DNA from: a virus
DNA: 35,824 nt
IMG/VR virus record: IMGVR_UViG_3300047668_001167
Span: 1-35,824 of that record
Strand: one strand, 5' to 3'
Shown here piece by piece: positions 1-35,824 of this stretch (its first letter is position 1; each line of letters opens with the position of its first letter). The notes under the pieces are model-generated. The model made no database searches. It worked only from the letters and a program-made list of their open reading frames with translations, and was not told where the DNA came from. The position numbers were made by a program, and so were the translations under genes.

Positions 1-1
1 C

Positions 2-949
2 TATTGTGCAGAGGGTGACGCATTCGTGTCTCACCTGCCCGTGGCTCTAGATGGCACCTGCAGTGGAATGCAGCACTACTCTGCCATGGTCAGGGATCCT
101 GAAGGCGCTAAGCACGTCAATGTGCTGCAGGTCGGAGAGTTACCGGCTGACCTGTACACCAAGGTCCTAGAGAATGTCCTAGCGCATCTGCCCGAGGGCT
201 CCGAGTGGTCCACGCGCCTGACGCGCAAGATCGTGAAGCAGCCCTGTATGACGACGCCTTACGGTGTAACCATCTCAGGTATACGCGGACAGATCGAGAA
301 TTGGACCAGACGCGCCCTGGATGAGGGCTCCTGTAAGCCGTTCTCAGGGGATCTAAAGGAGGCCGTAGCCTCACTAGCCCCCGAGGTAGATAATGGCATA
401 CGGGGCACTGTAGGAGCTGCTAGGGACGTTATGGACTGGCTGCAGGCTGTCGCTAAGATCACCGCGACTGCAGGACACGCTATGTCTTGGACCACCCCGA
501 ATGGTTTTACAGTGAATCAGGCCTACATGACGACCAAATCTAAGGAGGTGAAGGTAACGTGGGACGGAATCACCAGTAAGATGAGCTTGTTAAGTGGCGC
601 TAATGAATTGAGCGTAGGGGATTGTGTGCGCGGTATAGCACCCAACTTTGTCCACAGCTACGACGCCTGTCACCTACAGGTAACGGTTGCGAATATGGTT
701 GAGTTAGGCGTACAGGACTACGCAATGATTCACGATAGCTTCGCAGTACACGCTTGTGATACGGAAACGCTAGCAGGGGTCCTCCGTGAGAGCTTCATAG
801 CCATCTACGAGGGCGACACCTTAGGCAACCTAATGATAGAGCTGGAGCAGCAACTGCCCGCAGCGGTCTTCTCAGAGCTTCCAGCGCCGCCTGCAATGGG
901 TACGTTGGACATTAACTGTGTGCGCGACAGCGAATACTTCTTCGCCTAG
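2..949 (+). CDS. T7-like single-subunit RNA polymerase, C-terminal part (5' end off window)
   Basis: DNA-directed RNA polymerase that would transcribe the phage genome. The frame is open to the left edge (YCAEGDAFVSHLPVALDGTC precedes and spans the GTG at 26), so position 26 is not the real start. Visible motifs match T7 RNAP: DGTCSGMQHYSAM (T7 DGSCSGIQHFSAM, with catalytic Asp537), the O-helix region with K..CMTTPYG (T7 Lys631 and Tyr639), IAPNFVHSYDACHL (T7 His811 region), IHDSF (catalytic Asp812) and a C-terminal FFA like T7 FAFA. About 315 residues are present, equal to the last third or so of an 883-residue enzyme. The catalytic residues in this part are all kept, so it should be active if the missing part is normal. 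Confidence 0.95.
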   Translation, partial: YCAEGDAFVSHLPVALDGTCSGMQHYSAMVRDPEGAKHVNVLQVGELPADLYTKVLENVLAHLPEGSEWSTRLTRKIVKQPCMTTPYGVTISGIRGQIENWTRRALDEGSCKPFSGDLKEAVASLAPEVDNGIRGTVGAARDVMDWLQAVAKITATAGHAMSWTTPNGFTVNQAYMTTKSKEVKVTWDGITSKMSLLSGANELSVGDCVRGIAPNFVHSYDACHLQVTVANMVELGVQDYAMIHDSFAVHACDTETLAGVLRESFIAIYEGDTLGNLMIELEQQLPAAVFSELPAPPAMGTLDINCVRDSEYFFA

Positions 950-1024
950 CGCCACCGGGCTTGGTATAACTATTCATACCGGCCACCTTTGATAACCCCA
1001 AAACACCAACCACGAGGATACATC
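950..1024 (+). promoter_or_regulatory. intergenic leader with small inverted repeat
   Basis: This 75-base gap is the longest non-coding stretch in the rightward unit. It holds an inverted repeat GGTAT (963-967) and ATACC (976-980) around an 8-base loop, then a good Shine-Dalgarno GAGG at 1014-1017 for the next small gene. It is a reasonable place for a phage promoter or RNA-processing hairpin, but I see no clear T7-type promoter and no T-run. Confidence 0.3.
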
Positions 1025-1153
1025 ATGTACACCACTAACTACGACCAAGACACCATGCAGTACATCATCATGCTTAATGGTGTACAGGTGTGTGAAACTT
1101 CGAGCCGCGCACAGGCTCACGATTACGTCCGTTTAATGAACCAAGGAGTATAA
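1025..1153 (+). CDS. small protein of unknown function (42 aa)
   Basis: ATG at 1025 follows GAGG (1014-1017) with 7-base spacing and the frame runs to TAA at 1151-1153. The product starts MYTTNYDQDTMQYIIMLNG and is a soluble-looking 42-residue peptide. The fold is not recognised; the pattern of a short strand (YIIMLNGVQV) followed by a helix (RAQAHDYVRLMNQ) is typical of many tiny phage proteins. The end of this gene carries the AAGGAG (1143-1148) that serves the ssDNA-binding protein gene, so the two are probably translated from one message. Confidence 0.6.
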   Translation: MYTTNYDQDTMQYIIMLNGVQVCETSSRAQAHDYVRLMNQGV

Positions 1154-1157
1154 GAGA

Positions 1158-1841
1158 ATGGCTAAGGCTAAGTTGAAGAAAGTTGTATCACCCCGAGGCA
1201 TAGCAGCCCCGTACCCTAAACTGATCACACCTGACGAGTACGAAGGTGACCACGCGTATAAGTGTGGACTGATCCTAGACCCAGCTGACGAGGGCGTACA
1301 GGCCTTTGTAGACATGCTGAAGAATGAAGCACAGACGGCCTTCGATGAGGGCATTGCTGACCTTAAGGCTCAGCTGGCTGATGCTAAGGGTGCTAAGATT
1401 GCTAAGCTAAAGGACACCATCGCTAACATGGAGATTTTTCTCCCGTTTGCTAAGAGCTATAACGAAGACGGCACCGAGGACGGACGCTACGTTGTGAACT
1501 TCAAGCGCAAGGCACAGGGTCAGTACCCTGATGGCAAAGCATGGGTCCACAACCTGCCGGTGTTTGATAGTGCTAAGAAGCCTATTGCTGATGGCGTAGA
1601 TATTTGGGGCGGCTCAGTATTACGCTTGCAGACTGAGATCATGCCGTGGTTCCAAGCTGGACTGAAGAAGGGTGGCGTATCGTGCCGCTTGTTTGCAGTT
1701 CAGGTGATAGAGCTAGAGTCTGGCAGTGCTGGTGGATCTGATGGCTTTGACGTTGAAGATGGTTATGTCTCTGACGAAATGCCCGCAGCCCAGGCCCAGC
1801 CTGTGTCTCAGGAAGATGCAGCGGATGTTGAGGACTTCTGA
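1158..1841 (+). CDS. gp2.5-like single-stranded DNA-binding protein
   Basis: Probably coats single-stranded DNA in replication and recombination and docks polymerase and primase-helicase through its tail. The 227-residue length matches T7 gp2.5 (232). The N-terminal part has the SPRGIAAPYPKL segment and an OB-type core, and the C-terminus is a strongly acidic tail (about residues 199-227) ending EDF, the hallmark of gp2.5 proteins, in which the last aromatic residue is needed for protein contacts. Start ATG 1158 has AAGGAG nine bases upstream. The stop overlaps the next start (TGATG). Position between RNA polymerase and nuclease genes is the same as in T7. An alternative is another OB-fold SSB, but tail and order favour gp2.5. 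Confidence 0.85.
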   Translation: MAKAKLKKVVSPRGIAAPYPKLITPDEYEGDHAYKCGLILDPADEGVQAFVDMLKNEAQTAFDEGIADLKAQLADAKGAKIAKLKDTIANMEIFLPFAKSYNEDGTEDGRYVVNFKRKAQGQYPDGKAWVHNLPVFDSAKKPIADGVDIWGGSVLRLQTEIMPWFQAGLKKGGVSCRLFAVQVIELESGSAGGSDGFDVEDGYVSDEMPAAQAQPVSQEDAADVEDF

Positions 1842-2221
1842 TGCCTAAGCCCAGAGTGCCCCGTACGCGGGGCGATGGGACTCTAACCGAGGCTGCATAC
1901 TGGGGAAAGATTCGGGGCGCGCTGCGCTCTGGGTCTCTCAAGTACGCTAGTCGCTACGCAGCATTAGCTAAGGCTAAGCACCCTAAACCTAAAGCAACCG
2001 CAGGACGCCACCGAGTAGAGTTTTGGTGCGCGGCCTGCAAGGGCAGCTTTGAAGGGAAAAACGTAGAGGTAGATCACATTGTTAGGGCCGGTAGTCTCCG
2101 GTGCTATGAGGATCTAGCAGGATTCGTAGAGAGACTTTACTGCGAGTCAAGTGGGCTACAGGTACTCTGTAAGCCTTGCCATAAACTAAAGACAGCTAAA
2201 GACAGGGAAGAAGCGAAATGA
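1841..2221 (+). CDS. HNH endonuclease
   Basis: 126-residue His-Me finger (HNH) nuclease. The zinc-ribbon cysteines are FWCAAC (C63, C66) and LCKPCH (C110, C113), and the active-site pair is VDHI (D78, H79), with the end KPCHKLKT completing the family pattern. The N-terminal 50 residues are basic and probably bind DNA. It sits in the slot where T7 has gp3 endonuclease I, between the SSB and the amidase-type gene, and overlaps both neighbours by 1-4 bases. It may therefore be the branched-DNA nuclease of this phage, or a homing-type free HNH enzyme; the tight coupling favours a housekeeping phage role. Which substrate it cuts is not visible. Confidence 0.8.
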   Translation: MPKPRVPRTRGDGTLTEAAYWGKIRGALRSGSLKYASRYAALAKAKHPKPKATAGRHRVEFWCAACKGSFEGKNVEVDHIVRAGSLRCYEDLAGFVERLYCESSGLQVLCKPCHKLKTAKDREEAK

Positions 2222-2607
2222 AACGCGCTAAGCTAAACCCAGACGAGGTATTATATGTCGTTGTAGGAAGCACCATGACCGCGCCCGATGAACCATTCAC
2301 GGATGAGGACGGGATGCACTTCTACATAAACGCAGAGGGGATTGTTACTACCCCAGTCGCTGATGACGAGCGAGGAAATTTTCTGCCCAGATACGCGCAC
2401 AATTCTATAGTGATCATAATCGAGGGCGGCTACACTGACGACGGCATACCATCCGCCACGTCATATTACAGGAACCAGCTAATGTCCGTAGAGGCCATCA
2501 GCAAGATGATGCTAAGAAAGTACCCCAACGCTGCACTAACAATGTGGCACCAGCTAAAAAAGGGAATCAACCCTGTACTGACACCTGAGGACATTAACCG
2601 TGGATGA
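2218..2607 (+). CDS. gp3.5-like amidase fold, zinc ligands lost (probable RNAP regulator)
   Basis: 129 residues aligning with T7 lysozyme (gp3.5, an amidase that also inhibits T7 RNA polymerase). Shared landmarks are GMHFYINAEGIV (T7 GYHFIIKRDGTV), YAHNSIVIIIEGG (T7 YNHNSIGVCLVGG) and the final helix-loop. The catalytic set is gone: T7 His17 is V15, Tyr46 is M33, His122 is W110, Lys128 is G116 and Cys130 is N118. The helix between the first strand and GMHF is shorter than in T7. The basic N-terminus (MKRAKLN) is kept; in T7 this end matters for polymerase inhibition. Inference: no peptidoglycan cleavage, but possible binding to the phage RNA polymerase. Start overlaps the HNH stop (ATGA). The fold call rests on a by-eye alignment. 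Confidence 0.7.
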   Translation: MKRAKLNPDEVLYVVVGSTMTAPDEPFTDEDGMHFYINAEGIVTTPVADDERGNFLPRYAHNSIVIIIEGGYTDDGIPSATSYYRNQLMSVEAISKMMLRKYPNAALTMWHQLKKGINPVLTPEDINRG

Positions 2608-4477
2608 GTATCAAAAGTTCATAGCCTCAAGCAGATACGCTAGGTGGCGTCCTGAGGACTCCCGCCGTGAAACGTGGAGCGAGACCGTAAAGCGCTACAC
2701 TGACTACTGGGATTGGAATGCGCCCGACGGGCTCAGCTCTAAGGATCTCAAGGACATACAGTCTGCCATAGAGGACCTCAAGGTTATGCCCTCCATGCGC
2801 TGCCTGATGACTGCAGGACCAGCCCTGACGCGCGACAATGTAGCTGGCTTTAACTGTGCATACCTACCGATAGATAACGTGCGCGCCTTTGATGAGACCA
2901 TGTACATCTTAATGTGTGGCACTGGCGTAGGATTCAGCGTAGAGCAGTCTGCAGTGGACAAGTTACCCATGGTAGCCGAGGAACACCACCTGACAGGCTC
3001 TGTAATCGTCGTGGCTGACTCTAAGATCGGATGGGCTACTAGCCTTAAGGAATTGTTAGCGGCCCTGTACGCGGGTTCTGTGCCCTCGTGGGACGTGTCC
3101 AAGGTTAGGCCACCTGGAGCGCGCCTGAAAACTTTCGGCGGCAGAGCCTCTGGACCCCAGCCCCTTGTGGATCTATTTGAGTACGCAGTGGCGACCTTCA
3201 GGAAAGCTGCAGGCCGCAGACTTACGGCCCTTGAGTGCCATGACCTAGTGTGCAAGATCGCTGAGGTTATCGTAGTCGGAGGTGTCCGTAGGTCAGCACT
3301 AATAAGCCTAAGCGACCCTAATAGCTTCGAGTTACGAGGTGCTAAGACAGGCCTGTGGTGGCTAGAAGAAGGCCAACGGGCTCTAGCCAACAACTCAGCA
3401 GCCTATACGCATAAGCCAACCTTTGAGTTCTTTCTCAGTGAGATGAAAGCTATCCACGAGAGCAAGAGCGGTGAACGCGGCATGTTCTCTAGGTTAGCCT
3501 GCGAGGCTATAGTTGCTAAGAACGGTAGACGTGAAACAGGACACGCTTGGGGTACTAACCCCTGCAGCGAGATAATCCTGCGCCCTAATCAGTTCTGCAA
3601 CCTGACTGAAGTAGTGATACGCCCCACGGACACCATAATGGACCTCACGCATAAAGTGCGCGTAGCAGCCATAATGGGAACTTTGCAGGCAACGCTCACG
3701 AACTTCCGCTATCTCCGTAAAGTGTGGAGTGACAACACGGCTGAGGAGGCTCTACTGGGGCTCTCACTGACCGGCATAATGGACCACCCCATACTCTCTA
3801 AGACCACTGACAGGTCTGCAGCGTGGCTGGAGGAGCTTCGTACCGTGGCTATATGCGTCAACCGTGAGTATGCGGAACGTCTAGGCATCAAACCGGCAGC
3901 AGCAATAACCTGTGTGAAGCCTAGTGGCACCGTGAGCCAGCTAGTGAATAGCGCCAGCGGGATCCACCCACGCTTTGCCCCATACTATATAAGAACTGTC
4001 CGAGCGGATAAGAACGACCCGCTGGCTCAGTATATGGAGCAGGCAGGGTTCCCATGTGAGACTGACGTTACGAAGGACAGTACGCTTGTCTTCTCGTTTC
4101 CCGTTAAGGCTCCCAAGGGTAAAACCGTGAAGGATGTAGGTGCCCTAGAGCAGTTGAAACTCTGGAAGCACTACCAGCAGCACTGGTGCGAGCATAAGCC
4201 GTCTATCACCGTCTACTACACGGACGACGAGTTCTTTCATGTGTGCGCTTGGATGTGGGATAACTTTGACCTGTTAAGCGGCATTAGCCTACTACCAGTG
4301 TCAGAGCATACTTACGCTCAGGCACCCTACCAAGAAATAACGCATAAAACTTTTGAGGCAGCTGTTAAGGCCTTACCATCGTTTAACGTAGCTGACTTGG
4401 AAGCATTCGAGAGTGAAGACCAGACCATAGGTAGCCAAGAGCTAGCGTGTGCTGGAGGATCTTGCGAGCTTCCATAA
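2600..4477 (+). CDS. nrdJ: class II (adenosylcobalamin-dependent) ribonucleoside-triphosphate reductase
   Basis: Converts ribonucleotides to deoxyribonucleotides for phage DNA synthesis, using vitamin B12 coenzyme. Residues line up with the monomeric Lactobacillus leichmannii enzyme: NCAYLP (C86, like C119), NPCSE (C322 thiyl cysteine and E324), FCNL (C333, exactly 11 after C322 as C408/C419), PSGTVSQL and the C-terminal swinging pair CAGGSC (C617, C622, same spacing as C731/C736). At 625 residues it is about 110 shorter than that enzyme, so regulatory insertions may be reduced. The start is GTG 2600, with GAGG at 2587-2590; the gene overlaps the previous stop by 8 bases. Class II reductases are common in marine podoviruses and work with or without oxygen. 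Confidence 0.92.
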   Translation: MDEYQKFIASSRYARWRPEDSRRETWSETVKRYTDYWDWNAPDGLSSKDLKDIQSAIEDLKVMPSMRCLMTAGPALTRDNVAGFNCAYLPIDNVRAFDETMYILMCGTGVGFSVEQSAVDKLPMVAEEHHLTGSVIVVADSKIGWATSLKELLAALYAGSVPSWDVSKVRPPGARLKTFGGRASGPQPLVDLFEYAVATFRKAAGRRLTALECHDLVCKIAEVIVVGGVRRSALISLSDPNSFELRGAKTGLWWLEEGQRALANNSAAYTHKPTFEFFLSEMKAIHESKSGERGMFSRLACEAIVAKNGRRETGHAWGTNPCSEIILRPNQFCNLTEVVIRPTDTIMDLTHKVRVAAIMGTLQATLTNFRYLRKVWSDNTAEEALLGLSLTGIMDHPILSKTTDRSAAWLEELRTVAICVNREYAERLGIKPAAAITCVKPSGTVSQLVNSASGIHPRFAPYYIRTVRADKNDPLAQYMEQAGFPCETDVTKDSTLVFSFPVKAPKGKTVKDVGALEQLKLWKHYQQHWCEHKPSITVYYTDDEFFHVCAWMWDNFDLLSGISLLPVSEHTYAQAPYQEITHKTFEAAVKALPSFNVADLEAFESEDQTIGSQELACAGGSCELP

Positions 4478-4488
4478 CGAGGATTATT

Positions 4489-5544
4489 ATGAAGACGATT
4501 ATAGTAGCAGTATCCTTTGCAGTCCTAGCAGGCTGTGGAGGCGGCGGTGGTGGTGCATTCGAGCCACGGACCGTAGTTGATATACCCCCAGTGGTCGTAG
4601 AGCCACCAGTTGTTGTGCCTCCAGTGGTCGTAGTACCTCCTGTAGTGCCTCCTGTGGTAATTCCCGTGGAGCCAGTACAGATGGGTAAGCCCACTGAGTG
4701 TCCCACTGTAGCGAGCGATACGGGCCTCCCAGAGTTCCCCTATATCACCTGTGACGGTGTGCCCACGAGTGGCCCCCAGAGCTACCCCTATGACCCTGAA
4801 AGCACAGAGATTGCATTGATCGACGTGTTGGCAGTGGTAGATACCAAGGTAGAGCTGAAAGGCCTGACTGTTGAGGAGTTCGTTAAGAAGCAGTTTGATT
4901 TTGCTAATGAGATCTATGCTGAGTCTGGCGTATACATCATCCTGCAGGTGGCGGGGATCCACATGGTAGACGTTGCAGCTGGTGATCTATTACGCCAGTA
5001 CAACTACTTCACTGGAGCCCGTGGTGAGTTCAGGGACTTGGAAGATGTGGAGAACGCTAACGACGCTGACTTCTCATTCTTGTTCAAGGCTAGGGCAGAT
5101 GATCCGTGGGCCTGCGGTGTAGCCTCACTGGCTACTGACCGGTCAGATCCTGAGAAGCGCAGAGGTGTATCCCAGTGTCACGTTGGTGAGGAGTTCAACA
5201 CCACTGAGACCACGAGGTACTACGAGCGCGCCAGCATCACGTTCATCCACGAGATGGGCCACCTGTTTGGTATGGAGCATAACATCGAGAGTGCAACCCT
5301 GACGCCCCTGTTCCCGTTCTCTTATGGCTACCTGCTGCCAGAGTACGAAGATGATAAGACAGATGAGTGGAATGGTTACGGCTCAATAATGAGCTACTCT
5401 GACAAGCCCACACACAAGGTGTCTGACCCTGACGCTACCTTCGAGATCCCAGAGCTGGGCATCGTGGTTCCTATGGGCAACGAAGAAGCTGATGGCGTTA
5501 ACCACCTCAACCGAGTGCGGTACTACATGAGCCAACTCAACTAG
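4489..5544 (+). CDS. secreted lipoprotein zinc metalloprotease (metzincin type)
   Basis: 351-residue predicted exported protease. The N-terminus is a lipoprotein signal with lipobox LAGC (C16), then a poly-Gly stretch and a Pro/Val repeat linker (PPVVV units, about residues 33-60). The catalytic domain has the long zinc motif HEMGHLFGMEH (H254, E255, H258, H264) and a downstream Met-turn SIMSYS (M301), which together define metzincins. ATG 4489 is chosen because CGAGGA lies just upstream and because the signal peptide begins there; an in-frame ATG at 4447 would add 14 residues before the signal. It would sit in the host envelope anchored by lipid. Substrate is unknown. Its place between reductase and small early genes suggests an accessory (moron-like) gene rather than a virion part. 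Confidence 0.82.
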   Translation: MKTIIVAVSFAVLAGCGGGGGGAFEPRTVVDIPPVVVEPPVVVPPVVVVPPVVPPVVIPVEPVQMGKPTECPTVASDTGLPEFPYITCDGVPTSGPQSYPYDPESTEIALIDVLAVVDTKVELKGLTVEEFVKKQFDFANEIYAESGVYIILQVAGIHMVDVAAGDLLRQYNYFTGARGEFRDLEDVENANDADFSFLFKARADDPWACGVASLATDRSDPEKRRGVSQCHVGEEFNTTETTRYYERASITFIHEMGHLFGMEHNIESATLTPLFPFSYGYLLPEYEDDKTDEWNGYGSIMSYSDKPTHKVSDPDATFEIPELGIVVPMGNEEADGVNHLNRVRYYMSQLN

Positions 5545-5553
5545 GAGAATACA

Positions 5554-5865
5554 ATGACTTTTGAAGAAGGCGATAGAGTGGAAGCGTATGATGTTAGACG
5601 CGGCGGCTGGTATGGCGCAGAAGTCATTGATGTACTCAGTGTTATGTACTACGTGCATTTTGACTGTGGCAGGCGTGACTTTATATTCAGAGACAAGAAA
5701 GGTATTCGGAGTACGAATATGTTCCAAATACATAAGTCAACGGATCATGGAAAGACTTGGGAATTTGATACTGAGCATTCGACAAGAAGTAAAGCAGAAG
5801 AACTTATTAAGCAGCGTATGAAGGCAGTTTCAATAGGAAAGAAGTATAAGATAGTTGATAGATGA
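5554..5865 (+). CDS. small protein, possible Tudor/SH3-like N-terminal barrel
   Basis: 103 residues with AGGAG at 5543-5547 before ATG 5554. The first half (GDRVEAYD, then GGWYGAEVIDV, then YYVHFDCG) has the strand pattern seen in Tudor/agenet or SH3-like barrels; the second half is charged and Lys-rich. This resemblance is a pattern guess, not an established family. The stretch is visibly richer in A and T (for example around 5690-5740) than the reductase and protease genes before it, which may mark separate acquisition. It begins a run of five small genes ahead of the primase-helicase. Confidence 0.65.
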   Translation: MTFEEGDRVEAYDVRRGGWYGAEVIDVLSVMYYVHFDCGRRDFIFRDKKGIRSTNMFQIHKSTDHGKTWEFDTEHSTRSKAEELIKQRMKAVSIGKKYKIVDR

Positions 5866-5883
5866 ACCCAGAGGAGTAACACC

Positions 5884-6078
5884 ATGACGCTAATGGCAGA
5901 TATTCAGAGGACCGCCCTTGAGATCCGCAGGGCTAACCCAGAGCGCAGTATCGAGCTGATAGCGGAATGGATGGTTGATATATACGCACCGGCTAATGAG
6001 CATAGCAGGTACGTGTCACGGAACTTTGTACGGGCAACCACCCGCAACACACTGAGGAGAGATTACGATGAGCTATAG
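5884..6078 (+). CDS. small helical protein of unknown function (64 aa)
   Basis: ATG 5884 follows GAGGAG (5871-5876). The product (MTLMADIQRTALEIRRANPE...) is predicted almost wholly helical, with many Arg residues toward the C-terminus (RNFVRATTRNTLRRDYDEL). No family recognised. It overlaps the next gene by 11 bases, whose Shine-Dalgarno GAGGAGA lies inside this gene, indicating translational coupling. Confidence 0.6.
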   Translation: MTLMADIQRTALEIRRANPERSIELIAEWMVDIYAPANEHSRYVSRNFVRATTRNTLRRDYDEL

Positions 6079-6271
6079 CAAACTGTATGAACTGAAGAAG
6101 ACCTCGCATGGTTACACTGTGATGTGGGGTGTCGATGTGCTTCACCATGTGGCTAAGACAGGCAGCGATGAGGAAGACTTCAAGCTGGCTTGGAACTTCA
6201 TGCTGCAACACTCCGTGGACCGTAAGTTCAATGACTTGGATGACGTTATGTTATCACTGGGGGACCTATGA
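6068..6271 (+). CDS. small protein of unknown function (67 aa)
   Basis: ATG 6068 is preceded by GAGGAGA (about 6054-6060). The product starts MSYSKLYELKKTSHGYTVMW, a short strand pair followed by acidic helical sequence. No recognised domain. Overlaps the preceding gene by 11 bases and the following by 4 (ATGA), so it is part of the coupled small-gene run. Confidence 0.6.
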   Translation: MSYSKLYELKKTSHGYTVMWGVDVLHHVAKTGSDEEDFKLAWNFMLQHSVDRKFNDLDDVMLSLGDL

Positions 6272-6420
6272 AGACTAAAACTGAGTACGAGAGGTTATAC
6301 GCACAGATAGATGATCAGGCAGAGCAGATCATACGGCTAATGCGTGAGGTCTCAGCGCGTAGGCAGGAGCGGGACACTGCAGAGAAACAACTAGACAAGA
6401 TACGAAAGGCATTAACCTAA
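6268..6420 (+). CDS. small coiled-coil protein (50 aa)
   Basis: ATG 6268 overlaps the preceding stop (ATGA) and runs to TAA 6418-6420. The 50 residues (MKTKTEYERLYAQIDDQAEQ onward) have a heptad-like spacing of Leu/Ile/Met and many charged residues, as in a short coiled coil. No catalytic features. Probably a small assembly or anti-host factor; the function is not visible. Confidence 0.6.
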   Translation: MKTKTEYERLYAQIDDQAEQIIRLMREVSARRQERDTAEKQLDKIRKALT

Positions 6421-6430
6421 GGAGTACAGT

Positions 6431-6574
6431 ATGGATTTTCTAGGAAGCAACAAATCGAGCAAGAGTAAGATAGACAAGGCCCTTGAGGATGCTCAGAATC
6501 CCAAGAAGAAGAAGCCTAAGCCAAAGCCCAAAAAGAGGGACCCTCTGACCCCGCCACCTTCACTCAACAAGTAG
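6431..6574 (+). CDS. small Lys/Pro-rich basic protein (47 aa)
   Basis: GGAG at 6421-6424 precedes ATG 6431; stop TAG 6572-6574, whose following GGAG serves the primase-helicase gene. The product begins MDFLGSNKSSKSKIDKALED and continues with a Lys-Pro tract (about residues 24-35) and PLTPPPS near the end. Such basic, disordered tails bind nucleic acids or act as adaptors; no family is recognised. Confidence 0.6.
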   Translation: MDFLGSNKSSKSKIDKALEDAQNPKKKKPKPKPKKRDPLTPPPSLNK

Positions 6575-6583
6575 GAGCCTACT

Positions 6584-8251
6584 ATGGCCTGTATAGCACA
6601 TGAACCATGCCCCAAGTGTGGCAGTAAGGACAACCTTGCACGTTACGCGGACGGCGGCGCTCACTGCTTTACAGGCACCTGCAAACACTGGGAGCCTGCA
6701 GATGCAGACTACGTAGTACCACCTGGAGGCGAAGGGAACGCCACTAAGAAAGCTAAACTACCCAACCTAGGGGACTATCTGCCCCTTAACGCCCGTGGGA
6801 TCAGCGCTGAGACCTGCAAGAAAATGAGGTACAGCATTGGCACCTACTTTGTTAAGAACATTGAGAATGGAAACTGGACGCCAAGAACGGCTCAGCTAGT
6901 ACACGTTACGGACCAAGACGGAGTTCCTGTTGCATCCAAGGTTAGGATGGCTAACAAAGACTTCCGGTACGTTGGTGATACGAAGAACGCTGGGCTTATA
7001 TTCCAAAATATATGGCCTGCAGGCGGCCTTAAGCTGGTCATCTGTGAGGGTGAAATTGACGCCCTCTCAGTGAGCCAGATCCAAGGTAATAAGTACCCAG
7101 TGGTCTCCCTGCCTAACGGCGTGGACTCAGCCATGGATGTGTGTGGTCGCTCTCGTGACTACATCAATAGCTTTAAGGAAGTTATCCTTATGCTAGATCA
7201 AGATGAGGCTGGTGCTGCATGTGCCCGTGAACTCACTACCCTGTTCCCCAACGCTAAGATCGCTAGTCTTCCTCTTAAGGACCCTAACGACATGCTATTG
7301 GCTGGACGCGGTAAGGAGATCATCTCGGCAATCTTCAATGCACAGCCTTGGAGCCCCGATGGGATCATTAAGCTAAGCAGTCTGAAAGAGGCTATGTCTA
7401 AGCCTGTAGAGTGGGGGCTTCCATGGGGAATGCCTCAGCTGAACGCTCTGACCTACGGACGGCGCGCTGGTGAGCTTTACTTCATCGGGGCTGGCACTGG
7501 GATCGGTAAGACCGACTGGTGCTTACAGCAGATCGTAGAGGACGCTAAGCTAGGTGAGAAGACTGCGTTGTTCCTATTGGAGCAGCCGGTAGTCGAGACT
7601 GGTAAGCGCCTAGCCGGTAAGCTGGTGGGTAAGATGTTTCACCTTCCACCTGACGCTGGTAACTACACCCAAGACGACCTTAACTCTGCAGTAGACGACC
7701 TGATTAACCTGTATGACGTAGACCTGTACGACCACTTCGGTGGGAAGGACTGGGAAGCCATATCGGATAACATCAGATGGTTATCTACTAAGGGCGTTAA
7801 GCACTTCTGGGTAGATCACATAACAGCACTTGTAGCTCACGCTGAAGACGAGCGGCGAGCCATTGAAGCCATGACCGAAGAAATGAGCAGCCTCTGTCAA
7901 GAGTGCGGTATCAACCTCTACGTGGTCAGTCACCTTGCAACCCCAGAGGGTAAACCTCACGAAGAAGGTGGGCGCGTAATGGCACGGCATTTCAAGGGCT
8001 CCCGCTCTATAGCTCAGTGGGGACACTACATGATAGGATTCGAGCGGAACACACAGGCTGAGGACGCCTTCGTGAAGACCGTTACGACTCTGAGGGTAGT
8101 CAAGGACAGATACACCGGTCAGGCAACTGGCTCTACTATCTTACTAGGCTATGACTCAGACAGGGGGCTGCAGTATGAACTGTCAGCTGAGGAGATCGCT
8201 AAGTACCATGGGGATAGCACTGATGCTGTCTCATACGGAGGTGAGTTCTAA
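6584..8251 (+). CDS. T7 gp4-like primase-helicase
   Basis: Primes lagging strands and unwinds DNA at the phage fork. 555 residues (T7: 566). Domain order: zinc finger with C9, C12, C28, C33; TOPRIM primase core with CEGEIDALS (E155) and MLDQDEAG (D205, D207), matching T7 Glu157, Asp207 and Asp209; linker; RecA-like helicase with Walker A GAGTGIGKT (302-310), catalytic FLLEQPVVET (E333) and FWVDHITAL (D411). The second zinc pair is C-x4-C instead of the C-x2-C of T7, which may change primer-site recognition. The start ATG 6584 follows AGGAG. The stop overlaps the next start (TAATG). All catalytic residues are present, so it should be active. Confidence 0.95.
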   Translation: MACIAHEPCPKCGSKDNLARYADGGAHCFTGTCKHWEPADADYVVPPGGEGNATKKAKLPNLGDYLPLNARGISAETCKKMRYSIGTYFVKNIENGNWTPRTAQLVHVTDQDGVPVASKVRMANKDFRYVGDTKNAGLIFQNIWPAGGLKLVICEGEIDALSVSQIQGNKYPVVSLPNGVDSAMDVCGRSRDYINSFKEVILMLDQDEAGAACARELTTLFPNAKIASLPLKDPNDMLLAGRGKEIISAIFNAQPWSPDGIIKLSSLKEAMSKPVEWGLPWGMPQLNALTYGRRAGELYFIGAGTGIGKTDWCLQQIVEDAKLGEKTALFLLEQPVVETGKRLAGKLVGKMFHLPPDAGNYTQDDLNSAVDDLINLYDVDLYDHFGGKDWEAISDNIRWLSTKGVKHFWVDHITALVAHAEDERRAIEAMTEEMSSLCQECGINLYVVSHLATPEGKPHEEGGRVMARHFKGSRSIAQWGHYMIGFERNTQAEDAFVKTVTTLRVVKDRYTGQATGSTILLGYDSDRGLQYELSAEEIAKYHGDSTDAVSYGGEF

Positions 8252-8451
8252 TGTATGTAATTCAATATGACAGGGAAGGTAGTCCTAAGAAGTCTGACCT
8301 ATCCTTTGCTACGCGCGAAAGCGCTATGAAGGCGTGGGATAAGTTCTGCGATAAGGCTATAGGCGGCGACGTGTTGACCCTTAAGCATCCTAAGGGCTCC
8401 GTAATCTCGCGGTACGCACCCGCTAAGGATGAAGACCGTGGTGTGGCGTAA
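8251..8451 (+). CDS. small protein of unknown function (66 aa)
   Basis: Starts at the TAATG junction with the primase-helicase stop, implying translation by reinitiation. The product (MYVIQYDREGSPKKSDLSFA onward) has alternating strand and helix segments and a Lys-rich character. No family recognised. The last 14 bases overlap the spanin-like gene. Confidence 0.6.
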   Translation: MYVIQYDREGSPKKSDLSFATRESAMKAWDKFCDKAIGGDVLTLKHPKGSVISRYAPAKDEDRGVA

Positions 8452-8839
8452 GACAGCCCTCGTGCTTCTCATAGCGACCCTAGGGGCCTGTGGCACACTA
8501 CCGAAGCTATCGTTGACGCCTATAAGCGCTGACGCTAACTTTGGGGGTCAACATGAGACAGCAACAGACGAGGATAATGTAGTTAAGGTCCAGACAGGTG
8601 ACAGCAGTAACGTAAGGTACGACACTGACACCGTGGAGCAAGTCTACAACGATATTCAAGAGTACCCTACGTGGTTGGTGCTGGCATTTGCATTCGCAGT
8701 TGGAATGGCCCTGCCGTCACCTATATCCGCATGGGGATCATACAGACGCCGTAAGCTGCTTGAGAGACAAGTAGAGATGCTTACCAAGGCCCTGTCTAAG
8801 AGTACCCCGCACTATCAATCTAATATGGAGAAGACATGA
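8438..8839 (+). CDS. small lipoprotein with C-terminal membrane segment (u-spanin-like)
   Basis: About 133 residues. An N-terminal signal ends in a lipobox LGAC (C18), a polar periplasmic stretch follows, then one hydrophobic segment (TWLVLAFAFAVGMAL, about residues 78-92) and a basic cytoplasmic tail with RRRK. A lipid anchor in the outer membrane plus an inner-membrane helix is the topology of unimolecular spanins such as T1 gp11, which disrupt the outer membrane at lysis. Start: an ATG at 8429 lacks an upstream Shine-Dalgarno, while AAGGA (8425-8429) sits 8 bases before GTG 8438, so I prefer GTG 8438. An o-spanin-type or unrelated lipoprotein remains possible. Overlaps the tiny membrane-protein gene by 4 bases. 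Confidence 0.55.
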   Translation: MVWRKTALVLLIATLGACGTLPKLSLTPISADANFGGQHETATDEDNVVKVQTGDSSNVRYDTDTVEQVYNDIQEYPTWLVLAFAFAVGMALPSPISAWGSYRRRKLLERQVEMLTKALSKSTPHYQSNMEKT

Positions 8840-8970
8840 TGTTATTTTTAGCAGTAGGTATATTTGTACACTTTTTCGCGCCCCAGTACGTAATTTACGT
8901 GGCTATGACGTGGGCATCCATTTACCTGTTCACGATAACGTATGCAGCGTTGGGAGGAAAACTTGACTAA
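8836..8970 (+). CDS. 44-aa membrane protein
   Basis: ATG 8836 overlaps the preceding stop (ATGATG) and the frame ends at TAA 8968-8970. Nearly the whole peptide is hydrophobic: a first segment (LFLAVGIFVHFFA) and a second (YVIYVAMTWASIYLFTITYA), with a charged end GGKLD. It could be a two-helix hairpin, as in small holins or lysis accessories, and its position right after the spanin-like gene supports a lysis link. The late-unit holin at 21,593 is the stronger holin candidate. Confidence 0.6.
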   Translation: MMLFLAVGIFVHFFAPQYVIYVAMTWASIYLFTITYAALGGKLD

Positions 8971-9235
8971 GGCTGACCACAGACGGGCGCTTGTGGAGGA
9001 TCACAACAGGGACTATGAGGAGGTGTCAGACTCAGACATGCTACTCATACGGACTGAGGTTGTAGAGATCCTCCACAGGGAGTATGACGAGTACATACAG
9101 GCCATGAATGAGATCTACACGGATTTTACCACTATGGAGAAGTGGAGCAAGGCCAGAAAGGCAATACACACTAGAGTTACACGTTCGCTGAACTTACGGT
9201 CTAAGTACCGGAGTGACGGCTCATTGAGGAGTTAA
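8963..9235 (+). CDS. small helical protein of unknown function (about 90 aa)
   Basis: An ATG at 8942 has no Shine-Dalgarno, whereas GGGAGG (8952-8957) precedes TTG 8963 by 5 bases, so TTG 8963 is preferred; the longer form would have 97 residues. The protein (LTKADHRRALVEDHNRDYEE onward) is highly charged and predicted helical, with a basic C-terminus. No family is recognised. It lies directly before the DNA polymerase gene. Confidence 0.6.
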   Translation: MTKADHRRALVEDHNRDYEEVSDSDMLLIRTEVVEILHREYDEYIQAMNEIYTDFTTMEKWSKARKAIHTRVTRSLNLRSKYRSDGSLRS

Positions 9236-9239
9236 GGAA

Positions 9240-11216
9240 ATGCTAATATTCGATCTTGAAACAGACGGTCTCTTAGAAACCGTTGAGTTCATCCACTGCG
9301 TCCACATAATGGACACAGAGGGCACTAATGGCGTAGAGCGCTACAACGACCACGGCTACAAGTGCGCGGGCACTGTGGCTGAGGGCGTAGCTCGCTTGGG
9401 CGCTGCAGATCGGGTATTAGCCCACAATGGGATAGGATACGATTATCAGGTGTTAGACAAGCTATACCCCTCATGGAAAAATGGGGAAAAACCGAAATTG
9501 GAAGATTCAGTCGTAATGAGTTCTGTAATTTTTCCTGACCTCAAAGAGAAAGACTTCATGGCACGGAAAGCTGGTGGCTGGAAGATTTTAGGCAAATGGT
9601 CTCCCTGTCCTGAGAAGATGGGCGGTATCATCGGTAGCCACAGCCTGAAGGCTTGGGGTATCCGTTTGGGTGAGTTTAAGGATGACTATGACCCCCGCAC
9701 CGAGACCGGCCTAGATCTGTCAGTCTCAATGGCGTGGAAGCTGGTAGGCTGGACTGAGCGCATGGATGACTACTGTGTGCAGGATGTACTGGTCACTGCA
9801 GCTCTTGTGAGCCTCTTAGAGAGCAAGAACTACAGCCCCCAGTGCCTAGACCTTGAGCATAACTTCGCGCGTATCATGGCCCGTCAGGAGCGCCGTGGGT
9901 TCACCTTAGACGTGGAAGCAGGTCGCAAGCTAGAGCAAGTGCTGCTAGAGCGTCAGGCAGAGCTAGAAGATGAGCTACAGGCACAGTTCCCGCGTTGGTG
10001 GGAGGCTGACAGCACTGGAGCAATCCCGGAGGCCGCCCAGCGCTTACCTAAGGTCAAGAATGGCCCTCGGAATGAGACTGCAGGCGCTGCCTTCACTAAG
10101 GTCCGCTGCTGCACGTTCAATGCTGGCTCTACCGCACAGATAGCCTCAAGGTTGATGGCGCTGTACGGCTGGGTCCCTGAGGTAGTCTCTGCGACCGGTG
10201 AACCCTCATGTACTGATGAGATCCTCGCTACGCTAAGCTACCCACCTATCGCTGCACTGCGGGAGTACCTCGTGATTGCTAAGCGCTTAGGCCAACTGTC
10301 CCACGGGACCCAAGCCATTCTGAGAAAGGTGAAAGATGATGGACGTGTTCATGGACGTGTTAAGACAAATGGTGCCTCTACTGGGCGGTGTACTCACAGC
10401 AACCCGAATGTTGCCAACACACCTTCTGTGGCTGCTGCATACGGTGCTGCATTTCGTGGGCTTTATACTGCTGCTGATGGCTTTCGGCTCGTTGGCGCTG
10501 ATGCTAGTGGTCTGGAACTTAGGTGCCTTGGGCATTACATGGCTCACTATGATAATGGATCGTATAGCAGAGAAGTTATAGGTGGTGACGTTCACTGGCT
10601 CAACCTTCAGGCTATCGGTATCGCCAAGGGACCCATGGACAAGAGCAACCCGCACCACAAGCAGGCTAGAGCCCTCGGTAAGACGTGGACGTATGGTTAC
10701 CTGTACGGTGCTGGTGAGTCTCTGTCTGGTGTTCACTTCGGTGCAGCCCTCGCGGCCTATGAAGGTAGGGATAACCCCTCACCAAAACACGGCAGAAAAT
10801 CGAGAGCGGCCTTTAAGAAGAACCTCCCTGCCCTAAAGACCCTAGAGGACAACGTGAAAGCGAAAGCTAAAGCGGCTAAGGTCATTAAGGGATTAGACGG
10901 AAGGCTTGTGCCTATACGTAGCGAACACTCAGCACTCAATGCTCTACTGCAGTCAGCAGGGGCTGTCATTATGAAGCAGGCACTGGTCTGTTTGGATGAT
11001 AACCTTGCTGCGCGTGGCCTGCAGCCTGGTGTGGACTACGAGTTCGTAGCGAATGTTCACGACGAGTGGCAAGTTGAAGTGAGAGATGGAGACCTACCGC
11101 AGTTGGTAGCTGATGAATCCTTGAAGGCCTTTAATCAGGCTGGGGAGATACTTAAACTAAGGGTGGCTATAGATGGAGAAGCTAAGATCGGAAGAACGTG
11201 GGCCGATACCCACTAA
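9240..11216 (+). CDS. T7-like family A DNA polymerase with 3'-5' exonuclease
   Basis: Replicative polymerase of 658 residues (T7 gp5: 704). Exonuclease motifs: DLETDG (D5, E7), LAHNGIGYDYQVL (61-72), and MDDYCVQDVLVT (175-186). Polymerase motifs: A, GADASGLELRCLGHYMAHYD (D421, T7 Asp475); B, KTWTYGYLYGAG (K481 and Y485, T7 Lys522 and Tyr526); C, ANVHDEW (D608, T7 Asp654). Tyr485 corresponds to E. coli Pol I 762, a position where Tyr is usual in lytic T7-like phages. The segment matching the T7 thioredoxin-binding insertion (about 250-300) is some 30 residues shorter, so use of host thioredoxin is uncertain. The start ATG 9240 follows AAGGA with short spacing. All catalytic residues are present. 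Confidence 0.96.
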   Translation: MLIFDLETDGLLETVEFIHCVHIMDTEGTNGVERYNDHGYKCAGTVAEGVARLGAADRVLAHNGIGYDYQVLDKLYPSWKNGEKPKLEDSVVMSSVIFPDLKEKDFMARKAGGWKILGKWSPCPEKMGGIIGSHSLKAWGIRLGEFKDDYDPRTETGLDLSVSMAWKLVGWTERMDDYCVQDVLVTAALVSLLESKNYSPQCLDLEHNFARIMARQERRGFTLDVEAGRKLEQVLLERQAELEDELQAQFPRWWEADSTGAIPEAAQRLPKVKNGPRNETAGAAFTKVRCCTFNAGSTAQIASRLMALYGWVPEVVSATGEPSCTDEILATLSYPPIAALREYLVIAKRLGQLSHGTQAILRKVKDDGRVHGRVKTNGASTGRCTHSNPNVANTPSVAAAYGAAFRGLYTAADGFRLVGADASGLELRCLGHYMAHYDNGSYSREVIGGDVHWLNLQAIGIAKGPMDKSNPHHKQARALGKTWTYGYLYGAGESLSGVHFGAALAAYEGRDNPSPKHGRKSRAAFKKNLPALKTLEDNVKAKAKAAKVIKGLDGRLVPIRSEHSALNALLQSAGAVIMKQALVCLDDNLAARGLQPGVDYEFVANVHDEWQVEVRDGDLPQLVADESLKAFNQAGEILKLRVAIDGEAKIGRTWADTH

Positions 11217-11718
11217 GCCGTGTAGCAAGTGCAAGGCGGTTAAGGCTGTCACTGAGTTCCATAAGAATACTAGGGAGAGTAGCGGCCTAAGGTCCGACTG
11301 CAAGGAATGCAGGAAGCCAGTCCTCAAGTCGTACAGGGACTCCTTCAAGGACCGAGACAGGAAAGCGGCCTTCAAGCTAAGGTATGGCATCACTATGGAT
11401 CAGTGGAATCAGATGTTTATTGATCAGTGCGGACGGTGCGTGATCTGTGAGGTAGACCTACCCCCTATGGGGCGGGGTGTTCACACGGATCACTGTCACA
11501 ACGATGGCACCGTCCGTGGGATACTCTGCCGTGACTGCAACCCAGCCCTTGGAGCCTTCAAGGACAACCCTAACCTACTTCGCAAAGCAGCGGAGTACAT
11601 AGAAGATCATACGGAGAAGCAACATGGACAGACTTATGTGGATAGCAATACTACTCTTATCCGCCGCCGCTTTGTTGGAAGCTGGCAGAGCTTCTTCACA
11701 CGAGGCAGTAGTGATTGA
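11173..11718 (+). CDS. endonuclease VII-like recombination nuclease with N-terminal zinc motif
   Basis: 181 residues. An N-terminal zinc ribbon (C17, C20, C43, C46) is followed by an endonuclease VII-type His-Me domain: CGRCVIC (C86, C89), HTDHCHNDGTVRGILCRDCN (H104, D106, H107, C119, C122), then LGAFKDNPNLLRKAAEYI. T4 endonuclease VII resolves Holliday junctions and debranches DNA before packaging; a similar role here would replace T7 gp3. It starts at ATG 11173 with AAGGG about 9 bases upstream, overlapping the end of the polymerase gene by 44 bases. Its last 32 codons overlap the next gene by 95 bases, unusually long, and the tail after residue 148 looks non-conserved, so it may be a by-product of that overlap. 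Confidence 0.85.
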   Translation: MEKLRSEERGPIPTKPCSKCKAVKAVTEFHKNTRESSGLRSDCKECRKPVLKSYRDSFKDRDRKAAFKLRYGITMDQWNQMFIDQCGRCVICEVDLPPMGRGVHTDHCHNDGTVRGILCRDCNPALGAFKDNPNLLRKAAEYIEDHTEKQHGQTYVDSNTTLIRRRFVGSWQSFFTRGSSD

Positions 11719-11878
11719 CGTAGAGAATGGCAACGGTGTACTGGCTCAGATCTGTACAACCTATGCCTACACCAAGTATCCCAATGACCCCGAGAAGGCT
11801 CAGTTAGAAGCGCAGGCTTGCTACGACTGGGCAGCTGGGGAAATGTATCCTAAGGAGTATGTACATGGGCACTCATAA
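11624..11878 (+). CDS. small exported protein (84 aa)
   Basis: The N-terminus MDRLMWIAILLLSAAALLEA is a signal peptide or single membrane anchor, followed by a short soluble domain with two cysteines (ICTTYAY and ACYDWAA) that could form a disulfide in the periplasm. GGAGAAG just upstream supports ATG 11624. The gene starts inside the preceding nuclease frame (95-base overlap). No family recognised. Together with the next tiny membrane protein it may act on the cell envelope. Confidence 0.6.
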   Translation: MDRLMWIAILLLSAAALLEAGRASSHEAVVIDVENGNGVLAQICTTYAYTKYPNDPEKAQLEAQACYDWAAGEMYPKEYVHGHS

Positions 11879-11978
11879 GAAGGTTCAAGTAGTGACGGAA
11901 TGCCTCGTGTGTTCCGTGGTGACAGCGATAATCTTCGTGTCACTGGTAACAATAATCGTTAGCTTAGGAGCTGTATGA
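11865..11978 (+). CDS. 37-aa single-pass membrane protein
   Basis: AGGAG (11853-11857) precedes ATG 11865 by 7 bases; stop TGA 11976-11978. A short basic N-terminus (MGTHKK) leads into one long hydrophobic segment (LVCSVVTAIIFVSLVTIIVS). It overlaps the previous gene by 14 bases and the next by 4. The function is unknown; tiny membrane proteins like this are often exclusion or lysis-timing factors. Confidence 0.6.
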   Translation: MGTHKKVQVVTECLVCSVVTAIIFVSLVTIIVSLGAV

Positions 11979-12697
11979 TGCAGAACATTAGACTGGACTA
12001 TTACGCAGCGCGCCTTTGTATGGCAGCTGCAGATGACCAACCCATTGAGCGCCTAGGGAACCTGATGGATAACCACATCGAGTCCGTAGACATGGAAGGC
12101 GTCAGGGTCTACGTGGGAGACACACCGAGCCACAACGTGGCCGTCTTCCAGATGACACAGGACTTAGGTAAGGTTACCTTTCAGCAGATCCTGCAGTCCG
12201 TTAAGGACGCCCCTGTGGAGAGCAAGTTCAACCCGTACCAGATAGCTGAAGACCTGATGGACAAGTGGACCTACGTGAGCCCCGCGGCATTCTCTGCGGT
12301 CAACACCATCCACTACACGCAGGCACAGGATGACGGTAAGTCTAAGCCGTGGATGTTCTGCGGCCATGGCACTGGGGGCCAGCTGGCTCAGCTAGCAGCT
12401 GCTTCATTCATGCCTGCCACACTGATCACCTTTGGGTCTCCCAATGCTGGTGGTGATCTGCTGCTGGAGCAGGTGGATGATGCCTGCATGTGGACCCGAT
12501 GGGAAGTAGTAGGTGACTGGTCAGCTAAGCTACCGTTGCGCCTATGGAATACCAAGGGTGGATGCAGCCGGTACATAACTGAAGGTGGTGAACTTGAGCT
12601 TAAGCCTCAGTCTACTTTCTTCCGCCCGCAGGACTGGTTCCAGCGCGCACCCATGTGTCTCTATCACGATTGGATAGAAGAAGCCTTAGTAACTTAG
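11975..12697 (+). CDS. class 3 lipase-like alpha/beta hydrolase, nucleophile serine missing
   Basis: 240 residues with the look of a fungal-lipase (lipase 3) fold: the strand-turn-helix WMFCGHGTGGQLAQLAA (126-142) matches the lipase nucleophile elbow GHSLGGALA, followed by ITFGSPNAGG (151-160), which matches YTFGSPRVGN, and a late His in YHDWI that could be the catalytic His. The elbow serine is glycine (G132), with Thr133 beside it, so normal esterase chemistry is doubtful. No signal peptide, thus cytoplasmic. The start ATG 11975 overlaps the preceding stop (ATGATG). It may be a binding-only relative or use Thr133; neither can be decided here. Confidence 0.6.
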   Translation: MMQNIRLDYYAARLCMAAADDQPIERLGNLMDNHIESVDMEGVRVYVGDTPSHNVAVFQMTQDLGKVTFQQILQSVKDAPVESKFNPYQIAEDLMDKWTYVSPAAFSAVNTIHYTQAQDDGKSKPWMFCGHGTGGQLAQLAAASFMPATLITFGSPNAGGDLLLEQVDDACMWTRWEVVGDWSAKLPLRLWNTKGGCSRYITEGGELELKPQSTFFRPQDWFQRAPMCLYHDWIEEALVT

Positions 12698-12708
12698 GAG
12701 TACATAGT

Positions 12709-13455
12709 ATGAGAACAGCACTAATAGATGCAGACATAGTAGCCTTTCAGGCTGCCGCTCGCCATGAGACTTGGACGGATTTTGGACGCACTGTTGGTGA
12801 TCTGTCCGAGGCGCAGGCTGATGTGGATGAGATGATAGATAAGCTAATGGCAATGACAGGTAGCACTAGGTCTATACTGGCACTGACCTGCAAGCAGAAG
12901 AACTTCCGCAAGGATATACTTCCTACTTACAAGGGCAACCGAGCCGGTACAGTAGACCGTAGACCTGAGATGCTTCAGTCCATGAAGGACTACATGGCGC
13001 TCAACTATCACACGGACGTGCGCCTAGGCCTAGAGGGTGACGACGTGCTGGGTATCCTGCAGGGTAACCACATGGACACCATCATCATCAGTGAGGACAA
13101 GGACCTGAGGACCATAGCTGGTTCCCTGTACGCTCCCCACAGACCAGAGGTAGGTGAGATAGAGATCACTAAGCTACAGGCTGACCAGTTTCTATGCTTC
13201 CAGACCATCGTTGGTGACTCCACGGATGGATACAAGGGCGCAGCAGGCGTTGGACCTAAGAGCCTGTTCGCACAGGAAGTCTTGGTAGCTGATGCAGATG
13301 AGCTATGGGACCTAGTGTTGGAAGCCTATGGGAGCATAGGAGAGGGCGAAGACGAGGCGTTAGTGCAGGCACGTTGTGCGCGCATACTGACAGCTGACCA
13401 CTACAACGAGCGCACAGGTGAAGTGATCCTGTGGACACCGGAGGATATGCTATGA
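12709..13455 (+). CDS. T7 gp6-like 5'-3' exonuclease (FEN family)
   Basis: 248 residues. Removes RNA primers and degrades DNA 5' to 3' for nucleotide recycling and recombination. Conserved acidic sites: LIDADIVAF (D7, D9), EGDDVLG (E109, D111, D112), SEDKDL (D130, D132), and the helix-three-turn-helix GDSTDGYKGAAGVGPK (169-184). KNFRKDILPTYKGNR (64-78) is the helical-arch basic segment. The start is ATG 12709 because TAGGAG lies at 12695-12700; an upstream ATG at 12655 is inside the previous gene and would spoil the first strand. Overlaps the next gene by 4 bases. Confidence 0.92.
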   Translation: MRTALIDADIVAFQAAARHETWTDFGRTVGDLSEAQADVDEMIDKLMAMTGSTRSILALTCKQKNFRKDILPTYKGNRAGTVDRRPEMLQSMKDYMALNYHTDVRLGLEGDDVLGILQGNHMDTIIISEDKDLRTIAGSLYAPHRPEVGEIEITKLQADQFLCFQTIVGDSTDGYKGAAGVGPKSLFAQEVLVADADELWDLVLEAYGSIGEGEDEALVQARCARILTADHYNERTGEVILWTPEDML

Positions 13456-13994
13456 GTTTAAATGACCCAACCCCTGATGAGTGGGACTCAGTGCGAGCAA
13501 TGATCAATGCTAAGGTGCCTGACCCTGAGTGGACCAGAGCTAGCCGCAGCCAGCAGGCACCGGTAGGTAGCCGTGAGTGGTATCAGGATAGGTCCCCGTT
13601 CAAGGAGGGCTTCTACAAGGGTGGTCGCAAGGTTGCTAAGTTCGATGGCAGCGGGAACCCTAAGGCTCGTGTGGGCTCCTTAAAGGCCCCTCTCCACCTC
13701 GTTCCGCCAGCCCTTAGCATTGGGGTGGCTTACGCTTTAAAGGACGGAGCGGCCAAGTACGGAGCTTACAACTGGCGTGAGGAGCCTATCAATGTATCTA
13801 CATACGTTGGTGCTATCCTGCGTCACCTGTACGCTTACCAAGATGGTGAGGATGTAGCTGAAGACTCTGGCGTATGCCACTTGGCTCACGTAGCAGCCTG
13901 CTGTGCCCTGCTGATGGATAGCAAGGCCCAAGGGTCCCTAGTTGATGATAGACACAACGGCCCTGCCGCTGGTGTACTTAAGGAGATGTTATGA
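13452..13994 (+). CDS. dATP/dGTP diphosphohydrolase-like protein (DUF5664, MazG-like)
   Basis: 180 residues. The region PLHLVPPALSIGVAYALKDG (80-99) then KYGAYNWREEPI and HLYAYQDGEDVAEDSG with HLAHVAACCALL (125-154) is the pattern of the DUF5664 family, described as an N-terminal dATP/dGTP diphosphohydrolase domain related to all-alpha MazG pyrophosphatases. It would trim purine dNTPs and so tune the pool together with the class II reductase. Relatives occur in Z-genome (diaminopurine) phages, but no PurZ is seen here. Start ATG 13452 overlaps the exonuclease stop (ATGA); a longer in-frame ATG at 13431 lies in that gene. Confidence 0.75.
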   Translation: MSLNDPTPDEWDSVRAMINAKVPDPEWTRASRSQQAPVGSREWYQDRSPFKEGFYKGGRKVAKFDGSGNPKARVGSLKAPLHLVPPALSIGVAYALKDGAAKYGAYNWREEPINVSTYVGAILRHLYAYQDGEDVAEDSGVCHLAHVAACCALLMDSKAQGSLVDDRHNGPAAGVLKEML

Positions 13995-14299
13995 GCGGCA
14001 TGAACCCCACACCGGACAACTACTTCGAGCCAGACCTTAGCTCCATCGTCCCACAGCAGGAGCATATAGTTAATATGTTCCCTGAGATGCAGTATTGGAC
14101 TCACCCCGATGACGTTAAGCACAAGGACAAGCCTGACAAGATCCTACCTCCCGCAGTGTGCGAGAACGGACAGCACACAGGCAACCCCCACTGCCCCGTG
14201 ATAGAGACACCTGACGTAAGCGCAGTTCCCCTGCCCGCGGCCATGTGGCTGTTTGCGTCAGCACTGATCGCTTTAGTATGCGTAAGGAGAAGGAAATGA
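13991..14299 (+). CDS. small protein with VPLPA/PEP-CTERM-like C-terminal sorting tail
   Basis: 102 residues. The last 26 carry a tripartite signal: VPLPAA (79-84), one hydrophobic segment (MWLFASALIALVCV, 85-98) and the basic end RRRK (99-102). This matches VPLPA-CTERM/PEP-CTERM tails recognised by exosortases in many Gram-negative bacteria. The N-terminal part (MSGMNPTPDNYFEPDLSS) has no classical signal peptide, which PEP-CTERM proteins normally have, so export may differ or the tail may simply be a C-terminal anchor. Two Cys (57 and 68) lie in the linker. Overlaps neighbours by 4 bases on each side. No other domain is recognised. Confidence 0.65.
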   Translation: MSGMNPTPDNYFEPDLSSIVPQQEHIVNMFPEMQYWTHPDDVKHKDKPDKILPPAVCENGQHTGNPHCPVIETPDVSAVPLPAAMWLFASALIALVCVRRRK

Positions 14300-14661
14300 A
14301 GCTGCCTGATACAGACATATCCCCACTGATGTGGATTGAGTTAGACGATGGTATAGGTGCTATACATAGTGCCACCATCATGTGCATCATACCGGACACC
14401 AGTGCGCCCAAGACCAAGAGCCTGATGATCACTACGATGTTCCCCGAGGGGATCACAGTGAAGGGCAAGGCCACGGACGTACTGATGAGCTGGTGGGAGT
14501 TGATCCAGCAGGGAGAGGATGAGGATGAGGTGGAGATAGAGCTAGAGGGCATGACCTACCAGACCATAGGTGACATAATAGCTGAACACATGGCTGAGGA
14601 AATAGAGGATGAGGTGCTGGATGTTAAGGTGCTGAAGCTGGTTCCTAAAGACGAGGAGTAA
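14296..14661 (+). CDS. acidic protein of unknown function (121 aa)
   Basis: Start ATG 14296 has AAGGAGAAGG just upstream and overlaps the previous stop (ATGA); an upstream ATG at 14245 lies in that gene. 28 of 121 residues are Asp or Glu against about 8 Lys, concentrated around GEDEDEVEIELEG (73-85) and EEIEDEVLD (101-109). The N-terminal half (SPLMWIELDDGIGAIHSATI) looks like beta strands. Strongly acidic small phage proteins sometimes mimic DNA, but no specific family is recognised here. Confidence 0.65.
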   Translation: MKLPDTDISPLMWIELDDGIGAIHSATIMCIIPDTSAPKTKSLMITTMFPEGITVKGKATDVLMSWWELIQQGEDEDEVEIELEGMTYQTIGDIIAEHMAEEIEDEVLDVKVLKLVPKDEE

Positions 14662-14665
14662 TGAG

Positions 14666-14938
14666 ATGCCAGTGTTCGACCTGATGTTCCTAGTGCAAGC
14701 TATGATCATACTGTGCGGGATCACTACAGCTATGATGACAACGCACATGGACTACAAGGTACGAAGACTGGCGGCTCCCTTTGGGCTGCTAGCTCAACCC
14801 TTCTGGTTCTACTCTGCGTACATGACTGACAGCTGGGGTATGGTAGGACTGTGCTTCCTGTATGGAGGCCGGTGGGTGTACGTTGCCCGCAGGGATCTAC
14901 GCATATATATGAATGAGCGAAAGACAGATGGGGCCTAA
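14666..14938 (+). CDS. small integral membrane protein (90 aa)
   Basis: GAGGAG (14653-14658) precedes ATG 14666. There are about three hydrophobic segments: FLVQAMIILCGITTAMM, PFGLLAQPFWFYSAYM and WGMVGLCFLYGGRWVYV, with a basic C-terminus. The GLLAQPFWFYSA sequence resembles a widespread uncharacterised phage/plasmid membrane family. Last gene of the rightward unit: its stop codon TAA (14936-14938) lies in the loop of the terminator hairpin. Confidence 0.65.
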   Translation: MPVFDLMFLVQAMIILCGITTAMMTTHMDYKVRRLAAPFGLLAQPFWFYSAYMTDSWGMVGLCFLYGGRWVYVARRDLRIYMNERKTDGA

Positions 14939-14955
14939 ACCCTCATCTGTTTTTT
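14924..14955 (+). terminator. Rho-independent-type terminator ending the rightward unit
   Basis: ACAGATG (14924-14930) plus GGG pairs with CCC (14940-14942), a bulged T, and CATCTGT (14944-14950), around a six-base loop, and is followed by a run of six T (14950-14955). The hairpin includes the stop codon of the last rightward gene. It would stop rightward transcription before it runs into the convergent late unit. Confidence 0.85.
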
Positions 14956-14982
14956 CGATAAAAATAGAATGGCGAACCCGAG

Positions 14983-15013
14983 GAAGCCCACCACCCCAAA
15001 ACTTTAGGGCTTC
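14983..15013 (-). terminator. hairpin at the end of the late (leftward) unit
   Basis: GAAGCCC (14983-14989) pairs with GGGCTTC (15007-15013) around a 17-base loop that contains the stop codon of the lysozyme frame. In leftward sense a TTCTATTTTTATC stretch follows about 14 bases later, not immediately. It may end or protect the late message, but it is weaker than the rightward terminator. Confidence 0.4.
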
Positions 15014-15642
15014 ATCTTCACTCGTCGTCCGTGCTTTGCTAACATTCTGGCTCCATCTTCGAGCCGTCCAGCTATCGCACCGTTCCCCTTCTTACTTGCG
15101 CGGTAGTCATCGTTGTCCAGTAGTTCAACACTAGCCTCCTTCCACCGTCCTGCTATGATGTGTTCACGCGTGTCCTTACTCCACCCAAGGTCTCCCCTGT
15201 ATGCTAGGACAATAAGTTCAGCCTGTAGGTCCTCTGGATAGGTGTCCCAGTCCTTGAAGTATCCCTTAGCCTGATCCTCGTGCGCCTTGAAGGTCTCGTC
15301 AAAGGACATATCCTGATAGTCCCCTGTCTGTCCTACGCCTGCTGTAGCTATGTTCTTGGTGTCCATATAGATACCATCCACATAGGCTTCTTCTTCAACC
15401 ACGCGCTTCTCAGCGAGTGTCAGCGTACGTCCTTCCATCTGTTCTACCTTAGCTATGGCGTCCTTACCGTAGTAGGTAGCTGCTGCTAACTCTTTCTTAC
15501 CTGTTAGCGTCTTCCACTTGGGAGCCGTAGGGGCCTTAGAGCTACGGTCAAAACCTGGGCTCAGACTAGCACTGGGGTTACCAGCGTAGTCGTTGCTCAG
15601 CTCAACCGTGTTCTCATCTATAGGTGCCTCTACGGCTGTGTC
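15004..15642 (-). CDS. T4-type (GH24-like) lysozyme domain in the -1 frame, probably fused by frameshift
   Basis: The open frame runs from inside the end of the 726-residue ejection gene to TAA at 15004, about 212 residues beyond the slippery site. It has a Ser/Pro-rich linker, then PKWKTLTGKKELAAATYYGK, then the lysozyme domain with VVEEEAYVDGIYMDTKNIAT: Glu, eight residues, Asp, five residues, Thr, the T4 lysozyme E11/D20/T26 triad. In the version starting at the first ATG (15438) these are E17, D26 and T32. No ATG, GTG or TTG occurs in this frame between its upstream stop (15688) and 15438, although the sequence there looks coding. It probably cuts peptidoglycan during DNA entry. A weak AAGG before ATG 15438 leaves room for a separate free 144-residue endolysin. 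Confidence 0.8.
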   Translation of the reverse strand, partial: DTAVEAPIDENTVELSNDYAGNPSASLSPGFDRSSKAPTAPKWKTLTGKKELAAATYYGKDAIAKVEQMEGRTLTLAEKRVVEEEAYVDGIYMDTKNIATAGVGQTGDYQDMSFDETFKAHEDQAKGYFKDWDTYPEDLQAELIVLAYRGDLGWSKDTREHIIAGRWKEASVELLDNDDYRASKKGNGAIAGRLEDGARMLAKHGRRVKMKP

Positions 15643-17810
15643 TTTCCCCCAGCAGGAGACTCCATAGGAGCAGTAGGTGTAGCATTGTTATCCTCCTCAT
15701 CCAGCAGGGCTTCCCTCAGCATGAGGTTAAACTGCTGCCCGTACTTCTCGACAACCTCAGGTGCGAAGGTCTTATCGAACTCCTCCTTTAGCTTAACGAT
15801 GTAGTCCTTACGTTGGGTCTTGGTCATACGACCCATGGCATTCTCGGTAAAGTCTTTGACCAACCTCTTGTCAGCCATCCTACTAACCACAGTACCAATG
15901 GTAGGTATCAGTGCAAGTAGCTTACCGCCAGCGCTCCCGGTCGCTGCTAAACGTACCGCGCCCTGTAGTATGTTACGGGACCGTCCGCTTCCCTCTTTAG
16001 TCGGGTCGCCTCTGGTGCCTGTCTGTCTACCACGTTGACTCCAAGCCTCAATAGCATTCCTAATCTCATCAGCCTTCTTCTTACCGAAGACTATATCCTG
16101 AGCTTCTGTATCTAGCTTGCTGAACCTAGCGTTGTACTGCTTAGTACCCACGTTCTCAACACCGTTACCAGCTGTGTTAGCTGCTACGTGATCAGTCCGC
16201 TTGGCCGCTTCCAATGCCTCAAACAACTCAGTCGCTGCGAAGTCATCCCAGTCCTTCTTACCTTGGGGAGTCTTCTCCATCTGTAGCTTAGCTGCGCGCA
16301 TCTCCTTATGGTTACCCTTGGTCCTCAGCTGGTTAAGGCTCCACAGTCCAGTGTTCTCGTAAGCACCTGCTTGGTTCTTATCGGAGATCTTGGTAGTGGT
16401 CTTGTCCGCGTCCCACTTCTCGTGCATGGCACGTTTAGTTTCACGGGCTTCCTTACCCAAGCGTACAGGATGATTAGCAGGCAGCCGTGATACGTCACCA
16501 AAGCCTTCTACTACGTACTCATCTAATACTTTCTTGTAGTCCCTGATGACACCATTGGTTCCATCTGGATCTAGCTTGGACCAGTAGCTGTTAAGGTCAA
16601 TGATGATGTCTTCCACCTCATCGACACTAAGAGACTTATCTGGTGCCAGTCCTTTACGCTCAAAGAGATCCTTTAGAGTGCTGTCGACAAACTTCTGCTG
16701 CTTGTCTCCAACCTTCAGGGCAGCAAACCTATCGAACAGGCCGTCACCATTGGAGCCTCCGGTATCTATCCGGACGTTCCCACCATGGGATGCTCGCCAC
16801 TTGTCGTAGTTAGCGTCCACAGTGTCTAGGTCAAGCTGTCGCTCAGCCCCTAAGGTATCCTGCATACCATCACCGAGTTGGTTAGGTGTACGCTGGGAGC
16901 CCCCAGTGGACTCAGCTAGTGCCTGTGCCCTTAGGTTAATGTCAGCTTCCTGCTTGGCTTCAAAGTCAGCTACAGTGTTATCACCCTGTACGTTACGTCC
17001 AGTGTCCCTAATGTCAAACGACCCTTGGTCCTGCACAACGTCACCATAAGACTTAGTGTACCCAGCTTCTTTCTGTGTACGTGCTATCTCATCAGCTACT
17101 GTCTTCTCGTGCTTAGCCACGCCACCTTCGACGTAGTTATCACGCATACCACCGCGACCACGGTTAGCAACCGCGTCACCGATAGAACCCATTCCGACTT
17201 CTAAGGTGCCACCAAGCGCTCCTTCAATACCAGCGCCCATCAGGCGGTCCCCCATGTCTCCTTGGGTCCCTACGAAGCCAGTGGCAGCACCTTCAGCTGC
17301 ACCAGTCCCGAACCTACCGAGCTTAGATATAGCGGCCTTGCCACCTTGGTATATCATAGAGCCACCACGGCCTATTAGACCTATGGGTGCTAAGGCTGCT
17401 GTCTCTCCTACGAAGCCACCAACGGCAGCCTCTACAGGGAACTTCTCATTGATAGCAGACAGGCTACGCGCACGGTCAGCATTGTCCCTAAGGATACCTG
17501 ACAGTGCGTCAGTGTGATCCACGGAGTCATTACCTGCCCACCCTTGGATCATCTCATCGCCACGATAAGCGAGGTCCTTAACGGCACCCCACGTTTTCTG
17601 TGCGCCTTCACCTATGTTGCGTAATGTAGCCTCTTGGAATCTAACGTCAGTAGCGTCAAGCACTGGCGCTTCGCTGACATACTCCTCAGGTGGTGCGTCA
17701 AGGGATGCCACTTCTTCTTCTTCAATGGCAGCAGTAGCCTGACGGTTCTGCTCGTGTGCATCCCATCGGGCCTGAGCCTCGTGCGCTGCCCAGCGTTCTT
17801 CAGGTGTCAT
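15630..17810 (-). CDS. large DNA-ejection / internal virion protein (gp16-like position)
   Basis: 726 residues in the zero frame, about 935 if the ribosome slips into the lysozyme frame. The N-terminus has a doubled RW-x-AHE motif (6-11 and 15-20) and acidic sequence; residues about 125-210 are Gly/Ala-rich and hydrophobic (VEAAVGGFVGETAALAPIGL), as in proteins that insert into the host membrane; the rest is charged and helical. Being last in the late unit after several ejection-type genes and carrying a lysozyme domain fits T7 gp16, which enters the cell first and opens the wall. In T7 the hydrolase domain is N-terminal and of another family. The start overlaps the preceding stop (ATGA). Sequence similarity to T7 gp16 itself is not evident. 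Confidence 0.7.
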   Translation of the reverse strand: MTPEERWAAHEAQARWDAHEQNRQATAAIEEEEVASLDAPPEEYVSEAPVLDATDVRFQEATLRNIGEGAQKTWGAVKDLAYRGDEMIQGWAGNDSVDHTDALSGILRDNADRARSLSAINEKFPVEAAVGGFVGETAALAPIGLIGRGGSMIYQGGKAAISKLGRFGTGAAEGAATGFVGTQGDMGDRLMGAGIEGALGGTLEVGMGSIGDAVANRGRGGMRDNYVEGGVAKHEKTVADEIARTQKEAGYTKSYGDVVQDQGSFDIRDTGRNVQGDNTVADFEAKQEADINLRAQALAESTGGSQRTPNQLGDGMQDTLGAERQLDLDTVDANYDKWRASHGGNVRIDTGGSNGDGLFDRFAALKVGDKQQKFVDSTLKDLFERKGLAPDKSLSVDEVEDIIIDLNSYWSKLDPDGTNGVIRDYKKVLDEYVVEGFGDVSRLPANHPVRLGKEARETKRAMHEKWDADKTTTKISDKNQAGAYENTGLWSLNQLRTKGNHKEMRAAKLQMEKTPQGKKDWDDFAATELFEALEAAKRTDHVAANTAGNGVENVGTKQYNARFSKLDTEAQDIVFGKKKADEIRNAIEAWSQRGRQTGTRGDPTKEGSGRSRNILQGAVRLAATGSAGGKLLALIPTIGTVVSRMADKRLVKDFTENAMGRMTKTQRKDYIVKLKEEFDKTFAPEVVEKYGQQFNLMLREALLDEEDNNATPTAPMESPAGGKTQP
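15642..15663 (-). other. programmed -1 frameshift site (GGGAAAG with upstream SD-like GGAG)
   Basis: The heptamer GGGAAAG (15642-15648, read leftward) is in the right phase as G GGA AAG for tandem -1 slippage to GGG AAA. It is the same slippery sequence as in the lambda G/GT tail frameshift. An internal GGAG (15660-15663) lies 11 bases upstream, close to the spacing of the stimulatory Shine-Dalgarno of E. coli dnaX. Three bases downstream CAGCCGT can pair with ACGGTTG across a 22-base loop. The zero-frame stop TAG comes four codons later (15630-15632). Confidence 0.75.
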
Positions 17811-18778
17811 GGTGTGCCTCCTTGGTTAGCTGCCTCCCATGCCAAGAACTCCTCTAGTGAGTTAAAGGATGGTTTCGCGTCTGGTGCAGGCTCATCCTCA
17901 ATCCAAGAGGACCCTATGTCGAATGAATCAATACCAGTCTGGTCCCTAGGGATACGATGGGCATTGATCTGTGCTTCAAAAGGACTCATCCTGTTCTTGA
18001 AGTCATCTTCAATAGCTCTGAATCCGTTCGCAGCCAGCTCAACCATCTGCTTTCTCTGTTCTGGTAACAGTACACCCTTGCCCTGCGACTTCTGCAGCAT
18101 AGAGGCAATTGGTGCGGGTAGTGACCAACCTTCGTTTCCCGGTTGTGCGCCGTAGTCAGCAAACCATTCCCTAGCTTCTTGCAGGGATTTAAATTCGCCT
18201 TCACGTACAGTAGATCCGGGATCGAGGGCCTTCATAGTGTAGAACACCATTCCATGGTCAGAGATAGCGTTCTCCTGCTTCGATGCCCACACTAGCTTAT
18301 TGTATCCCAGCTTAGCCTCACTGTACCCAATTCGCTTATCAACATCTTGGATGTCCTTACGCATCTTTTGGGCTATCTTAAGTTCCTGCGGCACTCCTTC
18401 GCCGGGGTCCCAGTCAACGCCTAGATCCCTAAGGTCACCATTGGAATCCTTCTGGTAGAAGTTCCCATCCTTACCCTTAATAGGTGAGCCCACGTCAGTA
18501 GGATTGGCTACGCCAAAGTCATGGTCTAGCTGCTTATTGCTAGCCCTTAAGTCTCTTGTTGTTTCGGCATCTATGACCTTCTGATTCGCTTGGAACTCTC
18601 GATCATCTATAACCTTCTGGTCTGCCCTTTTGTCTTGGTGATCACGGTCCGCAATGAACTCACCACGGGCCTGCGCCAACCTCTCATCCTTTACCTTCTG
18701 GGCGTTAACTTGTCCAAAGTAATTCCCAGCGCCTTGTGCTGCGGTGCCTAATGCACCTATTGCTGCCCAGTTAGCCAT
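17807..18778 (-). CDS. putative internal virion / ejection protein (323 aa)
   Basis: Begins MANWAAIGALGTAAQGAGNY, a short hydrophobic Gly/Ala start, and continues with a charged helical region containing repeated QKVID (54-58 and 66-70) and QKVKD (27-31). The C-terminus is acidic and aromatic (NSLEEFLAWEAANQGGTP). No domain recognised. Position between the 232- and 726-residue genes, ATGA overlap with the latter, and small hydrophobic start plus coiled coil suggest part of the ejection complex (T7 gp14/gp15 slot). Confidence 0.55.
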   Translation of the reverse strand: MANWAAIGALGTAAQGAGNYFGQVNAQKVKDERLAQARGEFIADRDHQDKRADQKVIDDREFQANQKVIDAETTRDLRASNKQLDHDFGVANPTDVGSPIKGKDGNFYQKDSNGDLRDLGVDWDPGEGVPQELKIAQKMRKDIQDVDKRIGYSEAKLGYNKLVWASKQENAISDHGMVFYTMKALDPGSTVREGEFKSLQEAREWFADYGAQPGNEGWSLPAPIASMLQKSQGKGVLLPEQRKQMVELAANGFRAIEDDFKNRMSPFEAQINAHRIPRDQTGIDSFDIGSSWIEDEPAPDAKPSFNSLEEFLAWEAANQGGTP

Positions 18779-18779
18779 G

Positions 18780-19478
18780 TTATAACCTCTCTATTGGAGC
18801 CGGTTGGCCCTGTACTTCGGCGCTGCCTGCTGTAATCGCTTGGTCTTCCGTGGGCTGTGCGCCCTGATTCTGGTTGGTGACTTCAGCGTTAGGTCGTCCA
18901 CCGGTCTGTGCTGGTGCTGCTCCCATGGAGAATCCCTGCATCGCTTCGTTATCGACAGCTTCTGGGTTGTCCCTAGTGAAGTCAGTGACAGCGATGGAGA
19001 ATGCCTCAGCCATCTGGTCGTCGTTAAGTTGGATGGTGTCGTCAGCCGACTCAGCTAAGTCAACCATCTGCTCCACGGCGGTCTCAATGAGGGCCATGTG
19101 CAGCTCGTCTTCAAAGTCACCAAACTCCTCTCGCAATGTGTTGACCAGTTGGTTAGCCAAAGAGCCTACGTTCTTAACAACATCACCGCCAGCCTGTATG
19201 GCCTTAACAATCTCACCGCTGGCTGCCTGACCGTATACCTTCTCTGCCATAGCCTTCTCTACTTCAGTGAACTTAGCCTGCTCCTCAGGGCCTGCAGCTT
19301 CATCGGTGAGTTCTTCATCAGCCCCTTCAGTTACGGCTTGGCTGTAGGCGTTACGGCCCTCAGCTGCTACCTGACCTGCATCAGGCTTAGTAGCCTCAAC
19401 CTTAGCGTCCACGTTGGCGTTGTTCTTTTCATCCTTCGCAGCCCCTTGGGACTCCGATATACGTGCTAGTAAGCTCAT
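18780..19478 (-). CDS. acidic putative virion protein (232 aa)
   Basis: Ala/Glu/Asp-rich throughout; the middle (LANQLVNTLREEFGDFEDEL, 107-126, and later MALIETAVEQMVDLAESADD) is predicted helical, with disordered Gln/Gly/Pro-rich ends. No family recognised. One base separates it from the next gene, so it is in the late operon among the ejection genes. It may be a partner of its very basic neighbour at 19,480. Confidence 0.55.
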   Translation of the reverse strand: MSLLARISESQGAAKDEKNNANVDAKVEATKPDAGQVAAEGRNAYSQAVTEGADEELTDEAAGPEEQAKFTEVEKAMAEKVYGQAASGEIVKAIQAGGDVVKNVGSLANQLVNTLREEFGDFEDELHMALIETAVEQMVDLAESADDTIQLNDDQMAEAFSIAVTDFTRDNPEAVDNEAMQGFSMGAAPAQTGGRPNAEVTNQNQGAQPTEDQAITAGSAEVQGQPAPIERL

Positions 19479-19479
19479 C

Positions 19480-20172
19480 TTAGCGTTCCTTGTATGAGTT
19501 AGTGGAGGAGTCGTAGTAAGTCTTACCCTCCATCTTCTCTACGTTGGAAAGGTTCTGGACGGGTGTGTTTCTGTACTCAGTGTTGCCACCAGCATCCGTA
19601 GATACATTACCTGAGTCATTCTGTACACCGCCATCACCGGAAGATGATGTAGACTGACTACCTTCTCCGTCACGGCCCTGCATACGTAACTTGTATGAGC
19701 CGTTCTTGTCTAGGCGTTCGCGCTCTTTCTCGTCAGCTTCTTCTTCAGCCTTAGCTCCTGCGTAACCTGAAAGCATCTGCCCACCAGTGGTGAGAAGCGC
19801 TGAGGTGACTAAGGGGTTGGCTGTGGCTGCTCCAGCAATCGCTGATCCTGCTGATGCTATAGTGCCTATGGCGCCTGTGGCAGCACCCATACCAGCTGCC
19901 ACACCTGAAACACCAGCGCTCATACCACCACCAGCTAGAGCCATAGGGGCCACAGTGGCTGGTGCTAGCCCAGCTGCCGTCATTGATGCTGTTGTGGCAG
20001 CCGCCGCCTGAGAAGCCGCTAAGGCCCCAGACACTGCCCCTGCTGTGTATATAACCAGTGCCGCTATGACAATGGCTTTGAATATCTTAGACTTGACGAC
20101 CTTCTTGACTACCTTTACTACCTTCTTGAATACTTTCTTGATCTTCTTCTTTAGCTTAGAAAAGAATCCCAT
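19480..20172 (-). CDS. membrane-active putative ejection protein with cationic amphipathic N-terminus
   Basis: 230 residues. The first 32 contain 14 Lys in a pattern of basic and hydrophobic residues (KLKKKIKKVFKKVVKVVKKV), like a cationic membrane-binding peptide. A hydrophobic segment follows (IFKAIVIAALVIYTAGAV), then a long Ala/Gly/Met region with further hydrophobic stretches, and a polar Ser/Gly/Asn tail. This suits a virion protein that inserts into the host inner membrane during DNA entry. The start overlaps the GNAT-like stop (TGATG). Confidence 0.6.
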   Translation of the reverse strand: MGFFSKLKKKIKKVFKKVVKVVKKVVKSKIFKAIVIAALVIYTAGAVSGALAASQAAAATTASMTAAGLAPATVAPMALAGGGMSAGVSGVAAGMGAATGAIGTIASAGSAIAGAATANPLVTSALLTTGGQMLSGYAGAKAEEEADEKERERLDKNGSYKLRMQGRDGEGSQSTSSSGDGGVQNDSGNVSTDAGGNTEYRNTPVQNLSNVEKMEGKTYYDSSTNSYKER

Positions 20173-20618
20173 CAGCTATGCTCCTTAATGTATGTGGTAC
20201 ACGCCGTATACCCTTCGCGTTCAGCGACTGGTGCAACGGACTGTGCAGTACCGAACTGGCTGCTGCCAAGTGTAGATACTATTAGATTTGGTATACGCAT
20301 ACACCAAAAGGCGTAGCACTCGGTTAGATCCTGCATGGCCTCAGGTGTCCTGAAGGCTGGCTTAACGTAGATGAAAGAGTCCTCAGCGATAAGGCCCTTA
20401 GCGAAGGGGTGTCCACCCACCTCACCAATGACCACACCTTTGGACTTCCCATTGACGCAGGCTACTACACACAGCTGGTGATCATCACGTACCATGCGGG
20501 ACACGTACTGGTTCACAGCGTCCTCATCAATGGTAGCGGACGTCTGCTCCCTAAGGGAAGCCATGATTAGCTTCTGTATCTCAGGGATCCTACTGGGTAG
20601 CGCTGCGACTAATTGCAT
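20172..20618 (-). CDS. GNAT acetyltransferase-like virion-module protein (T7 gp13-like position)
   Basis: 148 residues with GNAT features: an N-terminal strand-helix (LVAALPSRIPEIQKLI), central strands (QLCVVACVNGKSKGVVIGEV) and a C-terminal GxTACTTYIKE end typical of GNAT folds. Small GNAT-like proteins sit next to internal virion genes in many podoviruses, including the gp13 slot of T7. The classical acetyl-CoA loop R/QxxGxG/A is not obvious, so it may be structural. ATG 20618 is chosen because GGAG lies just upstream; a longer frame from 20702 would overlap the previous gene by 83 bases. Confidence 0.6.
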   Translation of the reverse strand: MQLVAALPSRIPEIQKLIMASLREQTSATIDEDAVNQYVSRMVRDDHQLCVVACVNGKSKGVVIGEVGGHPFAKGLIAEDSFIYVKPAFRTPEAMQDLTECYAFWCMRIPNLIVSTLGSSQFGTAQSVAPVAEREGYTACTTYIKEHS

Positions 20619-20619
20619 C

Positions 20620-21615
20620 TCAACTCCATGCTTTGATAGCGTTCTGCCCTGAGTTGTATACAGTCTCAAGGCGATTGTACTGCTCTTGCTGCGTAGGGCC
20701 ACTGGCTGTCTGATCTATGTTAGCAACACCGGTCATAAAGGCCCCTTGGTTAGAGGAGTAGGCAGTAGCCTTGTTTCCTTTGCTTAGATCATCTGAGCGT
20801 ATCTTTGCGATATTCTGCTGTGAAGTGTAGTCAAGGACAGAAGACACCAGATTAACCTTATGACCAATTAGCTTGTTAGCTTCAGCCGCTGCTGCGATCT
20901 TCTGATTGGAAGTAGCTGCGATAGACTGAGCACGAATCTGAGCGTTAGCAGAGATCCGTGAGGACGCAATTGAAGCTGCTGCGTTAATGCCAGCGGCCTT
21001 AACCTGTGCCGCACTAGAGATCTTTGTAGACTTAACCTGTGCTGTTGCTGCTAACTCTGAGGATCGAACACTAGCTAAGGCAGCTGACTTGGAACCTGCA
21101 AGGCCCATCTCAGAGGCGTATTTAGAAGCGTCAGCGCTAACGTCAGTGCCGTACTTACTTGTTACTGCTCGCATGGACTCAGTTTTGCGGTCCTTATATG
21201 CTGCAGCGTCAGTAGTTGCCCACTCGCCAGCCTTATCCAACACTGCACCCATGGCACTCTGTGCGCCTAAGGAGCTGTTAGACATACCACGGCCTGCTGT
21301 TTCATCCCTACCCTTCTGAGCTATGCGCTTCATCAGGGGGTCGTTCATGTTGGTGTACTTGTCTAGGTGCGACTTCACCATCTCATTTTCTGGATCTACA
21401 GTGTACAGCTCTGCGCTGTCCATAGTGGGTACGCCACCGTTCTCTGCAGTGGTTCCACGGGAGGTGCTGTCGCGCATCGTAATTCCGTCACCTTGGCCCT
21501 GTATGTCTAGCTTTGCCTGAATGGCTTTTGCCATGGGTGAGCCAGAATTGCCACTAGCGGCGCGTAGGGCATCACCCATGGCCCCGCCGTAATTAGTTCT
21601 CGATGTTACTGCCAT
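20620..21615 (-). CDS. Ala/Ser-rich coiled-coil ejection protein (gp14-like position)
   Basis: 331 residues. Residues about 160-250 are a long Ala/Ser helix with heptad-like repeats (VKSTKISSAAQVKAAGINAA and similar), flanked by polar, Gly/Asn-rich ends. AAGGAG precedes ATG 21615. Such proteins form the inner core that is ejected with DNA. It overlaps the holin gene start region by 23 bases and ends one base before the GNAT-like start. Assignment is by composition and position, not by a recognised domain. Confidence 0.55.
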   Translation of the reverse strand: MAVTSRTNYGGAMGDALRAASGNSGSPMAKAIQAKLDIQGQGDGITMRDSTSRGTTAENGGVPTMDSAELYTVDPENEMVKSHLDKYTNMNDPLMKRIAQKGRDETAGRGMSNSSLGAQSAMGAVLDKAGEWATTDAAAYKDRKTESMRAVTSKYGTDVSADASKYASEMGLAGSKSAALASVRSSELAATAQVKSTKISSAAQVKAAGINAAASIASSRISANAQIRAQSIAATSNQKIAAAAEANKLIGHKVNLVSSVLDYTSQQNIAKIRSDDLSKGNKATAYSSNQGAFMTGVANIDQTASGPTQQEQYNRLETVYNSGQNAIKAWS

Positions 21616-21787
21616 TCTTTCTCTCCTTATGCTGGGCCCAGAGGCGACCGGCTGTGTACGTTAGGTTCATAATTAGTAGCAGTATAGTGCCACCCATCAT
21701 CCAGCTCTCTAGTGGGACCCCAAGTAGGGCTCCAGCTGATACACCATAGACGACTCCGTTGCTCACCTGAGCTACGGTATCCTTCAT
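21593..21787 (-). CDS. class II holin-like protein (T7 gp17.5 type)
   Basis: 64 residues from ATG 21787 (a GTG at 21790 is also possible). The sequence VSNGVVYGVSAGALLGVPLE, then WMMGGTILLLIMNLTYTAGR and a basic tail, resembles the T7 holin layout: soluble N-terminal helix, two hydrophobic segments, the second followed by charged KERK. The stop of the preceding gene overlaps this start (TGATG). It would release the lysozyme or depolarise the membrane at lysis. T7 has its holin after the tail fibre gene, which fits here as it follows two fibre genes. Confidence 0.7.
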   Translation of the reverse strand: MKDTVAQVSNGVVYGVSAGALLGVPLESWMMGGTILLLIMNLTYTAGRLWAQHKERKNGSNIEN

Positions 21788-22068
21788 CACCCTGCCTCTA
21801 GCGCAGCTACGCGCACCTCAAGGGCGTCAATGGCAGCCTGAGTGGATGTGCCCGTGTTGGTGTTGAAGTAGTTAAGCGTGACGGCGTGAGTTGCGGCTGT
21901 TGGCTCAGCGCAGGCGAAGGCTGAATCAACGCCCAGCTCCGCATCACTCCTAGCTGTGCCTATCTTGTTGAATGCAGCGACCAGAGCGAGTTGCATCTGC
22001 GTCCAGTCGTCTGCGAGTATAGTTGTTGCGGGTCTGAAGACCTTGTAGACCGAAAATATTGCAGCCAT
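21787..22068 (-). CDS. small fibre-associated protein, copy of a fibre N-terminal module
   Basis: 93 residues. The middle (KIGTARSDAELGVDSAFACA) and end (IDALEVRVAALEAG) match the start of the next-upstream fibre gene (KIGAQRTDNIQGVEGTFACG and LDALEARVAVFE). It is thus a stand-alone copy of the fibre head-binding or trimerising module. AAGGAGG precedes ATG 22068. It may cap or occupy fibre sites on the tail. Confidence 0.6.
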   Translation of the reverse strand: MAAIFSVYKVFRPATTILADDWTQMQLALVAAFNKIGTARSDAELGVDSAFACAEPTAATHAVTLNYFNTNTGTSTQAAIDALEVRVAALEAG

Positions 22069-22077
22069 AAGGCCTCC

Positions 22078-23574
22078 TTAATTGTAAATTGTAATGTATG
22101 TTGAGCTACCATTCTCTATGTACATGTTGTTAGCAGACGTCCTAGAGTCCATCATAACCCAAGAGACAGCTAGTGTGCCGCCCTCGAATGCCATTGGCTG
22201 CTCATCTCCAGGTGTGCCCGTGGGTGCCCAAGGGGCCCAGCGTGTTGTTGAGTCTCCATCAGGAGCCACAGGCGAGTCGAATGAGTAGCTGCTACCAGAG
22301 CCATAGAGAACTACTGTACCAACTGTAGTGTCTGATGGCGGGGTGTTGCACCACACATGGGTTGATCCCCATGATCCAGCCCTGTTCCTTCTGTTGTCAG
22401 CGAGGAGCCTAGTTGCCAGTGTTATCTTATTAGATTGGGTCCACGTTCCACCTGACTCAGTGTACGTGATAGTCTCCCCAGTCTTATTGGATATGTGCAG
22501 CGTAGTGGCGTCCTCAAAGTTAGCGCCGTTGCCGAACCAGTCTAGTGCGCTTCCAGAGGAATCCAGTAGCGTCTGTGACAGCGCCCATGTAGCCCCAGTG
22601 CGCTTCAGCACCTGAGCGTAGCCCTTGTTAACATTGTGCTTGGGTGTGCCTGTTACTATGTAGTCGTCATTCATGCACAATACGAGAGAGTCCCAGTTCT
22701 TTGTGGAACTCTCAGTCGTGGTGGCGTCAATAACTACATTCTGGAATATCCACCCAGAGCCCACATCAGTCTTAAACACGTCAACGTAGAGCGTAGGACC
22801 TGAGGATGAGTTGTTAGTGTATCCCATGGCCGCATAGGTTCCAGAGGCAGAAATGGCGCAGCCTCTAGCCAGTTGGTAGGTGGATACGGTTGGCACCGAG
22901 GCCGGTATCCGACAGACCTCTGCTGGATTACCAGCGGAAACCCCTCTCTCACCTATAAAGTTCAACACCTTGGAGTACGATGAGAAGTAGAATGAGGTTG
23001 GCATTGAGTACACTAGGTCATTACCGGCTAGCTTAGGATGGCCCTTGTTGGAATATATGCTAGCCCCTGCAGCTATGTCTCCAGCTACGTTGGCGTACCA
23101 GTAGCCACCACTCTTTTGGTAGTGCCTAAGGGTCTCTCCGATTGTTGTACCGCCAGCTGGGCCAGCGTGTATCGCTGAGTGCCCACCTAGGCTTATGTAC
23201 ATATCGTTACCTGACACGGGATCTATGCAGATGTTCCTACCACTGAGGTACGGCCAGTCACTTAAGATTATTGTCTCTGTAAGTGAGTAGGTCTCGAAGA
23301 CAGCCACGCGCGCCTCTAGGGCATCAAGGGCCGTCCCTACGCCACCAACACCTCCACCTGAATTGGCGTCAAAGTAAGCCTTGTTGATTACATGTTCAAC
23401 CTCCGTGGATGTACCACAGGCGAATGTACCTTCAACCCCTTGGATGTTGTCAGTTCTCTGAGCGCCTATCTTTGCAGCTGCGACGTTCACCTCTGTTTGA
23501 ACGAGGTTAAGCTCTGACGCATCAACGACAGTAGACGCTGAGAAGTCTGTCGCAGGGATTAGTAAGTCGGTCAT
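22078..23574 (-). CDS. putative receptor-binding tail fibre / spike
   Basis: 498 residues. An N-terminal module (about 1-95) is shared with the 93-residue neighbour and ends in a short coiled coil (LDALEARVAV). The remainder is rich in aromatic and Ser/Thr/Gly residues with recurring strand patterns such as GCAISASGTYAAMGYTNN, and DDYIVTGTPKH, which suggest a beta-propeller-like recognition domain. It follows tail tube B in the late unit with a TAATG overlap, the position of a tail fibre. No catalytic motif is seen. Confidence 0.6.
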   Translation of the reverse strand: MTDLLIPATDFSASTVVDASELNLVQTEVNVAAAKIGAQRTDNIQGVEGTFACGTSTEVEHVINKAYFDANSGGGVGGVGTALDALEARVAVFETYSLTETIILSDWPYLSGRNICIDPVSGNDMYISLGGHSAIHAGPAGGTTIGETLRHYQKSGGYWYANVAGDIAAGASIYSNKGHPKLAGNDLVYSMPTSFYFSSYSKVLNFIGERGVSAGNPAEVCRIPASVPTVSTYQLARGCAISASGTYAAMGYTNNSSSGPTLYVDVFKTDVGSGWIFQNVVIDATTTESSTKNWDSLVLCMNDDYIVTGTPKHNVNKGYAQVLKRTGATWALSQTLLDSSGSALDWFGNGANFEDATTLHISNKTGETITYTESGGTWTQSNKITLATRLLADNRRNRAGSWGSTHVWCNTPPSDTTVGTVVLYGSGSSYSFDSPVAPDGDSTTRWAPWAPTGTPGDEQPMAFEGGTLAVSWVMMDSRTSANNMYIENGSSTYITIYN

Positions 23575-25682
23575 TATAAGGTTACCTTGCCTCTCGGCGT
23601 GTATCGCATTGAATACCCAGTGAGCGTGACCTGCTCCTCAGTGGTGCTGTCACGGTTGAATATTATCTGTATGTTGTAGCCAGTGCCCTTCAGCTTAGCC
23701 TTCACCCTACCCAGACGTTCTGCGTTGAATAAAGCTACGCCGTATAGCGCCTTGTTGTACAGGGATGTGCCACCGTTCTGGTAGTAAAGGTCCCTAGAGT
23801 TGTAGGTCTTATTACCATCGTTAAGAGAGTGCCAAACCTGTACCGTAGTGGGGCTATTAGCTCTAGCTTCCACTGTGATACCTTCATAGCGCTTCTTAAC
23901 TGCAGTACCACCGTTGTGGTTGTACGCCAGCTTCACTGTGCTGTCTATAGACTGACCATCAAAGGTAGTGCCTATGTCCATCTCATATACGTAGCCGTCA
24001 TTACTACCAAAGTAGGTCCTTTCGACTCCATAGAAGTCCTCACCTGTGGTCACACAGAGTACCGTGTGGTCCAGCTTGAGGGTTGACATACCATAGCGTA
24101 CAGTGTCGTTACCGTTAGCTGACTGGTAGGCTATCCTAGAGGCCACTACGGCTTCCTTATCGAAGAAGTACCGCATCTGTTCCTTAGCCCTGAGGCTAGT
24201 AGAGCAGCTAATTCCTTTCGCTAGGTCAGCATACAGCTCCTGCATGTTGTTCGTGATAGTAGATGACTGCATACCACCTAAGGTATCCGTCCTGCTTATC
24301 TGGACTATGCCCACATCGTCCCCTGCGAACACCTGATCGAGCTTGGTGACCGTATAGGGCTTAGCGCCACTGCTATCAGTCAGTAAGCGGAACTGCCATG
24401 TAGCCACTGTGGTGCCCTCTAGGCCCCATGTCTGCCTGTTTGTGAACACAGCCAGTAGGTTAGCGCTAACCTTAGAGAATGCCGTTATGATGCCACCTAC
24501 ACCTACTTCAATGGACCCTAAGGTGCCATCAATGAGGTCTGGTGTTCCTGTAACTGATGTTATGAAGCCACCATAGGTTGTCGTTGCTAACAGTCTGCCC
24601 TGAAACTCAGCTACGTGTGCCGCTACATCATTCTGCTCGTTGTAGCTGGTGAAGATGGGCACTACTACGTGCTGTATCGGGTCATAGTACATCGGAGGGT
24701 TAATCCCATCAGCGAAGTACGCCCTGTCAGTCGTCAGTCCTGCGTAGAAGTTGAAGTTAATCAGCGACATTGTGCCTGCCGCTAAGAAGGTCCATGGGTA
24801 GAGCGCAATAATAGCTCCACGGTTGAGAGCGCCCACGTCAGTGACTAAGGGTGCCCCTCCTGTTAGGGCCGCCGCTGTATTCTTCACTACGTACATAGCT
24901 TGTGTAGCCACGTTAGTAGGTACACCGTCCACAACCAAGTCGAACACACCCATAACTACCTGTGCGCCCGTGTGGAATGTATCACCAACCACAGCTCGTG
25001 CTGCAGTGGCTACGGTCACCGAGTATATCTCAGCTTCTTCAGCTAAGTTCCACCCCGGAGTGTTTGTGTACTGCCTAAAGCACTGTGAGTCAGCCCCATT
25101 GTCCCTGAAGGCCAGCACGTCACCATTGGTCAGTAGGTGTACACCCTTAACTATGGAGTCCCCTGCGGGCTGCAGGATCTTTGCGCGCTGTATGTTCTGT
25201 GGGACCAGTATGTATTCATCCCTTGTCTGTGTCTCATAGGACTGCGTAGGGCCGCCCTGAGCTATCATGTGAACTAGGTTGTATGTAGAGCCACCAGTGG
25301 TAGTGATAGTTATTGGATAGTCAGCGATCAGAGGGGCCCCTGTACCGTCCCCTTTGAACAGCACGGCTATCTCATCCACTGCGTTGTCTATAGAGTAGAG
25401 TATCTCACCCACGTTACCGTCTATGGTAACAGCGTCACCAACAACAGAGTCTAAGGCGAGTGACATACCGCCACCCAGCGCGAGAAGCTCCCACACGGTA
25501 TGGTAGTATGCTTCATTAGAGGGCTTATCCTGCCCATCGAAGCGCTCGTAGCCTGCTATTGTGGTGTATCCACCCTTTACGGACTCGTATACGTTCTCAA
25601 CAAGCAGTGCCGTACCTGCGCCAGCGGTAACCGGAGGTGTCTCAAGGTCTAATCCGCCTGATAATTCTACGTACTGATCCAT
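23574..25682 (-). CDS. tail tubular protein B / nozzle (gp12-like)
   Basis: 702 residues, all-beta in appearance, starting MDQYVELSGGLDLETPPVTA, a form seen in podoviral tail nozzle proteins that describe positions along a ring. Segments such as FQGRLLATTTYGG, GLEGTTVATWQFRL and YEGITVEARANSP fit the repeated beta blades. Order (capsid, tail A, tail B) and length (T7 gp12 is 794) support the call. AAGGA precedes ATG 25682. Confidence 0.65.
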   Translation of the reverse strand: MDQYVELSGGLDLETPPVTAGAGTALLVENVYESVKGGYTTIAGYERFDGQDKPSNEAYYHTVWELLALGGGMSLALDSVVGDAVTIDGNVGEILYSIDNAVDEIAVLFKGDGTGAPLIADYPITITTTGGSTYNLVHMIAQGGPTQSYETQTRDEYILVPQNIQRAKILQPAGDSIVKGVHLLTNGDVLAFRDNGADSQCFRQYTNTPGWNLAEEAEIYSVTVATAARAVVGDTFHTGAQVVMGVFDLVVDGVPTNVATQAMYVVKNTAAALTGGAPLVTDVGALNRGAIIALYPWTFLAAGTMSLINFNFYAGLTTDRAYFADGINPPMYYDPIQHVVVPIFTSYNEQNDVAAHVAEFQGRLLATTTYGGFITSVTGTPDLIDGTLGSIEVGVGGIITAFSKVSANLLAVFTNRQTWGLEGTTVATWQFRLLTDSSGAKPYTVTKLDQVFAGDDVGIVQISRTDTLGGMQSSTITNNMQELYADLAKGISCSTSLRAKEQMRYFFDKEAVVASRIAYQSANGNDTVRYGMSTLKLDHTVLCVTTGEDFYGVERTYFGSNDGYVYEMDIGTTFDGQSIDSTVKLAYNHNGGTAVKKRYEGITVEARANSPTTVQVWHSLNDGNKTYNSRDLYYQNGGTSLYNKALYGVALFNAERLGRVKAKLKGTGYNIQIIFNRDSTTEEQVTLTGYSMRYTPRGKVTL

Positions 25683-25691
25683 AATGATTCC

Positions 25692-26324
25692 TTAGTTAGT
25701 CAACCCGACCTTAGGCTCCATGCGAGGCATGTACCGGTTAGTCATTGTACTATATATTTGATTGAACTCACGGTTAGCTGTGACATATAGACCAGCCCAC
25801 TCTTGTCCCTGCTCTCTAGCGTAGTTGCTAATGGCAAGCCACACGATAGCCTTGTGAAACTGAGTGTCCAATGAAGGTACATCAGTGTCTAAAGTCAGAG
25901 TGACAGGCAGTGCGTAGCAATCAGCTGTGATTGTGTACACTGCGTCAGGTATAGGACTGAACACAAGGGAGCCATTGGGTAAGAAAGCCACCTTAGAGGG
26001 GCTGCCCGTGGCTGTGTCGAAGCGTATAGCCTCTATGTCGAACTCATGGATGTACTTAGACTCAGCTGGGAGCCTTAAGGAGCCCCTCTGGAGGTCGTCA
26101 GTGGTGATGTCCGTGTAAACGTATGTTGATTGTGATGCTACTGTAGCTAGTGAGCCCTCATACCAGAGGAAGTCCCACTGCTCGTTGCGCTGTATCTGCA
26201 ACCATGCGTCACGAATCCAAATGGTTGCCTTCAGCCCGTCATCAATCTGACCTGTGACAGTTACTATTTGGTCGTCCATATCTGTTTCTATCATAAAGTC
26301 GTTAACGAGTTGAAGGTAGTTCAT
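25692..26324 (-). CDS. tail tubular protein A / adaptor (gp11-like)
   Basis: 210 residues (T7 gp11: 196). The opening NYLQLVNDFMIETDM and helix KATIWIRDAWLQIQRNEQWDFLWYEGSLATV are typical of podoviral adaptor proteins that bind beneath the portal. The C-terminal helix HKAIVWLAISNYAREQGQEW is also characteristic. Lies between capsid and nozzle genes as expected. Confidence 0.7.
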   Translation of the reverse strand: MNYLQLVNDFMIETDMDDQIVTVTGQIDDGLKATIWIRDAWLQIQRNEQWDFLWYEGSLATVASQSTYVYTDITTDDLQRGSLRLPAESKYIHEFDIEAIRFDTATGSPSKVAFLPNGSLVFSPIPDAVYTITADCYALPVTLTLDTDVPSLDTQFHKAIVWLAISNYAREQGQEWAGLYVTANREFNQIYSTMTNRYMPRMEPKVGLTN

Positions 26325-26332
26325 AAGATTCC

Positions 26333-26785
26333 TTACTTAGTAATAAAGCGGATGATAGAGATGGGCACACCGCTCTTGGGGATGCGCTTCTCGGATGGGT
26401 CTACTTCACCCATATCCGTCAGTGTCTGTAATGTGTACCCTGCTCTGTTCTGTGAAGACCTAATGGCCTCATAGAACTTCATGGGTATGATGACTTTCTC
26501 ATCTCTCTTGATGGAAAACATCTCGCCGTTAGCTCCGCCGCGATAGGGAAAGTTCCCTGTCACCCCAGGCTCACGGGCAATGATAAGCTCTACGTGCGTA
26601 GCGCCTTCTTCACGGTCCTTGAGCATCCAACCACGGGCAGCGACAACTTCATTGATCATCGTGTCACGGGATGCGTCTTCTGAAAACTCAATACCACACT
26701 CTGCGAGTCCATAAGCTCTTATCTCTGAGCTTGATGCTTCGTAGACTGAATTCTGATTGAGGTCTTTAATCTTTGGTGTAGACAT
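26333..26785 (-). CDS. hypothetical protein after capsid (150 aa)
   Basis: The start is ATG 26785 (MSTPKIKDLNQNSV...), with GAGGAT a few bases upstream; a longer in-frame ATG at 26968 would begin inside the capsid terminator and overlap the small basic gene, so it is rejected. Contains a compact mixed alpha/beta region (ATHVELIIAREPGV, then KVIIPMKFYEAI). No family recognised. It is a possible head-completion or capsid-associated protein, given its place between capsid and adaptor. Confidence 0.6.
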   Translation of the reverse strand: MSTPKIKDLNQNSVYEASSSEIRAYGLAECGIEFSEDASRDTMINEVVAARGWMLKDREEGATHVELIIAREPGVTGNFPYRGGANGEMFSIKRDEKVIIPMKFYEAIRSSQNRAGYTLQTLTDMGEVDPSEKRIPKSGVPISIIRFITK

Positions 26786-26810
26786 AATATATCCTCGTCC
26801 AATATTTGGT

Positions 26811-26918
26811 TCAATAACTGGGTTTAGTTTTCTTACTCTTAGCACTGGTGCTTGCTCTACCACCTCGCTTGGGAAGTTTAGTAGTATCTTTATTTGTGGC
26901 CTTCTTTTTAGACGCCAT
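26811..26918 (-). CDS. small Lys-rich basic protein (35 aa)
   Basis: AAGGAG lies 6 bases before ATG 26918 and the frame ends with TGA at 26811-26813. The peptide begins MASKKKATNKDTTKLPKRGG and has 10 Lys and 2 Arg in 35 residues with no acid cluster, so it probably binds nucleic acid or the acidic capsid interior. It is too short for a family call. It starts immediately after the terminator that follows the capsid gene. Confidence 0.6.
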   Translation of the reverse strand: MASKKKATNKDTTKLPKRGGRASTSAKSKKTKPSY

Positions 26919-26930
26919 GATTTCTCCTTA

Positions 26931-26963
26931 TTAAAGAAGGAGCCACCCCCAATGGGCAGCTCC
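26931..26963 (-). terminator. terminator downstream of the capsid gene
   Basis: Read leftward, GGAGCTGCCC (26954-26963) pairs with GGGTGGCTCC (26939-26948), ten pairs including two G-T, with loop ATTGG, followed by TTCTTTAA. It lies 16 bases after the capsid stop, the same place as the T-phi terminator after T7 gene 10. Partial termination would leave capsid mRNA more abundant than the downstream tail mRNA. Confidence 0.75.
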
Positions 26964-26978
26964 GTCAAAGGTTAACTA

Positions 26979-27980
26979 CTAATCAGTAGCACCACATTCT
27001 ACGACAACGATCCAGTCGCTGTTAAGAATGGTTTCAGCACTGTACATCTTCCAACCAACAGAACCCTGCTGACCCAAGGGATCAGAGATTGAAGGTTGAC
27101 CGACTGGTACGACTACGGGAGTGAACACACCTTTACCAGCGAGGTTCAAGCAACCGTATGCGTCCATACCGATAAAGATTGTTGAGTAAACGTCAATGTT
27201 AGTTGCGTTATCAGCAATCATGCCAGTGGCAGCGACAGCAGCTCCAGCAGCCTGTTGTGGCGCAAGGTCAGCAGACAGTACATAACGTACAGAGTCAACT
27301 GTTCCCAGCTCCATCTCGTGAACGGGCTTCTGGCTACCGTAACGGGCAACTGGAACGAATCCAGAGATGCCACGGATGTCAGCTTCCTGATCAGTGTGAG
27401 CGAAGGCAATGTAAGATGCTTCGACAGGGAAAGTTCCCTGCTTAACACCACCAGTTACGATGCTGGTGAACTTCTTAGCTTTGTTAGCGTTCAAAGTACG
27501 GACAGCTTTGTGCTGCAGGTTCAGAGTAAGAGCTTCATCAACTGTTACAGTGGAAGTTCCACCTGACCAGTAAGTGACGGTAGCGCCCTGAAGAATACCC
27601 CATAACAGAGATTCTTTAGTCTTAGCAGCTTGCTCAGCGTTAAGCATGTTGATGTCGCTCAGTACCGGAGTAGTGTGCAGATCAACCAATACGTCAGTGA
27701 CACGAGTGAACGCGCCATACTGTAAGAGAGCCAAATCGACTTCTACGTATGTGTGAGCAGTAGCGGAAGGCGCGGTGCCTTCGGTGAGTGCAGTAGTTGC
27801 AGCTGCGTAAGGAACATTCTGACGACACCGGAGTGTCTTCGTGTTGTTCTGTGGCAGTGAGAACTTCTTAGCACCCATTGAGAGTACAAGAGTAGGCTGC
27901 GCGTGACGCAGTGCTTGCTTTTCCAGTTTGGCAGCAATTGTGCCCCAGTTGGTTACTGTATAGGGAGTTGGATCAGCCAT
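26979..27980 (-). CDS. major capsid protein, N4-gp56 family
   Basis: 333 residues. Diagnostic stretch of the N4-gp56 family: AQPTLVLSMGAKKFSLPQNN, then TKTLRCRQNVPY, LTEGTAPSATAHTYVEV, LLQYGAFTRVTDVL and DINMLNAEQAAKTKESLLWG. This HK97-fold family is typical of N4-like and other podoviruses, not of T7, whose capsid is a different subfamily. AAGGAG precedes ATG 27980, and a terminator follows the stop. Scaffold lies just upstream. No frameshift site like the T7 10A/10B one was found near its end. Confidence 0.88.
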   Translation of the reverse strand: MADPTPYTVTNWGTIAAKLEKQALRHAQPTLVLSMGAKKFSLPQNNTKTLRCRQNVPYAAATTALTEGTAPSATAHTYVEVDLALLQYGAFTRVTDVLVDLHTTPVLSDINMLNAEQAAKTKESLLWGILQGATVTYWSGGTSTVTVDEALTLNLQHKAVRTLNANKAKKFTSIVTGGVKQGTFPVEASYIAFAHTDQEADIRGISGFVPVARYGSQKPVHEMELGTVDSVRYVLSADLAPQQAAGAAVAATGMIADNATNIDVYSTIFIGMDAYGCLNLAGKGVFTPVVVPVGQPSISDPLGQQGSVGWKMYSAETILNSDWIVVVECGATD

Positions 27981-27994
27981 GATAGGCTCCTTGT

Positions 27995-28831
27995 TTAATC
28001 ATCATCGAGTTCCCACTCTTGATCGTAGTTCTCCGCTTCGGTCATCTGACTGGACGTACGCATATCAACCTTGTTGCCCCGAGAGGTGTTGGGTTGCATC
28101 GCTTCTAGTCCGTCCTGTGGAGCCTTGGAGTCTACAGAGTGGATGGATTTGTAATAGTCCAGAGCCGTAACTACGTCTGCTGGATCGTTGCTGTGCAGGG
28201 TTTCACTGAACAACACTGCTTTCCCATTGATCTTCATCACTGGGTCTTCTTCGAGTAAGGTCTTCATGCTATCAGAGTTGTACATATCACCCGCTCTAGG
28301 GTGTGCGTTTGTAATAACATCGAATGTCTGTTGATCTACATCCGCTGATGCTTCCTCTGGTTGCACAGGGAGCCTCTCGTCTAGCCGCTGTTGGATCATC
28401 TGATCCACATCTCGGGCATAGACTTCATGCTCTGTTTCAAACTCTGTGCGTGTCCTATGGGTCTCTCGCAGCTCAAGTGTTTCATCTCGAAGTGCCTTTA
28501 ACTCTCGTCCACGCTCCGCTAACTTATCAGCGTTGAGCTTTGCTCTGTTGTCTGCCGACACCTTCTCATTCTCAGCACGTTGGTATGCTTCCTTCTGAGC
28601 CTCAGATGCGTCTGCCCATACGTCCACGTCTTCACCCACCGCTGGGTTAGTGTCGTCTGGTGCTGGGGGAGCCTCTTGGCTTAGGGGAGCTTCATCCTCA
28701 AATTGGTCGTCTGATTCTGAAGTCTGTTGGTCTACGCTTGAGTCTTTCGATGATGGTGATGGGTTGTCATCTTCGAGTTCCCATTCCTTGTCGTATTCTG
28801 AAGCGCTTTCCTGTTGAGTATCGTTGTTCAT
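27995..28831 (-). CDS. scaffolding protein
   Basis: 278 residues, highly acidic and mostly helical, directly before the capsid gene. The centre (ADNRAKLNADKLAERGRELK, 93-112) is coiled coil. The two termini carry the same short motif: EYDKEWELEDD near residues 12-22 and NYDQEWELDDD at the very end (268-278), probably docking elements for the capsid protein. GAGGG precedes ATG 28831. Confidence 0.7.
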   Translation of the reverse strand: MNNDTQQESASEYDKEWELEDDNPSPSSKDSSVDQQTSESDDQFEDEAPLSQEAPPAPDDTNPAVGEDVDVWADASEAQKEAYQRAENEKVSADNRAKLNADKLAERGRELKALRDETLELRETHRTRTEFETEHEVYARDVDQMIQQRLDERLPVQPEEASADVDQQTFDVITNAHPRAGDMYNSDSMKTLLEEDPVMKINGKAVLFSETLHSNDPADVVTALDYYKSIHSVDSKAPQDGLEAMQPNTSRGNKVDMRTSSQMTEAENYDQEWELDDD

Positions 28832-28876
28832 GTGTAACCCTCGTTGTTCCCCAGTCCGTAGAGAGGGGAGTAATTA
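28832..28876 (-). promoter_or_regulatory. gap before scaffold, possible late promoter
   Basis: A 45-base gap between the 62-residue gene and the scaffold gene. Read leftward it contains TAATTACTCCCCTCTCTACG, loosely like a phage promoter of the T7 kind (TAAT start, pyrimidine-rich, CTCTCTA before a G), and GAGGG for the scaffold. The T7 equivalent position holds promoter phi-9. I found no second copy, so the call is weak. Confidence 0.2.
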
Positions 28877-29065
28877 TCAGAGTGTCTTGGTCTTCTGTTC
28901 TATGAAGTCCTTGACCGCCGTGAGTTGTATTCGCTGAGCGCGAGCGATTGTAGTCTGATTATGATCAGCCTTGAGGTTATAGCAGGCACTGTTAAGCACC
29001 TCTAGTCTCTCGTCAATCGCACTGTTTAGCGCTATCATTATAGTTGGGTAGTCGTAGGCGTTCAT
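28877..29065 (-). CDS. small helical protein between portal and scaffold (62 aa)
   Basis: MNAYDYPTIMIALNSAIDER onward; predicted as two helices with one Cys. Start overlaps the portal stop (ATGA). No family recognised; possibly a head-assembly cofactor. Confidence 0.6.
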   Translation of the reverse strand: MNAYDYPTIMIALNSAIDERLEVLNSACYNLKADHNQTTIARAQRIQLTAVKDFIEQKTKTL

Positions 29066-31368
29066 ATACCTTGATTCCCTGTCCTCTCTTTGTAGGACAT
29101 TTCGCGTTCTTTGTTGGCTACTTCGCGCTCTTTAATGTCGCTCTCTCGTGCCTTGATTGAACCGTCACCGCCGACCTTAGCTGCAGCTATGTCACGATTA
29201 GTCTGGTTAGTAGTCTGTAGGGCTTCCATACTGGCAGCTCTCTTAGCTTCTAACTCAGCCATCTTCGTGTTGTAGCCATCGAGTCTAGCTTGAGTCTGCT
29301 GGTCGCTCATGTTCATAGCGAGGGCATCTTCTAACTGGAATCTCTGTGCATCCATTTCAGCCTTGTTCATCTCAACCATCTCGTTAAACTTATCACGAGC
29401 CATCTTGAGTTCTACTTCGGCTTCCATTACTTCGATCTTGCGTTCCTCAATAGCTACCATTGGATCAGGCACATCGCCTGCTTCCGCTGCTTCTGCTTCT
29501 TGCTGTTCGCGCGCTGCTTGTTCTTCCATAGACTCTACGTATGTACCTGCTGGGATCTGCATCGCCGCCTCAAGACCACGGAGGATTTCTATCCCCTTAG
29601 CTCCTGCTGCTTCCCCACCACCAGTCATTTGAAACAACTGGATAGTGTTCGTTGCGGTAAGTTCTTTCGCCAGTAATACTGTAGCTCCTCTAGGTTCAAC
29701 CTCCATGTTTGCTTTGTTGTCCTCGTTCTCATCAAACTGCATAAAGTAGTCATAAAAACGAGTGACAAGACCAAGTGTAATACGATCATCCCACCTTCGC
29801 GCTTGGCCCCTACGGGATACTGTGCTGTTGTTCTGGAGGATCTGAGTGGCTCCTAGGGTAACTGGGGTATTGTCCAGTCCACCTTGGTTGTCCACACGAG
29901 TCACACCAGTAACTTCGTAGGCGTCTGCTACACTTCTATCCATCATCACAAAGATCTCAGCAAGGTTCTGCTTGATCTCTACAACCTGGAATGGTGCAGA
30001 TGCACTTCCTACTTCGTAATTGTTTTCCTTAATGTACCATTCCTTACCACCGTGCATTTGCCACTTACCATCGACCGGTGTAATCATACTGCGGTCAATG
30101 AGTAGCTGAGGTGCTGCGGATAGTCCACCGTTGTCCAGAGCCATGCGCCATGAGGCTACATAAGAAGCCTGCTGGTCCTGCATGAGCCATGGGATGCCAT
30201 AACCGAATATGTTGAGAGGATCTTCATCCCAGCAATATACACTATATAGACTGTCATCACTTTCGTATTCAACGATGACTGCCTTAAGGATCTCCTTGTC
30301 ACACATGGTTACGATAGTGTTGAAGTAAGTCCTCTCACCCTTTGGAACCTTTACGTCCATCGCTTCGAGGTCTTCGCGCTTCATTACACCATGGCGCTCC
30401 CAGCACAGGTATCGACCGGTGACACGGCCTTCACTGTTGACAGGTGCCTTAGCTTCATCAATGGCGTCTGAGCCGTCCGTAGAGCCCTGTACAGGCATTC
30501 CAGCCAACACCCTACGTACTGCATCCTTGTTGTAGTTAAGCTCGTCTATGGACCTCTCAAGGTCCTGTGGCTGCATAGGGATACGTTCCCAAGTGTAGCG
30601 ACAGTCTTCGATAGTGATAGCCGTGGCATCTGGATAGAAGTCCATGGGGTTCACTACGGTGACATTGGGGTACATAGGTATATCTTTGTTCAGCGCATAA
30701 CCGCCACCCTTCTTAGCCCAACGACCCTTGCGGCTCTTAGTTGGAAGTGGACCTTTCAAGATCCCAGCCCCGTATATAGCACCATGCTTGATGCACTCTC
30801 GGGCCTTTGAAGGGTAGCGAGCGGCTACCAGCGCGGCGTCCAACTGTGTGAACATCCGCTTAGTCTTCTTCATAGCTCGCTTAACACGGCGAGTATGCGC
30901 TTGTATGTTTGTTACAGGGTTCCCTTCCTGATCCACGAGCTGGTTGCCCTTGGAATCCGTGGCGGGCTCCCCTTCGATAGCCAAAGGTGGTGACGCGATA
31001 CCTATAGGCTTTAGCCCGTAGTTGCGGTCATCATTAGGAAACAACAGGTCCCCTATCTGGTGAGCGCCATCGTTAGTGATCTGTCTTACAATGTTCGTGT
31101 AAGCCCGTGATCCTACGTTGACAGATGCAACATCAGAGGTCCAAGTCTCACCACCATTGGTGTCCCGTGATCCCTCAAAGAGCTGATAGGAGCGCACAAG
31201 GCGGTCATCGACCCCAGAGGCTCTCCGCTCAGAGACAGCTAGTGACCTTTCTGTTTCCAACTGGCCGCCAATGTCGCTGCGCCGTATAAGAGCTTGTTGC
31301 TCTGGGCTGCGCTCATCAGCCTCCATATCTCTGGCAAACTCCAGATTGTAGCTATCTTTATCATTCAT
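29062..31368 (-). CDS. portal (head-tail connector) protein
   Basis: 768 residues from ATG 31368 (AAGGAC upstream; an in-frame ATG at 31404 lies inside the terminase gene). Landmarks of podoviral portals: NDGAHQIGDLLFPNDDRNYG, AARYPSKARECIKHGAIYG, NVTVVNPMDFYPDATAITI, GIPWLMQDQQASYVASW. The C-terminal third (about 640-760) is a long charged coiled coil, the barrel domain. It lies between terminase and scaffold as usual. Larger than the T7 portal (536), nearer to N4-like portals. Confidence 0.8.
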   Translation of the reverse strand: MNDKDSYNLEFARDMEADERSPEQQALIRRSDIGGQLETERSLAVSERRASGVDDRLVRSYQLFEGSRDTNGGETWTSDVASVNVGSRAYTNIVRQITNDGAHQIGDLLFPNDDRNYGLKPIGIASPPLAIEGEPATDSKGNQLVDQEGNPVTNIQAHTRRVKRAMKKTKRMFTQLDAALVAARYPSKARECIKHGAIYGAGILKGPLPTKSRKGRWAKKGGGYALNKDIPMYPNVTVVNPMDFYPDATAITIEDCRYTWERIPMQPQDLERSIDELNYNKDAVRRVLAGMPVQGSTDGSDAIDEAKAPVNSEGRVTGRYLCWERHGVMKREDLEAMDVKVPKGERTYFNTIVTMCDKEILKAVIVEYESDDSLYSVYCWDEDPLNIFGYGIPWLMQDQQASYVASWRMALDNGGLSAAPQLLIDRSMITPVDGKWQMHGGKEWYIKENNYEVGSASAPFQVVEIKQNLAEIFVMMDRSVADAYEVTGVTRVDNQGGLDNTPVTLGATQILQNNSTVSRRGQARRWDDRITLGLVTRFYDYFMQFDENEDNKANMEVEPRGATVLLAKELTATNTIQLFQMTGGGEAAGAKGIEILRGLEAAMQIPAGTYVESMEEQAAREQQEAEAAEAGDVPDPMVAIEERKIEVMEAEVELKMARDKFNEMVEMNKAEMDAQRFQLEDALAMNMSDQQTQARLDGYNTKMAELEAKRAASMEALQTTNQTNRDIAAAKVGGDGSIKARESDIKEREVANKEREMSYKERTGNQGI

Positions 31369-31378
31369 GCGTTTGTCC

Positions 31379-32914
31379 TTAGTAGTTGATGACCTTATCC
31401 ACAACCTCCCGAGTTACGAAGCTGGTGTGCTTCACGAGTTCGTTGTACTTAGGGTGAGCCTCTAGGCAGATATACTGCAGGCTGTCGTGTGGGTGAGAGA
31501 AATCATTCTTATCAGGCTTGTCCTTATAGCGCGCGTCACCTGATACCTGCATCCGCTTGTATGCGTAGCCTGCGTTGAACCCACGGCGCAGCTTACCGCA
31601 GCTCTTGTTGAGCTGGAATGCTGGTGTGCCTGAGGTGGTGGTGCCCGTTAAGTAGTGCCTGACTGCGTTTAACCTTAGCTCAATGTGGTTTGACTTGGCT
31701 GGTCTAGTGGTGAACCAGTGGCCGAACACTCCGTCTTTAGAATTGTTCAGTACGTCAAAGTAGTTAAGCGTGTCTCTGGATAGGCCATGGGAGCTAACGC
31801 CGCTGGGGTCACCTACGGAGATAATGCTCGTCATGGGCCATTCTTCTTGTGGGTAATACTTGTCCATGTGTGGCTTCACGATGTTCTTAGCGAAGTCATG
31901 CAGGCCAATGTTCTCTGCTACCAGTGAGGTGAGAACGCGCATACATCCCGTGGGTGTCATCTGGGCTATAGTGAGAGCTTCCCCACCTTTACCAAAGTCC
32001 CAACCAAGATATAGCTTCTGTCCTTTCACTGCTACCAGCTTGCTGTTGCTTACGTGCATATCATCATTGAACTGCCTTCGGTACACAGCCTTGCCGTGTG
32101 ATGTTACTCCGAACTTGCCTTCAAAGAGGACACGTATCTGCTCGCGTGTCATGCCGCCTACCTTATCCAGATAGTATTTCTCTGGACCTACCCCAAGGTA
32201 CTTAAAGTTCTCGCCTGCAGGGTTTAGCTTCCATCCAGTGTCGGACTTGGGGTCCTCTAGGATAGCTCCGGGCTGCTGCCATGCTTCCCAGTGTTGCGGA
32301 AGGTTATCAAAGGCTTTAGACATCCAGCTATCTTCATCTGGTGGGTTACTATCAATCAGTAGTGCGGTCTGCGTTATAGGGTTGTCTTCATCAACGGCGT
32401 CCACGGGTGGTGGAAAGCGTCCTATGCGGGAGTTAACTACAGCCACAATATCGTGGTCCATAGCTCCAGCTTCGTTTATGAAGGCCCCTGTGATTTCAAA
32501 TGACTTAACATTCTCGTAGTCACTTGGATCTTTGACTGCCAAGAAGATAAACTCTGCGTTCATCCTAGTGCCGTCTGCTAATCTGTCCGTCCATCGAATC
32601 CTCATCGGTGCGCTCTCTGTATAACGGACCGTAGTACCGTTGGGGCGCAACCACATCTTGAATGATTCAAAGACAGTGTTTCGTAATTGTGGATAGGTCT
32701 CACGTACAATAAGCCACTTAGAGGTACGGTCACCCCACTTATCGGGGACCTGCTGTACCGCTAGCATGATCAATTCGTTGATCGCCATCGTGGATTTGCC
32801 TGATCCCACCGGACCCATAACCATGCGCGTATCAGCGCGTGACCTATGGAACTTAGCTCCGGTTGGGGAGGCATCGTACCGAACCACCACTGGCTTGCTC
32901 TTAAAGCGAGACAT
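31379..32914 (-). CDS. terminase large subunit
   Basis: 511 residues. Packages DNA by ATP hydrolysis and cuts concatemers. ATPase: Walker A MGPVGSGKST (33-42) near the N-terminus, and the FINEAG segment fits a Walker B/catalytic Glu region. Nuclease: acidic sites GWDFGKGG, SVGDPSG and HPHDSLQY. ATG 32914 has GAGGAA just upstream; an ATG at 32935 also exists but lacks this spacing. Genes on both sides are structural. Confidence 0.88.
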   Translation of the reverse strand: MSRFKSKPVVVRYDASPTGAKFHRSRADTRMVMGPVGSGKSTMAINELIMLAVQQVPDKWGDRTSKWLIVRETYPQLRNTVFESFKMWLRPNGTTVRYTESAPMRIRWTDRLADGTRMNAEFIFLAVKDPSDYENVKSFEITGAFINEAGAMDHDIVAVVNSRIGRFPPPVDAVDEDNPITQTALLIDSNPPDEDSWMSKAFDNLPQHWEAWQQPGAILEDPKSDTGWKLNPAGENFKYLGVGPEKYYLDKVGGMTREQIRVLFEGKFGVTSHGKAVYRRQFNDDMHVSNSKLVAVKGQKLYLGWDFGKGGEALTIAQMTPTGCMRVLTSLVAENIGLHDFAKNIVKPHMDKYYPQEEWPMTSIISVGDPSGVSSHGLSRDTLNYFDVLNNSKDGVFGHWFTTRPAKSNHIELRLNAVRHYLTGTTTSGTPAFQLNKSCGKLRRGFNAGYAYKRMQVSGDARYKDKPDKNDFSHPHDSLQYICLEAHPKYNELVKHTSFVTREVVDKVINY

Positions 32915-32942
32915 AGGTGTTCCTCGTAGATTCAATAGGGTT

Positions 32943-32967
32943 AGATGCCCCTCTGTGGGGGCTATCT
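32943..32967. other. strong hairpin before the terminase gene
   Basis: AGAT-GCCCC (32943-32951) pairs with GGGGC (32958-32962) and ATCT (32964-32967), with one bulged T and a six-base loop. It lies just after the stop of the 106-residue gene, without a following T-run in the leftward sense. It could be an RNase III processing or mRNA-stabilising structure. Confidence 0.5.
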
Positions 32968-32968
32968 A

Positions 32969-33289
32969 TTATGGCATCGAGGCTAGTTCCGCTGCAATTG
33001 CTGCAGCCTGTTGTTCTAGCCTTCTTCGTTGTCGTGCAGTTCGCACATTGGCGTTAGCCACAGCCTTATCGGGCTCACTACCTATGACAACATTGAGTGC
33101 TGCTAGGTAGTCCTCTACACCTTGGAGTGAGCTAAACTGCTCGCTATGATCCATGGTGACCACTTGGAAGTTGAAAGTTCTATCTCCGTTAGCTGTCAGC
33201 GTGATACTAGCTGAGCTATCGGTCTTATTGGTTATGGACAGTATCTCGTCAACAATGTCCGCCATCCTTCGTGCTGCGTTAGATGCCAT
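32969..33289 (-). CDS. small protein upstream of terminase (106 aa)
   Basis: MASNAARRMADIVDEILSIT onward; a short alpha/beta head (SITLTANGDRTFNFQVVTM), then a helix rich in Ala/Arg (ARQRRRLEQQAAAIAAELA). A position immediately before the large terminase could make it the small terminase subunit or a packaging helper, but the length and sequence are not diagnostic. Confidence 0.5.
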   Translation of the reverse strand: MASNAARRMADIVDEILSITNKTDSSASITLTANGDRTFNFQVVTMDHSEQFSSLQGVEDYLAALNVVIGSEPDKAVANANVRTARQRRRLEQQAAAIAAELASMP

Positions 33290-33307
33290 GTTGGCTCCTT
33301 ATTTGTA

Positions 33308-35449
33308 TTAGTTCATACAGTTCCAGTCAGTACCATCACTAATGAACGTCCTTGATGTATTAGTCACCATAACAGGAGATACCCCTACGATGGTGCTTGC
33401 AGACGTTGCTGTGCTGTTGCTGCCTGTTATATTAAGAACCCTATAGGTCATCCCTGTGGGTACAGCACTAACAGCGGGTAATACAACTGTAGCTGTGCTT
33501 TTGAGGATAACGTAGTTGTTCGCCAAGCCCAGAGTATTAGCGCCACTAGAGTATATCGTGGTGGCGTTAGCCTCACCGGCCAAGTTTTTGAGAACACCAC
33601 GCTTTGAGTAGAAGCTATACTCAAGGCCGTCGTTGGGCCAATCAGAAGCATCAGCGTAAACGTACCCTATGTTGTTGTTCGAGGCCACAGTGCGTGGAAG
33701 CACCGAGATTCCAAGAGCGTTAATACAAGTAGCTGTACCATTGAGAGTAGGCACGTTAGACACAAGAGCGCAAAAGGTTCCCCCTGCTACGGCAGTCTCT
33801 AGTATCGGCCTATGGTTTATGCCGTACTCAGCACCTGTGAAGGCACCAGTTCCTCCCGTGTTCTTGAAGGTACTCTGTATGTCTATCGCAAAGTTGCTAA
33901 AAATAACAGCAGAAGTTGTGGTCTTATCAAAGACACATTGGCTGCTTAGCACGTTCCACGGGCCAGCTATATTAGAGAATGCAGGTGCCCCGCTGAAGTT
34001 AACAGTAGCCCCTGCGTAGAACAATGCTCCACATCCATAGATGCTAGCTCTGTTGATGTTGTACGTCCCTGTGTCCTTAATGAACTCAGGTAGGCTCTGC
34101 CCGAATAGAGCGTCACCAGCTCCAGTGATCGTCTGAGTCTCAGTGTTCTCAAAGGCTGCGACAGGCGGTGTTGCGCCGTTGCCGTTCAGTGGGATCGCTT
34201 GGACCTTGTAGTGTTCTACGTGAATCTCACCCTCGAACGTGTTGGTTGCAGCTGTGAACGTGTTAACCCCAGTCCATGTGTTGTCCAGAGGGAGGAGGTC
34301 TACAATATCAGTTGTCAGCGCTAGTGTACCAGTCGTTGCTGGGAAGGTTGCTACCACGGCTCCATGGGAAGCGGTCCAGCCGCTCGCCTGCAGGTAGTCG
34401 AGAGAACCGTCAGCAGTTGCTATGTGGATGTGATCATCCGTGGCGTCATCTAGTGCAAGCCCCGTGGCGTTGATGATGATACCGTTGTCACCTTGGCTGG
34501 AAGGCCCAGCGTTATGGCCCACGGCCACGGAATATGCCCCTTGGGAGGAATTACCGGCCGCGGAGCCTATTGCAGTAGCGTCGATTCCTTGCCCCGACAG
34601 TGCAGTAGTGTATCCCACGGCAACCGCGCCATCGCCCTGAGTTGCATAACCAGCACCCCAGCCCACGGCAACAACATTGTCTCCCGGAACTATAGCGCCA
34701 GCAGCGTTGCCGACATGAGTACCATTGGTGCTTCCCGGAACTGTCGGTATAAATCCAACAGTAGTCGTTACTATGCCATTGAAGTTGTTAGTGCCTGTCC
34801 ATGTGTTGTTAGTGGACAGTATGTCAGTGATGACGCCATCGAGCCCTGTGAGGCCCTGAGGCCCCTGTGCGCCCTGTGCGCCCTGTGCGCCAACCAGAGA
34901 GACTCCTGCAGGCCATATTCCGCCGTCTTTAGGCCCAAATATGGTGTCAGTAGCGTCATTGAAGTAATGGTCGCCATCCTTGCCTATGGAGCCCGTAGGG
35001 TCCTCATAGCCCGATAATAGGCTACTTCCGTCCCTTCCTTGGGGTCCAGCCATTCCTACTTGGCCCTGAAGGCCATCTACGCCGTGGATTCCAGGCTGTC
35101 CATCCATTCCGTGGGACCCATCGGCTCCTCTAGGTCCTACTACGGTGCTATCAGCGCCTTTTGGCCCCGTAGCGCCCATATACTCCTTAGCAGCGATTGC
35201 AGCGTCCATAATAGTGATTGTAGACTCACCATTGCGCTTAAATGCCACCATGTCTTCCAGAGCGAGGTTAATTGACTCCTTTTCGGCCTTTTCGAGCTTC
35301 TGGAGCTTCTCATCGAGCTGTAGGGCCTCTTTTTCGAGCTTTTCGGACTCAGTGCCGCTATATCCGATCTTACCCGTGTTTTCCTTCGTACCATGGAGGT
35401 GCGAATGGCGTTCCAGAGCTTTTAATGCCTTATCTCGTGCTGTAGACAT
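33308..35449 (-). CDS. trimeric collagen/YadA-like tail fibre
   Basis: 713 residues. Order: charged coiled coil (about 37-65), collagen-like Gly-X-Y runs (GATGPKGADS, then GPRGADGSHGMDGQPGIHG, 92-142, and a second GAQGAQGAQGPQGLTGLDG near 188-206), two NTWTG repeats, then YadA-head-like repeats (VVAVGWGAGYATQGDGAVAVGYTT and relatives, about 262-325), and a C-terminal beta region ending DGTDWNCMN. Collagen triple helices and YadA heads are both trimeric, so this is a long trimeric fibre that probably binds the host. It is read first among the complete late genes in this window, before terminase, rather than near the end as in T7. Confidence 0.8.
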   Translation of the reverse strand: MSTARDKALKALERHSHLHGTKENTGKIGYSGTESEKLEKEALQLDEKLQKLEKAEKESINLALEDMVAFKRNGESTITIMDAAIAAKEYMGATGPKGADSTVVGPRGADGSHGMDGQPGIHGVDGLQGQVGMAGPQGRDGSSLLSGYEDPTGSIGKDGDHYFNDATDTIFGPKDGGIWPAGVSLVGAQGAQGAQGPQGLTGLDGVITDILSTNNTWTGTNNFNGIVTTTVGFIPTVPGSTNGTHVGNAAGAIVPGDNVVAVGWGAGYATQGDGAVAVGYTTALSGQGIDATAIGSAAGNSSQGAYSVAVGHNAGPSSQGDNGIIINATGLALDDATDDHIHIATADGSLDYLQASGWTASHGAVVATFPATTGTLALTTDIVDLLPLDNTWTGVNTFTAATNTFEGEIHVEHYKVQAIPLNGNGATPPVAAFENTETQTITGAGDALFGQSLPEFIKDTGTYNINRASIYGCGALFYAGATVNFSGAPAFSNIAGPWNVLSSQCVFDKTTTSAVIFSNFAIDIQSTFKNTGGTGAFTGAEYGINHRPILETAVAGGTFCALVSNVPTLNGTATCINALGISVLPRTVASNNNIGYVYADASDWPNDGLEYSFYSKRGVLKNLAGEANATTIYSSGANTLGLANNYVILKSTATVVLPAVSAVPTGMTYRVLNITGSNSTATSASTIVGVSPVMVTNTSRTFISDGTDWNCMN

Positions 35450-35460
35450 GCTTATTTCCT

Positions 35461-35824
35461 TTAGTCACCCTTCAGACCGGAAAAGTCGAAGGTAATAGGC
35501 GGTGCAGAGAAGGCTTCCTCTCTATCCCACTTCATATATGAGGCCAATAGCTTCCGTGAGGCCGCTTGGGCTGTGTTGTTGAAGATAATCTCGCCTTCAC
35601 GGCTTTTATGGACCATACCGACACACCTACGGAATGCAGGGTCTATGTCATTGAGTGGTCGCATAACTAATTTGTCTTCAGAGGGGCTCCAGTTACAGAA
35701 GTCCTCTAGGCTGCAGGTAGCGTCAGCAGTCAGGGCTATAATAACTTGACAGCGCTTGTTCTCTGCGTGGCGCATCTCGCGCTCTACCAGTTCTCTGGTG
35801 GCCTCTACTATGTCAGGGCGTCGG
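35461..35824 (-). CDS. protein of unknown function, 5' end off window
   Basis: The frame is open to the right edge: residues RRPDIVEATRELVERE precede the first visible ATG (35775), so the real start is beyond the window. At least 120 residues; the visible end (FDFSGLKGD) stops at 35461, 12 bases before the fibre start. The ending of the gene has no recognised motif. It is transcribed with the fibre and terminase genes and may be a head or DNA-packaging factor. Confidence 0.6.
   Translation of the reverse strand, partial: RRPDIVEATRELVEREMRHAENKRCQVIIALTADATCSLEDFCNWSPSEDKLVMRPLNDIDPAFRRCVGMVHKSREGEIIFNNTAQAASRKLLASYMKWDREEAFSAPPITFDFSGLKGD

Follow-up and report, generated by a model that had tools for sequence, protein, structure and literature searches.

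PEP-CTERM proteins carry a signal peptide in 97% of cases (PMC1569441). The model proposed by Haft and colleagues places the motif of the C-terminal tail at the periplasmic face, the predicted site of exosortase action, and the basic end in the cytoplasm (PMC1569441). For the eukaryotic Oxa1-family insertase EMC, the limit on a translocated tail is about 50 aa, and the domains translocated by YidC are described as short (PMC7616256).

The window analyzed here is the whole 35,824-nucleotide stretch of the IMG/VR virus record IMGVR_UViG_3300047668_001167. An open reading frame together with profile matches identified in it a 102-aa phage protein, P0001 (13991..14299, + strand), with a CTERM tail at its C-terminus. 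P0001 resembles VPLPA-CTERM and PEP-CTERM proteins (TIGR03370, PF07589, TIGR02595) in its motif, hydrophobic span and basic end, and in a lead that is poor in K/R and rich in D/E. Unlike these proteins, it lacks the N-terminal signal peptide expected of an exosortase substrate and sits within a phage operon. EppA (NF046088), an EPS-associated small membrane protein, is likewise small and has a similar tail, but its model scores only 17.7 bits against P0001, over model positions 31-56 and thus the tail only, far below the 90-bit cut-off, which rules out P0001 as an EppA; no true EppA was found in 274 sampled genomes. In the open-access literature searched, we found no paper describing phage-encoded exosortase substrates.

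Results

P0001 is made from the replication/nucleotide operon of a T7-like phage, and its start position is firm. The ATG at 13991 is preceded at a distance of 5 nt by AAGGAG (13980-13985), and it overlaps, as ATGA, the stop of the upstream dATP/dGTP diphosphohydrolase gene (PF18909; 13437..13994, +), to which P0001 is translationally coupled. This gene forms the left border of a syntenic slot, whose right border is the downstream gene beginning MKLPDTDISPLMW (14296..14661, +). Upstream of this ATG the frame stays open for only three codons, which add GDV, and this rules out an earlier start or a hidden signal peptide. With a fixed start, no in-frame room upstream and an N-terminus that is not hydrophobic, P0001 has no signal peptide, as the sequence-only reading had remarked.

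Several other envelope-directed genes are present in this phage. They encode a lipoprotein-like metzincin protease (HEMGHLFGMEH, reprolysin-like; window 4447-5544, +), found here in a T7-like phage, a small protein with a signal-like N-terminus (window 11624-11878, +) and a lipase-like protein (GHGTGG; window 11975-12697, +). The metzincin gene is placed differently in the relative L103 (2204-3343), between the exonuclease and diphosphohydrolase genes. In the replication region, window 8429-8839 (+) combines a lipobox signal (GAC) with a single transmembrane stretch near the C-terminus, the layout of a unimolecular spanin. A class II-like ribonucleotide reductase gene (window 2600-4477, +; L103:4499-6373, -) varies in position and strand among relatives.

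P0001 ends in 24 residues that form a genuine exosortase-type (VPLPA-CTERM) tail in the gammaproteobacterial style, which was probably captured from a host-type protein. The C-terminus reads VPLPAAMWLFASALIALVCVRRRK, with VPLPAA followed by one hydrophobic stretch and then by RRRK as the final four residues, all three elements lying at the extreme C-terminus of the 102-residue protein (residues 79-102; 14225..14296, +). The match to TIGR03370 (VPLPA-CTERM) reaches 32.2 bits (curated cut-off 25.35, E 7.5e-8) and that to PF07589 (PEP-CTERM) 21.6 bits (curated cut-off 20.7), placing P0001 within these families by the curated cut-offs of two libraries. The layout of an exosortase substrate had been proposed from the letters alone, together with a profile search in which the lack of any hit was named as the refuting result; both models match, and the proposal stands. 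The hydrophobic transmembrane stretch, AAMWLFASALIALVCV (residues 83-98; 14237..14284, +), has a mean Kyte-Doolittle value of 2.5 over 15 aa. In an AlphaFold model built from two sequences, residues 81-101 form the sole confident helix (pLDDT ~80), and the N-terminal part has a pLDDT of ~50 or below. A chance match is ruled out by the behavior of the VPLPAAxWL DNA pattern, which appeared in 0 of 100 dinucleotide shuffles of the window and in just 8 stretches among 2.9 million viral contigs, 7 of them true C-terminal tails. The same VPLPA-CTERM model found matches in none of 14 control genomes at E<=1e-3.

The N-terminal part (residues 1-78; 13991..14224, +) is Pro-rich, acidic (12 D/E, 4 K/R) and predicted to be disordered. 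Two cysteines, C57 and C68, fall in CENGQHTGNPHC. This part has no relatives in GenBank phages, Pfam, PHROGs or the PDB, and P0001 gave no profile match among the PADLOC anti-phage defence families. No host homologue of the N-terminal part was counted; the three matches in bacterial genomes depend on the CTERM tail.

P0001 is known in only two distinct versions. The copy in L001 is identical, and those in L002 and L003 are 94 aa long, with a near-identical N-terminal part save for an 8-residue deletion, which together with an adjoining V-to-L change takes out all four lysines. The 70-residue lead of L003 thus contains 10 D/E and 0 K/R. At this phage's average composition, the binomial probability of such a K/R-free lead is 5e-4, and K/R-free 70-aa windows make up ~2% of all such windows in the phage's proteins; by the positive-inside rule, such a lead fits a predicted N-out orientation. 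In the tails of L002 and L003, VPLPAA.WLF and VCVRRRK are retained and the hydrophobic core drifts. Relative to L003, there are synonymous changes at V79, P82, A83 and L87, and five replacements in the tail, all at hydrophobic or variable positions; the chance of five replacements sparing nine motif residues is ~7% by hand calculation (C(15,5)/C(24,5)). The L003 version scores 27.8 bits against TIGR03370, above the 25.35 cut-off, and 20.0 bits against PF07589, narrowly under 20.7. A recombinational tail swap is not supported, since the tail differs from L003 by 15% at the DNA level, much as the region around it does (~15%).

The RRRK codons AGG AGA AGG AAA (14285..14296, +) are identical in L003. 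They also hold the Shine-Dalgarno sequence of the next gene (AAGGAG, 14284-14289, serving the ATG at 14296), and their conservation is therefore not independent evidence for the protein. Beyond the nearest relatives, the slot is occupied by single-span peptides without VPLPA, of 32 aa in L021 and 44 aa in L109, and it is empty in L103, whose two bordering genes directly overlap. Since these more distant phages have a plain single-span peptide or nothing in the slot, the CTERM tail is lineage-specific; comparison of the slot contents suggests that a small membrane span may be its older occupant.

No phage-encoded exosortase was found, PF09721 being absent from this phage and from related contigs. 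A search for the host by shared DNA, which compared 15 kb of phage sequence with 369 genomes from the class that includes the Methylococcaceae genome G009, identified no host; it yielded three weak matches of 30-68 nt, the 30-nt one of which lies outside any CRISPR array. The closest tails in bacterial genomes are those of ordinary CTERM proteins with signal peptides, from Methylococcaceae and others; the genomes concerned encode exosortase. The score of P0001, 34.7 bits against 33.7 for the best tail of the exosortase-bearing G009, lies in the range covered by genuine tails from this class. Tails above the cut-off occurred in 48 of the 274 genomes sampled from the class, and with the closest tails coming from exosortase-encoding genomes, an exosortase-bearing host is plausible by analogy.

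CTERM tails are not alien to phages; they occur on dozens of viral contigs, nearly always with signal peptides. The sequence-only reading had held that such tails are not standard phage parts, which is too strong, given that many IMG/VR contigs encode them, mostly with a signal peptide. The PEPxxWA pattern occurred in at least 120 viral stretches, some of which may include host flanks. From the 80 PEPxxWA loci listed, 83 tails were read, nearly all with a signal-like N-terminus as called by a simple hydropathy rule rather than by SignalP. Terminase-bearing contigs are among the carriers. Two adjoining signal-bearing CTERM genes, one of the FxDxF family, were found in both L005 (1173-2462, -) and L006 (695-1965, -), and the L005 contig also bears TerL, Erf and RecE-like genes. 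A further family comprises signal-bearing mini-CTERM proteins of 72-76 aa in endolysin cassettes (L314:9997-10951; L294-L300, L305, L306, L308, L312, L313). An ATGA overlap translationally couples their gene to that of a phage lysozyme (PF00959, E 4.6e-43); a lipobox (o-spanin-like) gene comes next and overlaps the mini-CTERM gene, and a holin gene is close by. A lysozyme motif lies upstream in 11 of 13 loci. The mini-CTERM tails score 25.0 and 22.3 bits against TIGR03370, at or just under 25.35. The signal-bearing viral proteins share with P0001 a phage-borne exosortase-type tail, but their leads are unrelated, and P0001 has no signal peptide. Given that many viral contigs encode such tails, the oddity of P0001 is its missing signal peptide, not the presence of a CTERM tail in a phage.

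A second signal-less CTERM protein is encoded by the terminase-bearing contig IMGVR_UViG_3300047471_000555 (L183:5173-5577, +), with 43.0 bits against PEPxxWA-CTERM (cut-off 35 bits). It resembles P0001 in lying in a tightly packed phage operon and in that its basic-cluster codons, AGAAAGG, overlap the next gene's probable ribosome site. It differs in belonging to the PEPxxWA class rather than VPLPA and in its unrelated N-terminal part. Homology of the L183 protein to the signal-bearing viral L284 protein (30%, largely tail) was not relied on.

Discussion

We propose, with a probability of roughly 45%, that P0001 is a lineage-specific inner-membrane protein whose host-type exosortase tail, inserted N-out/C-in, is offered to the host exosortase. 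The sequence-only reading, which is supported in part, had suggested that a phage copy could feed into, or interfere with, exopolysaccharide-linked sorting in the host. The RRRK cluster and the acidic, K/R-poor N-terminal part would direct insertion in this orientation, with no cleavable signal peptide involved. Such insertion would set VPLPA at the periplasmic face, where host exosortase could bind or cut it. The short disordered N-terminal part would then be retained in, or freed into, the host envelope, where its most plausible effect would be to modify the surface of the infected cell, for instance in superinfection exclusion. This proposal is consistent with the curated cut-offs passed, with scores in the range of genuine tails and with a motif that appears to have been kept through synonymous changes. 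The tail matches in genomes are normal signal-peptide CTERM proteins. By analogy, the repeated placement of such tails by phages on envelope-directed proteins, including those of lysis cassettes, points the same way. Against it stand the lack of a signal peptide, which 97% of PEP-CTERM proteins have, and an N-tail of 70-78 aa, long for YidC-type insertion given the EMC limit and the short domains described for YidC (PMC7616256). The constraint of the Shine-Dalgarno sequence on RRRK, the ~7% chance figure, the existence of two versions only and the L003 score under the Pfam cut-off also weigh against it.

The same lack of a signal peptide and the length of the N-tail (PMC7616256) would be expected if the tail were a C-terminal membrane anchor and nothing else, with a cytoplasmic N-terminal part acting at the inner membrane face and exosortase uninvolved. 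The Shine-Dalgarno sequence would account for RRRK, and the plain 32- and 44-aa single-span peptides without VPLPA in the slot of relatives indicate that a membrane span may be what was originally required. We consider this explanation doubtful, though a serious competitor: VPLPAAxWLF, kept through synonymous change, is superfluous for a plain anchor, and a periplasmic RRRK with the K/R-free N-terminal part of L003 would run contrary to the positive-inside rule. Alternatively, P0001 could be a decoy or inhibitor whose tail occupies the host exosortase, leaving surface or EPS-linked proteins undisplayed and thereby easing release or blocking later adsorption. P0001 indeed consists of little besides the tail and a short disordered lead, and the mini-CTERM proteins of endolysin cassettes are what would be expected if exosortase titration helps lysis. 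A decoy would, however, also have to reach the periplasmic face, and P0001 lies outside any lysis cassette, making this role rather improbable. The absent signal peptide, the varying contents of the slot among relatives and its emptiness in L103 could also reflect a captured host CTERM protein that has lost its signal peptide and is no longer a functional exosortase substrate. Such a remnant is very unlikely, as the open frame and ribosome site are kept, the N-terminal part is near-identical in L003 and the changes in the tail core are conservative.

Going beyond our proposal of an N-out/C-in exosortase tail for P0001, phages might possess a distinct class of signal-less exosortase-tail proteins that reach the host sorting pathway from the cytoplasm through N-tail insertion and exploit, titrate or jam exosortase during infection. 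Its two independent examples would be P0001 and the L183 protein, unrelated to each other, with the signal-bearing mini-CTERM proteins standing alongside; we regard such a class as unlikely. The occurrence of CTERM proteins in phages and lysis cassettes is a wider side finding that deserves its own study. A signal-less substrate would test whether CTERM tails are recognized without Sec-type export. If phages route proteins through exosortase or block it, they would provide a genetic handle on exosortase-sorted surface proteins in infection and lysis.
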